Origin: Alloalcanivorax marinus
GTDB taxonomy: Bacteria > Pseudomonadota > Gammaproteobacteria > Pseudomonadales > Alcanivoracaceae
Assembly: GCF_016785095.1 (NCBI RefSeq)
Contig: NZ_JAEKJB010000008.1
Location: forward strand, 620,001 to 684,000
Direction: 5' to 3'
Length of the DNA: 64,000 bases
Under the pieces are notes generated by a model. It searched no databases and was not told where the DNA came from. It saw nothing but the letters and a program-made list of their open reading frames with translations. Below, one piece after another: positions 1-64,000 of this stretch; the first letter of the stretch is position 1; each line of letters opens with the position of its first letter. The position numbers and the translations under genes were made by a program.

Positions 1-97
1 GGTGAGACTGGCCATGAGCATCGGACTCGGATTGACAAGGATGTAAATAAAAGCGGCTCGCGAATGGTACCCGATCGCAACCGCGATCCAAAACCAA

Positions 98-2497
98 TCA
101 GAAACGCCAGGTAGCGCTCAGATTGACGCTGCGCGGCTCACCCCAGGTATAGGTGCTGTACCAGCTGAAGATGGTGTAGTACTCCTCATCCAGCAGGTTG
201 TTCACATTCAGGGTGGCGGACAGCCTGTCGTTGAAGCGGTAGCGCGCCATGGCGTCCACCACCCAGTAATCGTCCACGGTGTGGCGGGTGGTGCCGGAGG
301 GCGGATAGGTGACATCACCCCAGGTCTTGTCCAGCCAGCGCGCGCCGCCGCCCAGGGTGAGGCCAGCCAGCCGGCCGCTCAGATCATAGGTGGTGAACAG
401 AGTGAACTGATTCTCCGGCGCCAGGGTATCGACTTTCTCGCCGTCGAGCCGCGCCACCTTGTGGGTATAGCCGGCGTGCAGTTCCCAACGATCCGTGAGG
501 CGCCCGCTCAGCTCCAGCTCATAGCCCTTGGTCTCCACCCCGTCCAGCGCCCGGTAGGCGGTGTCGCCACCGGGTGTCAGGCCACCGGTGGCTTCCGCGT
601 AATTATCCTGCTCCAGACGGAAATAGGCGGCGCTGGCGTTCAGCCGGTCGTCAAAGAGCCCCACTTTGACGCCGGCTTCGTAATTGATGCCCTCCACCGG
701 GTCCAGGGTGGTACCACTTTCATCACGCTCGGACTGCGGCTTGAATATACCGGTATAACTGCCGTACACGGCGACCTGGTGGTTAAGGTCGTAGACCAGG
801 CCCAGATAGGGCACCGGCACATCGGATTCTTCCACGTCCTCGCTTTGGTAATTGGCCAGCCGGCCGCCGGTGATCAACGTCAGGTCGTCACGCAGGCTGA
901 AACGCGCCGTGGCGTAGACACCGTTTTCTTCGATGACCTCCCGGTCCTTGCCGTTCAGCTCCCAGTCCGGTTCGGGGATATCACCGCGCCACTCGTAGTA
1001 ATCCGGCACGGAGCCGGTGTACCCGGCGGGCGCGCCATAGCCCTTGTTGGTCCAAATGCGTTTGCTGACGCTACCGCCGACCACCAGCTCGTGGCGCCGG
1101 CCGAACAAATCGAACGGGCCGCTGGCGTATAAATCCGCGGCGTTGCTGCGGGTTTTGCCCACGTACTGGCCAAGCCAGAGCCCCACACCGGAGCCATCGG
1201 CCGGGTCCGGGTTTCCGGACGCCGCCGCCCCCAGCGCCGCGTCGTAACCGTTGATCTGATGATTCAACTGCAGCTTGGTCACCCAGTTATTTTCAAAGTA
1301 GTGCTCCAGGGTGGCGAAGACCGTCCGGGTGTACTGGTCCCAGTGACTCCAGTCCGCGCCGTTATTGAACGAGCGCGACCGGTCATTAAAGTGCCCCTGG
1401 GTATCGTAGATGGGGATGCCGCCCCAGGTTGAGCCCTCCGGCTCGTTGTCCTGGTAGTCGGCGCCCAGGGTGAGCAGCGTATCGGGGAACAGGTCGATTT
1501 CCACGACGCCGTAGAACACCGAGGTCTGGCGCTGATAGCGGTCCAAATGGGAGTGACGGTCCTGGTACGCGGCCACGGCTCGGCCGCGCACGCTGCCGCT
1601 GTCATTGAGCGGGCCGGACACATCCAGCTCACCGCGATAATTGTCCCAGGAGCCGGCGCCACCGGTCAGGTGGCCCTGAAAATCATAGGTGGGTTTCTTG
1701 CGGATCAGATTGAGGGTGGCGCCCGGATCGCCGCTGCCGGTGAGCAGGCCGGTGGCCCCTTTGAGGACCTCCACCCGGTCATAGATGGCCATGTCGCTGA
1801 GCGTGTTACCCGCCGAATAGGCGGAATTGCGCGTCATCGGGATACCATCGTATTGGAAATTCTGGATCGCGAAGCCGCGCGCGTAGTACTCGGTCCGTTC
1901 GCTGTCGTAGGTCACGATGTTCACACCGGGCGTGTGCGCCATCACTTCGTCGATATTGGTGAGATTGAAATCGTTCATTTCCTGGCGTGTTACCACGCTG
2001 AACGATTGCGGGGTTTCCCGGGGAGTGAGCACAAGCCGGGTGGCGGTGGCCATGGCGCCGGTGGTGTAGGAATCGGTGCCCTCCGTGATCTGCCCGAGCT
2101 GGTTGGCGGTCACCGCCACCGGCGCCAGCGTGCGGGTCACCGAGTCGGCGTTGTCACGCAACACATAACCGCCATTTTCAAGCCGCTCCGCATAAAGGCC
2201 GGTGCCGACGAGCAAAGCATTCAATGCTTCCCGATCGGAAAAATCGCCGCTCAGTCCCGGCGTGGTTTTGCCCGTGGTCTGCTCGCTGCTGTAGGTGAGC
2301 AGAATGCCGGCCCGGCTAGCTAGCGCACGCAACGCCGGGGCCAATGGCCCGGCGGCGATTTCATAATGCTCGCGGGCCTCCCGGGCGCTACCCGGATCGG
2401 TCTGCGCGCCGACGACCGCCGGGCTCGCCGCGAACAGGGCGAGCAGAACCAGGGCCACGGCGACCCTGGTGCGATGCGGAGGTTGTGTCGTGATCAT
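98..2497 (-). CDS. TonB-dependent siderophore receptor with N-terminal signalling (STN) domain
   Basis: Outer-membrane receptor of 799 residues for a ferric siderophore of the FpvA/FoxA/FhuE type. A signal peptide covers about residues 1-31. An STN (secretin/TonB N-terminal) domain follows at about 45-115, then a TonB-box-like stretch (PVAVTA, near 127), a plug with the family motif TPRETPQSFSVVT (about 157-169), and a barrel that ends in the terminal aromatic residue F. The STN domain is the hallmark of receptors that signal to a FecR anti-sigma factor, and the fecR and fecI homologues lie immediately upstream on the same strand. The family is certain; the siderophore transported cannot be read from the sequence. 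Confidence 0.93.
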   Translation of the reverse strand: MITTQPPHRTRVAVALVLLALFAASPAVVGAQTDPGSAREAREHYEIAAGPLAPALRALASRAGILLTYSSEQTTGKTTPGLSGDFSDREALNALLVGTGLYAERLENGGYVLRDNADSVTRTLAPVAVTANQLGQITEGTDSYTTGAMATATRLVLTPRETPQSFSVVTRQEMNDFNLTNIDEVMAHTPGVNIVTYDSERTEYYARGFAIQNFQYDGIPMTRNSAYSAGNTLSDMAIYDRVEVLKGATGLLTGSGDPGATLNLIRKKPTYDFQGHLTGGAGSWDNYRGELDVSGPLNDSGSVRGRAVAAYQDRHSHLDRYQRQTSVFYGVVEIDLFPDTLLTLGADYQDNEPEGSTWGGIPIYDTQGHFNDRSRSFNNGADWSHWDQYTRTVFATLEHYFENNWVTKLQLNHQINGYDAALGAAASGNPDPADGSGVGLWLGQYVGKTRSNAADLYASGPFDLFGRRHELVVGGSVSKRIWTNKGYGAPAGYTGSVPDYYEWRGDIPEPDWELNGKDREVIEENGVYATARFSLRDDLTLITGGRLANYQSEDVEESDVPVPYLGLVYDLNHQVAVYGSYTGIFKPQSERDESGTTLDPVEGINYEAGVKVGLFDDRLNASAAYFRLEQDNYAEATGGLTPGGDTAYRALDGVETKGYELELSGRLTDRWELHAGYTHKVARLDGEKVDTLAPENQFTLFTTYDLSGRLAGLTLGGGARWLDKTWGDVTYPPSGTTRHTVDDYWVVDAMARYRFNDRLSATLNVNNLLDEEYYTIFSWYSTYTWGEPRSVNLSATWRF

Positions 2498-2575
2498 GCG
2501 GTTCCCTCGAATCAGGCAAAAAACAAAGGCTTCATCGAGTAGGTGCCGCGAGAACGAAAATCGGGCAGAAAAATT

Positions 2576-3580
2576 TCAGGGCGCGCGTGTCACCGTCACC
2601 CAGTAGCGGGTGCGCCAATTCACGCTCACGGGAATCACCCTCGGCAGCGTTTCCAGAATCCGGTCCGTGTCATCCAGCGGGAACACCCCGGAGACGCGCA
2701 GTCCGGCCAACGAGTCATCGTGGCGCAGCAGCCCTGGCCGGTATCGTTTCAGTTCATCAAGAAATTCATCCAGCGGCATATCGTCGGCCACGATCTGGCC
2801 ACGCACCCAGCCGGGTTCCGCGGGGGCCACCGTCTCAAGGGTCTCAAGCCCCGCGTCGCTGAACACCGCCGTCTGCCCGGCGCGTACCACCCGGGGAGCC
2901 TCGGCTGGCGACCATGAGCGAGCCGCCACCGCGCTCTCGCTCACCACCAACCGGGTGCGACCCTGCTCCTGACGAACGCTGAAGCGGGTACCCAGGGAGC
3001 GGAACCGCCCTTGCACGGTATCCACCGTCAGCGGGCGCGGGTCCTCGCCACCCACGGCGTGCGTGGTTACCACCCACACCTCACCGGCCAATAGGCGCAA
3101 ACGTCGTTGGCCAGCACTGAAATCCACATCCAGGGCGCTGCCGGTGTTGAGCGTTACCCGGGTCCCGTCGGCCAGCGTCCAGGCCTGGCGCTCTCCGATC
3201 CGGGTCGCGTAGGTGGCGCTCCATCGGCGCCAGCTTCCGGAATACGCCCCCAACGCTCCGCCGGCACCGACCATCAGCAATGCGCCGAGTACCTTGCGAC
3301 GCCCCGGTGACGAGGGCCCTTTATCCTCGGACGACAGGGCACGGTACGCGGCGCCGGGAACCATCTCCTGGAACCGGCCGGTAACGGCCTCGATATGCCT
3401 CCAGGCCCGGTCGTGATCCGGATGGGCGCGGCGCCAGTGCCGCCAACGTCGCCGGTCCGCTTCATCCACCTGGTCGGACATCAGCAGGGTGAGCCATTCC
3501 GCCGCCTGGGATGCCACGGCCTCATCCAACGGTTGGCCCTCGGCCATGGGGCCGACGTGCACGGAATCGGAATCGCTCAT
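2576..3580 (-). CDS. fecR: FecR-family anti-sigma factor / signal transducer
   Basis: Inner-membrane regulator of 334 residues linking the receptor STN domain to the FecI-type sigma factor. The N-terminal cytoplasmic domain (about 25-75) holds the family pattern of W residues and an HPDHDRAW motif. One hydrophobic segment lies near 93-113, and the periplasmic FecR domain (about 125-225) includes GEVWVVTTHA. The C-terminal part (about 265-330) looks like the STN-interacting DUF4974 domain. It lies 3 bases after the sigma-factor gene and 78 bases before the receptor gene, in the order fecI-fecR-receptor. Assignment rests on domain pattern and synteny. Confidence 0.92.
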   Translation of the reverse strand: MSDSDSVHVGPMAEGQPLDEAVASQAAEWLTLLMSDQVDEADRRRWRHWRRAHPDHDRAWRHIEAVTGRFQEMVPGAAYRALSSEDKGPSSPGRRKVLGALLMVGAGGALGAYSGSWRRWSATYATRIGERQAWTLADGTRVTLNTGSALDVDFSAGQRRLRLLAGEVWVVTTHAVGGEDPRPLTVDTVQGRFRSLGTRFSVRQEQGRTRLVVSESAVAARSWSPAEAPRVVRAGQTAVFSDAGLETLETVAPAEPGWVRGQIVADDMPLDEFLDELKRYRPGLLRHDDSLAGLRVSGVFPLDDTDRILETLPRVIPVSVNWRTRYWVTVTRAP

Positions 3581-3583
3581 GGC

Positions 3584-4093
3584 TCAGAACGCCAACGCGA
3601 ACAGGCACTGCCGGTTAGCGCGAGTCAGGTATTGTTTGACCGAGCTGGCCGACACCCCCAACCGCTCGGCGATCTGCGCGTAGCGCAGTCCTTCCAGGTG
3701 CGCGAGCAGAAAGGCCTCCCGTACCCTGGCCGGCAGACCATCGAGGGCCTGGTCCACTTGCTGCAACGCCTGCAGTGCCTGCAGCCGCCGCTCCGGCGGC
3801 GGCGCCACCTCTTCCGGCAACGTGGCCAGATAATCCAGATAGCTGTTCTCCAGCAACTGGCGGCGGTGTCGGTGGGCGATCAAGCGACGGGCGATGGTGG
3901 CCAGAAAAGGACGGGGTTGGCGAATGTCCGACGCGTTGCCGGAATTCATCAGGCTGACAAAGGTGTCCTGAGCCAGATCATCGGCAACGCCGGCATCGCC
4001 GAGACGCCGCCGCAGCCAGTGCAGCAGCCAGCCATGGTGCTCGGTATACAGCACCGTGATGCCCTCGTGCCGGGCCAGTTCGGTGGTCGACAC
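3584..4093 (-). CDS. fecI: FecI-family ECF sigma factor
   Basis: Extracytoplasmic-function sigma factor of about 169 residues that would direct transcription of the adjacent receptor gene on siderophore sensing. Region 2 contains DLAQDTFVSLM, and region 4 contains an HTH ending in GVSASSVKQYL near the C-terminus. I favour the GTG start at 4093 because GGGAGG lies about 6 bases upstream and the protein then begins in the usual place for FecI. An ATG at 4123 would add ten residues but has no clear ribosome-binding site. A Fur-box-like palindrome lies about 50 bases upstream, so iron control is likely. Confidence 0.9.
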   Translation of the reverse strand: MSTTELARHEGITVLYTEHHGWLLHWLRRRLGDAGVADDLAQDTFVSLMNSGNASDIRQPRPFLATIARRLIAHRHRRQLLENSYLDYLATLPEEVAPPPERRLQALQALQQVDQALDGLPARVREAFLLAHLEGLRYAQIAERLGVSASSVKQYLTRANRQCLFALAF

Positions 4094-4143
4094 ATGCCCT
4101 CCCAACCCCCCGGCGATAATCATCGACCCGGGGCCCTTACAAT

Positions 4144-4162
4144 AATAAGAATCGTTCTCATT
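4144..4162 (-). promoter_or_regulatory. Fur box-like operator upstream of fecI
   Basis: An AT-rich, imperfectly symmetrical 19-base element resembling gammaproteobacterial Fur boxes (GAGAACG/ATTCTT core on the minus strand). It lies about 50 bases upstream of the fecI start, in the usual position for iron-responsive repression of fecI-fecR. The match is by eye; binding is inferred. Confidence 0.72.
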
Positions 4163-4379
4163 CTATGCACAAGAGCGATCCGGAGCAAGCACACGCCCGG
4201 CACGACAGCCGGGTTGTCACCGAATCGTCCAGCATCGGTAAAACAATCATAAACCTTCGCCCTTAGCCTTCCCGGGCGAGGGCGCGACCCCATGCTATGG
4301 CGCGTTCCTCACGCGCGCCCGCTTATGGTTCGCGCCGTTTCCGGCCCGCGCCGGTTCCTGAATCGCCAAGGAGAGCTTC

Positions 4380-4997
4380 ATGTCAGCGGTAATCTCACCG
4401 TCCGTCGGCCCGGCCCGGCGCGCGCCGGTGTCCGCCCGGGTTCGCCCCGCCGAGAGCGACGGCCCCTTCCAGGGCATCCTGGTGCCGGGGCTGAACGGCA
4501 GCGACGAACACCATTGGCAGAGCCGCTGGCGCCAGCACATGCCCTGGCTCCGGCACATCGAACTGGAGGACTGGAGCCAACCGGATCTGGCCCTTTGGCA
4601 GGTAGCCCTGGAGCGGGCCCTGGCCCCCTTGTCGGAGCCCGCGGTGCTGATCGGCCACAGTTTCGGCAGCCTGGCCTGCGCCACCTACGCGATGGCGCGG
4701 CCGGAACGGGTGGCCGGCCTGCTGCTGGTGGCGCCGGCGTGCCCGGCGCCGCTGTGCATCGACGATCTGGCCGGCCCGCTGCCGGTGCCCGCACGGGTGA
4801 TCGCCAGCACCACGGACCCCTGGATGGACCTGGAGGACAGCCGGCGGCTGGCCCGCCACTGGGGCGCCGCCTTCCGCAACGGCGGCGACCTGGGGCATAT
4901 CAACGCCGCCTCCGGTGTCGGCGAATGGCGACAGGGGCTGCAGGATCTGCGCTGGCTACTGACCCAACGCGACGAGCCAAACCGACAGCACGCTTGA
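4380..4997 (+). CDS. RBBP9/YdeN-family serine hydrolase (alpha/beta fold)
   Basis: Cytoplasmic alpha/beta hydrolase of 205 residues. The RBBP9/YdeN pattern is visible: an early LVPGLNGSDEHHWQ motif (about 34-47), the nucleophile elbow GHSFGS with Ser94, an Asp in the TTDPWMD segment (about 140-147) and a catalytic His in DLGHINA (about 164). The length is normal for the family (about 180-210). The substrate of this family in bacteria is poorly defined, so I give no reaction beyond probable esterase activity. It is monocistronic, with a GC-rich hairpin and T-run just after its stop. Confidence 0.85.
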   Translation: MSAVISPSVGPARRAPVSARVRPAESDGPFQGILVPGLNGSDEHHWQSRWRQHMPWLRHIELEDWSQPDLALWQVALERALAPLSEPAVLIGHSFGSLACATYAMARPERVAGLLLVAPACPAPLCIDDLAGPLPVPARVIASTTDPWMDLEDSRRLARHWGAAFRNGGDLGHINAASGVGEWRQGLQDLRWLLTQRDEPNRQHA

Positions 4998-4998
4998 C

Positions 4999-5020
4999 CC
5001 CCGGGCCACCCCGGGGTTTT
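4999..5020 (+). terminator. Intrinsic terminator after the RBBP9-like hydrolase gene
   Basis: A six-base-pair stem (CCCCGG/CCGGGG, arms 4999-5004 and 5011-5016) with a six-base loop is followed directly by TTTT. It sits two bases after the hydrolase stop and separates it from the copper genes. The T-run is short, so termination may be partial. Confidence 0.55.
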
Positions 5021-5031
5021 ATGCTCCCACT

Positions 5032-5397
5032 ATGAATCGATTCGTGCTGCTGTGCCTGTTGGGATGGGTGGCCGGTCTTGGCCTGCTTGCCCAGACCGGC
5101 GCCGCCGCCGTGACTGGCACCCTCGCGCACCAGGCCCACCACGCCCCCGCCGCGACGGGCGCGATGATGGCGCCCCGTGCCGACACCCCCTCCCGGGCAC
5201 CCTCCCACGCCTCGGGCTGCGAGCAACACACCGGTGCCTGCCCCTGCCCACCGGCCTGCCAGTCCGCCAGCCTGCCCTGGAGTGCCTCCCCGCATGGCAC
5301 GGAGCGCACCGGCCCCGGCACCGCCAGCCCTCTGCCGGACAACCCGCTCGCCGGTTTTTCCTCGCCGCCCTGGCGACCACCGTCCCTGCCTTCCTGA
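5032..5397 (+). CDS. Small exported His/Cys-rich protein, CopL-like
   Basis: A 121-residue protein with an N-terminal hydrophobic leader (about 1-26, ending near GAAA) followed by a low-complexity segment rich in His, Cys and Pro (HQAHHAP near 34; CEQHTGACPCPPAC near 64-77). It lies 59 bases upstream of copA and probably shares its transcript. Small proteins of this kind upstream of copAB are known as CopL in xanthomonads, where they are needed for copper-responsive expression. The family link is from context and composition, not a firm sequence match. Confidence 0.6.
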   Translation: MNRFVLLCLLGWVAGLGLLAQTGAAAVTGTLAHQAHHAPAATGAMMAPRADTPSRAPSHASGCEQHTGACPCPPACQSASLPWSASPHGTERTGPGTASPLPDNPLAGFSSPPWRPPSLPS

Positions 5398-5456
5398 TCG
5401 CCCGTGATACCGGTCGCGCCATGCGCGGCCTTTAAAAACGCATCAGGAGTTTCGAC

Positions 5457-7352
5457 ATGACTTCGAACACCCCGTCCCTGGGGCGACGTCGCTTCGTGCA
5501 GGGCCTTGCCCTGGGCGGCGCCGTCCTCGGCCTGGGCTTTTCGCCCCGGCAATTGCTGGCCAGGCAGGGCCAGACCGGCGCCGCCGAACTGAGCGGCACG
5601 GATTTCCATCTCACCCTGGACACCGCCTCGGTGAACCTCACCGGCCGCCACCGCCCAGCCACCCTGGTCAACGGCAGCCTGCCGGCGCCCACCCTGCGCT
5701 GGCGCGAAGGCGACACCGTCACCCTGGCGGTGACCAACCGCCTGCCGGAGACCAGCTCGATCCACTGGCACGGTCTGTTGCTGCCATTCCAGATGGACGG
5801 CGTGCCGGGCCTGTCCTTCGACGGCATTCCCCCCGGCGAGACCTTCACCTACCGCTTCCCGGTGAAACAGAACGGCACCTACTGGTATCACAGCCATTCC
5901 GGCTTCCAGGAGCAGACCGGCCTGTACGGCGCCATCATCATTGATCCGGCGGAAACACAGCCGCACCCGGTGGACCGGGACTACGTGATGGTGCTCTCGG
6001 ACTGGAGCGACGAATCCCCGGACCAGCTTTACGCCACCCTCAAAAAGCTCAGCCACTACTACAATTTCAACGAACGCACGGTATTCGACACATTGCGCGA
6101 TTTCCGCGAAAAAGGCGTGGCCCGAACGCTCAAGGACCGGCACATGTGGAACACCATGCGCATGAGCCAGAGCGACCTGGCCGATGTCACCGGCTACACC
6201 TATACCTACCTGCTCAATGGCCATAGCCCCAACGGCAACTGGACCGGCCTGTTCAAACCTGGCGAGCGGGTTCGCCTGCGCTTTATCAACGCCAGCGCCA
6301 TGACCTTCTTCGACATCCGTATCCCCGGCCTGGACATGACCGTGGTGGCCATGGACGGCCAGCCGGTGAAGCCGGTGCGCTTTCACGAGTGCCGGCTGGG
6401 CGTGGCGGAAACCCTGGACGTGATCGTCACCCCGGAGGAGAAGCAGGCGTTCACCGTATTCGCGCAGAGCATCGACCGCTCCGGCTTCGCCCGCGGCACC
6501 CTGACCCCGGACCCGGCCCTGCGCGCCGAGGTGCCGGCCATGGACCCGCCGCCGCTGCTCGGTCACACGGAGATGGGCATGGGCGCCATGGCGGGCATGG
6601 GCCACGGCGCCGCGAACCATGGTGGCATAGGCCACGCCGACATGGGGCATGGCGACATGAATGGCGGCGACATGAACGGCATGGCGCACGGGAGCACGGA
6701 TCACGGCGCCGCGCCGGGCGGGCACGTGCCCCTGGCCAACGTACCCGGCAATCCGGATCTGGCGCCCCGCGCCAACGCCACCGAGCACCTGGACTCCGAG
6801 TACGGTCCCGGCGTGGACATGCGCGCCACGGCGCCGGCGGCGTTGCTGGACGATCCGGGCATCGGCCTGCGTGAAAGGCCCTGGAAGGTGCTCACCTACG
6901 CGGACCTGGAAACCGCCGGCGGCGCCCCGGACAGCTCCCACCCGGACCGCGAGATCGTGCTGCACCTGACCGGCAACATGGACCGCTACATGTGGAGCTT
7001 CAACGGCATCAAGTTCGCCGACGCCGTGCCCCTGGAACTGCGGCACGGCGAGCGCGCCCGCATCACCCTGGTCAACGACACCATGATGACCCATCCGATC
7101 CATCTGCATGGCCTGTGGAGCGACCTGGAACTGGGCGACGGACGCCTGCTGCGCAAGCACACCATCACCGTGAAGCCCGGCGAGAAACTCAGCTACCTGG
7201 TGCGCGCCGACACTCCCGGTCGCTGGGCCTACCACTGCCATCTGCTGTACCACATGCAGGCGGGCATGTTCCGGGAAGTGCGCGTGGTGGAAGCGGCCGC
7301 GCCCGACCACGGCGACCCGCACCACGGCCATCAACACGGGGGGCATCACTGA
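5457..7352 (+). CDS. copA: CopA multicopper oxidase, periplasmic copper resistance
   Basis: Periplasmic multicopper oxidase of 631 residues in the CopA copper-resistance family, which oxidises and sequesters Cu(I). A Tat signal (GRRRF near 9-13) is followed by three cupredoxin domains. Copper ligands are visible in HWHG (about 102), YWYHSHSG (about 141), HPIHLHG (about 545) and the type-1/type-3 motif HCHLLYHMQAGM near 595. A Met/His-rich insert at about 365-425 has repeated MGHGDM-type units typical of copper-storing CopA. The copB start codon overlaps the stop (TGATG), so the two are translationally coupled. Confidence 0.96.
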   Translation: MTSNTPSLGRRRFVQGLALGGAVLGLGFSPRQLLARQGQTGAAELSGTDFHLTLDTASVNLTGRHRPATLVNGSLPAPTLRWREGDTVTLAVTNRLPETSSIHWHGLLLPFQMDGVPGLSFDGIPPGETFTYRFPVKQNGTYWYHSHSGFQEQTGLYGAIIIDPAETQPHPVDRDYVMVLSDWSDESPDQLYATLKKLSHYYNFNERTVFDTLRDFREKGVARTLKDRHMWNTMRMSQSDLADVTGYTYTYLLNGHSPNGNWTGLFKPGERVRLRFINASAMTFFDIRIPGLDMTVVAMDGQPVKPVRFHECRLGVAETLDVIVTPEEKQAFTVFAQSIDRSGFARGTLTPDPALRAEVPAMDPPPLLGHTEMGMGAMAGMGHGAANHGGIGHADMGHGDMNGGDMNGMAHGSTDHGAAPGGHVPLANVPGNPDLAPRANATEHLDSEYGPGVDMRATAPAALLDDPGIGLRERPWKVLTYADLETAGGAPDSSHPDREIVLHLTGNMDRYMWSFNGIKFADAVPLELRHGERARITLVNDTMMTHPIHLHGLWSDLELGDGRLLRKHTITVKPGEKLSYLVRADTPGRWAYHCHLLYHMQAGMFREVRVVEAAAPDHGDPHHGHQHGGHH

Positions 7353-8074
7353 TGAAGACAAAAGCACTGACCCCGGCCCTGGCCGTGGCGGGGCTCGCTC
7401 TGTGGAGCGGCGCCCATGGCATGGACATGCGTGAGCCGGCCTTCAGCCGCGTGATCATCGACGAGCTGGAGGCCCGCGACGTGGACGAAGGCACCCTGGC
7501 GGTGTGGGAGGCCTCGGCCTGGTACGGCGGCGACATCGACAAACTGTACCTGAGCACCGAAGGCGAGCGGCTCATGGACCAGGGCGGTGAAACCGAGTCG
7601 TTCGAAACCCGTTTGGCCTGGAGCCATGCCTTCGCGCCATTCTGGGACTGGCAACTGGGCGCGCGCCGGGACTGGCAGCCGGACGACCCCAACCGGGACT
7701 GGGCCAGCATCGGCGTGCAGGGCGTGGCGCCCTACCGGTTCGAAACCGACGTCAACCTGTTCATCGGCGAGGACGGCCTCACCCAGCTGCGCCTGGAGAC
7801 CGAGTACGAGCTGCTGTTCACCCAGAAGCTGATCCTGGCGCCGGCCCTGGAAATGAACCTGGCCGGCAAGGCGGACGACGAGCTGAACACCGGCGACGGC
7901 CTGATGAACCTGGAGGCCGGCCTGCGGCTGCGCTACGAAATCCGCCGGGAGTTCGCGCCCTACATCGGCGTGAACTGGGAGCGGCAATTCGGTGACACCG
8001 CGTCGCGCACCCGCGTCGCCGGCGGCGAGGTGGAGGAGACCACCCTGGTGGCCGGCGTGCGACTCTGGTTCTGA
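7352..8074 (+). CDS. copB: CopB outer-membrane copper resistance protein
   Basis: A 240-residue outer-membrane protein with a signal peptide (about 1-22) and a beta-barrel pattern typical of CopB, including YELLFTQKLILAP (about 152-164) and a terminal aromatic residue in the RLWF end. The ATG at 7352 overlaps the copA stop codon. Many CopB proteins have a long Met/His-rich N-terminal extension; here only MDMREP follows the signal peptide, so this is a short form with most Met/His repeats in CopA instead. The role is copper sequestration or export, inferred from family and operon. Confidence 0.9.
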   Translation: MKTKALTPALAVAGLALWSGAHGMDMREPAFSRVIIDELEARDVDEGTLAVWEASAWYGGDIDKLYLSTEGERLMDQGGETESFETRLAWSHAFAPFWDWQLGARRDWQPDDPNRDWASIGVQGVAPYRFETDVNLFIGEDGLTQLRLETEYELLFTQKLILAPALEMNLAGKADDELNTGDGLMNLEAGLRLRYEIRREFAPYIGVNWERQFGDTASRTRVAGGEVEETTLVAGVRLWF

Positions 8075-8082
8075 GCGGCCAT

Positions 8083-9128
<1,046 letters not shown>

Positions 9129-9132
<4 letters not shown>

Positions 9133-10022
9133 GGTTCCTCCTGGCGGGCGGCGGCGCGCAACGACCGCTCACGATCCCGCTGGTGCTTGTATTCCAGGGC
9201 CGATTTGGCGATTAGCGTGGCCACCGCGAGCAGCGCCAGCAGCGAGGCACAGGCGAAGGCGGCGGCGAACTCGTATTCGTTGTAGAGAATCTCCACATGC
9301 AGCGGCAGGGTGTTGGTCTTGCCGCGTATGTGGCCGGACACCACGCTCACGGCGCCGAATTCACCCATGGCACGGGCGTTGCACAGAATCACCCCGTACA
9401 GCAGCCCCCACTTCACCGACGGCAGGGTCACGCGCCAGAACGTCTGCCAGCCGCCGGCGCCCAGGGTCAGCGCCGCTTCCTCGTGGGTGACGCCCTGCTC
9501 CTGCATCACCGGGATCAGCTCCCGGGCCACGAACGGAAAGGTCACGAAAACGGTGGCCAGCACGATGCCGGGCACCGCGTAGATGATGTGCAGGCCGTTG
9601 TTCTCCAGCCACGGACCCAGCCAGCCCCGGCTGCCGAACAACAGCACATAGATCAGACCGGCGATCACCGGCGACACGGCGAACGGAAGGTCGATCAGGG
9701 TGATCATCACTTGCTTGCCACGGAAGCGGAATTTGCTGATCGCCCAGGCGGCGGCCAGACCGAAGATCACATTCAAGGGCACCGCCACGGCGGCCGCGGT
9801 GAGCGTGAGCTTGATGGCGTGTCGGGCATCCGGGTTGGACAGAGCCGCCAGATAAACCCGCGCACCCTGGGAGAACGCCTCCCGAAACACCAGGAACAGC
9901 GGTACCAGCAGGAACGCCAGCAGAAATACCAGGGCAATGCCGACCAGTAGCCGGCGCAGCCATGGCGCCTCGCTCACCGCGCGCTCGGTAACACGGGAAA
10001 CATTGATCTCGAGGGTCGCCAT
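9129..10022 (-). CDS. cysW: Sulfate ABC transporter permease CysW
   Basis: Inner-membrane permease of 297 residues with six predicted transmembrane segments. The EAA loop that contacts CysA ([21 protein letters not shown] region, about 180-200) is visible, as is the CysW-typical [17 protein letters not shown] stretch near 222-238. It is one base after cysT and overlaps cysA by four bases, so the permeases and ATPase are translationally coupled. Length and motifs are standard for the family. Confidence 0.95.
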
Positions 10023-10023
10023 A

Positions 10024-10842
10024 TCAGCCTCCTGCCCGTTTCACGGTCCAGAACTGCAGACCGTTGATAAGCAGCAGCAGGACAAAGGAGAACAGCAGCA
10101 TGACCATGCCCAGGGCGGAGGCGGCGGCGTAGTCGTACTGTTCCAGTTTGCTGTATATCAGCAGCGGCGTGATTTCGGTGCGGAACGGCATGTTGCCGCT
10201 GATGAACACCACCGAGCCGTACTCTCCCACCGCCCGGGCGAACGCCAGTGCGAAACCGGTAAGCGCCGCCGGCAGCAATGCCGGGAACAGCACCCGCCGG
10301 AAGGTTTGCCAACGGTCGGCGCCAAGGCTTGCCGCCGCCTCCTCCAGTTCACGATCCAGGCCGGCCAGTACCGGCTGCACCGTGCGCACCACGAACGGCA
10401 GGCCGATGAAAGTGAGCGCCACGGTGACGCCGATCGGCGTGTAGGCGACCTTCAGGCCCAGCTCCCCAAGTGGCGCGCCGAACCAGCCGTTGCGGCCATA
10501 TAGCTCGGTGAGCGCGATACCGGCCACCGCCGTGGGCAGCGCGAACGGCAGGTCCACCAGGGCGTCGACGATACGTTTGCCGGGGAAGGCATAGCGCACC
10601 AGCACCCAGGCCACCAGCCCCCCGAACAACAGGTTGATCAGCGCTCCGGCGAGGGCGGCGCCGAAGCTGAGCTTGTAGCTGGCCAGCGCCTGTGGATCAC
10701 TGACCACCCGCCACAGATCGGCGCCACCCAGGGACAGCCCCTTGGCGAACAACGCCGCCAGGGGGATGAACACGATCAGACTGGTGTAGAAGGTCGCGAA
10801 GCCCAGGGACAACCCGAAGCCGGGTATGACTCGTTTGGCCAT
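10024..10842 (-). CDS. cysT: Sulfate ABC transporter permease CysT (CysU)
   Basis: First permease (272 residues) of the sulfate importer. The N-terminus carries the typical PGFGLSLGF motif, multiple transmembrane helices follow, and the EAA loop (EEAAASLGADRWQTFRRVLFP region, about 175-195) precedes FARAVGEYGSVVFISGN. It follows sbp by nine bases and precedes cysW by one. It forms the channel with CysW and receives substrate from the Sbp binding protein. Confidence 0.95.
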   Translation of the reverse strand: MAKRVIPGFGLSLGFATFYTSLIVFIPLAALFAKGLSLGGADLWRVVSDPQALASYKLSFGAALAGALINLLFGGLVAWVLVRYAFPGKRIVDALVDLPFALPTAVAGIALTELYGRNGWFGAPLGELGLKVAYTPIGVTVALTFIGLPFVVRTVQPVLAGLDRELEEAAASLGADRWQTFRRVLFPALLPAALTGFALAFARAVGEYGSVVFISGNMPFRTEITPLLIYSKLEQYDYAAASALGMVMLLFSFVLLLLINGLQFWTVKRAGG

Positions 10843-10851
10843 GATTGCGCT

Positions 10852-11850
10852 TCACTCAGGCTTGTAAATCTGATCGAACACACCGCCATCATTGAAATGC
10901 GTGCGCTGCGCGTTTTGCCAGCCGCCAAAGGCTTCGTTGACGGTGACCAGATTCACTTCCGGGAAGGTACCGGCGTACTTACTGGCGTACTCCGGATCCA
11001 CCGGACGGTAGTAGTTCTTGCCCGCCAGCTCCTGGCCCACCGGGCTGTACAGATAGTCCAGATAGGCCTTGGCGATGTCCGTGGTGCCGTGTTTCTCCGC
11101 GTTCTTGTCGAGCACCGTCACCGGCGGCTCGGCGAGAATGGAAATCGACGGCACCACGATCTCGAAATCACCGCGCCCCAGCTTGTTGATGGACAGCAAC
11201 GCCTCGTTTTCCCAGGCCAGAAGCACATCACCGATGCCACGTTTCACGAAAGTGGTGGTGGCGCCCCGCGCCCCGGAGTCCAGCACTGGAACCTGCTTGT
11301 AAAGCTTGCCGACGAACTGCCGGGCTTTCTCCTCGGAACCGTACTTTTTCTCCGCGTAGGCCCAGGCCGCCAGATAGTTCCAGCGCGCGCCGCCGGAGGT
11401 CTTGGGGTTCGGCGTGATCACCTCGACGCCGGGCTTGAGCAGGTCGTCCCAGTCCTTCAGGTTCTTGGGATTGCCCTCGCGCACCAGGAATACGATGGTC
11501 GAGGTGTACGGCGCGCTGTTGTGTGGCAGGCGGGTCTGCCAGTCCCCGGGGATGATGCCGGTCTTCTCGGAGATGGCATCGATGTCGTAGGCCAGCGCCA
11601 GGGTGGCCACGTCGGCCTCCAGGCCGTCGATGATGGCCCGCGTTTGTTTGCCGGCACCACCGTGGGACTGGCGCACGGTGATGGTTTCACCGGTTTCCTG
11701 TTTCCAGTGTTCGGTGAACTTCTTGTTGAATGCCTCGTACAGCTCCCGGGTGGGATCGTAGGACACGTTCAGTATCTCGCGGTCCGCCAGGGCGGTTTGG
11801 CCCAGGGCCAGGCCCAGGGTGGCGGCGGCAAGCCAGGTTTTCCAATTCAT
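10852..11850 (-). CDS. sbp: Periplasmic sulfate-binding protein
   Basis: Secreted solute-binding protein (332 residues) with a signal peptide (cleavage after about residue 22, TALA-DRE). The conserved [12 protein letters not shown] (about 28-39), [10 protein letters not shown] (about 60-69) and [10 protein letters not shown] (about 80-90) motifs of the Sbp/CysP family are present. Sequence alone does not separate sulfate-binding Sbp from thiosulfate-binding CysP; I use sbp because the preceding small gene is oscA, which is known to sit next to sbp in Pseudomonas. Confidence 0.93.
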
Positions 11851-11926
11851 GTTCAGCCTCCAAGGGTGCTTTCAATAACGGTATGGAGGCCTCCGGTGGT
11901 CCGGTCAGCCGATGTCGCGTCGAGCC

Positions 11927-12097
11927 TCAGCGTTTGTCGAAACGGTACTTTTCCTTGCGCTCGACCTGGACCACGCGCCCTTCGTGGACGGTGATCTCCA
12001 CCGCGCCGAAGCGCAGATCCTTGATCAGTGAAGCGATCAGCGCCGCGAGATCACCGTCGTCCGGCGCCGGCGTGCGCTGTGCGTTCGGATCACTCAT
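11927..12097 (-). CDS. oscA: OscA / DUF2292 small protein linked to sulfur acquisition
   Basis: A 56-residue cytoplasmic protein of the DUF2292 (YezD) family. After a short variable N-terminus comes the family core, an amphipathic helix followed by FGAVEITVHEGRVVQVER (about 30-47) and a basic tail. In Pseudomonas the homologue OscA, encoded just upstream of sbp, is needed for use of organosulfur compounds and contributes to chromate tolerance through sulfur supply. Here it lies 76 bases upstream of sbp and 33 bases after the porin gene, on the same strand, with AGGAGG just before the ATG. Confidence 0.85.
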   Translation of the reverse strand: MSDPNAQRTPAPDDGDLAALIASLIKDLRFGAVEITVHEGRVVQVERKEKYRFDKR

Positions 12098-12130
12098 GTC
12101 GATCCCTCCTTATGGTTCAGACCCTGGGGT

Positions 12131-13141
12131 TCAGAATTTAAACGCCAGGCCGGTACCGGCGGCCCGGTCCTCAGTGCCGGCGTCGTCCCGCTCCAGTTGC
12201 GAGAAGTACACGTAAGCCAGGGTGCCGGCGCCGAGGCGGTAATCCGCGCCCAGCGCCCACAGCTTCAGTTGTTCCCCGGTTTCCTCGCCCTTGGTTTGCC
12301 CGCCCTGGGCTTTCAGGGTGAGACGCTCGAAATGCCAGGCGGCGCTGGCCAGCACGCTGCGATCCTCCAGGTCACCGCCGGGGCTGGCGTCCTCGGCGCG
12401 CTGTGCCAGGGCGCCCAGCTCCAGGGCGCCGAGCCGGTAGGACAGGCTGGCGCGCAGCAGGTCGGCGCGGTCGATGCCGTCCACCGAGCGCCGCGCCGCC
12501 TGGTCGGTCTCGTAGGCCAGCGCCGCGTAGAGACCATCGCGCTGCCATTCCAAAGAGGCGGAAACGGTATCGGCCAGGCCGTCCTCCTCGTCGCCATCAC
12601 CGTCCACGTCGTCCTGCTCCGCCGGCGAGAAGGCCGCCTTCACGGTGAGCCCGTTCCACAGTACCGGCGTCTGATACTGAATGATGTTGTTGCTACGGTT
12701 CTGGCCACCGATGAAGGTGTCCAGGTCGCCGTAAAGGTCGTTGAACTGATCCACCGGCCCCTCGATACGCTTCAGCGGGGTATCGAATTTGCCGGCGATA
12801 ACGGTGCCGTAGGCGCCTTGAAGGCCGGCGTAGACATTGCGCTGGCTGAAGGTCTCGCCACCGCTGTCGCCTTCGTCCACGTCGATGCCGAATTCGGCCA
12901 GGTAAACGGCTTTCAGATTGCCCACGTCCAGATCGAAATCGCCTTTGATCCCGATCCGCGAATTATTGGAATTCAGTTCCCATCCCTCGGCGACGCGCGG
13001 ACCGGCCAGGCTGGCGCCCTCGAAATCGATGTTCTCCAGGGACAGGTTTACCTTGCCGTACAGGGTGGGGCCGGCGGCGCCGACGACGGCGGGCAGGCTC
13101 CCCAGCAGCGCGGCGGAGGCCAGCACGATCCCGTTCTTCAT
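12131..13141 (-). CDS. Gram-negative porin at head of the sulfur operon
   Basis: Trimeric OmpC-type porin of 336 residues. A signal peptide (cleavage near residue 22, VVGA-AGP) is followed by the family start TLYGKVNLSLE (about 26-36). Internal porin motifs include SRIGIKGDFDLD (about 61-72), VYAGLQGAYGTVIAGKFDTP (about 107-126) and a terminal F in AFKF. It precedes oscA by 33 bases and has no terminator between, so it is probably the first gene of the sulfate operon and may admit sulfate or organosulfonates. Specificity is inferred from context only. Confidence 0.9.
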   Translation of the reverse strand: MKNGIVLASAALLGSLPAVVGAAGPTLYGKVNLSLENIDFEGASLAGPRVAEGWELNSNNSRIGIKGDFDLDVGNLKAVYLAEFGIDVDEGDSGGETFSQRNVYAGLQGAYGTVIAGKFDTPLKRIEGPVDQFNDLYGDLDTFIGGQNRSNNIIQYQTPVLWNGLTVKAAFSPAEQDDVDGDGDEEDGLADTVSASLEWQRDGLYAALAYETDQAARRSVDGIDRADLLRASLSYRLGALELGALAQRAEDASPGGDLEDRSVLASAAWHFERLTLKAQGGQTKGEETGEQLKLWALGADYRLGAGTLAYVYFSQLERDDAGTEDRAAGTGLAFKF

Positions 13142-13255
13142 AGCGGTGTTCTCCAGACAGCGTGAAACTCAACAAGCGAATCGCGCCTCCCGCTGTCGGG
13201 TGGGCCGTGCCGAACCATTCGGCGATGAGAGCTATCCTAAGAGCCGGCCCAAAAG

Positions 13256-13300
13256 ATCATAAAGTAATATATTTCTATTGAATTATTCTTTTTAAATATA
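13256..13300. promoter_or_regulatory. AT-rich divergent promoter/operator region between porin and EAL gene
   Basis: A sharply AT-rich tract in GC-rich surroundings lies in the 211-base gap between the porin start (13141) and the EAL gene start (13353). It contains an inverted repeat TATATTT (13268-13274) / AAATATA (13294-13300). It probably holds the promoter for the sulfur operon and a binding site for a regulator such as CysB. The regulator is a guess from pathway knowledge. Confidence 0.45.
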
Positions 13301-13352
13301 AGCGGGTCGCCGTTACCCTGCCTGGAAATGTCACTGGCGGGCGGAGGTCCCC

Positions 13353-14162
13353 ATGCCGATCAGCGAACTTCTGGATTACTTCAACCGCGAACAGGTGCGC
13401 CAGTATGGCGAGCGGCTGGCACTGCGCGACGCCCTGCGGATGCGCAACGGTCGGGTGGTGGCCGAGTACGCCGGCCTGCGTTTGGGCACCCTGTTCCAGC
13501 CCATGCTGCCGGTGGAGCCGGAGCAGCCTTGTGGCCACGAGGCACTGCTCAGCGTCACCGGTCGGGGCGGCCGGCTGACGCCCTCATCGCTGTTCATGCT
13601 GGCAAGCACCGCCGAGGAGATCGTCTATCTGGACCGCCTGTGCCGGACCCTGCACGCACTGAATTTTTTACTGCAACCGAGCGTGGGCGGGCTGTTGTCG
13701 CTGAACGTGCATCCTCGCCATCTGGCCGGCGTGCGCCGCGAGCACGGCCTGGCGTTCGAGCGGATTCTGCGTCAGTGCGGGCTGGAGCCGTCGCGGGTGA
13801 TGCTGGAGATTCAGCCGGACCCGTACCGGGACAGTCGGGCCCTGGCCACGGCGGTGGACAGCTATCGGGATTACGGCTATCGCATCGCTCTGGACCGGAT
13901 CACGACACCACCGGATGACAAGGTGTGGGCGGCACGCCCGCCGGACCTGATCAAACTGCATCCGGATCTGGCGGAACGAAGCGGCGCCAGGGAGGCGGTA
14001 CTGGCGGCTCGCCCGCGCCTGGGAGGAGCGGCGGCACTACTGCTGGGCGCGGACGCCGCCATGGCGCGGCGCCACGGGCTCAGCCATGTGCAGAGCCGGG
14101 CCGTGGCGGCACCGGCGCAAGCACTGGTCGGGCCCACCTGGCGGCGGGCCCTGTTCCCGTAA
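13353..14162 (+). CDS. Degenerate EAL-domain protein (probably not an active phosphodiesterase)
   Basis: A 269-residue protein that aligns by eye with an EAL (cyclic-di-GMP phosphodiesterase) domain over nearly its whole length. The EAL triad itself is kept (Glu63 in GHEALL), and LSLNVHP (about 115-121), LEIQPD (151-156), ALDRITTP (179-186) and DLIKLHP (198-204) mark the later strands. However, the usual DDFG metal motif is replaced by LDRITTP, and the AEGVE motif is missing near 225. It diverges from the sulfur operon. I infer a binding or regulatory role rather than catalysis. Confidence 0.75.
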   Translation: MPISELLDYFNREQVRQYGERLALRDALRMRNGRVVAEYAGLRLGTLFQPMLPVEPEQPCGHEALLSVTGRGGRLTPSSLFMLASTAEEIVYLDRLCRTLHALNFLLQPSVGGLLSLNVHPRHLAGVRREHGLAFERILRQCGLEPSRVMLEIQPDPYRDSRALATAVDSYRDYGYRIALDRITTPPDDKVWAARPPDLIKLHPDLAERSGAREAVLAARPRLGGAAALLLGADAAMARRHGLSHVQSRAVAAPAQALVGPTWRRALFP

Positions 14163-14175
14163 AGCGAAGAGCGGG

Positions 14176-14814
14176 TCAGTCCTGATAGCTTTCCGCTTCC
14201 AGGTCGCGCAGTTCCTGATTGGTCTGCACGCCCAGGTCCAGGTCGCTGAGCTTGCCGTTGGCGATGGAGTAGATCCAGCCGTGAATGCTGAGCGGCTGTC
14301 CACGGCGCCAGGCTTCCTGGACCACGGTGGTGTTGGCCACGTTGATCACCTGGCGGGCCACGTTCAGCTCGCACAGGCGATCCAGGCGGGCGCTGTCGTT
14401 CGGCAGTTCCGCGAGAGCCCTGCGGTTACGCAGGTAGAGTTCACGGACCTGGCGCAGCCAGTTGTCGATCAGCCCGTGGGGCTGATCGTCCATGGCGGCA
14501 TTCACGCCGCCGCAGCCGTAATGGCCGACGACCATGATGTGCTCCACCTTGAGCACGTCCACGGCGAACTGCAGCACGGACAGCAGATTGAGGTCGGTGT
14601 GGTTGACCAGGTTGGCCACGTTACGGTGCACGAACAGCTCGCCGGGCAGCAGCCCGACGATCTGGTTGGCGGGCACCCGGGAATCGGCGCAACCGATCCA
14701 CAGGAAGCGCGGGCTCTGCTGGTTTTCCAGGGTTTTGAAGAAGCCGGGGTTATCCAGCTCGATGTCGCGGCGCCACTCTTCGTTCTTTTGAAACAGTTCA
14801 GGCAGGGTTTTCAC
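14176..14814 (-). CDS. can: Beta-class carbonic anhydrase
   Basis: Zinc enzyme (212 residues) that interconverts CO2 and bicarbonate in the cytoplasm. The zinc ligands and dyad are visible: Cys42, Asp44 and Arg46 in CADSR, then His98 and Cys101 in GHYGCGGV. The segment FVHRNVANLV (61-70) is typical of the Can subgroup. Length and spacing are standard. It converges with the EAL gene, with 13 bases between the two stops. Confidence 0.95.
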   Translation of the reverse strand: MKTLPELFQKNEEWRRDIELDNPGFFKTLENQQSPRFLWIGCADSRVPANQIVGLLPGELFVHRNVANLVNHTDLNLLSVLQFAVDVLKVEHIMVVGHYGCGGVNAAMDDQPHGLIDNWLRQVRELYLRNRRALAELPNDSARLDRLCELNVARQVINVANTTVVQEAWRRGQPLSIHGWIYSIANGKLSDLDLGVQTNQELRDLEAESYQD

Positions 14815-14919
14815 GAATCAGCTCCCATTCGGAATCGACCCATGATGCCGAAATGGCAGCGGGCTGCAACGTGAAAAGTCTTTCAAAGTTTGGCGGCGGC
14901 GCCCCCGCCGGCCGGCGGT

Positions 14920-15906
14920 TCAGCCGCCGGTCATGTTCATGAAGCGCACCAGCTGCTCGCCCTCGGCCAGATTGAACTCGTGGCGCTCGGGCTTGATCTC
15001 CATGCCCCGGTGCAGGGCATCGATCAACGGCTGGTCGTCGTCCGGGTGGGCACGCAGGATGCCGCGCAGGTCCAGGCTGTGTTCATGGCCCAGGCACAAC
15101 AGCAGGCGCCCCTCGGCGGTGACCCGCACCCGGTTGCAGGCGTGGCAGAAGTTATTGGAGTGCGGCGAGATGAAACCGACCCGGCTACCCGGGTGGCCCT
15201 CGGCGCGCCAATAGCGCGACGGACCGGCGGTACCGGCGGCCAGGGGCACCAGCGGGTAGCGCTCACCGATCAGTTCGCGCAGTTCCGCGGAGGACACGAA
15301 GGCTTCCTGGCGGCTGTGCTCGCCGATCTGGCCAAGCGGCATTTCCTCGATGAAGGCGATGTCCAGGCCCCGCTCCAGGGCGAAGCCCACCAGGTCGCTC
15401 ACTTCATCCTCGTTGCGGCCCCGCATCACCACGCTGTTCAACCGGATGCGCTGGAAGCCCGCCTCGCGGGCCGCTTCGATGCCCTCCAGTACGTCTTCGA
15501 GGCGGCCGGTGCGGGTCAGCTCCCGGAAGCGGTCCGGGCGCAGGGAATCGAGGCTGATGTTGACCCGGGTGACGCCGGCGTCGCGCAGTTCTCCGGCATA
15601 GCGGCCCAGCCGCGCGCCGTTGGTGGTCAGGTTGAGCTCCTCCAGCCCGGGCAGGGCGCCCAGCTCCCGGGCCAGCCAGGTCAGGTTGCGGCGCACCAGA
15701 GGTTCGCCGCCGGTGAGACGGATGCGGCGCACGCCCTGGGCCACCAGCACGCGGCCCAGCCGCGCCATCTCCTCCAGGGTGAGCACCCGGGCACGGGGCA
15801 CGAAGGTCATGTCCTCCGCCATGCAGTACACACAGCGGAAATCACAGCGGTCGGTCACCGACAGCCGTACGTAATCAATGATGCGTCCAAAACGGTCTTC
15901 GAGCAT
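14920..15906 (-). CDS. moaA: GTP 3',8-cyclase MoaA (molybdenum cofactor biosynthesis)
   Basis: Radical-SAM enzyme that, with MoaC, makes cyclic pyranopterin monophosphate from GTP. The N-terminal 4Fe-4S motif CDFRCVYC and the C-terminal cluster motif CHACNRVR with a later Cys are present, and the protein ends in the characteristic Gly-Gly. I place the start at 15906 (328 residues, beginning MLEDRFGR) because homologues begin just before the DxFGR motif; an upstream ATG at 15960 would add 18 unconserved residues. moaB and moeA lie 20 kb away in this window; moaC, moaD and moaE are not seen here. Confidence 0.94.
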
Positions 15907-16077
15907 GGCTGCCATGATGCCAGAAAGCGCGGCGGAGCACGCCCCCCGAATGATGGTCATTTCGAGCCAGCCACCGGCGGCGGTTGGTCAGCCCCTTGGC
16001 GGGACTGTTACCATAGATGATCACGGCGTTTCGCGCCGGCATTCATCCGCCATACATTCAACCCCAAAGGGGCATCC

Positions 16078-16566
16078 ATGCAAATCGCAGACAACAAGGT
16101 AGTGGCCTTCCACTACACTCTGACCAACGAAGCCGGCCAGACCATCGATTCCTCCCGTCAGCGGGAAGAACCGCTGAACTACCTGCACGGCCACGGCAAC
16201 ATCATTCCGGGCCTGGAGAAAGCGCTGGTGGGCAAGGAAGCCGGCGATAAGCTGGAAGTGAAGGTGGCCCCGGAAGAAGGCTATGGCGAGCGCCATGAAG
16301 GCCTGATCCAGCAGGTTCCCGCCTCCGCCTTCGAAGGCGCCGGCGGCGAGCTGCAGCCGGGCATGCAGTTCCAGGCCCAGACCGAGGCCGGCCCGCGTAT
16401 CTTCACCATCACCGCCGTGGAGGGTGATGAAGTGACCGTGGACGGCAACCACCCGCTGGCCGGTGAGACCCTGAACTTCGACGTGGAAGTCACCGAGGTT
16501 CGCGAGGCCACCGACGAAGAGAAGGAACACGGTCACGTGCACGGCCCGGACGGCCACGAGCACTGA
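16078..16566 (+). CDS. slyD: FKBP-type peptidyl-prolyl isomerase, SlyD-like
   Basis: Cytoplasmic prolyl isomerase/chaperone of 162 residues. The FKBP core begins VVAFHYTLTNEAGQTIDSS (about 8-26). It includes HGHGNIIPGLEKALVGK (about 37-53) and is interrupted by the insert-in-flap chaperone domain around 72-125. The C-terminus has a short His-rich tail (HGHVHGPDGHEH), shorter than in E. coli SlyD, so metal binding is probably weaker. A strong bidirectional terminator lies downstream. Confidence 0.92.
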   Translation: MQIADNKVVAFHYTLTNEAGQTIDSSRQREEPLNYLHGHGNIIPGLEKALVGKEAGDKLEVKVAPEEGYGERHEGLIQQVPASAFEGAGGELQPGMQFQAQTEAGPRIFTITAVEGDEVTVDGNHPLAGETLNFDVEVTEVREATDEEKEHGHVHGPDGHEH

Positions 16567-16624
16567 TCGCCCGGCGCCACCGGGAACATCGCTGGCCCGC
16601 GCCGGCGTCGTTCCTGGCGAGCCG

Positions 16625-16664
16625 GAAACGAAAGAAGGCCCCAAACGGGGCCTTCTTTCGTTTC
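16625..16664. terminator. Bidirectional terminator between slyD-like and FAD dehydrogenase genes
   Basis: A perfect 18-base-pair inverted repeat (arms 16625-16642 and 16647-16664) with a four-base loop AAAC. The GGCCCC core is flanked by T/A-rich arms, so either strand yields a GC stem followed by U-rich sequence. It lies between two convergent genes and overlaps the stop codon of the minus-strand gene. Confidence 0.88.
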
Positions 16665-18075
16665 AGCCGTGGCTCGCGCCGGCCAGCTCAGCCGCCGTAT
16701 CGCCGGCCAGGGCCCCCATCACCACGGCGCTGAGCAGGCCGTTGCCCGACATATAGCCGTCGTCGCCGGCACCGGATACGCCCCGCGCGGCGCCACCGGC
16801 GGCGAGCAGATTGGGAAACGGACGCCCGCCGGTATCCAGCACCCGCCCGCGGGTGTCGATCTCCAGCCCGCCCTGGGTGTGGAACAGCGCCCCGGTAACG
16901 CGGATCGCGTAATAAGGTGGCGTCAGCCGGTGCACCGGCTCGAAGCGCCGGCCGAAACGATCCGGCTCACCGTCCCCGGCGCGGGCGCTCATCTCCGCGA
17001 AGGTCCCGCGCAGCGCCGCCAGCGGCAGCCCCAGCCCTTCGGACAACGCCTCCAGGCTGTCGAAGGTGCGCACCGCGCCGGTGTCCCGGGCGTTGCGGTA
17101 GTCCTCGAAAGCCAATGCCTGCTCGTGAATACGGCCATCGTACAGGTTGAAAGCCACGCCTTCGGGCTGGGCGATCACGCGGGCGGCCTGCTCCGAGTAA
17201 CCGCCGTGCTCGTTGGAGAACCGTTCACCGAGCCGGTTCACCTGCACGCCGCCCTGCATCATCAGCGCCCAGGAAATCAGCGTCTGATGGGGCCAGGCCA
17301 GGGAACCATGCCCTTGATAGGCGCCCATGTCCTTGAGGCTGGCGCCCAGGACCTCGCCCCAGCGCACCGCTTCGCCCTGGTTGCTCTCGTGGCCAAAATA
17401 GAGCGCGTCCTTCATGGAAGGGATATAGCGCTCGATCAGATCCGGGTTGCCGCCGAAACCATTGCAGGCCAGCACCAGGGTGTCGCATCCGAGACGCTCC
17501 TCGGCGCCGTCCGGACGGAGGTAGGTGAGGCCGCGCACGCGGTTACCGTCGTCCACGTGCAGGGTGGTGACGCGGGCCTGGGTGAGCACGTCCAGCTCCG
17601 CCGCCCGGGCCGCGTTGAGCAGGCAGGCCATCAGTTCTTCCCCGGTACGGCGCGGAGTGCAGTGCATGCGCAGGCGGCTGTGTCCCGGGTACAGAAAGCC
17701 CTGGACCAGCTCGAAGGGCACGCCGTGCTGGTCCGCCAGCCACTCGATCACGGCACCGGATCGCGATGCCAGGGTGGCGACGATGTCCGGGTCCGCCTGG
17801 CCGTGGTTCTTGCCCTGGATGTCGGCGGCCATGATGTCGGCGCTGTCCTCCACCCCGGCCTGGCGCTGAAAGCGGGTATCGGCGGCGGGCACGAAGCCGG
17901 AGGACATGAAGGTGCTGCCCCGGGGCTCCGCGTCCCGTTCCAACACCACCACGTCCAGGCCCCGGGCCTTGGCGGCAAGGCCCGCCACCAGGCCGCAGGC
18001 GCCGGCGCCGATCACCACCACCGGCAGGCTGAGATCAAAGCCGATGTGGCCGCCGTCCGTTTTCAGGGTAACCAC
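16663..18075 (-). CDS. FAD-dependent dehydrogenase, fumarate reductase/tricarballylate dehydrogenase family
   Basis: Soluble flavoprotein of 470 residues with no signal peptide. The dinucleotide-binding motif GAGACGLVAG (about 22-31) is followed by VVLERD and a conserved STFMSSGF segment. Family features further on are LACNGFGGNPDLIERYIPS (about 201-219) and the C-terminal GNGLLSAVVMGALAGDTAAEL-type FAD loop. Relatives remove hydrogens next to a carboxylate or ketone (fumarate reductase, tricarballylate dehydrogenase, ketosteroid dehydrogenases). It is the last gene of a tightly packed five-gene operon, three bases after its neighbour. I infer that it makes or reduces the double bond of a dicarboxylate-type intermediate; the substrate is unknown. 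Confidence 0.85.
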   Translation of the reverse strand: MVTLKTDGGHIGFDLSLPVVVIGAGACGLVAGLAAKARGLDVVVLERDAEPRGSTFMSSGFVPAADTRFQRQAGVEDSADIMAADIQGKNHGQADPDIVATLASRSGAVIEWLADQHGVPFELVQGFLYPGHSRLRMHCTPRRTGEELMACLLNAARAAELDVLTQARVTTLHVDDGNRVRGLTYLRPDGAEERLGCDTLVLACNGFGGNPDLIERYIPSMKDALYFGHESNQGEAVRWGEVLGASLKDMGAYQGHGSLAWPHQTLISWALMMQGGVQVNRLGERFSNEHGGYSEQAARVIAQPEGVAFNLYDGRIHEQALAFEDYRNARDTGAVRTFDSLEALSEGLGLPLAALRGTFAEMSARAGDGEPDRFGRRFEPVHRLTPPYYAIRVTGALFHTQGGLEIDTRGRVLDTGGRPFPNLLAAGGAARGVSGAGDDGYMSGNGLLSAVVMGALAGDTAAELAGASHG

Positions 18076-18078
18076 GGC

Positions 18079-19008
18079 TCAGGCCTTCGATTGCGCATTG
18101 AAGACGTCCAGAATCTCGCCGGCGGTGGCCTGCCAGACCTCCGGGCGCCCCATCAGGTCCGCCAGTACCGCCTCCAGGCAGGCGATGCGGTGCGGCTGGC
18201 CGATCATCCAGGGGTGCAGACTCAGGCCCAGCATGCGCCCGCCCTGCTGGCGCGCTTCCTCGATCAGGAAATCCGCCGCGTCCTTGACCTGTTCCACCCA
18301 GGCATCCTCGGAGTGCAGGTTCTGGCCGATCACGAACTGGTCCTCGATTTCGGTGGACAGCGGCATCATGGTGAGCGGGCCATGCCCGGTCCTGAACCGG
18401 TACGGCATGTCGTCGTTGACCCAGTCGGCGCAGTAATCCACGCCGTGCTCGGCGAGCAGGTCCGGCGTGTGCCAGCTCTGGTTGCGCGCCGGGCTGAGCC
18501 AGCCGCGCACCGGGCGCCCGGCCAGTTGGTTGAGGGTGTCCAGGGAGCGCTTCACCAGCTCACGTTCTTGCTCCGGGTCCTGACCACCGTAATGGAGATG
18601 ATCCATGTTCCAGCCGTGACACAGCAGCTCGGTGTCGCGTTCCACCAGGCGTTGAATCAGGTAGGGCGTATCCCGGGCCAACTGGCTGTTGATCGCCACC
18701 GTGGGGCGCACGTCATGGCGGTCGAAGGCTTTCAGGCAACGGTACACGCCCACCCGGTTGCCGTAGTCGCGCAGGGTGAAATGACGCAGATCCGGGTATG
18801 GCATCTTCATGCCGTTGGGGACCGGGAAGGGTTCGCCGCGCTGGTTGAGCGGGTAGAACTCCAGCGACAGGTTGACCCACACCGCCAGTCGTTTGCCTTC
18901 CGGCCAGTTGATCGCCGGGCGGTCGGCGAGCATGGACCAGTCATAGCGTTCGTGGTCGTAGCCATGGCGGCGCCATGGGTAGTCGAAATAGGCGTCGTCC
19001 AGGCTCAT
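18079..19008 (-). CDS. Polysaccharide-deacetylase-fold hydrolase, imidase/allantoinase (PuuE)-like, motif-intact copy
   Basis: A 309-residue NodB-fold protein with no signal peptide, so not a cell-wall enzyme. It resembles the cytoplasmic subgroup that includes PuuE allantoinase and Pseudomonas cyclic-imide hydrolase. Visible landmarks are FTLRDYGNRVGVYR (about 76-89), the His pair in CHGWNMDH (about 135-142), and the C-terminal LHPWMIGQPHR (about 264-274). Classical CE4 deacetylases have a DD motif at the first strand; here it is NLSLEFY. It overlaps the preceding gene by four bases. I infer hydrolysis of a cyclic amide or imide. Confidence 0.8.
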   Translation of the reverse strand: MSLDDAYFDYPWRRHGYDHERYDWSMLADRPAINWPEGKRLAVWVNLSLEFYPLNQRGEPFPVPNGMKMPYPDLRHFTLRDYGNRVGVYRCLKAFDRHDVRPTVAINSQLARDTPYLIQRLVERDTELLCHGWNMDHLHYGGQDPEQERELVKRSLDTLNQLAGRPVRGWLSPARNQSWHTPDLLAEHGVDYCADWVNDDMPYRFRTGHGPLTMMPLSTEIEDQFVIGQNLHSEDAWVEQVKDAADFLIEEARQQGGRMLGLSLHPWMIGQPHRIACLEAVLADLMGRPEVWQATAGEILDVFNAQSKA

Positions 19009-19949
19009 CGCGCGCCTCCTTTGCGTTTCTCGATGTCCGCCAGGGCGGTGTCGTAATGGTGGGCCAGGTAGTGCTCGGCGATCTCCCGGCCGGTGGTGAC
19101 CCAGACGTCATCGTGACCGGTGATGTATTCCAGGGCTTCTTCCAGCGCCTTGATGCGGTGCGGACAGCTCACCTGGTAGTTGTGGGTGGGAATGCACATC
19201 ACCGTGCCGGACTCGGCGCCTTCTTCGTAGAGCCGGTCGAAGTGACGCTTGAGCATGGTGGCGTAATGGCGCGGCTCCACCTTGTTGACGGCGTAGACGA
19301 TGGTGTCGTTCATCTCCAGGGAGTACGGCACCGAAATAAAGCGCTTACCGTTGCGCACCGACACCGGCGTGGGCTGGTCGTCGTGGAACAGATCGCAGGT
19401 GTAGAAGCCGCCCTCGTCACCGAACAACTCGCTGCCCACCTCGGCGAACAGGTCCAGGGTGCGCTCGGAATGGGACAACGCCGGCGCCAGATAGCCGGCG
19501 CACTTCTGGCCGGTGTGGCGATGGATGGATTCCATGGCGTCACGGATCATGGCCCGTTCCTGGGCCTCGCTCATGCCATAGGTGTAGCGGGTGTTGTAGA
19601 TGCCGTGGCTGAACAGCTCCCAATCCCGCTCCCGGCACATATCAATGATCTCCGGGTGATGCTCGCACAGCGCCACGGACAGGGACACCGAGCCGCGAAT
19701 GCCGTACTTGTCGAGCAACGCCATCTGCCGGCGGTGGCCCACCCGGTTGCCGTAATCGCGGATGCTGTATCCGGGCACCGCCGGGCTCGGCTGCGGCCAG
19801 GCCTTGCGGTGCGGGTTGGCCGGCGGGTCCAGTTCGTAGAACTCAATATTGGGAGCCACCCAGAACGCCACCCGGGCGCCGTTGGGCCACTCCAGCCTGG
19901 GGCGGTCCTCGTAGGGCCAGTAATCGTAAACGCCGAGACTTTCCTTCAT
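19005..19949 (-). CDS. Polysaccharide-deacetylase-fold protein, imidase/PuuE-like, divergent copy
   Basis: Paralogue (314 residues) of the adjacent deacetylase-fold gene, sharing YGNRVGH (about 88-94) and the CPHRIKALEEAL stretch near 256. The putative metal-binding His pair is altered: where the neighbour has CHGWNMDH this has SHGIYNTR, and LHPW is replaced by PTHNYQ. The two genes overlap by four bases and probably form a hetero-oligomer or act on sequential substrates. It also overlaps the upstream amidase gene by four bases. It may be structural or have a different metal site; the sequence does not decide. Confidence 0.78.
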   Translation of the reverse strand: MKESLGVYDYWPYEDRPRLEWPNGARVAFWVAPNIEFYELDPPANPHRKAWPQPSPAVPGYSIRDYGNRVGHRRQMALLDKYGIRGSVSLSVALCEHHPEIIDMCRERDWELFSHGIYNTRYTYGMSEAQERAMIRDAMESIHRHTGQKCAGYLAPALSHSERTLDLFAEVGSELFGDEGGFYTCDLFHDDQPTPVSVRNGKRFISVPYSLEMNDTIVYAVNKVEPRHYATMLKRHFDRLYEEGAESGTVMCIPTHNYQVSCPHRIKALEEALEYITGHDDVWVTTGREIAEHYLAHHYDTALADIEKRKGGAR

Positions 19950-20614
19950 GCGATTTCACCGTCCAGCCAAGCCAGCACGTCGGCCACGTTCATCACGTCG
20001 GCGTACTTGAGATGCAGGTCGGTGAGGTTGGCGTAGTGGTAGCTCTCGTGCTTATCCGCCACGCACTCCTGGGGCACGATGGTGCGATAGCCCCGCGACA
20101 GGCTTTCCACCGCCGTGGCGCGGATGCAGCCGGAAGTGGAGCCGCCGGTGATGATCACGGTGTCCACCTGGTGCCATACCAGCAGCGACTGCAGCGGCGT
20201 CTCGAAAAACGCCGACGGCATGCGCTTGGTATAGATCACGTCGCGGTCATGATCGATGTGGACGCGCTCATCGAAGTCGGCGCGGTCGGAGCCGTACTTG
20301 ATGTTCTGCAGCGAGTCCGGAGTGTCGGTGCGGGTGCCCCAGACGCCGGCGTCCTCGGCGGACTCCAGGAAGGCCACATGGGTCCAGACCACCGGCCAGC
20401 CCAGCGCGCGGAAGCGTTCGGCCAGCGCGTTGACGTACTCGAGCTGGCGCGGGTCGGTTTCGTAGGCCGTCTTGTAGAGGTCGGTGCGGGTGTACGCTTT
20501 TTGCGGGTCCACGTTCACCAGCACCGCCTTTTTGCCAAACCCGAAGGGTACCCGCTGCGGGTTGGCGATGACGTCCTGGAAAATCTGCTTGGCTGTTTTG
20601 TCGGTGGTGATCAT
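19946..20614 (-). CDS. Isochorismatase-family cysteine hydrolase (amidase)
   Basis: Cytoplasmic amidohydrolase of 222 residues. The catalytic triad of the N-carbamoylsarcosine amidase / maleamate amidase (NicF) branch is readable: Asp36 in NVDPQKAY, Lys130 in YTKRMPSAF, and nucleophile Cys163 in GGSTSGCIRATAVES with the usual cis-peptide before it. Relatives cleave N-carbamoyl or half-amide groups to release ammonia. A GGAGAG ribosome-binding site precedes the ATG, and the gene is 11 bases after the lyase gene. In this operon it would suit hydrolysis of the half-amide formed by imide ring opening. Confidence 0.86.
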   Translation of the reverse strand: MITTDKTAKQIFQDVIANPQRVPFGFGKKAVLVNVDPQKAYTRTDLYKTAYETDPRQLEYVNALAERFRALGWPVVWTHVAFLESAEDAGVWGTRTDTPDSLQNIKYGSDRADFDERVHIDHDRDVIYTKRMPSAFFETPLQSLLVWHQVDTVIITGGSTSGCIRATAVESLSRGYRTIVPQECVADKHESYHYANLTDLHLKYADVMNVADVLAWLDGEIA

Positions 20615-20625
20615 GATCTCTCCGC

Positions 20626-21498
20626 CTAGTTTTCGTATTGCTTGCCCTGGGCCAGAAGCCGTTCCGTGCCGAGGAATTCGTTGAGTTGTTTGAAGTCGAG
20701 CATGTGGTCGCGGAAGTTGTCGGTGGTACCGTCATTCTTCAGCGTGCCGAAGAACCGATTGGCCATGAAGGTGAAGGCGCGTACCAGAGCGCCCGGGAAA
20801 ATCACCATGGAAAAACCCAGGGCCTGCAGCGAGGCGGCATCCTGGATCGGCGTGTCGCCGCCTTCGACCATGTTCGCCATTACCGGCACCCGTCCCTTGA
20901 AACGGCCCAGGATGGCGTCGATGTCGTCGGCCCCGCGCAAGCCTTCCACGAACAGCAGGTCGATGCCCGCCTCCCGGTAGGCCTCGGCCCGTTCCAGGGC
21001 CGCCTCCAGGCCGTCCACGGCCAGCGCGTCGGTGCGGCCCACGATCAGGGTGCGCTCGTCGCGACGGACGTCCACCGCCGCCTTGATCTTGCCCACCATC
21101 TCGCCCTTGGGCACCAGGCTCTTGCCACGCAGGTGGCCGCAGCGCTTGGGATAGGTCTGGTCTTCAAGCTGAATCGCATTGGCGCCCGCCGCCTCCATCA
21201 GGCGCACGGTGCGGCCCACGTTCATGGCATTGCCGAAGCCGGTATCGGCGTCCACCACGATGGACACCTCGGAGCGCTCGCGAATGTGCGCCAGGGTGTC
21301 GACCACCTCGGTGAAGCTGGTCAGGCCGATATCCGGGCGGCCCAGCTTGGTATAGGCGATGCTGGCGCCGGACAGATACACGGTACCGAAGCCGGTCTGC
21401 TCGGCGATCGACGCGCTCAGCGCATCGTATACGCCAGGCGCCACCACGATATCATCCTGAAGAAGCTGCTCCTTGAAATTACTACCTGCTTGGCTCAT
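20626..21498 (-). CDS. Isocitrate lyase/PEP mutase-family C-C lyase (dimethylmalate/methylisocitrate lyase-like)
   Basis: A 290-residue TIM-barrel enzyme. Metal-binding DADTGFGN (Asp83, Asp85) and the active-site loop PKRCGH (Cys120) identify a true lyase of the oxaloacetate-hydrolase / methylisocitrate lyase / 2,3-dimethylmalate lyase group rather than a phosphonate enzyme. These split 2-hydroxy dicarboxylates to a 2-oxoacid and a shorter acid. I start it at 21498, where GAGAGGA precedes the ATG; an in-frame ATG at 21543 adds 15 unconserved residues. It is the first gene of the minus operon, transcribed from a promoter overlapping the shared operator. Confidence 0.87.
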   Translation of the reverse strand: MSQAGSNFKEQLLQDDIVVAPGVYDALSASIAEQTGFGTVYLSGASIAYTKLGRPDIGLTSFTEVVDTLAHIRERSEVSIVVDADTGFGNAMNVGRTVRLMEAAGANAIQLEDQTYPKRCGHLRGKSLVPKGEMVGKIKAAVDVRRDERTLIVGRTDALAVDGLEAALERAEAYREAGIDLLFVEGLRGADDIDAILGRFKGRVPVMANMVEGGDTPIQDAASLQALGFSMVIFPGALVRAFTFMANRFFGTLKNDGTTDNFRDHMLDFKQLNEFLGTERLLAQGKQYEN

Positions 21499-21622
21499 CG
21501 GTCCTCTCATTACTGACATTACTGGTCCTCGGGGTGGTGCCAAAGCGGGCGACGGACTAAACAGCCATCCGTAACTGGCCTACAATGCGCGCAGCACCAA
21601 ACATCAAAATGACTTATATATA

Positions 21623-21636
21623 ATACATTTATATGT
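21623..21636. promoter_or_regulatory. Operator 1 (ATACATTTATATGT) in the divergent gntR/lyase promoter region
   Basis: An AT-rich inverted repeat (ACAT-N4-ATGT) that overlaps the -10 elements for both directions: TATAAA for the minus operon and a perfect TATAAT (21619-21624) for gntR. Its TACATTTA core recurs at 22553-22560 and 27742-27749 in front of the two other transcription units of the island. I infer binding by the GntR/UTRA regulator encoded at 21697, including autoregulation. Confidence 0.72.
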
Positions 21637-21656
21637 TTAAAGACGAACGGCGTCAA
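21628..21656 (-). promoter_or_regulatory. Sigma-70 promoter of the lyase-amidase-deacetylase-FAD operon
   Basis: On the minus strand, TTGACG (-35, 21651-21656) is separated by 17 bases from TATAAA (-10, 21628-21633). The leader to the lyase start at 21498 would be about 125 bases. The -10 hexamer lies inside operator 1, which suggests repression by occlusion. Confidence 0.7.
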
Positions 21657-21696
21657 GCCATGGCCCGCCCCTACCCGACGCCCGTGGGAAGCTCAC

Positions 21697-22503
21697 ATGA
21701 ATGACAACAACCCTCTCCACACCGCCGTCAGCGGCACCAAATCGCACAATCTGTTCCTGCTGTTGCGCGACGCCATTCTGAGCCGGCGGCTGAGCCCCGG
21801 TGACAAGCTGCCCGGCGAACTCAAGCTGGCCGAGCAGTACAAGGTGTCCCGGGTCACCGTGCGGCGCGCCATGGACGCGCTGCGCCAGGCCGGGCTGATC
21901 GCGCGGCGCCCCGGGGTCGGTACGGTGGTGCTGGAGCAGCCGCTGGAGGCCACGGTGATGACCGCCAGCGTGTCCAACCTGCTGCCCAACATGTTGAAGA
22001 TGAGCCAGTCGTCCAAGGTGCGGCTGCTGGAGTTCAGCTATGTGACGCCGGAAGCGCCGATCCGCCAGCGCCTGAAGCTGGACGATGGCGAGAAAACCCA
22101 ACGTTCGGTGCGGGTGCGGCAGGTGGAGGACCGGCCGTTTTCCTATCTGACCACCCATGTGCCGGCCAGCATCGCCCACCATTACAGCGAATCCGACCTG
22201 GCCCATACGCCGCTGTTCGTGCTGCTCGAACAAAGCGGCGTGACCATCGATCACGCCACCCAGACGATTTCCGCCACCCTGGCCACCCAGCCCGAAGCGG
22301 AGGCCCTGGAAGTGGCGGTGGGCTCGCCCCTGCTGGCCCTGACCCGGGTGGTCTACGACCAGAACGGCAAGGGCGTGGAGCATCTGGACGCTCTCTACCG
22401 GCCGGACCGCTACCGCTTCCAGATCGACCTGAACCGTACCGGCGACGAAGACTCCCGTTATTGGGAACCGTTGGCCGGCGGCAACCCGGAAGGGGGGCTG
22501 TGA
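21697..22503 (+). CDS. GntR-family transcriptional regulator with UTRA ligand-binding domain
   Basis: Regulator of 268 residues in the HutC/UTRA subfamily. The winged helix (about 25-90) contains LSPGDKLPGELKLAEQYKVS and RVTVRRAMDAL, followed by GVGTVV. The UTRA domain (about 105-255) has the family pattern, ending in a DALYRPDRYRF segment. It lies between the divergent catabolic operons and probably controls both, with the pathway substrate or an intermediate as inducer. The repeated TACATTTA operators near all three island promoters are its likely targets. Confidence 0.9.
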   Translation: MNDNNPLHTAVSGTKSHNLFLLLRDAILSRRLSPGDKLPGELKLAEQYKVSRVTVRRAMDALRQAGLIARRPGVGTVVLEQPLEATVMTASVSNLLPNMLKMSQSSKVRLLEFSYVTPEAPIRQRLKLDDGEKTQRSVRVRQVEDRPFSYLTTHVPASIAHHYSESDLAHTPLFVLLEQSGVTIDHATQTISATLATQPEAEALEVAVGSPLLALTRVVYDQNGKGVEHLDALYRPDRYRFQIDLNRTGDEDSRYWEPLAGGNPEGGL

Positions 22504-22510
22504 TTCCGGT

Positions 22511-22539
22511 TTGACATGCCCGTGGGGGGCGTCTATCTT
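22511..22539 (+). promoter_or_regulatory. Sigma-70 promoter of the hydratase-TRAP operon
   Basis: A consensus TTGACA (22511-22516) and TATCTT (22534-22539) are separated by 17 bases. They lie just after the gntR stop codon. The predicted start site falls within the inverted repeat at 22543-22585, so a bound repressor would block initiation. Confidence 0.78.
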
Positions 22540-22542
22540 TGC

Positions 22543-22585
22543 TTTATCTGTAGTACATTTAATACATATATCAGATACAGATAAA
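22543..22585. promoter_or_regulatory. Operator 2: large inverted repeat at the leuC-like promoter
   Basis: Perfect 10-base arms TTTATCTGTA (22543-22552) and TACAGATAAA (22576-22585) flank a GTACATTTAATACAT core that shares TACATTTA with the other two operators. The element starts four bases after the -10 hexamer. It may bind the GntR regulator as a dimer of dimers or hold a second regulator's site in the outer arms. Confidence 0.68.
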
Positions 22586-22646
22586 TACATCCTCGGGGCG
22601 GGCCCGCGGTTCCGGCCCCCTAGGCGCATACCCCATAGGCACGGCC

Positions 22647-24050
22647 GTGACACAACTACCGAGAACCCTGTTCGATAAGATCTGGGACGCCCACGAAATC
22701 CTGCGTAACGAGAGCGGGCAGAGCCTGCTCTGGATCGACCGGCATTTCGTCCACGAGGGCTCCTTCCACGCCTTCAACAAGCTCAATGATCGCGGCCTCA
22801 AGGTCGCCCATCCGGAACGCACCACCGGCATCGCCGACCATTACGTACCTACCCGGGGCCGCTCCATCAAGGTGGTTACCGACAAGGTACGTTCGGTGAT
22901 CGAGCAGCTTGAGCACAACACCCGCGCGCACGGCGTATCGCTGTTTGGCCTGGACGATCCGCGCCAGGGCATCGTCCATGTGGTGGGCCCGGAGCAGGGC
23001 ATCACCCAACCCGGCCTGGTGATGGTCTGCGGCGACAGCCACACCTCCACTCACGGTGCCCTGGGCGCCCTGGCGTTCGGCATTGGCGCCTCGGAAGTGG
23101 CCCACGTGCTGGCTACCCAGACACTCTGGCAGACCAAACCCAAGCGCCTGCGCATCAAGGTGGAAGGCCGACTGCGGCCCGGTGTCGGCGCCAAGGACAT
23201 CGCTCTGGCCTGGATTTCCCGGCTCGGCGCCGATGGCGCCCGGGGCTACGCCATCGAGTACGCTGGCGAGGTGATCCGCGACCTGAGCGTGGAAGCCCGC
23301 CTGACCCTGTGTAACCTTTCCATCGAAGGCGGCGGTCGCTGCGGCATGATCGCGCCGGACGAAAAAACCCTGGCCTACCTGAAGAGTCGCCCCCTGGCAC
23401 CCGGCGGCAAGGACTGGGAGCGGGCGGTGGAATACTGGCGCACCCTCAACACCGACGAGGGCGCCCGTTTCGACCGGGAAATCACCCTGCGTGGCGAGGA
23501 GATCGCGCCACAGGTCACCTGGGGCGTATCGCCCGAGGAAGCCCTGCCCATCGACGCCCGTGTGCCGGACCCGGCCTTGGCGTCTTCCCAGGCGGAGGCG
23601 GCGCGCATCCGCGACAGCCTCGACTACATGGGCCTGATCCCCGGCCAGCCTCTCACCGAGGTGACCGTGGACTCGGTATTTATCGGTTCCTGCACCAACG
23701 CCCGTATCGAGGATCTGCGCGCCGCCGCCGAAGTACTCAAGGGCCGGCGCTGCAAGGTGCCAGGCATCGTTTCACCGGGCTCGACCCTGGTGAAACAGCA
23801 GGCGGAGGAAGAAGGCCTCGACCGGATTTTCACCGAAGCCGGCCTGGAATGGCGCGAATCCGGTTGTTCCATGTGCGTGGGCATGAACGGTGATCAGGTC
23901 GCCAGCGGCGAACGCTGCGCCTCCACCACCAACCGTAATTTCAAAGGCCGCCAGGGCCCCGGCGCGCGTACCCATCTGATGTCGCCGGCGATGGTGGCGG
24001 CGGCGGCGCTGACCGGCCATCTCACCGATCTCCGCGAGTTGACGAGGTAA
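22647..24050 (+). CDS. Aconitase-family hydro-lyase large subunit, LeuC-like paralogue
   Basis: A 467-residue 4Fe-4S hydro-lyase subunit. Cluster ligands Cys349 ([12 protein letters not shown]), Cys407 and Cys410 ([10 protein letters not shown]) match the LeuC positions, and the GDSHTSTHG motif is intact. The substrate-side stretch after the DRHxVHE motif reads GSFHAF instead of the TSPQAF of biosynthetic LeuC, and residues 60-105 also differ. With its placement next to a TRAP transporter and a C-C lyase, this suggests a catabolic hydratase (for example of a citraconate- or dimethylmaleate-like acid) rather than leucine synthesis. It starts with GTG. Confidence 0.85.
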
Positions 24051-24054
24051 TCCC

Positions 24055-24660
24055 ATGACGCCTTTCACCGAACTCTCCGCGCTCGCTTGCCCGCTGCCCC
24101 TGGAAAACGTGGACACCGACCGCCTGATCCCGGCGCGCTTCATGAAGGAATCCCGGGACAAGGGCTATGGCCGTTTCCTGTTGCACGACATGCGCTTCGA
24201 CGAGGACGGCACGGCCACCGATTTCATTCTCAATCACCCCCGCGCCAAGGGCAGCGAGATCCTCGTTGCCCGCCGTAATTTCGGCGCTGGCTCGTCCCGG
24301 GAGGCGGCGGTCTACGCGCTGGTGGACTACGGTTTCCGTTGCGTGATCGCCCCCAGCTTCGGCGACATTTTTTCCTCCAATTCGGTGAACAACGGCCTGC
24401 TGCCGGCGGTGGTGTCCGAACAGGACGCGGAAAGACTGCTTGCCTTGCTCGATGAAGGGCCCGATGAAATCCACGTGGATCTGGAGCGACAACGTATTAC
24501 CGCTTTCGGCGAGTCGTTTCCGTTCGAGATCGACGCCACCTGGAAGATCAAGCTGCTCAATGGCTGGGACGACATCGACCTGACCCGGGCCCGCCACGAT
24601 GAAATCGAGGCGTTCCGGAACGCCTACACCGCCGCCCATCCCTGGACGCGGCCTGAATAG
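24055..24660 (+). CDS. Aconitase-family hydro-lyase small subunit, LeuD-like paralogue
   Basis: Swivel-domain subunit of 201 residues, four bases after the large subunit and its obligate partner. It carries ENVDTDRLIPARFMKE (about 17-32) and the substrate-binding loop ARRNFGAGSSREAAVYAL (about 72-89), then APSFGDIFSSNSVNNGLLP. Biosynthetic LeuD usually has FGCGSSREHAPWAL here, and the region before the loop is shorter than in LeuD. The altered loop residues next to the GSSR motif fit a changed substrate. Function as a dicarboxylate hydratase is inferred. Confidence 0.84.
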   Translation: MTPFTELSALACPLPLENVDTDRLIPARFMKESRDKGYGRFLLHDMRFDEDGTATDFILNHPRAKGSEILVARRNFGAGSSREAAVYALVDYGFRCVIAPSFGDIFSSNSVNNGLLPAVVSEQDAERLLALLDEGPDEIHVDLERQRITAFGESFPFEIDATWKIKLLNGWDDIDLTRARHDEIEAFRNAYTAAHPWTRPE

Positions 24661-24686
24661 CAAGAACACCAAGAAACGAGGTTTCC

Positions 24687-25712
24687 ATGAACAGATATTC
24701 GCGCATGGCCGTCGCCGGCCTTGCTCTGCTCTGGGCGTACGCCGCCCATGCCCAGGAGCAGGTGATCACAGCGCTGCACGCCTTTCCGCCATCGCTGATT
24801 TACACGCAGAGCTTCCTGGAGTTCGTCGACGACGTGAACCGGGAAGGGGAAGGGGTGATCCGCATCAACGTGCTCGGCGGCCCCGAGGTGATCGGCTTGT
24901 CCCAACAACCCTACGCGGTACGCAACGGCGTGGTGGACATGGCCTACACCGCCGCCAGTTTCTACGCCGGGACCCTCCCCGAGCGGGACGCCCTGATCTC
25001 CTCCAACAGCAACGCCATCCATGCCCGTCAAAGCGGCGGCATCGAGCTGCTCAATCGCATCCACCAGCGCAAGATGGGGGTCTACTACCTGGGCTGGTTC
25101 GACAGCGGCATCAAGTACAACCTCTACACCATCAATAAGCCGGCGGTGGACGACAACGGCGATCTGGCGCTACCCGGTCTGCGTCTGCGCAGCAATCCGG
25201 TGTACGACGCCTTCTTTACCGACTACCTCAAAGCCCAGCCGATCAGCCTGCCCACCACCGACGTTTACTCCGCCCTGGAACGCTCCGTGGTCAACGCCAC
25301 CGGCTGGACCCAGATCGGCATGAGTGATCTGGGCTGGGACAAGTTCCTTCGTTACCGCATCGACCCGGCGTTCTACTCCACGGACATGGGCGTGATCGTC
25401 AACCTGGAAAGCTGGAACAAGCTCAGCACGGAAGCCCGGACCATCCTGCAGCGAGTGGCCATCGAGCATGAGCGCGACAGCGCCCTGCGGTTCGCCAAGG
25501 CGGCGCGCCAACAACAGAAGGAACTGGAACAGAACGGCATGACGCCGTTCGTGCTCCAGGGCGAAGCCGCCCGGAACTATCTGGACGCCGCCCGTGAAGC
25601 CTCCTGGCGGCGCATGAAGCGCTATATGAAGCATCAGCCCGGGGGGCTGAGCCATTACCAGGAGTTGATCGACAAGTTCAACGAGCCGTCCGTTGAACCA
25701 TCCGACCAATAA
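24687..25712 (+). CDS. dctP: TRAP transporter substrate-binding protein, DctP family
   Basis: Periplasmic solute receptor of 341 residues with a cleavable signal peptide (AHA-QE near residue 23). TRAP-family features include the conserved Arg in LPGLRLRSN (about 163-171), expected to clamp a carboxylate, and a long C-terminal helical region. It begins 26 bases after the hydratase small subunit and continues the operon. TRAP receptors mostly bind carboxylic acids, consistent with an organic-acid substrate for the island. Confidence 0.91.
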   Translation: MNRYSRMAVAGLALLWAYAAHAQEQVITALHAFPPSLIYTQSFLEFVDDVNREGEGVIRINVLGGPEVIGLSQQPYAVRNGVVDMAYTAASFYAGTLPERDALISSNSNAIHARQSGGIELLNRIHQRKMGVYYLGWFDSGIKYNLYTINKPAVDDNGDLALPGLRLRSNPVYDAFFTDYLKAQPISLPTTDVYSALERSVVNATGWTQIGMSDLGWDKFLRYRIDPAFYSTDMGVIVNLESWNKLSTEARTILQRVAIEHERDSALRFAKAARQQQKELEQNGMTPFVLQGEAARNYLDAAREASWRRMKRYMKHQPGGLSHYQELIDKFNEPSVEPSDQ

Positions 25713-25742
25713 CCCGAACCAATAACCCGAATAAGTGCCGCT

Positions 25743-26246
25743 ATGTCTTCCCTGACCCGTATCTATAACCGGCTGATCGACGCCATGGCGTTCATCGCCG
25801 CCACCCTGCTGGTGTGGCTGATGGCGGCCATCGTGCTGTCCGTGGTGATCCGCAACCTGGGCGTGCAATCACCGGCCTGGCTGTTTTCGTCCACCGAATA
25901 TTCCATGTTCTACCTGACCCTGCTTGGCGCGCCCTGGCTGGTGCGTGAAAAAGGGCATGTCTACATCGAGATCGTCATCAATCAACTGCCGGAGACCGTC
26001 CAGCGACTGCTCAGCCGGCTGGTGATGGTGATCTGCGCGGTGATCTGCTTCGTGCTGGCGGTCAAGGGCACCGAGCTGGTGGCCACCAACATCGACCGCG
26101 TGGACTACGACGTGCGCACCTACTACTTCCCGATGTGGATGCTGACCATCACCTACCCGATCAGCTTCTCGCTGATGGGCCTGGAGTTCCTGCGCTTCGT
26201 GTTCTCACGCGATACCTATCACGGCAACCAGACGGAGGCGCTCTGA
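25743..26246 (+). CDS. dctQ: TRAP transporter small permease, DctQ family
   Basis: A 167-residue membrane protein with four predicted transmembrane segments and the family pattern (EYSMFYLTLLGAPWLVREKGHVYIE, within about 55-80). It lies between the receptor and large permease genes in the usual P-Q-M order and ends two bases before dctM. Confidence 0.92.
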   Translation: MSSLTRIYNRLIDAMAFIAATLLVWLMAAIVLSVVIRNLGVQSPAWLFSSTEYSMFYLTLLGAPWLVREKGHVYIEIVINQLPETVQRLLSRLVMVICAVICFVLAVKGTELVATNIDRVDYDVRTYYFPMWMLTITYPISFSLMGLEFLRFVFSRDTYHGNQTEAL

Positions 26247-26247
26247 C

Positions 26248-27561
26248 ATGGACTGGCATCTCGCTCTGCTGTTTCTGCTTTCCTCCGTTCTGATTCTGAT
26301 GTTCATCGGCGTGCCGGTGGCGATCGCCTTCATCGGCGCCAACCTGATCGGCGCCTGGGTATTCATGCGCGGCGATGCCGGCCTGATCCAGTTGCTGAAC
26401 AACGGCTTCGGTGCCCTGTCCAGCTTCAGCCTGGTGCCGATTCCGCTGTTCCTGCTGATGGGGGAGCTGTTCTTCCGCACCGGGCTGGGCATGCGCATGT
26501 TCAACGCCATCGACCACCTGATGGGCCGGGTGCCCGGGCGCCTGTCCTACGTAACCGTGGTGGGCGGCACCGCCTTCTCCACCCTGAGCGGTTCCTCCAT
26601 GGGGTCCACCGCCCTGCTCGGCTCCCTGCTGGTGCCGGAAATGGAGCGTCGTGGCTACAAGAAATACATGTCCATCGGGCCGATCCTCGGCACTGGCGGC
26701 CTGGCCATCATCATTCCGCCGTCGGCGATCGCGGTGCTGCTCGCCACCCTGGCCAAGATCGACATCGGCGACGTGCTGATCGGCGGCGTCCTGCCCGGCG
26801 TACTGCTGGCTTCGCTGTACATGGCGACCATCTGGCTGAAGACCCGCCTCAAGCCGGATTCGGCGCCGGCCTACGACGTGCCCGCCCTTCCTCTGGGAGA
26901 AAAACTGAAAACCCTGGGTCGGGACATCCTGCCCATGCTCAGCATCATCGTCATGATCATCGTGATGATGCTCACCGGCTTCGCCACGCCGTCGGAATCA
27001 GCCGCCTTCGGCGCCCTGGGCGTGATCGTGCTGGCACTGGTGTTCCGCAGCATGTCCTGGGAGGCGTTCAAACTGTCGGTGACCGGCGCCCTCAAGGTCA
27101 CGCTGATGGCCTATCTGATCGTGTTCGGTTCGGCCACCTTCAGCCAGTTACTGGCGTTCTCAGGCGCTTCCCATGGCCTGATCCAGTGGGCCACCCACTT
27201 CGATTTGCACCCGTTGCTGATGCTCGGCGCCATGTTGCTGGTACTGCTGGTACTGGGCACCTTCATGGAGGCGATCTCAATCATGATGATCACGGTGCCG
27301 TTCTTCTTCCCCCTGGCGCAAACCCTGGGCTTCGACCCGGTATGGTTCTCCGTGGTCACCCTGATCGCCCTGGAAATCGGCTTCTCCACGCCCCCCCTGG
27401 GGCTGAACCTGTTCGTGATGAAGGGCGTGGCACCGGCCGGCACCAGCATGCGCGAAATCTATCTGTCGGCGATCCCCTACATTCTGTGCTCGCTGTTGCT
27501 GCTCGCCCTGCTGACCACCTTCCCCGCCATCGTCACCTGGCTCCCATCCCTGTCGGGCTAA
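26248..27561 (+). CDS. dctM: TRAP transporter large permease, DctM family
   Basis: Main transport subunit (437 residues, about 12 membrane spans) that couples substrate uptake to the sodium gradient. Motifs include FIGVPVAIAFIGANL (about 18-32), the GSSMGSTALLGSLL stretch (about 113-126) and IIPPSAIAVLLATL (about 153-166). The C-terminal EIGFSTPPLGLNLFVMKG stretch is typical of DctM. It closes the plus-strand operon; a REP-like repeat follows. Confidence 0.94.
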   Translation: MDWHLALLFLLSSVLILMFIGVPVAIAFIGANLIGAWVFMRGDAGLIQLLNNGFGALSSFSLVPIPLFLLMGELFFRTGLGMRMFNAIDHLMGRVPGRLSYVTVVGGTAFSTLSGSSMGSTALLGSLLVPEMERRGYKKYMSIGPILGTGGLAIIIPPSAIAVLLATLAKIDIGDVLIGGVLPGVLLASLYMATIWLKTRLKPDSAPAYDVPALPLGEKLKTLGRDILPMLSIIVMIIVMMLTGFATPSESAAFGALGVIVLALVFRSMSWEAFKLSVTGALKVTLMAYLIVFGSATFSQLLAFSGASHGLIQWATHFDLHPLLMLGAMLLVLLVLGTFMEAISIMMITVPFFFPLAQTLGFDPVWFSVVTLIALEIGFSTPPLGLNLFVMKGVAPAGTSMREIYLSAIPYILCSLLLLALLTTFPAIVTWLPSLSG

Positions 27562-27621
27562 ACGCCCGACGCTGGTCAACGGCGGCCGCTCCCGCGGAGA
27601 TCGTTCCCTTCAGGGAACTTC

Positions 27622-27681
27622 GTAGGGGCGGCTTCAGCCGCGATCATCCACGCCCGCTATCGCGGCTGAAGCCGCTCCTAC
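27622..27681. repeat. REP-like inverted repeat (copy A)
   Basis: Two 23-base arms (27622-27644 and 27659-27681) with one mismatch, built on the GGCTTCAGCC core and facing each other across a 14-base loop. Related units occur at 41116-41166, 46657-46722 and 53454-53518. It sits between dctM and the porin gene and may act as an attenuator. Confidence 0.82.
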
Positions 27682-27712
27682 GGAAGAACACCCCGGCCCC
27701 CGCGCAGGCGGT

Positions 27713-27754
27713 TTGCAATCTCCGCAAAGACCTGTTTAGAATACATTTAAATGT
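27713..27754 (+). promoter_or_regulatory. Promoter of the DcaP-like porin with operator 3
   Basis: TTGCAA (27713-27718) and TAGAAT (27737-27742) are 18 bases apart. The element ATACATTTAAATGT (27741-27754), containing a perfect 12-base palindrome, overlaps the end of the -10 hexamer. Its arrangement mirrors operators 1 and 2, placing the porin in the same predicted regulon. Confidence 0.72.
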
Positions 27755-27833
27755 CTTATAAAGATTACATATAAACACCCATCCCTTCCAACAAACTGAC
27801 AGCGGGTAGCCCGGCGTTACCCGAGGGGAACCC

Positions 27834-29009
27834 ATGAAAATCATAACTTCGAAACAACTCTCGACTCTGTCACTGGGCGCCGTTTTCACCGCCCTCGCCG
27901 GCACCGCCCAGGCGGTGGAATTCAAAGCCGGCAACACCGATGTGGATCTGTATGGCTACGCCAAGCTGGATGTGATCTACGATCTCGACGCGGATCTCGG
28001 CAATGCGGTTCTGCGCAACCGCATTCCGCTCGACCATGAACCCGGTGCCGACGGGCACCTGACCATGCACGCCTTCGAAAGCCGGCTGGGGTTCACCACG
28101 TCCACCCTGATCGACGGCGATGTGCTGCGCACCGTGATCGAAACCGACTTCTACGGCGGCGGCGGCTTCGCCGACGGCGGTGGTGAATTGCGTTTGCGCC
28201 ACGCCTACGGTGAATGGAAGGGTCTACTGGCCGGCCAGACCTGGACCAACTTCGGCAATGTGCTGAGCCTCTACGAGACCATCGACTTCAACCGCGACCT
28301 GGGCCAGGGCGGCGGTCGCCAGGCGCAGCTTCGCTACACCACCGGCCCGTTCTCGTTCTCCGTGGAAGACCCGAAAGGCACCGGCACCGGCCACGCCGGC
28401 GGCGAGGTGATCGCCGAGGACACCAACCAGTTCCGCTTCCCGGACCTGACCGCCCGTTACCAGAACACCGCCGGGCCGGTGCAATTCGCCACCGCGGCGC
28501 TGGTGCGCTTCCTGGAATATGACGCGGAAGGCGAGACCGTCAGCAACAGCGCCTGGAGCGACGACTCCGCCACGGGCTGGGGTGTGATGGCGGAAGCCCG
28601 CGCCCAGCTCACCGATACCCTCACCCTGCGTGGCTCGGTGACCCATGGTGACGGTATCGGCGGCTATCTGTATCTGAGCCCGGCGGCCCCGGGTTACGTC
28701 AGCAGCAGCGGCAAGCTGGAGACCATCGAGGGCACCGGCGGCGGCGTCAGCCTCAGCGCCAAGACCGGCCCGGGCCTGCTGACCCTGGCCTATGGCGTGG
28801 CCCAGGCCGACGTGGACGATGCCTACCGGGACGGCGCCATCGCCGGTACCGCCGACGAGCGCTACACCAGCGGCACCATCAACTATCTGTGGTCCACCAA
28901 CCCCTACCTCACCTACGGCGTGGAAGCCGGCTACCACACGCGCGAGCAAGTGGATGGCCGGGAAGGCGACGCCGTGCGCCTGCAGGGCATGGTGCGTTTC
29001 AACTTCTGA
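27834..29009 (+). CDS. DcaP-like trimeric outer-membrane porin
   Basis: Outer-membrane channel of 391 residues with a signal peptide (cleavage near AQA-VEF, residue 26). The DcaP pattern is clear: DLYGYAKLDVIYD (about 37-49), SRLGFTTST (about 83-91), FYGGGGFADGG and LRLRHAYGEWKGLLAGQTW (about 121-139), ending in a terminal F. DcaP of Acinetobacter passes dicarboxylic acids such as phthalate. Here it follows the TRAP operon and has its own promoter with the shared operator, so it is probably the outer-membrane entry route for the island's substrate. Confidence 0.88.
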   Translation: MKIITSKQLSTLSLGAVFTALAGTAQAVEFKAGNTDVDLYGYAKLDVIYDLDADLGNAVLRNRIPLDHEPGADGHLTMHAFESRLGFTTSTLIDGDVLRTVIETDFYGGGGFADGGGELRLRHAYGEWKGLLAGQTWTNFGNVLSLYETIDFNRDLGQGGGRQAQLRYTTGPFSFSVEDPKGTGTGHAGGEVIAEDTNQFRFPDLTARYQNTAGPVQFATAALVRFLEYDAEGETVSNSAWSDDSATGWGVMAEARAQLTDTLTLRGSVTHGDGIGGYLYLSPAAPGYVSSSGKLETIEGTGGGVSLSAKTGPGLLTLAYGVAQADVDDAYRDGAIAGTADERYTSGTINYLWSTNPYLTYGVEAGYHTREQVDGREGDAVRLQGMVRFNF

Positions 29010-29016
29010 GACGCCC

Positions 29017-29910
29017 TCAGCCCGCGTCCCGGATCGGCGTTTCGGCCCGATCCGGGGATGGCACCCCTTCCATGAATACCTCCAGGGCCCGGCTCCAGCT
29101 GGGCCGCTGCAGGGTGGCGATCACCGTGGTCACCTTGCCCCGGTCACCGGGCAACGCCAGAGTGTGCAGGTCGAAGCGGCGCCGATACTGACGCACCGTG
29201 GAAGCCGGCAGCAGCGCCAGCCCCATGCCCGCCCCCACGCAGCCGACGATGGCATCCAGGCTACCGAATTCATGAATGCGCGGCGCCGCCACCTTCATGT
29301 CCGCCAGCAGCACCTCGATGGTGGTGCGGTAGCCGCATCCTGGCCGGAACGCCAGAAACGGCGTACGCGCCAGCTCCGCCCGTCCGGGAAAGCTCTTCAG
29401 CGGGCGCCCGCTGACCAGCACCAGGCGCTCATGGAACACCGGGCGCAGGGCCAGATCGTCGCCGGCGTTCTCCGCCACCACGAAGGCGGCGTCCAGTTGC
29501 CCGGTCCGTACCTCCTCGATCAGTTCACCGGTGGTACCGGTGTGCAGGTGCACGCTGAGTTGCGGCCAGCGCTGGCTGAAGTCGGTGAGCAGGGGCGGCA
29601 AATGCACGGCGGCACTGGTTTCCATGCTGCCCAAACGCAACTCACCAAGGGGCTCGCCCCCGGGTTGGAAACGCGACAGGGCATCGTCGTGCAGTTCCAC
29701 GATGCGCCGCGCATAGTGCAGTAACTGGCGCCCGGCCGGCGTGGCCACCACCGGATTGCGGCGTTCCAGCAGGCGTGCACCCAGCTCCGTCTCCAGTTTC
29801 TTGATGTGGGCGGTGACGTTGGACTGAACCGTGTGCAGACGATCAGCGGCGGCGCTGAAGCTGCCGGAGTCCACCACGGCGCGGAAGATTTCCAGGGAAC
29901 GTATCAGCAT
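29017..29910 (-). CDS. LysR-family transcriptional regulator
   Basis: A 297-residue regulator with an N-terminal HTH (LEIFRAVVDSGSFSAAADRL, about 6-25) and a two-lobe ligand-binding domain. I choose the ATG at 29910, which has GAGG 8 bases upstream and gives the normal LysR N-terminus; upstream ATGs at 29928 and 29946 lack a clear ribosome-binding site. It diverges from an MFS transporter gene (30022) and probably regulates it, in the usual LysR arrangement. It converges on the porin gene. Effector unknown. Confidence 0.9.
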   Translation of the reverse strand: MLIRSLEIFRAVVDSGSFSAAADRLHTVQSNVTAHIKKLETELGARLLERRNPVVATPAGRQLLHYARRIVELHDDALSRFQPGGEPLGELRLGSMETSAAVHLPPLLTDFSQRWPQLSVHLHTGTTGELIEEVRTGQLDAAFVVAENAGDDLALRPVFHERLVLVSGRPLKSFPGRAELARTPFLAFRPGCGYRTTIEVLLADMKVAAPRIHEFGSLDAIVGCVGAGMGLALLPASTVRQYRRRFDLHTLALPGDRGKVTTVIATLQRPSWSRALEVFMEGVPSPDRAETPIRDAG

Positions 29911-30021
29911 CGCCGGCCTCGGCTTCATTGGAAGTGATGAGTCCAATCTTAAAAAATCATTTCTAGTGATACCAGTGCTCTGCTTTACTGTCGCTTTGCA
30001 TCGTCCCGGCTGGAGCTGCGT

Positions 30022-31185
30022 ATGACCCGCGACCCTTCGCTTCCCTCCCCGATTCGCCTGGTGGTGATGGCCGGTTCGGCCACGCTGGTGGGCATCGGCC
30101 TGGGCCGCTTCGCCTATGCCGCCTTGCTGCCCGGAGTCATCAAGGCCGGCTGGCTGAGCGAGGCGGACGCCGGCTATGTGGGCGCCGCCAACCTGCTCGG
30201 CTACCTGGTGGGCGCGGTGGTCGCCGGTCGCGCCGGTCAGTGGCTGGGCCCGGGCCGCGTGATCCGCCTATCCGCCCTGCTGGTGGCGGTGGGCTTCGCC
30301 GCCAGCGCCTGGCCGGCGCCGGTGTGGTGGTTCAGCCTGTGGCGTTTCGTGGCCGGGGTCACCGGCGCCTTCCTGATGGTGCTGGCGCCATCGCTGATCG
30401 CCCAGCAACTGCCACTGTCCATGCGCAAGCGCGGCAGTACCTGGATCTTCGCCGGTGTCGGCCTGGGCGTGCTGTTCTCCGCCACCCTGGTGCCGCTGCT
30501 CATCGACAGCGGCCTGGAACGGGCCTGGCTGGGCCTGGCGCTGGTGTGCCTGCCACCGCTGTGGCTTCTGTGGCGGCAGTGGCCGCCCATGCCCACCGGC
30601 GAGGGCGCCGAGGCCGGCCCCGGCCAGGGCGCCGGGCTGCTGCTGGTGGCGGTCTACCTGGCCTACCTGCTGGACGCCGTGGGCTTCGTACCGCACACCG
30701 TGTTCTGGGTGGATTATCTGGAACGGCAACGGGATTTCAGTACCTGGGCCAGCGCCCTGCAATGGGGCGTGTTCGCCGTGGGCGCGATCAGCGGGCCTTT
30801 CCTGGCCGGTGCCGCCGCCCGCCACCTGGGCTGGCACCGCACCCTGATCGGCGCGCTCACCGTCAAGGGCGGCGCCGTGTTGCTGCCGGTGACGGTGGGC
30901 GGGCTCGCCGCGGTGACCCTGTCGTCCTACCTGGTGGGGGCGATGATCCCGGCCATGGTGTCCTCGGTGATGGGCCGCACCGCGGAGCTGGTGCCGCCGC
31001 GCCTGGCCACCCAGACCTGGGGCCGCGCCACCGCCCTGTTCGCCGTGGGGCAGGCCGGCGCCGCCTACGCCATGGCGGCGGCGTACGCCCACCACCCCGG
31101 GCCGCTGATCTTCCGCATCGGTGGCGCCACCCTGCTGGCCGCCGCCCTGTTGTTGCTGATTTCCGGTCTCCTCGCCCGTCGCTAG
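30022..31185 (+). CDS. YbfB/YjiJ-family MFS transporter
   Basis: A 387-residue inner-membrane transporter with about 12 predicted spans. The N-terminal GIGLGRFAYAALLPGVI (about 22-38) and the GAANLLGYLVGAV stretch (about 54-66) are characteristic of the YbfB group. Members are of unknown specificity. The gene is divergent from the LysR regulator with about 110 bases between the start codons, which suggests regulator-transporter pairing. Confidence 0.86.
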   Translation: MTRDPSLPSPIRLVVMAGSATLVGIGLGRFAYAALLPGVIKAGWLSEADAGYVGAANLLGYLVGAVVAGRAGQWLGPGRVIRLSALLVAVGFAASAWPAPVWWFSLWRFVAGVTGAFLMVLAPSLIAQQLPLSMRKRGSTWIFAGVGLGVLFSATLVPLLIDSGLERAWLGLALVCLPPLWLLWRQWPPMPTGEGAEAGPGQGAGLLLVAVYLAYLLDAVGFVPHTVFWVDYLERQRDFSTWASALQWGVFAVGAISGPFLAGAAARHLGWHRTLIGALTVKGGAVLLPVTVGGLAAVTLSSYLVGAMIPAMVSSVMGRTAELVPPRLATQTWGRATALFAVGQAGAAYAMAAAYAHHPGPLIFRIGGATLLAAALLLLISGLLARR

Positions 31186-31264
31186 CCGTGTACCATCAGG
31201 AACCGGGGCCGGCGTCACCGGCTCCAACCTGCATGGACATCATGGAACGACAGCGGAGAACGGC

Positions 31265-32884
31265 ATGGATCGACGCGACGTCTTGAAAGCCCTGGGGCTG
31301 TTCGGCACCGCCCTGCTACCGGCGGCGCCGGCCCTGGCCCGGGCCCTGGAGGCCCCCGGCGTGGGCCGCGAAGGCCGGGGCGAACCGTTCAGTTACGCCG
31401 GCCTCAAGGGCATGGCCCGGCACTTCGCCGGGCGCCCCTGGCGGGACCCGGCGAAAACCCTGCCCAAGGCAATCCGCGACCTGACCTGGGACCAGTACCA
31501 GGCACTGCGCTACCGGCCCGACCACGCCCTCTGGGCGGACCGCCCGGACGCCGACTTCCGCTTTCAGTTCTTCCACCTGGGCCTGCATTTCAAGACGCCG
31601 GTGAAGATCCACGAGATCGTCGACGGCGAGGCCCGGTCGATCCCCTACCGCACCGATCTGTTCGACTTCAGCGACAGTGACGTGGACCCGGCGGACCTGC
31701 CCGAGGGGCTCGGTTTCGCCGGCTTCCGCCTGCTCCACCACAGTGACTGGGAACGTGACGTGGCGGCTTTCCTGGGCGCCAGCTACTTCCGCGCCACCAG
31801 CGCCTCGCGCCAGTTCGGCCTGTCCGCACGGGGCCTGGCGGTGAACACCGCCCTGCCGGAACCGGAGGAGTTTCCGGAATTCACCCATTTCTGGTTCGAG
31901 CATCTGCCCAACCCGGACCAGGTGCGGGTGTATGCCTTCCTGGATTCTCCCAGTGTCACCGGCGCCTACCGGTTCACCATCGCCCGGGAAAAAGGCGACC
32001 TGATCATGGACGTGGACGCGGCACTGTACCCGCGCCGGGCCATCGAACGCCTCGGCGTGGCACCGCTGACCAGCATGTACCAGGTGGGTGAGAACAGCCG
32101 CCGGGTAGCCTGGGATTGGCGCCCGGAGATCCACGATTCCGACGGCCTTGGCATGCACACCGGCGGCGGCGAATGGCTCTGGCGCCCCCTGGTGAACCCG
32201 CCCCAACTGCGTTTTAACAGTTACAGCGATGACAACCCGCGCGGCTTCGGCCTGCTGCAACGCGACCAGGACTTCGATCATTATCAGGACGACGGCGTGT
32301 TCTACGAACGGCGCCCGAGTCTGTGGGTGGAACCCCGGGGCGATTGGGGCAAGGGCGCGGTGCAGTTGGTGGAGATCCCCACCCTGGACGAGACCTTCGA
32401 CAATATCGTGGCGTTCTGGCGCCCGGAAGAGCCGGTGCAAGCGGGACGGGAATATCTGTTCGGCTACCGGCTGTCCTGGACCGGCCGGCCACCCCGCCCG
32501 CCCCTGGCCCGCTGCGTGGCCACCCGCACCGGCCTGGGCGGCGTAGTGGGACAACCCCGGGAGCACTTCAGCTGGCGCTTCGTGGTGGACTTCCGCGGCG
32601 GGCCGATCTCCGCCGGCGAACTGCCCGGCATGGGCGAGGTGGAGCCGGTGATCGACAGTAGCGCGGGCCGGGTGGAAATCACCTCGGCGCGGCCGCTGCA
32701 CGAGATCGACGGCTACCGGGCCATGTTCGACCTGGTGCCGCCGGACGACGATCTCACGCCGATCAACCTGCGCCTGTTTCTCAAGCGCAAGAGCGACGGC
32801 GCGCCGCTCACCGAGACCTGGATTTACCAGTGGTCACCGCCGCCCATGGAGGAGCGCGATTTGCGCAACCCGGGGCACCTGTAA
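31265..32884 (+). CDS. opgD: Periplasmic glucan biosynthesis protein OpgD/OpgG (MdoD-like)
   Basis: A 539-residue periplasmic protein for osmoregulated periplasmic glucan synthesis. It begins MDRRDVLKALG, a twin-arginine type leader as in OpgD, rather than the Sec leader of OpgG. The mature protein carries FSYAGLKGMARHFAGRPW (about 38-55), the PYRTDLFDF stretch (about 128-136) and NPPQLRFNSYSDDNPRGFGL (about 310-329) conserved across the MdoG domain. Length fits OpgD (about 550). No opgH is nearby, so it probably modifies the glucan backbone made by enzymes encoded elsewhere. Confidence 0.9.
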   Translation: MDRRDVLKALGLFGTALLPAAPALARALEAPGVGREGRGEPFSYAGLKGMARHFAGRPWRDPAKTLPKAIRDLTWDQYQALRYRPDHALWADRPDADFRFQFFHLGLHFKTPVKIHEIVDGEARSIPYRTDLFDFSDSDVDPADLPEGLGFAGFRLLHHSDWERDVAAFLGASYFRATSASRQFGLSARGLAVNTALPEPEEFPEFTHFWFEHLPNPDQVRVYAFLDSPSVTGAYRFTIAREKGDLIMDVDAALYPRRAIERLGVAPLTSMYQVGENSRRVAWDWRPEIHDSDGLGMHTGGGEWLWRPLVNPPQLRFNSYSDDNPRGFGLLQRDQDFDHYQDDGVFYERRPSLWVEPRGDWGKGAVQLVEIPTLDETFDNIVAFWRPEEPVQAGREYLFGYRLSWTGRPPRPPLARCVATRTGLGGVVGQPREHFSWRFVVDFRGGPISAGELPGMGEVEPVIDSSAGRVEITSARPLHEIDGYRAMFDLVPPDDDLTPINLRLFLKRKSDGAPLTETWIYQWSPPPMEERDLRNPGHL

Positions 32885-33063
32885 CCGAAACGAAAGTACG
32901 TCGCGCCCTGAGCCGCTTAGCAGTGATCCTCGACGCCACCGGCTCTACGAAGCCGCCCCTCAACCCACCCTGGTTCATCGTTGTTCGCACCCGGAACGGT
33001 TCCGCCACCTCGAAGCGGAGCTGTGTGGGTGCCTTCCGGGACCGATTTAAAGCGCGATGAACC

Positions 33064-34032
33064 TTACATCTTGGCGCGAAGGGCTTCCTTGGCCGCTTCG
33101 TATTCGCGGGTCAGGCGCGCCACGTGCTCGGCGGCGGGCAGGATGTCGTCGACCACGCCGATGCCCTGGCCGCAGCCCCAGATGTCCTTCCAGGCCTTGG
33201 TCTTGCTGCCGCCGCCGGAGCCGAAGTTCATCTTCGAAGGATCGCTCTCCGGCAGATTCGCCGGGTCCATGCCGGCGTTGACGATGGACGGCGCCAGGTA
33301 GTTGCCGTGCACCCCGGTGAACAGGTTGCTGTAAACAATATCCGAAGCGCTGCTGTCCACGATCATCCGCTTGTAACCCTCCACCGCGTTGGCTTCCTTG
33401 GAGGCGATGAACATGGAGCCGATGTAGGCCAGATCCGCGCCCATCGCCTGGGCAGCGAGAATGGAAGCGCCATTGGCGATGGAACCGGACAGAGCGATTG
33501 GCCCCTCGAACCACTGGCGCAGTTCCTGGATCAAGGCGAACGGCGACAGCTGGCCGGCGTGACCGCCCGCCCCGGCGGCCACGGCGATCAAGCCGTCGGC
33601 GCCCTTCTCGATGGCCTTGCGGCCAAAGCGGTCGTTGATCACATCGTGCATGACCATGCCACCCCAACCGTGCACCGCCTTGTTGAGGTCTTCCCGGGCG
33701 CCCAGGGAAGTGATCACCATGGGCACCTTGTACTTCTCGCACAGGGCCAGGTCTTCTTCCAGGCGGTCATTGGTCTTGTGCACGATCTGGTTGACGGCGA
33801 ACGGCGCGGACGGGGTATCCGGGTTGTCCCGGTCCCAGGCGGCCAGTTCCTCGGTGATGCGGTGCAGCCATTCGTCCAGCTGCGACACCGGCCGCGCGTT
33901 CAGCGACGGGAAGGAACCGACGATGCCGGCCTTGCACTGGGCGATCACCAGGTCCGGATTGGAAATAATGAACAGTGGGGAGGCGATCACCGGCAAACGC
34001 AGCCGGTCCGCCAAATGCGCGGGTAAAGCCAT
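33064..34032 (-). CDS. NAD(P)H-dependent flavin oxidoreductase / nitronate monooxygenase family
   Basis: A 322-residue FMN-binding TIM-barrel protein. It opens with RLPVIASPLFIISNPDLV (about 13-30) and has the cofactor-binding AAGAGGHAGQLSPFAL stretch (about 151-166), followed by GSIANGASILAAQAMGADLAYIG. This is typical of the broad 2-nitropropane dioxygenase / enoyl-reductase-like group, and many members have unknown substrates. It lies next to a TetR regulator and an SDR on the same strand, probably a small lipid- or xenobiotic-related unit. Confidence 0.87.
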   Translation of the reverse strand: MALPAHLADRLRLPVIASPLFIISNPDLVIAQCKAGIVGSFPSLNARPVSQLDEWLHRITEELAAWDRDNPDTPSAPFAVNQIVHKTNDRLEEDLALCEKYKVPMVITSLGAREDLNKAVHGWGGMVMHDVINDRFGRKAIEKGADGLIAVAAGAGGHAGQLSPFALIQELRQWFEGPIALSGSIANGASILAAQAMGADLAYIGSMFIASKEANAVEGYKRMIVDSSASDIVYSNLFTGVHGNYLAPSIVNAGMDPANLPESDPSKMNFGSGGGSKTKAWKDIWGCGQGIGVVDDILPAAEHVARLTREYEAAKEALRAKM

Positions 34033-34141
34033 GTCGGACTCTCTCCAAGGGCAAATGGGTCCAATAATTTACGGCGTATACTTTATGCCGGGATCGCCAT
34101 TGCCGACAACCCCGAAAACGCCACGGCGGTGACCTTTGCGA

Positions 34142-34795
34142 TCAACTGACTGGTGATTCTGGCCAGTCGCGATCACCATCATCCCAGTAGGGCGGCAACA
34201 CCCCCATGCCGGCGAACAGGGTGCGCATGGTGGTCTGGCGCAAAAAATCCACATCCATGTCAGGCCCCAGGGCTCCGCTTTGCTCCAGCACCACGGTGCC
34301 ATGCATGGTGGCCCAGAACATATAACCGATCAGCTTGGCGTCACCGCGCACCAGGCCGGCGTCGATCATCTCCTGCACGTAACCGGCCATGCCCTCATTG
34401 GCTCGGGCATGGGCCTTGACCAGCTCGGGATAACGGTCCTCGTCGTCCTGGGTGTGCTCGAACAGCAATTGGTAGGTGTCCGGGAAGCGGCGCGCGAAAT
34501 CCAGGTAGGCGGCGCCCGCCGCCCGGGCCTTGGCGCGGGCATCGCCGGCGGCGCGCACCGCCTGTTCCAGGTTCTCGGCGAACTGATTGAAGGCGGCGGC
34601 GCGCACCAGCGCCAGGATTTCGTCCTTATCGCGAAAATAACGGTATGGGGTCATCGGGCTGACACCCATTTCCGCGGCGATCTGGCGCATCGTCACGTTA
34701 TCCGGCCCGCGCTCCAGAAACAGCCGGGTGGCGGCGTCACGAACCCGCTCGCGAAAAGCCGCCACCTCCTGTTCCGATTTCGGCTTCTTGGCCAA
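34142..34795 (-). CDS. TetR-family transcriptional regulator
   Basis: A 217-residue repressor. The N-terminal HTH spans about 13-58 with FLERGPDNVTMRQIAAEMGV and SPMTPYRYFRDKDEIL. The C-terminal domain is of the TetR_C_33 (WHG) type by its NQFAENLEQAV and HGTVVLEQSGAL segments. It lies between the SDR gene (19 bases upstream) and the flavoprotein gene, all on the minus strand, and probably controls them. Confidence 0.91.
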   Translation of the reverse strand: MAKKPKSEQEVAAFRERVRDAATRLFLERGPDNVTMRQIAAEMGVSPMTPYRYFRDKDEILALVRAAAFNQFAENLEQAVRAAGDARAKARAAGAAYLDFARRFPDTYQLLFEHTQDDEDRYPELVKAHARANEGMAGYVQEMIDAGLVRGDAKLIGYMFWATMHGTVVLEQSGALGPDMDVDFLRQTTMRTLFAGMGVLPPYWDDGDRDWPESPVS

Positions 34796-34814
34796 GGCGT
34801 GCTCCGTGAAGGGG

Positions 34815-35585
34815 TCAGCCGCGCCCGATAAAGGGCATGCGGGTGGCCATGATCGTCATGAACTGCACATTGGCGTCCAACGGCAGGGCCGCCATATGCA
34901 CCACCGCCTCGGCCACATGGCTCACGTCCATGCGGTCCTCGACCAGAATCTCGCCATTGGCCTGGGGAATACCGCGCTTCATGGGCTCGGTCATCTCGGT
35001 GGCGGCGTTGCCAATATCGATCTGCCCGCAGGCGATCCGGTAGCGGCGACCGTCCAGGGAAGTGGCTTTGGTGAGGCCGGTCATGGCGTGCTTGGTGGCG
35101 GTGTAGGGCGCCGAATTGGGACGCGGTGATTGCGCGGAGATCGAGCCATTGTTGATGATGCGCCCGCCCATGGGGTCCTGGGCCTTCATGATGCGGAAGG
35201 CCTCCTGGGTGCAGTAGAAAGCACCGGACAGGTTGGTGTTCACCACCCGCTGCCACTGCGCCGGGGTCAACTCTTCCAGGGGCACCGGCGGTGCGCCGGT
35301 GCCGGCATTATTAAACAGCAGATCGAGCCTGCCCCAGGCGTCGACGGTGCGCTGGAACAGTGCTTTCACCTGCTCAGGATCACCCACGTCGGTGGCCACC
35401 GCCAGGGCCTGGTCGGCGTCCAGCCCGGCGTCCGCCAGGGTGCGCGCCAGGCGCTCGGCGTCACGGCCAGCGAAGGCCACCCGATAGCCGGCCCCCACCA
35501 GTGCCAGAGCGCAGGCCTTGCCAATGCCGGTGCCGGCACCGGTGACGATGGCCACCTTGCGCGCGGCGGGGTTCGATTCACTCAT
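34815..35585 (-). CDS. Short-chain dehydrogenase/reductase
   Basis: A 256-residue classical SDR. The cofactor motif [10 protein letters not shown] (about 15-24), the NNAG motif (about 91-94), the catalytic Ser in NNGSISAQS (about 145-153) and YTATK (about 160-164) are intact. It is co-directional with the downstream TetR regulator and flavoprotein. The substrate is not deducible. Confidence 0.9.
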
Positions 35586-35609
35586 GACGAAATCCTTGTT
35601 GTTGTCGCG

Positions 35610-36827
35610 TCAGGCCAGCAGGTCGGCGAAGCTGTAGTAGTCCAGCGGTTCACCGGCGGCCTGGCCGTGCCCCACCGGCGCCACCGCCAGACCGTCCGCC
35701 CATACCGCCGAGCTGAGCATGCCGGAGCTCTGGTTGGGATGCTTCTCCAGCACCGCGCCACCGTCGCGCGCCACGCGGCGCACGCGCAGGTATTCCTGGC
35801 GCGGGCCCGGTTTGACGGCGAAGTCCGCCGGCAGCCGGTAAGGTGCCGGCAGCACCGGCCCGGCGCCCAGACAGCGCCGCAGATAGGGCAACACCAGCAT
35901 CAGGTAACAGACCAGCACCGCCGAGGGGTTACCCGGCAGGCCGAAGAAGGGCACGCCGGCGTCGCCCAGGCGACCGAAGGTAAACGGCTTGCCGGGCTTG
36001 ATCGCGAGGCGCCAGAAATCCAGATCGCCACGTTCCTCGAGCACCGCCCGCAGGTGGTCCTCCTCGCCCACGGAAACGCCACCGCTGGCCATCACCAGAT
36101 CCGGCGGATCGGCCAGCAACTGGTCCAGGGCCTCCCGGGTGCGCCCGCGATCATCCGGCAGCCACAGGGCGGTAACGTCCGGAAAGCCGCTGTCCGCCAG
36201 CAGGCTTTCCATCAGCGGGCCATTGCTGTTGTAGATCTTGCCCGGCGCCGGTGGCGCGCCGGCGGGCAGCAGCTCATCGCCGCTGCTCAGCACCACCACC
36301 CGGGGCCGGCGCACCGCCAGCTCCGACGCACCCACGGACGCGGCCAGGCCGATGACCCGGGCGGAAACCCGGGTGCCGGCGACCAGCACGGTGTCCCCTT
36401 CGCGGGCATCCTGGCCGGCGGGGCGGATGTTCTGGCCAGGTTGGGCCCGCGCCGCCGGTGGCGGCGTCACCGTGCCCTCGCCGAACTCGCAGTCTTCCTG
36501 CATCAGCACGGTATCGGCGCCGGCGGGTACCGGAGCGCCGGTGAAGATACGCGCCGCGCCGCCGGGGGCCAACTCACCGGGGGGATCACCGGCGGGCACC
36601 CGCAGGGTCACCGGCAGCGTCACCGAGCCATCTCCCAGGTCGGCGTGGCGCACGGCGATGCCATCCACCGCCGAATTGTCGTGGGGCGGCACCGTGACCC
36701 GGGCGGCCACCGGCTCCGCCAGCCAGCCGCCGCGAGCCTCGGCCAACGGCAGGCGTGCCACCCGACCCAGAGGACGGGCGCTGTCCAGCAGCCTGGCACG
36801 GGCTTCATCCACCGGCATCAAAGACAT
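35610..36827 (-). CDS. moeA: Molybdopterin molybdenumtransferase MoeA
   Basis: A 405-residue enzyme that inserts molybdate into adenylylated molybdopterin. Conserved features are PPHDNSAVDGIAVR (about 47-60), the PAGADTVLMQEDCE stretch (about 99-112) and the MoCF-domain motifs SSGDELLPAG (about 192-201) and SGGVSVGEEDHL (about 264-275). The last domain begins GLPGNPSAVLVCYLML. I start it at 36827, two bases after the moaB stop codon; an in-frame extension to 36947 runs through moaB and is not conserved. It forms a pair with moaB. Confidence 0.94.
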   Translation of the reverse strand: MSLMPVDEARARLLDSARPLGRVARLPLAEARGGWLAEPVAARVTVPPHDNSAVDGIAVRHADLGDGSVTLPVTLRVPAGDPPGELAPGGAARIFTGAPVPAGADTVLMQEDCEFGEGTVTPPPAARAQPGQNIRPAGQDAREGDTVLVAGTRVSARVIGLAASVGASELAVRRPRVVVLSSGDELLPAGAPPAPGKIYNSNGPLMESLLADSGFPDVTALWLPDDRGRTREALDQLLADPPDLVMASGGVSVGEEDHLRAVLEERGDLDFWRLAIKPGKPFTFGRLGDAGVPFFGLPGNPSAVLVCYLMLVLPYLRRCLGAGPVLPAPYRLPADFAVKPGPRQEYLRVRRVARDGGAVLEKHPNQSSGMLSSAVWADGLAVAPVGHGQAAGEPLDYYSFADLLA

Positions 36828-36829
36828 GA

Positions 36830-37348
36830 TCAGACCTCGCGACGTACCAGGCCCGCGAAATTGCAGGGCCGGGTGCGACTGTCCAGTTGGTTGGCGATGA
36901 TCTTGTCCCAACCGGTGGCGCAAGCGTTGTTGGAGCCGGGCAGGCAAAAGATCAGGGTGCGATTGGCAACCCCCGCCAGGCAGCGGGACTGGATGGTGGA
37001 CGGGCCGATCTCGTCCAGGCTGACCTGGCGGAACAGTTCACCAAAGCCCAGCACTTCCTTGTCGAACAGCACGCCGAGCGCCTCCGGGGTGCTGTCCCGA
37101 CCGGAAAACCCGGTGCCACCGGTGACCAGCACCACCTGCACCGCCGGGTCGGCGATCCAGGCGGAGACGACCCGGCGCAGTTGGTAAATATCGTCACGCA
37201 CCAGGTCCCGGGCCACCACCTCGTGGCCGGCCTGACGGGCGCGGTCGGCGAGCAGATCGCCGGAGGTGTCGTTGTCCGGGGTGCGGGTGTCACTGACGGT
37301 GAGCACCGCCAGCGCCAGGGGCTGGAAGTCGGTGTCGTGATGAGCCAT
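36830..37348 (-). CDS. moaB: Molybdenum cofactor biosynthesis protein MoaB
   Basis: A 172-residue MoCF-domain protein that adenylylates or otherwise prepares molybdopterin. The motifs LTVSDTRTPDNDTSG (about 17-31) and VTGGTGFSGRDSTPEAL (about 75-91) and the SCLxG-like SRCLAG segment (about 121-126) match MoaB/MogA. It sits directly upstream of moeA with a two-base gap. A plausible AAGGAGG ribosome-binding site precedes the ATG. Confidence 0.94.
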   Translation of the reverse strand: MAHHDTDFQPLALAVLTVSDTRTPDNDTSGDLLADRARQAGHEVVARDLVRDDIYQLRRVVSAWIADPAVQVVLVTGGTGFSGRDSTPEALGVLFDKEVLGFGELFRQVSLDEIGPSTIQSRCLAGVANRTLIFCLPGSNNACATGWDKIIANQLDSRTRPCNFAGLVRREV

Positions 37349-37522
37349 GGCGGTTTCCTCCTTTGCGGACCCGCGATGTTACCAGCGCCGTGGTCCGGCG
37401 GCATCCACGGCCCATCGTACCCGCCGGAACAGCACCGCTTGACCGCTGCCGACATCCCCTGGTCGAGGGGCACCGGCCCGATTACCTTGCCGGTATATAC
37501 AGCCTGTTTATCGGAGTACGCC

Positions 37523-38899
37523 ATGACATCCATGGAAGAAGCCCGGGCCCGCGCGGCCCTGCTGCCGCGCATGCCCCAGCGCGAACTGAGCCATATTCCC
37601 GGCGACTATGGCTGGCCGCTCCTGGGCCAGACCCTGGCCTTTCTGCGTGACTACCAGGGCCTGGTGCGCGAGCAGGCGGACCGTTACGGGCCGGTGCACA
37701 AGGGCAGCGTCATGTTCCAGCGTGGCGTCACCTTGCTGGGGCCCGAGGCCAACGAGTTCGTGCTGCGCGACAAGGAGCATGTGTTTTCCAGCCGCGCCGC
37801 CTGGAACCCGTTGCTGGAGCGGCTGTTCACCGACGGCCTGATGCTGCGCGATTTCGCTGACCACAAGTTCCACCGCCGCATCATGCAGCAGGCGTTCAAG
37901 AAGCCGGCCCTGGCCAGCTACCTGGAGCGCATGAATCCGCGCATCCGCGAGGGCGTGGCCGACTGGCCGGTGGGCGAGACCTTCACCTTCTTCGACCACA
38001 TCAAGAGCCTGCTGCTGGACGTGGGCGCGCAAATCTTCCTGGGCCTGGACATGGGGCCCCGGGCGGAACGGGTGAACCAATCCTTCATCGACGCGGCGGA
38101 CGCCTCCCTGGCGGTGCTGCGGGTGCCGATCCCGGGCACGCTGTGGTACCGGGGCCTGCGTGGCCGGCGTTTCCTGGAGGAGTTTATCGCCGGGTCGATC
38201 GCCGAGAAGCGCCGTTCTCGGTCCCCGGACTTCTTCAGCGAGCTGTGCAAGGCGGCGGAGGAGGAAGGCGGCCTCACCGATCAGGACGTGGCCAACCATA
38301 TGATCTTTCTGTTGTTCGCCGCCCATGACACCACCACCAGCACGCTGTGTTCGCTGATCTATCTGCTCTGCCAGAACCCGGAATGGCAGCAGCGGCTGGC
38401 GGCGGAGATGGACCGGGTGGCGAAGGACATGGCCGGCGACCAGCCGGGCTACGAGGATCTGGAGAAGATGGTGGAGACCGGCTGGGTGTTCCGCGAGACC
38501 TTGCGGCTGCGACCGGCACTCACCACCTTCCCGCGCCGCACCGCCGAGGACGTGGAATTCCAGGGCTACCGGATTCCGCGTAATACGCTGGTGAACCTGT
38601 CGCCGCTGTTTACTCATTACATGCCCGAGTACTGGAGTGATCCGGAGCGCTTTGATCCGGAGCGCTTCAGCGACGCCCGGGCGGAGCACAAGCGCCACCA
38701 TTTCCAGTGGATTCCGTTTGGCGGTGGCCACCATAAGTGCCTGGGGCTGAACTTCGCGGAGATCCAGACCAAGACCTTTCTGTTCCATTTCCTGCGCCGT
38801 TATCGGGTGGCGGTACGGGAGGGGTATGAGATGCCGGTGCAGTTGGTGCCGTTGGCGATGCCCAAGGATGGCTTGCCGGTGGAGATCGCCCGGCGTTGA
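37523..38899 (+). CDS. Cytochrome P450
   Basis: Heme monooxygenase of 458 residues. The I-helix oxygen-activation motif AAHDTTTS (about 270), the K-helix ExxR in ETLRLRP (about 326) and the heme loop FGGGHHKCLG with the Cys ligand near 403 are intact. The sequence style (GWPLLGQTLAFL near 32, AAHDTT, FGGGHHKCLG) is nearer to the CYP51/CYP26/CYP120-like clans than to bacterial alkane-hydroxylating CYP153. I choose the ATG at 37523, with CGGAG about 6 bases upstream. No ferredoxin or reductase gene is adjacent, so its electron donor is encoded elsewhere. Confidence 0.92.
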   Translation: MTSMEEARARAALLPRMPQRELSHIPGDYGWPLLGQTLAFLRDYQGLVREQADRYGPVHKGSVMFQRGVTLLGPEANEFVLRDKEHVFSSRAAWNPLLERLFTDGLMLRDFADHKFHRRIMQQAFKKPALASYLERMNPRIREGVADWPVGETFTFFDHIKSLLLDVGAQIFLGLDMGPRAERVNQSFIDAADASLAVLRVPIPGTLWYRGLRGRRFLEEFIAGSIAEKRRSRSPDFFSELCKAAEEEGGLTDQDVANHMIFLLFAAHDTTTSTLCSLIYLLCQNPEWQQRLAAEMDRVAKDMAGDQPGYEDLEKMVETGWVFRETLRLRPALTTFPRRTAEDVEFQGYRIPRNTLVNLSPLFTHYMPEYWSDPERFDPERFSDARAEHKRHHFQWIPFGGGHHKCLGLNFAEIQTKTFLFHFLRRYRVAVREGYEMPVQLVPLAMPKDGLPVEIARR

Positions 38900-38914
38900 T
38901 TCTCCAGCGGGGGC

Positions 38915-39025
38915 GAGAAGGGCCGTGCCGGGGCCGGCCGGGACACGCGGCAAGTACATCCCTGTAGCTCGTTTCCGGCGTCCCTGCCTCCAACGGTCCC
39001 GGCCGGCCCCGGCACGGCCCTTCTC
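38915..39025. repeat. Long perfect inverted repeat element downstream of the P450 gene
   Basis: Two identical, oppositely oriented 30-base arms (38915-38944 and 38996-39025) enclose a 51-base centre containing TACATCCCTGTAGCTCG. The arms are extremely GC-rich. The first begins 16 bases after the P450 stop codon, so it may act as a terminator or be a dispersed mobile repeat. There is no open reading frame inside. Confidence 0.9.
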
Positions 39026-39115
39026 TCTCATGGAAAACATCACCGCCGAGTTGTTTGAGGTGGGGGGTGGCGGGGGTAGACTGTGGCCTTTTACGGTGAC
39101 GGTATCGGGTTGGTT

Positions 39116-39232
39116 ATGTCCGCCTTTTTCGTGAAGATTCTGCTGTCCCTGGCGGTGGTGCTGGGGGCGTTCGGGTTGTCGTCGTTGTTGCGCGGCGACG
39201 ACTTGCCGTCGGACCGGAAACACTGCCGCTGA
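39116..39232 (+). CDS. Putative 38-residue single-span membrane peptide
   Basis: A short frame starting MSAFFVKILLSLAV with one hydrophobic segment (about 4-24) and a charged, Cys-containing tail. It lies just upstream of the DUF486 gene (14 bases) and could be co-transcribed. No family is recognised; coding status rests on composition and spacing. Confidence 0.4.
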   Translation: MSAFFVKILLSLAVVLGAFGLSSLLRGDDLPSDRKHCR

Positions 39233-39246
39233 CGCGGAGGCCCGCC

Positions 39247-39600
39247 ATGAAGCCTGTTCTGACCACCCTGTGCCTGCTCACCCTGAGCAATGTGTTCATG
39301 ACCTTCGCCTGGTACGGCCACCTGAAGAACATGGCCCACAAGCCCTGGATCGTGGCCGCGCTGGTGAGCTGGGGCATCGCCCTGTTCGAGTACCTGCTGC
39401 AGGTGCCCGCCAACCGTATCGGCCACCAGGTGCTCACGGTGGGTCAGCTCAAGATCACCCAGGAGGTGGTTACCCTGGCGGTGTTCGTGCCTTTTTCCCT
39501 GTTTTACCTGAAGGAGAAACTGAGCTGGGACTACCTGTGGGCGGGGCTCTGCCTGATGGGGGCGGTGTTCTTTCTGTTTCGCGGGCGCCTGATGGGTTAG
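39247..39600 (+). CDS. DUF486 (DMT-like) small membrane protein
   Basis: A 117-residue inner-membrane protein with four predicted transmembrane helices. The family motifs LSNVFMTFAWYGHLK (about 15-29), the ALFEYLLQVPANRIGH stretch (about 48-63) and LKITQEVVTLAVF (about 71-83) are present. Function is unknown; it is related in topology to small multidrug resistance proteins. Co-directional with the following small genes. Confidence 0.88.
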   Translation: MKPVLTTLCLLTLSNVFMTFAWYGHLKNMAHKPWIVAALVSWGIALFEYLLQVPANRIGHQVLTVGQLKITQEVVTLAVFVPFSLFYLKEKLSWDYLWAGLCLMGAVFFLFRGRLMG

Positions 39601-39645
39601 GCCGGGCCTGCTATGATGGCCGGCGACATCCAAGGAGGAATGACC

Positions 39646-39924
39646 ATGCGCATGTTGTTGATCGTGCTGGGCGGCGCTCTGGCGCTGGCCGGCTGCCAGA
39701 GTGGGCGCACCGCTCACCCGCTGCCGGAGGCCTGCTTCCAGGAACCGGACGCCGGCCAGTGCCGCGCGGCGGTGCCACGCTACTATTACAACGCGGAAAC
39801 CGACCGCTGCGAGGAATTCACCTGGGGCGGCTGCGAGGGCAGCGTACCGTTCGAGACAATGGATAGCTGCATGGCAAGCTGTTACGCCCCGGCACCAAAC
39901 CTGCAAGGGAAAGAAATGCCGTGA
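39646..39924 (+). CDS. Lipoprotein with a Kunitz/BPTI-type domain
   Basis: A predicted lipoprotein of 92 residues. The lipobox LALAGC (Cys at 16) follows a hydrophobic leader. The mature part has six cysteines with spacing C-8-C-15-C-7-C-12-C-3-C, the exact Kunitz pattern, including RYYYN and FTWGGC. The residue after the second Cys (the P1 site in BPTI) is Arg, within GQCRA, as expected of a trypsin-like protease inhibitor. AAGGAGG seven bases before the ATG at 39646 supports this start rather than 39613. The next gene overlaps by four bases. Inhibitor function is inferred. Confidence 0.85.
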   Translation: MRMLLIVLGGALALAGCQSGRTAHPLPEACFQEPDAGQCRAAVPRYYYNAETDRCEEFTWGGCEGSVPFETMDSCMASCYAPAPNLQGKEMP

Positions 39925-40256
39925 ACGAGCAGAGCCGGCAATTGCTCAGGGTGGTCTATGCCCTGCTGCTGATCGGCTTGCTCACCGGTGGGGTAACCGC
40001 CCTGGTGGGGGCGGTGATCGCCCACCTGAACGCGCCGGAGGCGGGGGAGCCGGAACGCTCCCACTACCGCTTCCAGTACCGCACCTTCTGGATCGGCCTG
40101 CTTTATTACCTGATCGCCGGCATCACCACCCTGGCGCTGATCGGCTGGCTGCTGCTGGTGGTGATCGGCGTGTGGTGGCTGGTGCGCTGCATCCGCGGGC
40201 TACGCAGTCTGGGCCGGGGGCAGCCGCCGGCGAACCTGACCAGCTGGGGCTTCTGA
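39921..40256 (+). CDS. Small membrane protein, DUF4870/COG3671-like
   Basis: A 111-residue protein with three predicted membrane spans (about 8-34, 58-75, 75-95) separated by a short charged loop, ending GQPPANLTSWGF. It begins with GTG overlapping the stop of the Kunitz lipoprotein gene (GTGA), implying translational coupling. The layout resembles the COG3671 membrane proteins. Function unknown. Confidence 0.75.
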   Translation: MNEQSRQLLRVVYALLLIGLLTGGVTALVGAVIAHLNAPEAGEPERSHYRFQYRTFWIGLLYYLIAGITTLALIGWLLLVVIGVWWLVRCIRGLRSLGRGQPPANLTSWGF

Positions 40257-40337
40257 TCCGCCCCGTTATCGGATCAGTGTCATAAAATCGTTACCGGCCC
40301 CGCTCACACTGGCGGGTCCGCCAATCGGGAGACCAAC

Positions 40338-41093
40338 ATGGCTTTATTGCGTTCGTTCGTTTTGCTTCTGGGTTCGGCTCTGCTGCTGGCCGCCTGCGCC
40401 CGCAGTCCCGTGGTGCAGCTCTATGATGGCGCCCAGAAACCGGACGCCCAGGTTCTGACGGTGCGCGTGCCGTCCGACCTGGAGGTGTTCACCATCAATG
40501 GCCGTGAAATCGACGGCGTGAACACCTTCTTCAGCAGCGGCTACAAAGACCTCAAACTGACCCCCGGTCGCTACGAGATCGTTGCCTTCTACAAGCGCCT
40601 CTGGGATCTCGATCCGGACAATCACGAGGTGATGAAATCCGACCCCGCGAAGTTCGTGGTGGACGGTCAGGGCGGTGAGTTCTACCGGCTCGGCTTCAAG
40701 CGGCCGGAAGGCCCGGAGCAGGCCCGTGAGCTGGCCGACGACTTCTCCGGCTGGGTGGAGAACATGCAGACCGGCGAGAAGACTCCCTCCGAGGACAGTG
40801 GCCTGGTACTCAACCGTGGCCTGCTGGCGCCCATCACCGGCACCAATGTGGAAAGCGCCGCCTCCGCCAGCGTCGCGCCCCAGGGCGGTGGCGGCACCGA
40901 TCAGCCGGTGCGCGCGCGGCCCCGCAAAGCCACCACCGTGGCACCGGAAAGCGAGCAGCCACAAGCCGCCGCCCCGGCTCCCGCCGCCGCGCAAGGCGCC
41001 CAGAGCGGCGGTTACCTGGACACCCTGAAAGCCCAGTGGAATCAGGCCACCCCGGAGGAACGCCGCCAGTTCCTGCAGTGGCTGTCCCGGTAA
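40338..41093 (+). CDS. DUF2057 (YccT-like) family lipoprotein
   Basis: A 251-residue exported protein with a lipobox (LLAAC, Cys at 20). The DUF2057 domain spans about 35-150, with VRVPSDLEVFTINGREIDG (about 42-60) and LKLTPGRYEIVAFYKRLW (about 73-90). A Pro/Ala/Gln-rich linker (about 185-225) precedes a short C-terminal helix. The family is of unknown function. The gene stands alone, with a REP-like repeat after it. Confidence 0.84.
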   Translation: MALLRSFVLLLGSALLLAACARSPVVQLYDGAQKPDAQVLTVRVPSDLEVFTINGREIDGVNTFFSSGYKDLKLTPGRYEIVAFYKRLWDLDPDNHEVMKSDPAKFVVDGQGGEFYRLGFKRPEGPEQARELADDFSGWVENMQTGEKTPSEDSGLVLNRGLLAPITGTNVESAASASVAPQGGGGTDQPVRARPRKATTVAPESEQPQAAAPAPAAAQGAQSGGYLDTLKAQWNQATPEERRQFLQWLSR

Positions 41094-41115
41094 GAAGACG
41101 GCTGCAAGAACGGCT

Positions 41116-41166
41116 GCAGGAGCGACTTCAGTCGCGATCATCGACGCTTGGTATCGCGACTGAAGC
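41116..41166. repeat. REP-like inverted repeat (copy B)
   Basis: Left arm 41116-41138 (GCAGGAGCGACTTCAGTCGC...) and a shortened right arm 41153-41166 (ATCGCGACTGAAGC) form a hairpin of the same family as copies at 27622, 46657 and 53454. It lies between two convergent genes. Confidence 0.75.
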
Positions 41167-41186
41167 GGAACGCCGCACAGTCGTTC

Positions 41187-41609
41187 CTACCGTTCTCCCT
41201 GCAGGGTGGCGACCACCCGCCGGCCACCGGCGTGGTCGCGGTGCTCGCACAGATAGATGCCCTGCCAGGTGCCCAACGCCGGGGCACCATCGCGAATCGG
41301 CACCGTCAGGCTCTCGCCGATCAGCACCGTCTTGATGTGCGCCGGCATGTCATCGGGCCCTTCCAGGGTGTGCTCATAATGGGGCGCGCGCTCCGGCACC
41401 ATGACGTTGAAGTGCCGCTCCAGATCCCCGCGCACGTCCGGGTCCGCGTTCTCGTTGATGGCCAGGGACGCGGAGGTGTGCTGGATGAACAGATGCAGCA
41501 GGCCGACGCGCAGCTCGGCGATCTCCGGCATCTCCTCCAGCACCTCCCCGGTGACTAGATGGAAGCCCCGGGACCGGGGCGCCAGCCGTAGAATCCGTTG
41601 TTGCCACAT
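41187..41609 (-). CDS. yjbQ: YjbQ family protein (secondary thiamine-phosphate synthase activity)
   Basis: A 140-residue single-domain protein. Family motifs are GFHLVTGEVLEEMPE (about 15-29), the LLHLFIQHTSASLAINENADPDV stretch (about 37-59) with its conserved His, Ser and Asn, and the HIKTVLIGESLTVPI segment (about 92-106). Family members show weak thiamine-phosphate synthase activity in E. coli. It is 17 bases downstream of the hydroxyacid dehydrogenase gene on the same strand. Confidence 0.93.
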   Translation of the reverse strand: MWQQRILRLAPRSRGFHLVTGEVLEEMPEIAELRVGLLHLFIQHTSASLAINENADPDVRGDLERHFNVMVPERAPHYEHTLEGPDDMPAHIKTVLIGESLTVPIRDGAPALGTWQGIYLCEHRDHAGGRRVVATLQGER

Positions 41610-41626
41610 ACCTCGAACCTCCCCGC

Positions 41627-42586
41627 TCAGCCGTTCACCACGTTGATCGGCCGGCCCGCCTTCCAGGCGCGCAGGTTGGCGACCACGCCATCCAGCAACC
41701 GCTGGCGGGACTCGGTGCTGACCCAGGCACTGTGCGGCGTGATGATCAGGTTGGGCAGGTCATCGGCCAGCAGCGGGTGATCCGCCGGCGGCGGCTCCTG
41801 GCTGAGCACGTCCAGGGCGGCGCCGCCCAGGTGGCCGGAGCGCAACGCCTCGGCCAGGGCCGGCTCGTCCACCAGGCCGCCCCGGGCGGTGTTGATCAGC
41901 CCGGCACCCGCCTTCATGGCGGCCAGGAAATCCCGGTTCACCAGCTTGTCGGTGTGCTCGGTCAGCGGGCAATGCAGGCTGATCAGATCGGCTTCCGCCA
42001 GCAGTTGTTCCAGGGGCACCCGGGCCGGGTCCGGCACCGCGTCCGGGCGCATCGAACGGGCCACCAGCACGCGCATGCCAAACGCCTTGGCCAGTTCTTC
42101 CACGCGACCACCCAGGGCGCCATGGCCGATCAGCCCCAGGGTCTTGCCGCTGAGATCAAACACCGGGTAATCCATGCGGCAGAACATGGTGGAACGCGGC
42201 CACGCCTGGCGGGCGTCACGGTCGTACTGGTGCCAGCGGGTGGCCAGCCCCAGTGCCAGCGCCAGGGTGTGCTGGGCCACGGTTTCGGTGCCGTAACCGC
42301 TGACGTTGCAGACCACCACGCCGCGCCGGCGGGCGGCGTCCAGGTCCACGTTGTTGGTGCCGGTGGCGGAGATGCCAATCAGCTTGAGATCCGGCGCCGC
42401 CGCCAGGGCCTCCTCGTCGATCACCACCTTGTTGGTGATCGCCACGGTGGCGCCATGCAAACGGTTTTTTACATCGTCAGGGCCGGTTTGCTCGTAGTAT
42501 GTCCAGTGCGGCAGCTCGTTCTCCAGGGCGGAGAAATCCAGCTCCGAGGGCTTGAGGGTCTGACTGTCGAGAATGACACCTTTCAT
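41627..42586 (-). CDS. D-2-hydroxyacid dehydrogenase (glycerate/hydroxypyruvate reductase-like)
   Basis: A 319-residue NAD(P)-dependent dehydrogenase. The Rossmann motif LGLIGHGALGG (about 151-161), the catalytic Arg in NTARGGLVDE (about 234-243), the Glu near 267 and the His in TPHSAWVS (about 288-295) are present. The N-terminal part and ATGTNNVDLDAARRRGV fit the HprA-type glycerate dehydrogenase group. The exact substrate is uncertain among 2-hydroxy/2-oxo acids. Confidence 0.9.
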   Translation of the reverse strand: MKGVILDSQTLKPSELDFSALENELPHWTYYEQTGPDDVKNRLHGATVAITNKVVIDEEALAAAPDLKLIGISATGTNNVDLDAARRRGVVVCNVSGYGTETVAQHTLALALGLATRWHQYDRDARQAWPRSTMFCRMDYPVFDLSGKTLGLIGHGALGGRVEELAKAFGMRVLVARSMRPDAVPDPARVPLEQLLAEADLISLHCPLTEHTDKLVNRDFLAAMKAGAGLINTARGGLVDEPALAEALRSGHLGGAALDVLSQEPPPADHPLLADDLPNLIITPHSAWVSTESRQRLLDGVVANLRAWKAGRPINVVNG

Positions 42587-42625
42587 GAAACACTATCGCC
42601 GTTGGTTGGGACCGGGAGGTCTTCC

Positions 42626-43288
42626 ATGCTACCGGATTTGCTGCGGCAAATGGGCTTCGAAACGCCCCGCCGCGACATCGACAAACCCGTGATCGGCGTG
42701 AGCGCCTGCCTGATGGGCGAGCCGGTGCGCCATGATGGCGATCACCGCCGGCATGCGCTGGTCCATGACCAGCTGGCGGCGCTGGTGCGGGTAACGCCGG
42801 TATGTCCGGAAGTGAGCATTGGCCTGCCGGTGCCGCGACCACCGATCCAGGTGGTGGAGTTAAACAACCAACGCCGGGTGCGCGGCGTGGCCGACCCCGA
42901 CCAGGATTTTACCGAGGCCCTGAGCGAGCAGGCCGGGCGGCTGCCCGGGCCGCTCAGCGGTTTCGTACTGAAAAGCCGCTCGCCGAGTTGCGGACTGGGG
43001 ACCACGCCGGTGCACGATGCCCGGGGCTCCGCCCGGGGACTGGGTGATGGCGCCTTCGCCAACGCCCTGGCGGCCCGCCACCCGCGCCTGCCGATGGCCA
43101 ACGACTGTGATCTCGATGATCCCCTGTTCGCCCGAGCCTTCGTGTTGCGGGTGTTCTGCCATCATCACTGGCGCGCTGGCGGTAACGCCGCCCTGAGGAT
43201 GCTGCGCCACCGCAGTGCCACCCTGGGCGAGCCGCTGCTGTCCGGTACCCGTCGTTTTCTGGACCGGCTGGCCCGGGCCACGCCCTGA
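42626..43288 (+). CDS. DUF523 domain protein
   Basis: A 220-residue protein whose core matches DUF523, the N-terminal half of YbgA. Signature pieces are VIGVSACLMGEPVRHDG (about 22-38), the VCPEVSIGLPVPRPPI stretch (about 59-74) and VLKSRSPSCGLG (about 113-124). The conserved Cys residues could bind metal or be redox active. GGGAGG lies about 7 bases before the ATG at 42626. Function is not established. Confidence 0.87.
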   Translation: MLPDLLRQMGFETPRRDIDKPVIGVSACLMGEPVRHDGDHRRHALVHDQLAALVRVTPVCPEVSIGLPVPRPPIQVVELNNQRRVRGVADPDQDFTEALSEQAGRLPGPLSGFVLKSRSPSCGLGTTPVHDARGSARGLGDGAFANALAARHPRLPMANDCDLDDPLFARAFVLRVFCHHHWRAGGNAALRMLRHRSATLGEPLLSGTRRFLDRLARATP

Positions 43289-43295
43289 GTTCCGT

Positions 43296-43748
43296 TCAGA
43301 GCAGCGCCGCGACCACGGCGGTGATGGCGCCGAACAGAATCGACAGGCCCACCAGGGTGGCCCAGGGAAACGGCTTTTTCTCCTCGCGCCCCAGGTCACG
43401 CATCAGTTCCTTGCGCAGCAGCCGGGTATTACGGGTGTTGGCCTTGTAGATAGCGTCGAACGCATCGCCCACCACCGGCACCAGACCGCCCAGGAAATCG
43501 ATCAGCATGTTGCCCACCATGCGCCTTTGAGTGGCGCCGCTGGCGCCGGCGCGCCGCGCTTCCACCAGCACGTACCCGGCCAGTACCAGCCCGGCAAGAT
43601 CGCCGATGCCGGGAATCAGACCGATGATCGCTTCCGCGCCCAGCTCGAAGCGGGTGAATGGAATCCGGAGGCTGGAATCGGTGAAGCGGCTGAACCGGTC
43701 GAGCCGTTTCAGCACCGCTTCCTGGCGGGCTTTGCGTTGTTCATCCAT
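43296..43748 (-). CDS. DUF4112 membrane protein
   Basis: A 150-residue protein with the DUF4112 pattern: LGAEAIIGLIPGIGDLAG (about 34-51), a membrane-spanning segment and IDFLGGLVPVVGDAFDAIYKAN (about 83-104), plus a C-terminal hydrophobic helix (about 128-150). I start it at 43748 because the preceding residues are not conserved. Function unknown. It lies 19 bases after speA on the same strand. Confidence 0.87.
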   Translation of the reverse strand: MDEQRKARQEAVLKRLDRFSRFTDSSLRIPFTRFELGAEAIIGLIPGIGDLAGLVLAGYVLVEARRAGASGATQRRMVGNMLIDFLGGLVPVVGDAFDAIYKANTRNTRLLRKELMRDLGREEKKPFPWATLVGLSILFGAITAVVAALL

Positions 43749-43767
43749 GGTGTGATTCCCCGGTGGG

Positions 43768-45645
43768 TTATTCCAGATAGGTGTAGCCGGCCAGGCCGTC
43801 ACGGATCTCGCCCAGGAATCGCTGGCGCTCGTCGTCGCGAAGCTGGGACTGATGGCAGCGCTCTTCCAGGGTGCCGAGCAACCGTTCCGGATCGAAGTTC
43901 ACGTAACGCAGAACCGAACTGACGGTGTCGCCTTGAATGGCATGGGTCAGCTCGATGCCCCCCTGGTCGTTGAGGTTCACGTCCACGGAATCCGTGTCGC
44001 CGAACAGGTTATGCATGTCGCCGAGAATTTCCTGGTAGGCACCGACCATGAAGATCGCCAGGTGGCCGTTGAGGGTTTCCGGCAGCGGCAGGCTGGCCTC
44101 CACGCCCTCGCCGTCCACGTACTGATCAATACGGCCGTCGGAATCACAGGTGATGTCCTGCAGCACGCCGCGACGGCTGGCGGGCTGGTCCAGGCCGGAC
44201 AGCGGCAGCACCGGGAACACCTGATCGATGCCCCACACATCCGGCACCGACTGGAACACGGAGAAATTGACGAACAGTTTGTCGGCGAGCAGCTCGTTGA
44301 GGCGATCGAGCAGTTCGCGCTGCTGACGGCGACGCGGATCGAGTCGCCCGCGCAGCGCCAGCAGGCCATTCATGTAAAGCTGCTCACCGACGGCGCGGCC
44401 ACGGATATCCAGCTCGCCATTGAGATAGCGCCGGTGCAGGTCCTGCCAGGCGCCCAGCAGCTCCGGATGAATCTCCAGCAAATTGACGCCGCCGCCTTCC
44501 AGCAGACGGTTCAACCGCCACAGCTCGTGCAGCTCCACGCAATCGTCATCGCCGGGCGCCGCCACCGACACCGGCGCCTGGCGTTCCTCGTCGGTGATAT
44601 TGAGCAGCAGCACCGCGTGGTGAGCGGTGAGCGCGCGCCCGGATTCGGAGATCAGATGCGGCTCGGGCAGACCGTGGCGCGCGCATTGTTCGGACAGCGT
44701 CTGAACGATGTGCCAGGCATAGTCCGCCAGGTTGTAGTTCATGGAGCAGTAGGAACGCGAGTGGGTACCTTCGTAATCCACCCCCAGACCGCCGCCCACG
44801 TCCACCGTGTCCAAAGCCGCGCCCAGGCCGCGCAGCTCGGTGTAATAGCGGGCAGCCTCACGCATGCCCGCCTTGATGTCCTGGATGTTGGCGATCTGCG
44901 AGCCGAGATGGAAGTGCAGCATGCGCAGGCAATCCAGCTTGCCGGCCCGGCGACAGTGCTCCACCGCCTCGATCAGTTGTGGCGCGCTCAGGCCAAACTT
45001 GGATTTCTCGCCGCCGGTGTTCTGCCAGTTGCCCTTGCCGATGCTCATCAGCCGCACGCGCAGGCCGATGCGCGGCGCCACTTCCAGGGCCGCCGCCTCG
45101 CTCAGCAGCATGGGCAGCTCGGACAGTTTCTCCACCACGATCTGCACCTGCAGCCCAAGCTTCTCGCCCATCAACGCCAGGCGCAGGTACTCGCGGTCCT
45201 TGTAACCATTGCAAACCACGGTGTCGCCCGGGTTGGACAGTGCCAGTACCGCCAGCAACTCGGGCTTGGAGCCGGCCTCCAGGCCAATGCGCTCACCTTC
45301 ATCCCGGGCGCGCAGGATCTCGTGCACCACCCGGCGCTGCTGGTTTACCTTGATCGGGTAGACCGGGGTGTAATGCCCCCCGTAACCCTGGGCCTGGATG
45401 GCGTCGCGGAAGGCTCCGGAGAGGCGCCGTACCCGGTCGCGCAGAATGCCTGAGAAACGGGCCAGCACCGGAGTACGCAGGCCGGCGGCGCGGCACGCCG
45501 CCAGTACCGCTTCCAGGGTGGCCTCACCGCCGACCTCGCCTTTCGGCCGCACCCGCAGGTGGCCATCCGCGCCGATCCGGAAATAGCCATCGCCCCAGCG
45601 ATCCACGTTATAGATGGCATCGAACGGGGTGGGCGTGTCGGTCAT
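43768..45645 (-). CDS. speA: Biosynthetic arginine decarboxylase
   Basis: PLP enzyme of 625 residues that converts arginine to agmatine, the first step of one putrescine route. It begins TPFDAIYNVDRWGDGYF. The PLP lysine lies in YPIKVNQQRR (about 97-106), and the GLGVDYEGT glycine loop and the domain-2 motif near SVDVNLNDQGGIELTH (about 567-582) follow. I start it at 45645; an in-frame ATG at 45711 adds 22 unconserved residues. It is divergent from speE, consistent with joint polyamine synthesis. Confidence 0.95.
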   Translation of the reverse strand: MTDTPTPFDAIYNVDRWGDGYFRIGADGHLRVRPKGEVGGEATLEAVLAACRAAGLRTPVLARFSGILRDRVRRLSGAFRDAIQAQGYGGHYTPVYPIKVNQQRRVVHEILRARDEGERIGLEAGSKPELLAVLALSNPGDTVVCNGYKDREYLRLALMGEKLGLQVQIVVEKLSELPMLLSEAAALEVAPRIGLRVRLMSIGKGNWQNTGGEKSKFGLSAPQLIEAVEHCRRAGKLDCLRMLHFHLGSQIANIQDIKAGMREAARYYTELRGLGAALDTVDVGGGLGVDYEGTHSRSYCSMNYNLADYAWHIVQTLSEQCARHGLPEPHLISESGRALTAHHAVLLLNITDEERQAPVSVAAPGDDDCVELHELWRLNRLLEGGGVNLLEIHPELLGAWQDLHRRYLNGELDIRGRAVGEQLYMNGLLALRGRLDPRRRQQRELLDRLNELLADKLFVNFSVFQSVPDVWGIDQVFPVLPLSGLDQPASRRGVLQDITCDSDGRIDQYVDGEGVEASLPLPETLNGHLAIFMVGAYQEILGDMHNLFGDTDSVDVNLNDQGGIELTHAIQGDTVSSVLRYVNFDPERLLGTLEERCHQSQLRDDERQRFLGEIRDGLAGYTYLE

Positions 45646-45778
45646 GGTCGCTTCCTTCAAGGGCGGCGGTGGTATTGGCGGTGTTGTTGCGGGCATTATG
45701 CCTGCACGCACGGTGGCAAATCATCCATGCCACCGTACAATGCCGACCCTGTTTCCCTTCACGCTGTGGATTCCCGTT

Positions 45779-46645
45779 ATGGCTACCCAAGACGACAACT
45801 GGTTCATCGAGCATTTCGACTCCGCCGGCACCGCCTTCGGCCTGCGTCTCAAGCGCAAGCTCGAAGAGGCGAAGACGCCCTACCAGCACATCGAGATGTG
45901 GGACACCGAGACCTTCGGCTACCTGATGACCATCGACGGGGCCACCATGCTCACCACCCGGGACAACTTTCTCTACCACGAGATGATGGCTCACCCGGCC
46001 CTGTTCAGCCACGCCGGCGCCACCAGCGTGCTGATCATCGGTGGCGGTGATTGCGGCACCCTGCGCGAGGTATTGCGCCACGACGGCGTGGCCAAGGCGA
46101 TCCAGATCGACATCGACGAACAGGTGACCCGCTTCTCCGAGAAATATTTCCCGGAGCTGTGCGAGTCCAATGACGACCCGCGCGCCGAGCTGCGCTTCGA
46201 GGACGGCGTCAAGTTCATGCAGGAGTGCGAGGAAGGCCGCTTCGACGTGATCATCGTCGATTCCACCGACCCGGTGGGCCCGGCGGAGGGGCTGTTCAAG
46301 GCGGAGTTCTTCCAGCACTGCCATCGTGCCCTGGCCGAGGGCGGCGTGCTGGTGCAGCAATCCGAATCACCGCTGCTGCACAGCGACACCATCATCCGCG
46401 ACCTGCACGCCAACATGCGCGAGGCCGGCTTCAGCCACACCCGCACCCTGCCGTTCCCGCAACCGGTCTACCCCAGCGGCTGGTGGAGCTGCACCCTGGC
46501 GGGCAAGAACCATGACGTGGGCGGGTTCCGCCAGAGCGACGCCACCGGCAAGGGCTTCGCCACCAAGTATTACAGCGCCGACATCCACAAGGCGGCGCTG
46601 GTTCTACCACCGTTCATGCAGGATGCCCTGTCGGATCTCGACTGA
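45779..46645 (+). CDS. speE: Polyamine aminopropyltransferase (spermidine synthase)
   Basis: A 288-residue enzyme that transfers an aminopropyl group from decarboxylated S-adenosylmethionine to putrescine. Motifs are YHEMMAHPAL (about 65-74), the cofactor-binding GGGDCGTLREVLRH (about 87-100) and the catalytic Asp in DSTDPVGPAEGLF (about 162-174), followed by GWWSC. I start it at 45779, giving the standard N-terminus. It is divergent from speA with about 130 bases between. Confidence 0.95.
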   Translation: MATQDDNWFIEHFDSAGTAFGLRLKRKLEEAKTPYQHIEMWDTETFGYLMTIDGATMLTTRDNFLYHEMMAHPALFSHAGATSVLIIGGGDCGTLREVLRHDGVAKAIQIDIDEQVTRFSEKYFPELCESNDDPRAELRFEDGVKFMQECEEGRFDVIIVDSTDPVGPAEGLFKAEFFQHCHRALAEGGVLVQQSESPLLHSDTIIRDLHANMREAGFSHTRTLPFPQPVYPSGWWSCTLAGKNHDVGGFRQSDATGKGFATKYYSADIHKAALVLPPFMQDALSDLD

Positions 46646-46656
46646 GGTGGAAAGAT

Positions 46657-46722
46657 ATCGCGGCTGAAGCCGCTCCCGCCGCGTTCCGGTGGCGTTCGTG
46701 CCAAAACCCACGGTAGGAGCGG
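46657..46722. repeat. REP-like unit (copy C, diverged)
   Basis: ATCGCGGCTGAAGCCGCTCC (46657-46676) followed by GTAGGAGCGG (46713-46722), the same family as the other REP-like copies but with an incomplete second arm. It sits between the speE stop and the convergent isomerase gene. Confidence 0.68.
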
Positions 46723-46723
46723 C

Positions 46724-47320
46724 TCACACCGGCTCGCCGTTCAGATGCGCTTCGACGAAATCCAGCCGGTCCTGGCCGAAATACATTTCCTCCTCCACGA
46801 AGAAGGTGGGCGCGCCGAACACGCCGCGCGTCACCGCCTCCTCGGTGGTGGCCTTAAGCGCCTCCTTCACCTCGACGTCCTGGGCCCGGGCCGCCCAGTA
46901 CTCCGCGTCCAGGCCGGCCTCGGCCAGGGTCGCCGCCAGTGCCGCCGGGTCGGCCAGATCCCGCTCGCGGCGCCACATCCCCTCGAACAGGGCGCTCAGC
47001 ATGCCGTCCCGGTGTTCCGTGTCGAGCGCCGCCGTGGCCAGCCGCATGCTCATCAGCGTATTGACCGGAAAGTGCGGATTCATGGTCAGGGTGACGCCGT
47101 AGCGGCGCGCGAAGCGCTGCATGTCATGGTGTGTATAACGGCCCTTGGCCGGTACCGCCGCCGGCGACGCGTTGCCCGTGGCCTTGAAAACACCGCCCAG
47201 CAGCATCGGCCGGTAGCGGATCACGGCGCCGGTGCGCTCGGCGAGCGCCGGCAGTTGCGTCCAGGCCAGGTAGGAGGCGGGGCTGCCCACGTCGAAGAAG
47301 AATTCCAGGGTCTCGGTCAT
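46724..47320 (-). CDS. DsbA-fold isomerase, 2-hydroxychromene-2-carboxylate isomerase family
   Basis: A 198-residue kappa-class glutathione-transferase-like protein. It opens with FFFDVGSPASYLAW (about 7-20), where Ser replaces the active Cys of DsbA, as in NahD-type isomerases. RYRPMLLGGVF (about 35-45) and the C-terminal GVFGAPTFFVEEEMYFGQDRL stretch (about 165-185) are conserved. NahD isomerases act in naphthalene degradation, but no other aromatic-ring genes are nearby, so the substrate is unclear. The next gene upstream is an SDR. Confidence 0.87.
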   Translation of the reverse strand: MTETLEFFFDVGSPASYLAWTQLPALAERTGAVIRYRPMLLGGVFKATGNASPAAVPAKGRYTHHDMQRFARRYGVTLTMNPHFPVNTLMSMRLATAALDTEHRDGMLSALFEGMWRRERDLADPAALAATLAEAGLDAEYWAARAQDVEVKEALKATTEEAVTRGVFGAPTFFVEEEMYFGQDRLDFVEAHLNGEPV

Positions 47321-47343
47321 GATCGGGCCTCGTATCGGCGGGG

Positions 47344-48069
47344 TCAGAAGGTTTCCATCCAGGGCCGCAGATCCAGCTCATGGGTCCAGGCGTCCCGGGG
47401 CTGGCAATGCAGCATCCAGTACTGGTCGGCGATGTGTTCCGGATCAAGGATGCCGTCGCGGTCCTTGAGGGCGTAGCGGTCGGGAAAGTTGTCGCGGATA
47501 AAAGCGGTGTCGATGGCGCCGTCGATCACCGGATGGGCCACATGAATGCCTTCCGGCCCCAGCTCCCGGGCCAGGCTCTGGGCCAGCGCCCGCAACGCGA
47601 ACTTGGCGCCGGCGAAGGCGCTGAAACCGGCGCCGCCGCGCAGGGAAGCGGTGGCCCCGGTGAAAATCAGCGTTCCCTTTTGCCGGGGCACCATCACCCG
47701 GGCCGCCTCCCGACCGGCCAGAAAGCCGGCGAAGGCGGCCATCTCCCAAACCTTGCGGTAGACCCGGGCGGTGGTATCGCGGATGGGAAAATTCACGTTG
47801 GCGCCAATATTGAACACCACCGCCTCCAGGGGCCCCACCTCCTCTTCCACGGTATCGAACAGGGTTACCATCGCCTGCTCGTCCCGGGCATCGCACCCGA
47901 AGGCCCGGGCGCGCCCGCCGTCGCTCTCGATCCGCTCCACCAACGGCCTCAGCGCCGCCTCGCGGCGACGGGTGACACAGGCGGTGTAGCCCTCCCGGGC
48001 AAAGCGGCGGGCAATGGCGCCACCGGTGGCATCACCGGCACCGATCACCAGCATGGCGGCCTGGCTCAT
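47344..48069 (-). CDS. SDR-family protein with Phe in place of the catalytic Tyr
   Basis: A 241-residue Rossmann protein of the SDR superfamily with VIGAGDATGGAIARRF (about 8-23) and an FNIGAN equivalent of NNAG (about 85-90). The usual YxxxK is FAGAK (about 155-159), so the proton-donating Tyr is missing while the Lys is kept; the Ser-equivalent lies in TGATASL. I start it at 48069. It probably still binds NAD(P) but may catalyse another reaction. It diverges from an HxlR regulator with about 100 bases between. Confidence 0.84.
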   Translation of the reverse strand: MSQAAMLVIGAGDATGGAIARRFAREGYTACVTRRREAALRPLVERIESDGGRARAFGCDARDEQAMVTLFDTVEEEVGPLEAVVFNIGANVNFPIRDTTARVYRKVWEMAAFAGFLAGREAARVMVPRQKGTLIFTGATASLRGGAGFSAFAGAKFALRALAQSLARELGPEGIHVAHPVIDGAIDTAFIRDNFPDRYALKDRDGILDPEHIADQYWMLHCQPRDAWTHELDLRPWMETF

Positions 48070-48169
48070 GGTGTTGTCCTCACGGTTGTTTTGGCACCGG
48101 ATAGTGGGTTCTTTTTCAGAACCTGTCAATTCGCTAAACTGGGCACCCCTATTCGAGGCTGGAGGCCAC

Positions 48170-48712
48170 GTGCGCTGGCAAGACCTGGACCAAGAACCCT
48201 GCTCCCTGGCCCGCGCCCTGGCCGTAATCGGCGACCGCTGGACACTGATGGTGCTACGCGATTGCTTTCTGGGGGTGCGCCGTTTCGACCATTTTCAGGA
48301 ACGCCTGGGCGTGACCCGCCATGTGCTCAGCGATCGGCTGCGCAAGCTGGTCCACCAGGGCGTGCTGGAAAAGGCCGCCTATCAAGAGCGTCCCCGTCGC
48401 GAGGAATACCGGCTTACCGACATGGGGCGGGCGCTACACCCGGTCATCGTGCACCTGGTACAGTGGGGTGATCGCTATCTGGCGGACGAACGCGGCGCAC
48501 CGCTGCTCCATGAGCACCGGACGTGCGGACACCGCCTGGAAGCCAGGCTGACCTGCGGCGCATGCGGCGAACCGGTCGCCCCCCGCGACGTTCGCGTGCG
48601 TCAGAACCCGGCGTTCACGGACACCCTATTGCCCGCGCCGGAAACCGGCGGAGGCGCTAACCGCCCACCATCACCGCCAGAGCGCAAGCCACCACGCCAA
48701 GAATCAGAATAA
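48170..48712 (+). CDS. HxlR-type winged-helix transcriptional regulator
   Basis: A 180-residue regulator. The HxlR domain spans about 10-100, with VIGDRWTLMVLRDCFLGVRRF (about 19-39), the SDRLRKLVHQGVLEK recognition region (about 54-68) and EYRLTDMGRAL. The C-terminal part has paired CGH/CGAC cysteines (about 121-133). The start is a GTG at 48170, with GGAGGC 4-9 bases upstream. It is divergent from the SDR/isomerase pair and probably regulates it. Confidence 0.88.
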   Translation: MRWQDLDQEPCSLARALAVIGDRWTLMVLRDCFLGVRRFDHFQERLGVTRHVLSDRLRKLVHQGVLEKAAYQERPRREEYRLTDMGRALHPVIVHLVQWGDRYLADERGAPLLHEHRTCGHRLEARLTCGACGEPVAPRDVRVRQNPAFTDTLLPAPETGGGANRPPSPPERKPPRQESE

Positions 48713-48773
48713 GCACGACGCGACGTCCCACCGTATTCCAATCCACCAACGCCAATTCCTTGAAAAGGCTCAT
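48657..48773 (-). CDS. Putative 38-residue membrane peptide
   Basis: A short frame starting MSLFKELALVDWNTV with one strongly hydrophobic helix (about 19-37). A GGGGGG tract lies 7-8 bases upstream of the ATG. It overlaps the end of the convergent HxlR gene by 56 bases, which lowers the likelihood. No family recognised. Confidence 0.38.
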   Translation of the reverse strand: MSLFKELALVDWNTVGRRVVLILILGVVACALAVMVGG

Positions 48774-48919
48774 TTTGGGTCCCCCCCGGGATCTCTTACT
48801 CATTTTTTGCACAACCAAAATGTGACACATATCACACTTTGATCCTGCGCCGGAGGGGCGGGCCACGCAATACGGCGAAGGCGTGACGGGGACGTGAAGA
48901 GCGGTACGTATATTTACGG

Positions 48920-49834
48920 TCAGGCTTGCAGCGCCTGCTGCTCGGCGAGCATCGCCATGACCCGCTGGCGCAACCAGGAATGCCCGGGATCGGCACTCTG
49001 GTCGCGGTGCCAGTACAAGTGCAATTCAAGGCCCGGAACGTCGGCGGGCAATGGCTCCAGGTGGCTGCCCGGCGGCGCCAGCAGCCGCGCCAGCAGGCCG
49101 GGAAGCGTCAGTAAAAGGTCTGACCCCATTACCGTGGCCAGCGCGGCCATGTGATGCTGGCAACGTAACCGTATGTTGCGGCGATAACCGAGCCGGGAAA
49201 GGCCGAAATCCTCCATCCCCGGACCTTCCCGCCGCGATGAAACCAGCACGTGCTGGGCGGCCAGATAAGCCGGCAAATCAAGTCGCCCGGCCAGCGGATG
49301 ACCAGGGCGCATGAGTACCACCAGCGGGCCGCTGACCACCGGCCGATGCTCAACGGATTCCGGCAGCGGCAGCAGAACATCGGCGGCCAGGTCCAGACGA
49401 CCACTGGCCAGTTCGGTGGCCAGTTGCCGGCGAGGCACCGTCATCGACTGCAGCTTGACCCCCGGAGCCTCATCCACCAGCCCGGCGATCAGCGGCGGCA
49501 ACAGGCACCCCTCCAGACCGTCGCGCAACCCCAGCACGAAGGTGCGTTCCGCCTCCGCCACGTCGAAACCACCTTCGTCGCTGAGGCAGCGCTGCAGGCC
49601 GCCCAACGCGTGGCGCACCGGCGTGACCATGGCGCGGGCCCGGCTGGTGGGCACCATGCGCGCGCCCTGGCGCACGAAAAGCGGGTCCTGGAGCCGCTCT
49701 CGCAGCCGGCCAAGCGCATGGCTCACCGCCGGCTGGGTAAGGTTGAGCACCCGCGCCGCCCGGGTCAGGGAGCCTTCCGTATAGATGGCGTCGAAGACCA
49801 CGAACAGGTTCAGGTCAAAGCGCGATACATGCAT
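48920..49834 (-). CDS. LysR-family transcriptional regulator (NahR/NodD-like)
   Basis: A 304-residue regulator starting RFDLNLFVVFDAIYTEGSL with the HTH AARVLNLTQPAVSHALGRLR (about 26-45), the N-terminus typical of the NodD/NahR/LeuO branch. The effector domain (about 90-300) is intact. It is divergent from the histidine phosphatase and SDR genes, with about 90 bases between, and may control them. Confidence 0.9.
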   Translation of the reverse strand: MHVSRFDLNLFVVFDAIYTEGSLTRAARVLNLTQPAVSHALGRLRERLQDPLFVRQGARMVPTSRARAMVTPVRHALGGLQRCLSDEGGFDVAEAERTFVLGLRDGLEGCLLPPLIAGLVDEAPGVKLQSMTVPRRQLATELASGRLDLAADVLLPLPESVEHRPVVSGPLVVLMRPGHPLAGRLDLPAYLAAQHVLVSSRREGPGMEDFGLSRLGYRRNIRLRCQHHMAALATVMGSDLLLTLPGLLARLLAPPGSHLEPLPADVPGLELHLYWHRDQSADPGHSWLRQRVMAMLAEQQALQA

Positions 49835-49922
49835 CCGATTTATCCGCGATTATTTTCAAGATTCATTCGATTTATTCAAAACCGCTCCCTAGCATGAGGT
49901 CAAGCAGTGTGCAGGAGCTCTC

Positions 49923-50600
49923 ATGCCCGTCATTTACCTGATACGTCACGGCCAGGCCAGCTTCGGCGCCGCGAATTACGATGCCCTGTCCGACCATGGC
50001 TGGGAACAGAGCCGGGTGCTGGGCCGGCATCTGCGTGAACAGAACCTGGGCGCCCCCCGGGTGCTGTGCGGCGCCATGCAGCGCCACCGGGAAACCGCCG
50101 AGGCGGCCTTGCAGGCCCTTGGCCTGCCGACGGAATGGCACACCGACGCCGGCTTCAACGAGTATGATCACCAGAGCCTGATGCGGGTGCACTGGCCGGA
50201 ATCCCAGGACCGCGCCCTCCTGGCCCGCTGGATGAGCGAACAGCCGCAACCCCGCCGCGCCTTCCAGGCCCGCTTCGAGGAAGCCCTGAGACGCTGGCAG
50301 CGCGGCGAGGACGACTACCCGGAAAGCTGGCCGGCGTTCCGCGAACGGGTGCTGGCCTCGCTATACAGCCTGGCCAACGGCCTGGAAAGTGGCGACAGCG
50401 CCCTGGTATTCACTTCCGGCGGCGCCATCAGCGTGGCCATCCAGCACCTGCTGGAACTGGACGAAGAGGCGTTGATCACCTTCAATCGGGGTTTGGTGAA
50501 CACCAGTGTCACCCGGCTGCTGGTGAACACCGGGCGCCTGCGCCTGGCGACCCTCAATGAGCATTTACACCTGAGCGGAGATTTGCTCACCTATCGGTAA
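49923..50600 (+). CDS. Histidine phosphatase (phosphoglycerate mutase) family protein
   Basis: A 225-residue phosphatase-fold protein. The phosphohistidine motif YLIRHGQASFG (about 5-15) is at the N-terminus, the second Arg lies in CGAMQRHRETAEAAL (about 54-68), and the family Glu is in DAGFNEYDH (about 77-85). The second catalytic His expected near FTSGGAI (about 161) is not evident, so activity is uncertain. It is 22 bases upstream of an SDR gene. Confidence 0.85.
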   Translation: MPVIYLIRHGQASFGAANYDALSDHGWEQSRVLGRHLREQNLGAPRVLCGAMQRHRETAEAALQALGLPTEWHTDAGFNEYDHQSLMRVHWPESQDRALLARWMSEQPQPRRAFQARFEEALRRWQRGEDDYPESWPAFRERVLASLYSLANGLESGDSALVFTSGGAISVAIQHLLELDEEALITFNRGLVNTSVTRLLVNTGRLRLATLNEHLHLSGDLLTYR

Positions 50601-50622
50601 TCGCCGCGCCAAGGAATCGCCC

Positions 50623-51375
50623 ATGACCACCCGCAACAACATCCTGATTACCGGTGCCAGCTCCGGCCTGGGCGCCGGCATGGCCCGGCTGTTCGCCGCC
50701 CAGGGCCGTAACCTGGCGCTGTGCGCCCGGCGGCTGGACCGCCTGGAAGCCTTGAAAGCCGAATTGGAAAGCATCAATCCGTCGATCTCCGTGCGTATCA
50801 AGCCACTGGACGTGAACGACTACGACCAGGTATTCCAGGTGTTTCATGACTTCCAGGAAGAAATGGGTCAACTGGACCGCATCATCGTCAACGCGGGCCT
50901 GGGCAAGGGGCAGCCACTGGGCACCGGCGCCTTCCACGCCAACCGCCAGACCGCCGAGACCAATTTCGTGGCCGCCCTGGCGCAGTGCGAGGCGGCCATG
51001 GAGATTTTCCGCGCCCAGAACGCCGGCCATCTGGTGGTGATGTCCTCGATGAGCGCCATGCGCGGCATGCGCAAGAACATCAACACCTACGCGGCCACCA
51101 AGGCCGGGGTCGCCAGCCTGGCGGAAGGGTTGCGCATGGAGATGCTGGGCAAACCGATCAGAATCAGCACCATCTATCCCGGCTATATCCGCTCGGAGAT
51201 CAACGAGAAAGTGGAGAAAGCGCCGTTCATGGTCGATACGGAAACCGGCTGCAAGGCCCTGGTGGCGGCCATCGACAGGGAGCCCGCCAAGGCCTGCGTG
51301 CCGTCCTGGCCCTGGGCGCCCCTGGGGTTGGCGATGCGCATTCTGCCTCTGTCCATGGTGCGCCGGCTGACCTGA
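50623..51375 (+). CDS. Short-chain dehydrogenase/reductase
   Basis: A 250-residue classical SDR with TGASSGLGAGMARLF (about 9-23), the NAG motif (about 90-92), Ser in MSSMSAMRG (about 141-149), and YAATK (about 156-160). It belongs to the SDR group with a C-terminal helix ending MRILPLSMVRRL. It shares a transcript with the histidine phosphatase by spacing. Substrate unknown. Confidence 0.89.
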   Translation: MTTRNNILITGASSGLGAGMARLFAAQGRNLALCARRLDRLEALKAELESINPSISVRIKPLDVNDYDQVFQVFHDFQEEMGQLDRIIVNAGLGKGQPLGTGAFHANRQTAETNFVAALAQCEAAMEIFRAQNAGHLVVMSSMSAMRGMRKNINTYAATKAGVASLAEGLRMEMLGKPIRISTIYPGYIRSEINEKVEKAPFMVDTETGCKALVAAIDREPAKACVPSWPWAPLGLAMRILPLSMVRRLT

Positions 51376-51379
51376 CCGG

Positions 51380-52222
51380 CTACTGCCAGCCCAGCACCGG
51401 CGCCCATTCCCGCCACTCGTCCTCGGCTTCCCTGTATAACTCGAAACGACGCCCGGCGCCGGCCAGGGGGCCGGCCTCGTCGGGGGTGGCGAAGCTGACA
51501 CCGCCGCGCAGCAAATTCTCCAGCGAACTGGCGCGGATGTCGGCGCCACTGAACAAGCCGAAATCCACATCCAACCCGGAACTGTTCCAGAACCGGGAGT
51601 TGGTGCGCACCAGCTTGGCGTAACGCGGTTTGATCACCACTTCGATTTCCACGTGGCGGGCATCCCGGGCCAGCTTGCTTTCGCCGATGGTGCCCACCGG
51701 CAGATCCCGGTAGAACACCTTCCGGCCCTGCTTCAACGAGCCCAGGGTGTCCGCCACCAGGGTCAGCTTGAGGCCGGATTCCGGCTGCTGCTCCGGCGGC
51801 GCCGACAACCCCTTGAAGCGGGTGGCCGGCTCACCGTCGCCGGGTTTCACGGCGATGTACTTGCCTTCCACCAGGGTATCCAGGTTGCGCGCGCCGGCCA
51901 CGCCGATTTCCGGCTCCACGATCCAGAAGCGGCTGTTCTCCCGGGCCAGTTCCCTGGCGTCCTGGTTGAGGCTGGCGTGCACCTCCACCTGCTTGAGATC
52001 GTCACTGAGGCGAATCTCGTCCACCTTACCCACCGGCACGCCCCGATACTTCACCGGCACCCCGGTTTTCAGGCCGCCACCGTTGGCGAAGGTGATCACC
52101 ACCTGGCGATCGCTGCTGAGGAATTCCTGATACAGCAGCCAGCCGGCCAGCACGATACTGATCAAGGGCACCAGCCAGATTGGCGAGGGCCAGCGGCTGC
52201 TACGGGTTTGCACCGTTTCCAT
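51380..52222 (-). CDS. pqiB: Short PqiB/MlaD-type protein with two MCE domains
   Basis: A 280-residue membrane-anchored protein. One N-terminal span (about 18-36) is followed by two MCE domains: about 40-135 with GLKTGVPVKYRGVPVGKV, and about 150-255 with LKQGRKVFYRDLPVGTIG. PqiB of E. coli has three MCE domains and a long C-terminal helix; both the third domain and the helix are absent here. It overlaps the second pqiA gene by 23 bases and would form a lipid-transport path between membranes. No pqiC follows. Confidence 0.88.
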   Translation of the reverse strand: METVQTRSSRWPSPIWLVPLISIVLAGWLLYQEFLSSDRQVVITFANGGGLKTGVPVKYRGVPVGKVDEIRLSDDLKQVEVHASLNQDARELARENSRFWIVEPEIGVAGARNLDTLVEGKYIAVKPGDGEPATRFKGLSAPPEQQPESGLKLTLVADTLGSLKQGRKVFYRDLPVGTIGESKLARDARHVEIEVVIKPRYAKLVRTNSRFWNSSGLDVDFGLFSGADIRASSLENLLRGGVSFATPDEAGPLAGAGRRFELYREAEDEWREWAPVLGWQ

Positions 52223-52706
52223 GGTCGGGGTCCCAGAGTTGCGAAGTGGAAAAAACATGCGCGGACAGCATGGTCAGCACCACCGCCAGCGCGAAGGCGG
52301 TAATACCCGGCTCCGCGCTGGCGGTGGCCAGCTTGCCGAAGCGCATCAACCCGGCGAGCAACGCCACCACGAACACGTCCAGCATCGACCAGCGGCCAAT
52401 CCAGTAAACCAGACGATAAGCACGGATCGCCGCCCGTGGGGACGGGTGCGCCGGCGTGCGCCAGTACACCACCGCCAGCACCAGAATCTTGAGAATCGGG
52501 ATCAGCAGGCTGGCGGTGAACACCACCAACGCCAGCACCGGCATGCCCGACTGCACCAGCCGCACCACGCCATCGGCGATGGTGCCGGACTGCTCGCGGC
52601 CAATGCTCTCGAAGGTCATGATCGGCAACAGATTGGCGGGCACCAGCCAAACCGCGGCGGCGCCAAGCAGGGCCCAGGCGGCCAGCCGTCTAGAGGCGGG
52701 CGGCAT
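52200..52706 (-). CDS. PqiA-domain membrane protein, C-terminal half type
   Basis: A 168-residue protein corresponding to one half of E. coli PqiA. It has about four membrane spans, with ANLLPIMTFESIGREQSGT (about 23-41), and the SLLIPILKILVLAVVYW and GRWSMLDVFVVALLAGLM segments conserved in the family. It lacks the zinc-ribbon present in the first half. The ATG at 52706 lies within the end of the upstream half (17-base overlap), so the two halves are separate but coupled genes. Together they would replace one full-length PqiA. Confidence 0.86.
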   Translation of the reverse strand: MPPASRRLAAWALLGAAAVWLVPANLLPIMTFESIGREQSGTIADGVVRLVQSGMPVLALVVFTASLLIPILKILVLAVVYWRTPAHPSPRAAIRAYRLVYWIGRWSMLDVFVVALLAGLMRFGKLATASAEPGITAFALAVVLTMLSAHVFSTSQLWDPDHGNGANP

Positions 52707-53331
52707 CACCGGCCTCCGCGTCCCGTTGTTCAAGAATACGATCCAGCACCGCCGGGTCCGCCAGCCCTTCCGCCACCCAGCGCGCCACCACCAGGCCCAG
52801 CAGGAAGAACAGGCCGGTACCGAGCCGCAGGCTGGTGTTTTCACCCAGTTCCGTGGTGGCGATCAACGCGCCAAGCAGGAAGATCTCCGGCATCGCCCAC
52901 TCCCGCCCCTGGCGGTACCACCACAACCAGCGGCGCGGCCGGCCTCCGGCGTGAAGCCGGGCCATGGCCACCAGCAGCGCGGTCATCTGCGCCGCCGGCA
53001 TCACCACCAGAGTGCCCAGTACCACCGCGGCCACCAGGCCGTACCGATCACCGAACAACGCCGCCGCGCTGGACAGCACGGTCACCGAGCCGGCGGCGCC
53101 AAACTGGTCCACGTAAACCAGCGGCAAGCTGATCGCCGGCAGCCACAGCACCAGGGCGGTGGCCGCCAACGCGATCACCGCCTGGGCTCGCAAGCGGTGC
53201 TGCGAGCCCAGGCGGGCGCCGCAGCGCGGGCAATACCAATGGCCCCGGTCGGCGCCGGGCCGCGCCAGGCGCAGGTGGCAATCATGGCATACCACCGCCG
53301 GGCCGGAGGGCCGGGAGAGTGAGTCGGACAT
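52690..53331 (-). CDS. pqiA: PqiA-domain membrane protein, N-terminal half type with zinc ribbon
   Basis: A 213-residue inner-membrane protein. A rubredoxin-like ribbon has CHDC (about 15-18) and CPRCGARLG (about 34-42), followed by four membrane spans including PAISLPLVYVDQFGAAG (about 65-81) and the PEIFLLGALIATTELG stretch (about 148-163). It matches the first half of E. coli PqiA, while the second half is encoded next. Order on the minus strand is pqiA half 1, half 2, pqiB. Confidence 0.86.
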   Translation of the reverse strand: MSDSLSRPSGPAVVCHDCHLRLARPGADRGHWYCPRCGARLGSQHRLRAQAVIALAATALVLWLPAISLPLVYVDQFGAAGSVTVLSSAAALFGDRYGLVAAVVLGTLVVMPAAQMTALLVAMARLHAGGRPRRWLWWYRQGREWAMPEIFLLGALIATTELGENTSLRLGTGLFFLLGLVVARWVAEGLADPAVLDRILEQRDAEAGDAARL

Positions 53332-53453
53332 GAACTCACTCTAGCAGCCCGCTCCGGCCACTCCAGGCACGGAACGTAACCAGGGGGTAAAAGAGCGCAA
53401 AAAGATCACCTGGGTGCGGCGCCGGATATTCGCGAAGAACGCGGAAGCGTGGT

Positions 53454-53518
53454 GCAGGAGCGACTTTAGTCGCGATCAGCGGCGGTGCCCTTTTCATCGA
53501 GCCTGAAGTCGCTCCTAC
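53454..53518. repeat. REP-like inverted repeat (copy D)
   Basis: Arms 53454-53476 and 53502-53518 (CCTGAAGTCGCTCCTAC) form a hairpin of the same family as copies A-C, with the GACTTTAGTC variant of the core. It lies between the pqiA start region and the glnK-amtB terminator. Confidence 0.75.
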
Positions 53519-53560
53519 GGCAATACCAGCGCAACCGCCCGTGGAGAATCCGCGATGAAC

Positions 53561-53584
53561 AAAAAAGGGCGCCCGAAGGCGCCC
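53561..53584 (-). terminator. Intrinsic terminator of glnK-amtB
   Basis: On the minus strand, GGGCGCC and GGCGCCC enclose a TTCG tetraloop and are followed by TTTTTT. It begins about 27 bases after the amtB stop codon. Confidence 0.92.
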
Positions 53585-53611
53585 AAGGTTGTTCCAAGGA
53601 AGGAAACAGAA

Positions 53612-54871
53612 TCAGCTTTTCACGAATTCCGGGTAAGCCTCCATGCCGCAGTCCACCAGGTCCATGCCTTCGTACTCGTCCTCTTCGGAGACACGGATAC
53701 CGACGACCGCCTTGAGGATGCCCCACACGATCAGGCTGGCCACGAACACCCAGACGAAGATGGTGATAGCGCCAACGATCTGGCCGGTGAAGGTGGAACC
53801 GTCGTTGGTGAGCGGCACCAGCAGCAGGCCCAGCAGACCCACGACACCGTGCACGGAAATGGCGCCCACCGGATCGTCGATCTTCATCTTGTCCAGGGCC
53901 ACGATGCTGAACACCACCAGCACGCCGCCCAGGGCACCGAACAGAGTGGCGGTGAGCGCGGTCGGGGTGGAAGGCTCGGCGGTGATGGTCACCAGACCAG
54001 CCAGGGCACCGTTGAGCAGCATGGTCAGGTCGGCTTTGCCGAACAGGAAGCGGCCCACGATCAGGGCGGCCACGGCGCCACCGGCGGCGGCGGTGTTGGT
54101 GTTCAGGAACACCATGGCCACGGAGTGCGCGTTGGCGGCGTCGCCCAGCTTCAGAACGGAACCACCGTTGAAGCCGAACCAGCCCATCCACAGGATGAAG
54201 GTACCCAGGGTCGCCAGCGGCAGGTTGGCACCGGGGATCGCGTGGATCTCACCGTTGGGGCCGTATTTGCCTTTACGCGGACCGAGCAGCAGCACACCGG
54301 CCAGGGCGGCGGAGGCGCCGGCCATGTGCACGATGCCGGAACCGGCGAAGTCGGAGAAGCCCAGGTCACCCAGGTTGTACATGCCAAACACGTCGGCACC
54401 GTTCCAGGTCCAGGAACCTTCCATCGGATAGATGAAACCGGTCATGACCACGGCAAAGGCCAGGAACGCCCACAGCTTCATGCGTTCAGCCACGGCGCCG
54501 GAAACGATGGACATGGCGGTGGCCACGAACACCACCTGGAAGAAGAAGTCGGACGCGGCGGAATACACGGAATCGCCGTCGAAGCCGTTGGAGGCGGAAT
54601 CCGCCAGCACGCCGGCCAGATCGAAGGACTCAATGCCATTCAGGAAGATGCCACCGTCGTACATGATGGCGTAGCCGCACACCAGGTACATGATGCAGGC
54701 GATGGCGAACAACGCCACGTTCTTGGCAAGAATCTCTGTGGTGTTCTTGGCGCGAACCAGACCCGCCTCGAGCATGGCGAAGCCGGCGGCCATCCACATT
54801 ACCAGCGCGCCACACACCAGAAAATAAAAGGTGTCGATGGCGTACTGAAGTTCGAAAATTTGATTTTCCAC
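53612..54871 (-). CDS. amtB: Ammonium transporter
   Basis: A 419-residue Amt/Mep channel with about 11 membrane spans. The family signature DFAGSGIVHMAGASAALAG lies near 177-195, FILWMGWFGFNGGS near 231-244, and the later pore His region in SVHGVVGLLGLLL near 337. The N-terminus has no long cleavable signal, starting directly with the first helix region. It follows glnK by 73 bases in the conserved glnK-amtB order and is regulated with it by the sigma-54 promoter upstream. Confidence 0.95.
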   Translation of the reverse strand: MENQIFELQYAIDTFYFLVCGALVMWMAAGFAMLEAGLVRAKNTTEILAKNVALFAIACIMYLVCGYAIMYDGGIFLNGIESFDLAGVLADSASNGFDGDSVYSAASDFFFQVVFVATAMSIVSGAVAERMKLWAFLAFAVVMTGFIYPMEGSWTWNGADVFGMYNLGDLGFSDFAGSGIVHMAGASAALAGVLLLGPRKGKYGPNGEIHAIPGANLPLATLGTFILWMGWFGFNGGSVLKLGDAANAHSVAMVFLNTNTAAAGGAVAALIVGRFLFGKADLTMLLNGALAGLVTITAEPSTPTALTATLFGALGGVLVVFSIVALDKMKIDDPVGAISVHGVVGLLGLLLVPLTNDGSTFTGQIVGAITIFVWVFVASLIVWGILKAVVGIRVSEEDEYEGMDLVDCGMEAYPEFVKS

Positions 54872-54944
54872 GTTGCAACCCTCCGAGAATTTGGAAGCGT
54901 GTTCAGGACCTTGGCATGGGTCGTATTACACGTTGCTTTGAAAC

Positions 54945-55605
<661 letters not shown>

Positions 55606-55857
55606 ATGCAAAGCCAAGCCTTTATCGACCGCCTGATGGCCGACATCAGCCGCCATCTGCCCGCCGACCTGGGCCGTCTGCGCCAGGATGTGGAACACAG
55701 CGTGCGTGCCGTGCTGGGCGAGACCGTGACCCGCCTGGATCTGGTCAGCCGCGAGGAATTCGAGGTGCAGCGCCAAGTGCTGGAGCGCACCCGCGCCCGC
55801 CTGGAAGCGCTGGAGAAGCAGGTGGCGGCGCTGGAAAGCGCCGCCGATCAGCCCTGA
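55606..55857 (+). CDS. ubiK: Ubiquinone biosynthesis accessory factor UbiK (BMFP family)
   Basis: An 83-residue protein of the YqiC/UbiK family, an accessory factor of the aerobic ubiquinone synthesis complex. The core DVEHSVRAVLGETVTRLDLVS (within about 28-48) is followed by EEFEVQRQVLERTRARLEALE, a C-terminal trimerising coiled coil. I start it at the ATG at 55606. The gene is divergent from glnK. Confidence 0.92.
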   Translation: MQSQAFIDRLMADISRHLPADLGRLRQDVEHSVRAVLGETVTRLDLVSREEFEVQRQVLERTRARLEALEKQVAALESAADQP

Positions 55858-55881
55858 GCCAGGAAGGCATCGGGTAAGCGA

Positions 55882-58851
55882 TCAGAACGACCAGCCGAAG
55901 CGGGCCTGGCCGCCATGGTCGGCCCGGCCGTCGCCGGTCTCGCCCAGGTAGCCGAGAGTCAGGGTGGCACGCGGGGCCAGCAGCCAGCTGAAGCCGGCTT
56001 CCATCACCAGGGTATCGCGGGCCAGTGGCGCCCCTTCAACGGTAAAGGCTCCACCGCCGGCAAAACGCAGTGACGCCTCCGGCGTGGTGTCCCCCAACGC
56101 ATGTTGCCAGCCCAGGCTGCCGTACAGGCGAGTGGTGGGCTCACCGGCCAGGGTGGTGGAGAGCCGCGCCCCCAGGGTGCTGAAGGTGGTGTCCAGGGTT
56201 TCCCGGGCGCCGTGCAGGGCAGCGTCGCCGCCGTGCTCGTCGCCACCGTGCAATACCGTGCGCACCTGCGCCAGCCGCACGAACGGTTCCACGCTGCGAG
56301 TGGTCCCGAAGCGGTGCGCCGCCTCCACGAACGCCTGCCAGGTATCCGCGTCCCGGTCGCTGGCCAGGGATTCATTGAGCCCGCCCATGACCGCCCGACG
56401 ACGGGTGTCGATGCGGTGATGGCTGTAGAACAGGCCGCCACGCAGGGCACCCGGGCCGTGGCGGTACTCGCCGAACAGGCCGGCGTGGACGCTGTCGATG
56501 TCGGCGCTGCCGCGCTGGTCCGCCAGGTTCAGATCGGTACGGCCGGCGCCGAGCAGAACGCCGGCACGGCCGCCGCCAGTGAACACCCGATCCACGCCCA
56601 GCAGAGCACCCTGGGTGTCGCGGTCACGATCCGCGGTGCCGGGCTCGCCATCGGTCTGCCCCACGTTGCCGTAGGCTCGCAGCCAGGCAGTGACGCCCTG
56701 GCCCCGCGCCAAAGTGGTGCCGGCGGCCAGCCGGTCGTCGTCGCCGAAGCGCTCCAGGGCCGCGTCCCGCAGCAGCCGGCTGTCTTCCAGCAGCGCCCCG
56801 GCGGCACTGGCGTGCACCTCACCGCTGAGGCTGTCGTAGGCGGCGGCCAACGCCGCCGGCGAGCCGGTCTGCAGCGCCACCGTATCGTGCAGCACGTTGC
56901 CGGCGCCCAGGCTCTGCACCCCGGCGGCCACCGCCCGCTGGTTGTCGGTTTCGGCGACGGCGGCGAAGTTCAGGTCGTTACGGCGCAGTTCCAGGTCCAC
57001 GTTATTGGCGTCATAGAGCAGCGCCGCGTCCAGGAACAGGAAGTCCGAGGCCACCTGGTCGAAGCCGTCCACCAGCCCACCGTCGGCGGTAAGAATGCGG
57101 TAGCGGCTGATCGGCCGATATTCACCGGCTTCGCCGATGTGCACTACGGAGCCGGCCAGGGTCGCCTGGCCGGTAACGTGCAGGTGATCGGCGGCGCTAC
57201 CGGCCGGGTCCACCTCCACCTCGAAGGCGGCGCCGTCCGTCAGGGTCAGATCCCCGTCCACCGTCAGGGCGCCGATGGAATTGCCCGGTGCCAGGATACC
57301 GCCGGCGCGCACTTCGGTGCTGCCCACCTGGCCATTGCCCTGCAGGCGCCCACCGCTGAACACGGTCAATTCGCCACCGAGCGCGCCGTCCACCGCCAGC
57401 ACGCCAGCGCGCACTTCATGCAGACCGGCGTAGGCGCTGGCATCGCCGAGCAGGGACAGGCGGCCGCCGCCCACTTTCTCCAGGGCACCGGCGCCGGCGC
57501 TGATATCGCCCGAGAAGACGGTATCACCGTCACCGTCCACGGTGAGCAGGTGGTCACCCAGGTCCAGGGCGCCGGTAAAGGTAGCGGTGCCCGCACCGGC
57601 CCACAGCGTGGTGTCGGCGAGTTGGCGCAGGGCATTGCCCAGGGTCACGGTGCCTCGGGTGGCGAGGGTGCCGCCGTCCAATTCCAGGGTGCCGCTGCCC
57701 AAGGCCTGGTCGGCGGCCAGCGTCAGGGTGCCGCCGGTGAGCCTGGCGGTGCCGCTGAAGCCGGTGGACTGGCCATTGAGGACGGTGTCGCCAGCCCGGT
57801 GTTCGATCAGGCCATTGCCGTTGAACACCGGGAGGAACTCATAGCCCTGGTCGGTGTGGTTGAACACCAGGGCGCCGTCACCGCCGGAGAAACGCACTTC
57901 CTGCACGTCCAGAAAGCCGGCGCCGGTGGCGGTGGTCTCGCCGCCCAGGTAGACACGCCCGCGGGCATCCTGATGGCCGCCGATAATCACCAGGGACGGT
58001 GTCTCCCCCGCCGGGGCAATACGCACGGTGGCGCCGTCGGCCACGGTGGCCAGACCCTCGCCCTGGTAGCCCACGAACAGATAGCCTTGGCCGGACCAGA
58101 GGGTGTCGGCGCCGGTCATGTGGAGCTCGCCACGAGCGGTGCTTTCCCAACCGAGCAGGCCCTGGGCGGTGTGCACGCGAGCACCGTTGCTCATGGTGAC
58201 CACGCCCTCACCGGCCTGGCCCACGGCGGCATAGAAGGCATTGCTCAGTTGGCCGCCGTCCAGGTGCACCGTGCCTTTGCCGGTGGTGTAGCGGCCCAGC
58301 ACCAGATAGCTGTCGGAGTGCACATCCGCATTCTGGATAGTCAGGTCAGCCTGGCCGCGCTGACCCACGGTCAGGGTCGCGGCCACGTTCCAATCGGTGT
58401 CCGCGCCTTCCACCCTCATCACCGCCTCGCCGCTCTCTTCCTGGGCCAGGGTGGAGCCGTTGGAGGAGATGGTGGCGCCGTTGGCGAACCGCACATCGGC
58501 GCTGCCGAGCGCGCCGAACACCATGCCGTTGGCGCTGTTGAACCGGGTTTGCGCGCCGATCACCGTAAGGGTGCCCGCCGAGTCATCAAGGTTGCCGAGA
58601 ATGGTGAAGCCGGCGTTGACCTCGGCCCCATCGGCCACGGTCAGTTCGCCGGCGCCGTCGAAGCCAACGAACAAATGGCCTCCGGTATCCCAAGGATCGG
58701 GGCGGTCGCCGGGCAGTTCGACCACCTCGCCGTCGTCGATCAGATAGTCCACCGGCGCCGCCAGCGCCGGGCCGGCCGCGGCCAGCCCCCAACACAGAAC
58801 AAGAGCGCCACCGGCTCCCGTTAGACGGTAGCAAGCCTGGAAAGATGTCAT
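55882..58851 (-). CDS. Autotransporter with passenger of beta-strand repeats and barrel domain
   Basis: A type Va secreted protein of 989 residues. The signal peptide ends near residue 32 (ALA-APV). The passenger (about 33-690) is rich in Gly/Asp/Ala repeats of the GNATVADGA and LTVDGDG type expected of a parallel beta-helix, with a LGGELTVFSGGRLQGNGQVG junction near 490. The last about 270 residues form the autotransporter barrel, ending ARFGWSF with a terminal aromatic residue. No protease or lipase triad is recognised, so an adhesin-like role is a guess. A long antisense reading frame over it is a composition artefact. Confidence 0.88.
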   Translation of the reverse strand: MTSFQACYRLTGAGGALVLCWGLAAAGPALAAPVDYLIDDGEVVELPGDRPDPWDTGGHLFVGFDGAGELTVADGAEVNAGFTILGNLDDSAGTLTVIGAQTRFNSANGMVFGALGSADVRFANGATISSNGSTLAQEESGEAVMRVEGADTDWNVAATLTVGQRGQADLTIQNADVHSDSYLVLGRYTTGKGTVHLDGGQLSNAFYAAVGQAGEGVVTMSNGARVHTAQGLLGWESTARGELHMTGADTLWSGQGYLFVGYQGEGLATVADGATVRIAPAGETPSLVIIGGHQDARGRVYLGGETTATGAGFLDVQEVRFSGGDGALVFNHTDQGYEFLPVFNGNGLIEHRAGDTVLNGQSTGFSGTARLTGGTLTLAADQALGSGTLELDGGTLATRGTVTLGNALRQLADTTLWAGAGTATFTGALDLGDHLLTVDGDGDTVFSGDISAGAGALEKVGGGRLSLLGDASAYAGLHEVRAGVLAVDGALGGELTVFSGGRLQGNGQVGSTEVRAGGILAPGNSIGALTVDGDLTLTDGAAFEVEVDPAGSAADHLHVTGQATLAGSVVHIGEAGEYRPISRYRILTADGGLVDGFDQVASDFLFLDAALLYDANNVDLELRRNDLNFAAVAETDNQRAVAAGVQSLGAGNVLHDTVALQTGSPAALAAAYDSLSGEVHASAAGALLEDSRLLRDAALERFGDDDRLAAGTTLARGQGVTAWLRAYGNVGQTDGEPGTADRDRDTQGALLGVDRVFTGGGRAGVLLGAGRTDLNLADQRGSADIDSVHAGLFGEYRHGPGALRGGLFYSHHRIDTRRRAVMGGLNESLASDRDADTWQAFVEAAHRFGTTRSVEPFVRLAQVRTVLHGGDEHGGDAALHGARETLDTTFSTLGARLSTTLAGEPTTRLYGSLGWQHALGDTTPEASLRFAGGGAFTVEGAPLARDTLVMEAGFSWLLAPRATLTLGYLGETGDGRADHGGQARFGWSF

Positions 58852-58959
58852 TGTTATCCCCTATAACCCACAACAAAAATGCGCCAACCGGCATATTGGT
58901 TTTGCAACCTGGCTCACACCATTTTTGTGCATTATTACCGGGGAGGCGTGTCGACGGTA

Positions 58960-59880
58960 TCAGTCCATACTCGTAGCGGAAGGCGTGACGATGTCGAAAC
59001 CCGGGGCGAATTCGTCGAGCAGGGCGAACAGGCGCCCCATGGCCACCCGGTCCAGGTCGGTTTTGTTCATGGTTGCCGACACCCGGGGGTGCGGGTGGTG
59101 GCGGCCGGCAAGATGGGTGAGCACGCCGTTGCGCAAGGTCAGGGCGAAGCGGTGCTGCTCCGGCGCGTCCAGGTCCGGGAAGGTCCAGTTCAGCACCAGT
59201 TCCTCGCCCGCCGCGCGCTCGCCATTCAGACGCACCGCCAGGAACGAGAAAAACAAATCCGGCGTCATCGAGCGCACCAGATCCGGGGCCTGGCCGCCGC
59301 CCACCCGGCGCACGCCCAGGCGCAGCTCCTGGGCGCCGGTCAGGTAGGCATTGCGCCAAGTGGTGTTTTCACACTGATAACCCAGCTGTTCCAGAGCGTC
59401 GGCCTGCAGTTCGCGGGCGTCCCGGTTGTCCGGTTCGGCGAACACCACCTTGTTGACCACCTCGGCCACCCAGCGGTACTCACCGCGCTCGAACTCCACC
59501 CGCGCTTTTTCCAGCACCGCGGCGGCGCCACCCATCCAGGCCACCGTGCGGCGGGCGCTGTCCACCGGCGGCAACGGGTTCAGGTGAGCCGGGTTGGCGT
59601 CGTAAAAGCCCATGAAGCGCTGGTAGACCGCGCGCACGTTGTGGCTCACCGAGCCGTAGTAATCGCGGGCGTACCAGCGGCTGGCCAGGGGCTCCGGCAG
59701 GCGTTTCAGACGATCGGCGATGTCCAGCGGCGTCAGCCCGTGGTTGAGCAGGCGCAGGGTTTCGTCGTTGAGGAAGGCGTACATATCGCGCTGGTCGGCG
59801 AGAAATTCGCGGATGTTGTCGCCGCCCCAGGTAGGCCAGTGGTGCTGGGCGAACAGCACATCGCTGCGGTCGCCGTATCC
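58960..59880 (-). pseudogene. 5'-truncated alkyl sulfatase (SdsA1/BDS1-like) remnant
   Basis: The C-terminal part of a class III alkylsulfatase. Readable homology begins at YGDRSDVLFAQHHWPTWG (near 59877), which in intact enzymes follows the metallo-beta-lactamase metal sites. It continues through the dimerisation domain (RWYARDYYGSVSHNVRAVYQ) and the SCP2-like tail to the stop at 58960. Intact enzymes are about 630-660 residues; only about 305 remain, and the HxHxDH zinc motif is missing. The open frame extends to 60006 but that stretch does not look like the enzyme. The YifB gene starts at 60048, so the 5' half was deleted. Confidence 0.8.
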
Positions 59881-60047
59881 GCCAGCAGGACCTGGGCGAG
59901 GTGCGTTTCGGCGCCGGCGGCGGAGAAGGCGCTGGCCCTGATCGAACGCAGCGTGGGCCGCCTTTAACCGCCAACGGGCAAAACACCTACACCACGACGG
60001 GCGCATCTCGCACAGGCCACACCGGCCCGCCGCGTTAAGCTGGGCCC

Positions 60048-61535
60048 ATGAACATCACCAGCCTCAACAGCCGCGCCGCCCGAGGCGTCGACGCCGTGCC
60101 GGTGCGCGTGGAAACCCATCTGGCCCCGGGCCTGCCCGGCTTCACCATCGTCGGCCTGCCGGACACGGCGGTGCGGGAGAGCCGCGACCGGGTGCGCTCG
60201 GCCCTGGTCAACGCCGGCTTTGATTTCCCCCAGCGGCGCATCACCGTGAACCTGGCCCCGGCGGATCTGCCCAAGGACGGCGGACGCTTCGACCTGCCCA
60301 TCGCCCTCGGCATCCTGCTGGCCAGCGGCCAGCTGGGGCGGGTGGACACCGGCGGGCTGGAATTCGTCGGCGAGCTGGCCCTCAGCGGCCGGCTCAACCC
60401 GGTGCCGGCCCTGCTGCCGGCGGCCCTGGCCTGTGCCCGCGCCGGCCACACCCTGGTGGTGCCGCCGGACAACGCCGACGAAGCCGCCCTGGCCGGTGCC
60501 CACACCCTGGCGCCGGCCAGCCTGGCGGCGTTGTGCGCCCATCTGCGCGGCGCTGAACGCCTGGACCCGCACCCGGCACCGGCGGTGCCGGCCTCGCCAC
60601 CAACCGCCCTGCCCTGCCTGAGTGATGTACGGGGTCAGCCCGCCGGCAAGCGGGTGCTGGAGATCGCCGCCGGCGGGGGCCACTCACTGTTGCTGTGCGG
60701 CCCGCCCGGGGCCGGCAAGAGCCTGCTGGCCGCACGCCTGCCGGGGCTGCTGCCGCCGCTGGCTCGGGAAGAGGCACTGGAAGTGGCGGCGGTGCATTCC
60801 CTGCGCACCGCGAGGCCGGCGTCGGCGTTCCTGACCCGGCCCTACCGCAGCCCGCACCACACCATCTCCGCCACCGCGCTGGTGGGCGGCGGCGGCCGGC
60901 CCCGGCCCGGGGAAATTTCCCTGGCCCACCACGGCGTACTGTTCCTGGATGAGCTGCCGGAGTTTGGCCGCCAGGTTCTGGAGGTACTGCGCGAGCCCCT
61001 GGAAACCGGCGAGGTGCACATCGCGCGCACCGCCGAGCAACTGCGCTTCCCGGCCCGCTTCCAACTGGTGGCGGCCATGAACCCGTGCCCCTGCGGCTAT
61101 CTGGACGACCCGAACAAAGGTTGCGGCTACCGCTGCGACAAGGCGCGCCGTTATCGGCAGCGGCTGTCCGGCCCGCTGCTGGATCGCATCGACCTGCACC
61201 TGACGGTGCCGCCGGTGGACGCGGCCACCCTGCTCGCCGACGGTGACGGCGAACCCAGCGCCACGGTAAGAGCCAGGGTGACGATCGCCCGGGAGCGACA
61301 ATGGAACCGCCAGGGTTGCCTTAACCGGGACCTGCCGTCGGACGCCCTGAACCAGGGGCTGCGCGCCCACCGCGCCTGGCTGCGCGGCGTCATGGAGCGC
61401 CTTGATCTCTCCGCGCGGGCCCTGCACCGAAGCCTGCGGGTGGCGCGCACCATCGCCGACCTGGCCGCCAGCGACGAGGTGGAGCGCGCCCACCTGCGCG
61501 AGGCACTCAGCTATCGGGAGAGCGAGCCGGACTGA
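60048..61535 (+). CDS. comM: YifB-family Mg-chelatase-like AAA+ ATPase (ComM)
   Basis: A 495-residue ATPase. The N-terminal Lon-like domain (about 1-165) includes ETHLAPGLPGFTIVGLPD and the KDGGRFDLPIALGIL segment (about 76-90). Walker A GPPGAGKSLLAARL (about 223-236), Walker B LFLDELPEF (about 300-308) and the AMNPCPCG segment (about 343-350) follow, ending in the C-terminal Mg_chelatase_C domain. ComM in Vibrio and Haemophilus promotes branch migration during natural transformation. It stands alone; its end overlaps the convergent EamA gene. Confidence 0.93.
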   Translation: MNITSLNSRAARGVDAVPVRVETHLAPGLPGFTIVGLPDTAVRESRDRVRSALVNAGFDFPQRRITVNLAPADLPKDGGRFDLPIALGILLASGQLGRVDTGGLEFVGELALSGRLNPVPALLPAALACARAGHTLVVPPDNADEAALAGAHTLAPASLAALCAHLRGAERLDPHPAPAVPASPPTALPCLSDVRGQPAGKRVLEIAAGGGHSLLLCGPPGAGKSLLAARLPGLLPPLAREEALEVAAVHSLRTARPASAFLTRPYRSPHHTISATALVGGGGRPRPGEISLAHHGVLFLDELPEFGRQVLEVLREPLETGEVHIARTAEQLRFPARFQLVAAMNPCPCGYLDDPNKGCGYRCDKARRYRQRLSGPLLDRIDLHLTVPPVDAATLLADGDGEPSATVRARVTIARERQWNRQGCLNRDLPSDALNQGLRAHRAWLRGVMERLDLSARALHRSLRVARTIADLAASDEVERAHLREALSYRESEPD

Positions 61536-62394
61536 AGCGCCGCCACAGTTCCGCCAGCATCACCCCGGCCAGGGTCAGCAGACCGCCGAACAGATGCGCC
61601 CAGGTAAGCTGCTCGCGCAGCACCACGGCGGCGATGGCGGCGGTGAATAACGGCACCAGATTGAAGAACAGGCTGACACGACTGGGATCGAGCCGGGTGA
61701 TGCCATTCATCCACAACCAGGGCGCGGCGATGGAGGCGGCCACGCCAGCGTAGGCGATCAGCGGCAGCGCCTCGGTGCTCAGCCCCTGACGCGGCGACAG
61801 CAACATCAGTGGCAGCAGCACCACGATGCCCACCAGCACCTGTAGGTAAAGCAGGGTGAGCGCCGGCAGGTCCGGCCGCCAGCGCTTCAGCAACACGCCG
61901 TAGACCGCGTAGGACAGTGTCGCCAACAACATCAACAGATCGCCCATGTTGACGCCCTGGTGAATCAGGGCGGCCGGGTCGCCGGAGGACACCACCACGA
62001 TCACCCCGGCCAGGGAGATCAGCGCCCCGGTGACCGCGCCCAGGGTGAGCGGCTGGCCGAGCAGTAGCGCTGACAACAGCAGCGCCAGCAGCGGCATCAA
62101 CGAGAGAATGATGCCCATGTTCGTGGCACTGGTGGAAATGCCGGCGTAGTAGGCCAGGGTCTGGTAGGCGACCATGCCGAGAATACCAAGCACCACGTTG
62201 TGCCACAGCCACGGCCGGATGGCGTGGCGCTGGCGCCATAGCGGTCGCAGCATCACCGGGGTGAGCAGGGCGCCGGCCAGCAGCCAGCGATAGAAACCGA
62301 TCTCCGCCGGGTACAGCACCCCGGCGACCAGCTTGTTGACCACGTTGTTGCCCGACCAAAGCATCACCGCGGCCAGCGGAAACAGGTAGGCCAA
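61507..62394 (-). CDS. EamA/DMT-family transporter
   Basis: A 295-residue membrane protein with two EamA repeats (about 5-135 and 150-285), 10 predicted spans, and the motif SLMPLLALLLSALLLGQPL (about 98-116). Exporters of this class move amino acids or metabolites; the substrate is unknown. It overlaps the end of the YifB gene by 29 bases in convergent orientation. Confidence 0.9.
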   Translation of the reverse strand: MAYLFPLAAVMLWSGNNVVNKLVAGVLYPAEIGFYRWLLAGALLTPVMLRPLWRQRHAIRPWLWHNVVLGILGMVAYQTLAYYAGISTSATNMGIILSLMPLLALLLSALLLGQPLTLGAVTGALISLAGVIVVVSSGDPAALIHQGVNMGDLLMLLATLSYAVYGVLLKRWRPDLPALTLLYLQVLVGIVVLLPLMLLSPRQGLSTEALPLIAYAGVAASIAAPWLWMNGITRLDPSRVSLFFNLVPLFTAAIAAVVLREQLTWAHLFGGLLTLAGVMLAELWRRFSPARSPDS

Positions 62395-62447
62395 AACGAA
62401 CTCCTCGAGACGGGCGCCAACCGGCCCCGCCAGTGATTACGGAACGC

Positions 62448-63206
62448 TCAGAGGCTGTTGCAGAGATGGGCGCCATCCACCGGGATGGCGGCGCCGCTCA
62501 TGTAGGAGGAGGCGTCGGACGCCAGCAGCAACAGCGGCCCCATGAGTTCGTCGATGCGTCCCAGACGCCGGTAGGGAATGCGCTTGATCAGCTTCTCACC
62601 GTGGGGCCCTTGGAAAAAGTCCCGGTTGATGTCGGTTTCCACGTAGCCAGGGCAGATCGCGTTGCAACGGATATCGTGGCGCGCGTAGTCCAGCGCGATG
62701 GACTTGGTGAGCTGCACCACGGCGGCCTTGGAGGCGGTGTACGGCGACAGCAGGGCTCCCACCCGCAGGCCGAGAATGGAGGCAATATTGATGATATTGC
62801 CGGGACGGCCGTCGCGGCGCCATTGCTGGATGGCGAATTTGCTCACCGCCCAGACGCCGTTGAGGTTGGTGTCGATAACCGCGTTCCAGTCCTCTTCTTC
62901 CAGGGTATCCAGACCACCTTCACGGGTGATGCCGGCGTTGTTGATCACCACGTCCAGGGCCGGCATTTCCGTGAAGGCCTTCTCCACGCTGGCATGATCG
63001 GAAACATCCATGGGCACCACCACCGCGTCACGGCCCTGGGCGCGGACCGCCTCGGCGGTTTCCTGGAGCTTCTCCACGCGCCGGGCGGCGAGCACCAGAT
63101 CGGCGCCGCGCTCCGCCAGTTCCCGGGCGAAATGGGCGCCAAAACCACTGGAGGCACCGGTGATCAGGATGCGCTTGCCGGAAATGTCGAAACAGCGGTC
63201 ACTCAT
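62448..63206 (-). CDS. Short-chain dehydrogenase/reductase
   Basis: A 252-residue classical SDR with TGASSGFGAHFAREL (about 17-31), NNAG (about 89-92), Ser in NIASILG (about 140-146) and YTASK (about 157-161). CPGYVETDINRDF near 187-199 is typical. The FabG-like tail includes ASYMSGAAIPVDGAHL. It is co-directional with the upstream AraC regulator. Substrate unknown. Confidence 0.9.
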   Translation of the reverse strand: MSDRCFDISGKRILITGASSGFGAHFARELAERGADLVLAARRVEKLQETAEAVRAQGRDAVVVPMDVSDHASVEKAFTEMPALDVVINNAGITREGGLDTLEEEDWNAVIDTNLNGVWAVSKFAIQQWRRDGRPGNIINIASILGLRVGALLSPYTASKAAVVQLTKSIALDYARHDIRCNAICPGYVETDINRDFFQGPHGEKLIKRIPYRRLGRIDELMGPLLLLASDASSYMSGAAIPVDGAHLCNSL

Positions 63207-63306
63207 GATTCTCTCCTCAGCCGTCGCCGGAGCGGCGGCACAACGATTCGGTCAAAAGACTTTACTGTAACGGAAAACGACGGGGATCGCTGCGCCGGAC
63301 GGCGGC

Positions 63307-64000
63307 TCAGTCGCGGTAGTAGCTGGGCGGGTGGCCGGTCCAGCGGCGGAAGGCGCGGGTGAAATTGCTGGGGTCGGCGTAGCCGAGCAGGTCGGCCACC
63401 TTCTGCACCGGCTGGTTGGCGCGCAGGTAACGCACTGCCCGGGCCATGCGTACCTCCTCGAGCAGGTTGCGGTAACTTACGCCCAGGGCGGCGAGGTGCC
63501 GGCGCAGGGTGCGCGAGGTGAGATGGAAGCTGGCGGCGAGCTGTTCCAGGCTGGGCAACATGCCCTCGGCCTGCATCAGCCGGGAGCGTACCCGCGAGGC
63601 CCAGTCCTGGTCCGCTTCCAGGCGCTGCAACTCCTCCTCGCATTTCTGCGCCGCCATGCGCCGGGAGGTGGGGTCGGCCAGGGTGAAGCGCTCGCTCATC
63701 AGGCGGGCCGGAAAACGCAGCGCCGCCACCGGCTTGCCGAAGGTCACGGGCATGCCGAGCACCTCGGTGTAGCGCTCCGCGTGGGGCGGCGCCGGATAGG
63801 GCAGCTCCAGGGTGGCGTCACGGAAGCGCTCACCAAGCAGGTAGCGCAGGCCGCCCACGAGAGCGGCGGTGACCACTTCCAGGTAGGGTTCGCGGATGTC
63901 TCCCAGGTCGTAGGGTTCCGCCAGGCAGAAACGCACCCAGCGCGGATGCGCCCGCAGGCGCGGTAAGCACAACCGGGTGCGGGTGCGGAAATAGCGCTCC
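63307..64000 (-). CDS. AraC-family transcriptional regulator (partial, runs off the right edge)
   Basis: At least 231 residues are in frame up to the window edge, beginning ERYFRTRTRLCLPRL, so the N-terminus is missing. The N-terminal part is a PF12625-type ligand-binding domain (Arabinose_bd). The C-terminal AraC HTH (last about 95 residues) contains LTSRTLRRHLAALGVSYRNLL and LLGYADPSNFTRAFRRWTG, ending PPSYYRD. It probably controls the adjacent SDR gene. Confidence 0.9.
   Translation of the reverse strand, partial: ERYFRTRTRLCLPRLRAHPRWVRFCLAEPYDLGDIREPYLEVVTAALVGGLRYLLGERFRDATLELPYPAPPHAERYTEVLGMPVTFGKPVAALRFPARLMSERFTLADPTSRRMAAQKCEEELQRLEADQDWASRVRSRLMQAEGMLPSLEQLAASFHLTSRTLRRHLAALGVSYRNLLEEVRMARAVRYLRANQPVQKVADLLGYADPSNFTRAFRRWTGHPPSYYRD

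Follow-up and report, generated by a model that had tools for sequence, protein, structure and literature searches.

Kunitz inhibitors are usually regarded as animal proteins. Two of them, HAI-1 and HAI-2, are described as membrane-bound inhibitors that regulate membrane trypsin-like proteases such as matriptase (PMC12940448). On the bacterial side, the sole Kunitz study that we found in the open-licence PMC literature concerns KABP1-5 of F6W77, attributed to Acinetobacter baumannii, a secreted protein of 303 aa that combines five Kunitz domains; the members with Arg at P1 are reported to act on factors Xa and XIa, and transfer from host animals is suggested (PMC11511053). In the same literature, no paper was found on an Alcanivorax Kunitz protein or on an exchange between Kunitz and ecotin. 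Ecotin (PF03974), an envelope serine-protease inhibitor that is unrelated to Kunitz in fold and family, is described as periplasmic and soluble and is thought to act on exogenous proteases, and E. coli's own proteases are not among its targets according to the review (PMC9904509). On the protease side, the S1A protease VesB of Vibrio cholerae (4lk4), which bears a GlyGly-CTERM, is reported to be cleaved at Arg-Ile and retained on the surface; it appears to activate itself and seems inactive before export (PMC6219818). No Kunitz partner of VesB was found in the text of the literature searched.

Here, we describe a Kunitz lipoprotein-like gene of Alloalcanivorax marinus, located at 39646..39924 on the forward strand of the window, that is, the whole stretch of 64,000 nucleotides that was analysed. 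Like KABP1-5, its product is a gammaproteobacterial Kunitz protein, with Arg at P1 as in the active KABP members, but the architecture of five domains and the secretion set KABP1-5 apart, judging from their description in PMC11511053.

Gene and product

The frame at 39646..39924 (+) is a real gene with a Kunitz domain. It is open over 92 aa plus stop and is preceded by the ribosome-binding-like AAGGAGGA (39632..39639, +), which ends six bases 5' of the ATG at 39646; AAGGA-rich stretches similar to it are found upstream of many orthologues, and nearly all aligned orthologues start with M-R. Residues 29-79 (39730..39882, +) match PF00014 at E 1.7e-14, with 54.2 bits versus a cut-off of 21, far beyond chance, and this is the only PF00014 match in the genome (G000). 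The description of the product by the first-pass annotation as a 92-residue lipoprotein-like protein with a complete Kunitz domain is borne out, and the features on which it had relied, RYYYN, WGGC, six domain cysteines and an Arg right after the second of these (Arg40, the P1 residue, 39763..39765, +), can all be read in the sequence. Ecotin is absent among the Pfam matches of the protein, and none was found in G000. A promoter scan of 39100-40400 identified no sigma-70-like site.

The N-terminal region (39646..39696, +) resembles a signal peptide with the lipobox LAGC at residues 14-17, read by eye, in which Cys17 would be the lipidated residue; this cysteine is invariant in 24/24 aligned family-type proteins. 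The Pfam model LPAM_1 reaches 11.7 bits, below its cut-off of 20, and the putative lipoprotein status is assigned from the lipobox pattern. Under the Lol rule, lipoproteins that lack Asp after the lipobox cysteine are directed to the outer membrane. Asp occupies this position in none of the 35 distinct proteins, which points to the outer membrane, and the product is probably lipid-anchored there.

Fold, cysteine spacing and origin

When the domain was modeled alone with AlphaFold, from 72 sequences, the best model reached a pLDDT of 92 and the other four 58-72; the full-length protein gave a mediocre model (pLDDT 71). The best PDB match in Foldseek was the second Kunitz domain of TFPI in complex with trypsin (1tfx_C, 46% identity, TM 0.87), VIA-align yielded Z 9.3 to APPI (1taw_B), and the top PDB matches were all Kunitz. 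The domain is thus predicted to adopt the Kunitz fold, matching TFPI, APPI and BPTI, with which it also shares the order of the six cysteines and the location of P1 directly after the second. Unlike these proteins, it has a fourth gap of 11 rather than 12 residues, VPF in place of NxNxF and a lipobox, and it belongs to a separate clade.

The first-pass annotation had called the spacing of the cysteines exactly that of Kunitz domains. Their order is, but the spacing is 8-15-7-11-3, compared with 8-15-7-12-3 in 11/11 animal domains. The difference lies in the fourth gap (39835..39867, +), which contains GSVPFET and reads CxGxVPF where the animal domains have CxGNxNxF; a 12-residue gap with Asn at the BPTI-43 position is the animal-type mark, and the residue missing here falls close to Asn43 of BPTI. 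A scan of species genomes with the family alignment yielded 158 relatives, of which 80 were kept. These come from Alcanivoracaceae, Bacteroidota, Neomarinimicrobiota, Chromatiaceae, Myxococcus, archaea, Patescibacteria and others, with many metagenome bins, and the scan patterns are biased towards F[IT]WGGCxGxV and a basic P1. With the fourth gap left free at 8-15 residues, 64 of the 80 loci fit the six-cysteine pattern, all with 11 residues; in 15 of the other 16, the sixth cysteine comes one residue earlier and the fourth gap is again 11, and in L104 it comes one later. Two PF00014 matches outside the scan (L216 and L217, in genomes G862 and G815) have a 10-residue fourth gap and YSGC. The 11-residue gap is therefore a common form in prokaryotes, not the sole one. 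This test is that of the 80-locus scan, given that the 56 non-family prokaryotic domains considered below were picked with the 11-residue gap fixed; one of these 56 fits the P1-biased pattern, and five are without the other pattern.

The loci in which the sixth cysteine is one residue early, forming CxxC (L064, L071, L074, L080, L088, L089, L091, L092, L096, L099, L112, L115, L118, L120 and L124), belong mostly to Bacteroidota, often with a further cysteine after this motif, and L115 carries three such Kunitz genes in a row. In addition, a 379-residue frame of Saprospiraceae MAG-131 (L122:5509-6555) encodes six tandem Kunitz domains whose P1 residues are, from first to last, K, E, K, E, K and R.

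Within the family, all six cysteines are kept in 36/38 genomes. The exceptions, L009 (G005) and L038 (G044), come from two genera, and each has lost domain cysteines 2 and 4 at once, the two that would form the 14-38 disulfide. Of the Kunitz pairing pattern 1-6, 2-4, 3-5, this joint loss supports pairing 2-4 only.

Kunitz domains were noted at the outset as uncommon in bacteria, and the genome samples agree: PF00014 was detected in 3/398 phylum-sampled genomes, two of them from the genus to which the window belongs, and in 5/395 genomes from the phylum of G779, where the five include one 26-position fragment and G779 itself, the genome of Croceitalea locus L112, chosen for having a Kunitz domain. 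Of 390 genomes drawn from the order, 16 had a match; 14 of these belong to the family, and one of the remaining two is a weak, broken match. The gene is nevertheless no local oddity, with PF00014 in 9/13 genomes of the genus and orthologues in 38/46 Alcanivoracaceae genomes at a conserved locus; the protein of Alloalcanivorax profundimaris (L046) is identical to that of the window. The Kunitz stop is overlapped by four bases by a DUF4870-like membrane protein gene (39921..40256, +; PF09685, E 4e-6), which is followed by the conserved neighbour DUF2057 (40338..41093, +; PF09829). DUF2057 lies downstream of the Kunitz gene in 30/30 family loci checked, with the DUF4870-like gene detected between them in 24/30, and both neighbours are kept in the Kunitz-less loci of G001, G002, G011, G012 and G013 (5/5); L072, from another family, is non-syntenic with this locus.

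In a tree of neighbouring proteins from 35 loci, G001, G002, G011 and G012 form one clade (support 1.00) beside Kunitz-bearing Alloalcanivorax, and G013 is placed among Kunitz-bearing Alcanivorax, so that this tree, which covers neither G030 nor G031 nor G041, shows two losses. One old acquisition of the Kunitz gene with later losses is the simplest history. As for a mobile element, the protein had no match in plasmids or phages at E 1e-3, and none was confirmed in viral contigs. Upstream of the Kunitz gene, a DUF486 gene (39247-39600) was considered as a functional partner; it was found in none of the eight Kunitz-less genomes, was likewise not found in Kunitz-bearing G038, G039 and G045, and in G014 and G034 is separated from the Kunitz gene, making it a weak candidate.

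A tree of 83 domains places the 11 animal sequences on one side of a branch, apart from the 72 prokaryotic ones, with support 99/95 on 54 columns, an unsettled bootstrap (correlation 0.962) and long branches in four animal rows; the prokaryotic rows were chosen by similarity, the animal rows are the best PDB matches, and the split is undated. Alcanivoracaceae domains as one clade had a p-AU of 0.43. Between the two origins that the first-pass annotation had contemplated, an animal-derived transfer and an old bacterial branch, the tree, with its few alignment columns, favours placement in a prokaryotic branch, and a recent animal origin is not supported by these sequences. A recent transfer from an animal, which the animal identity of the best solved-structure matches and the rarity of Kunitz genes in bacterial samples could suggest and which PMC11511053 proposes for its own case, thus appears highly improbable in view of the separate animal clade, with the reservation on its bootstrap, the 11-residue gap common to relatives in other phyla, and the single conserved locus across the family.

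The P1 residue and the alternation with ecotin

P1 is basic (Arg or Lys) in 37 of the 38 family genomes with Kunitz, and among the 33 distinct six-cysteine family domains, 21 carry Arg there and the other 12 Lys, followed in all 33 by Ala or Gly at P1'. The domains missed by the cysteine pattern (L009/L039 and L038, in G005 and G044) were read separately: without cysteines 2 and 4, P1 Arg is kept in G005, and P1 is Thr in G044. For nine of nine gene pairs with dS 0.1-0.35, dN/dS is 0.03-0.17, which indicates purifying selection on the Kunitz gene; over 269 pairs with dS 0.1-1.2, the median is 0.31 and values range up to 0.87 (L007/L021), the larger distances being unreliable. The suitability of the P1 Arg for trypsin-like proteases is supported, as far as residue comparison goes.

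Protease inhibition is not universal among animal Kunitz proteins. A Kunitz scaffold serving adhesion, assembly or signalling would be compatible with the 56 other prokaryotic domains, in which P1 is basic in 27 and non-basic in 29, including some with Asp or Glu, and with the two family members that lack the 14-38 cysteines; for the family as a whole, such a role seems improbable, given the nearly uniform basic P1 and the uniform small P1' residue.

Ecotin was identified in 5/46 family genomes (G001, G002, G011, G012 and G030), never alongside Kunitz: it is present in 5/8 Kunitz-less genomes versus 0/38 with Kunitz (Fisher p 4e-5, kinship ignored). Because ecotin occurs in 23/381 genomes drawn from the order, the 0/38 alone is unremarkable and the 5/8 is striking; the independent events behind the pattern are few, one clade of four plus G030. 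Neither inhibitor was found in G013, G031 and G041, the last of which is 64% complete. A swap by ecotin at the same site was considered for G002 and rejected, with ecotin located at C1:2890515 and the Kunitz locus, without the Kunitz gene, at C1:4613725; at the latter, DUF4870 directly adjoins a gene that, by eye, looks metallo-beta-lactamase-like.

The trypsins of the same cell and the possible target

PF00089 matches, which include HtrA-like proteins and S1A proteases, were detected in 46/46 family genomes; the S1A proteases mostly span 550-600 residues and have signal-like N-termini. G000 encodes two S1A proteases, L157 and L158, both with IIGG preceded by PR at the cut site and with Asp189. 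Within the last 60 residues, L157 scores over the GlyGly-CTERM cut-off and L158 does not; a comparison of GlyGly-CTERM with full-length L157 and L158 gave no match at E 0.01 (with the L157 reference three bases off). The protease domain of L157 matches VesB (4lk4) at E 2.2e-26, and animal trypsin-like proteases score higher.

We tabulated the PF00089 matches listed with E <1e-25 and one match of G038, 92 loci in total, of which 90 were parsed (all except L245 and L253); this table covers the matches listed and leaves out HtrA-like and weaker ones, the parsed cut sites of L140 and L227 (G034 and G035) probably fall within the signal sequence, and L262 is without a parsed site. Among the matches listed, with kinship ignored, at least one protease that combines Asp189 with a basic residue at the cut site was identified in 35/38 Kunitz genomes versus 3/8 without Kunitz (p 0.002), the exceptions being G040, G044 and G045 among the former and G012, G013 and G041 among the latter. 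When G044, with its Thr at P1, was regrouped after being seen, the split became 35/37 genomes with a basic-P1 Kunitz versus 3/9 others (Fisher p 2e-4, again for the matches listed and with kinship ignored). In the Kunitz-less clade of G001, G002, G011 and G012, one protease has Tyr before IVGG and Asn189 in 4/4 genomes, and the other has Gln before IIGG in 3/4; the protease of G044 has a Leu cut site. G013 encodes two Arg-cut Asp189 proteases and neither inhibitor. The best PF00089 match, the only one inspected in these genomes, is HtrA-like in G040, G045 and G031. Overall, Kunitz absence tends to coincide with ecotin or with changes in the secreted trypsins of the same cell, with exceptions and few independent losses.

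A basic-P1 Kunitz protein that is maintained by selection in the envelope would need a trypsin-like target. We give about an even chance to the possibility that this protein is an anchored inhibitor whose main target is the cell's own self-activating trypsins of the VesB type, S1A proteases with an Arg-Ile cut site and GlyGly-CTERM. The Arg at P1 (Lys in some relatives) would occupy the S1 pocket of such proteases, with its Asp189, and by acting as a safety catch, the inhibitor would stop Arg-cut zymogens from starting an activation chain in or on the envelope. Where the proteases changed or ecotin was gained, the Kunitz gene could be lost; its absence where proteases lost the Arg cut site or Asp189, and its damage in G044, fit such control. 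Several observations argue against an own-trypsin target. A basic-P1 Kunitz is kept in G040 and G045, where no S1A trypsin was seen; G013 encodes Arg-cut trypsins but neither inhibitor, and G012 and G041 keep one such protease without Kunitz. There is no linkage of protease genes to the Kunitz gene, and the 15 genes of the window that served as markers include none beside it; furthermore, the independent Kunitz losses are few, two on the neighbour-protein tree, and L158 falls below the GlyGly-CTERM cut-off. In addition, the review of ecotin states that the proteases of E. coli itself are not its targets (PMC9904509), and given that VesB is seemingly inactive before export (PMC6219818), a catch in the periplasm may be superfluous.

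The ecotin pattern fits own and foreign targets alike. The lipoprotein could instead shield the envelope against foreign trypsin-like enzymes, whether these come from grazers, predatory bacteria, competitors or the surfaces of animals, as ecotin presumably does elsewhere, a possibility that we take seriously while leaning somewhat against it. It would account for the Kunitz/ecotin exchange, ecotin being thought to act on exogenous proteases (PMC9904509), and for the Kunitz genes kept in G040 and G045 with no S1A trypsin seen, and the A. baumannii-attributed Kunitz set inhibits host factors Xa and XIa via P1-Arg domains according to PMC11511053. By itself, however, a shield leaves unexplained the changes in the cut site and pocket of the own proteases in the Kunitz-less clade, and P1 stays basic, with no sign of arms-race change.

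Extending the own-trypsin proposal, we tentatively suggest, with more doubt than confidence, an envelope trypsin/antitrypsin circuit in which the lipid-anchored Kunitz protein would hold in check self-activating VesB-type trypsins anchored at the surface of that cell and would be exchangeable for ecotin, loss of one partner being accompanied by change in the matching residues of the other (Arg cut site, Asp189 and basic P1). By analogy, this is the logic described for HAI-1/HAI-2 and matriptase (PMC12940448), although those inhibitors are animal transmembrane proteins, and the bacterial pairing, if it exists, would be convergent. The data point to a prokaryotic Kunitz branch with its own indel signature, maintained at one locus through most of a marine bacterial family with a trypsin-type P1 under selection. 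The ecotin exchange and the corresponding changes in the cells' trypsins provide a way to test whether bacteria require inhibitors for trypsin-like proteases of their own, and they could assign a physiological function to inhibitors that are commonly interpreted as a defence against hosts. These patterns suggest that bacteria too may restrain their own trypsins.

As an observation in its own right, the four proteases that combine Asn for Asp in the S1 pocket with Tyr before IVGG (L170, L172, L174 and L176, in G001, G002, G011 and G012) are, judging from these residues, probably not trypsin-like in specificity.
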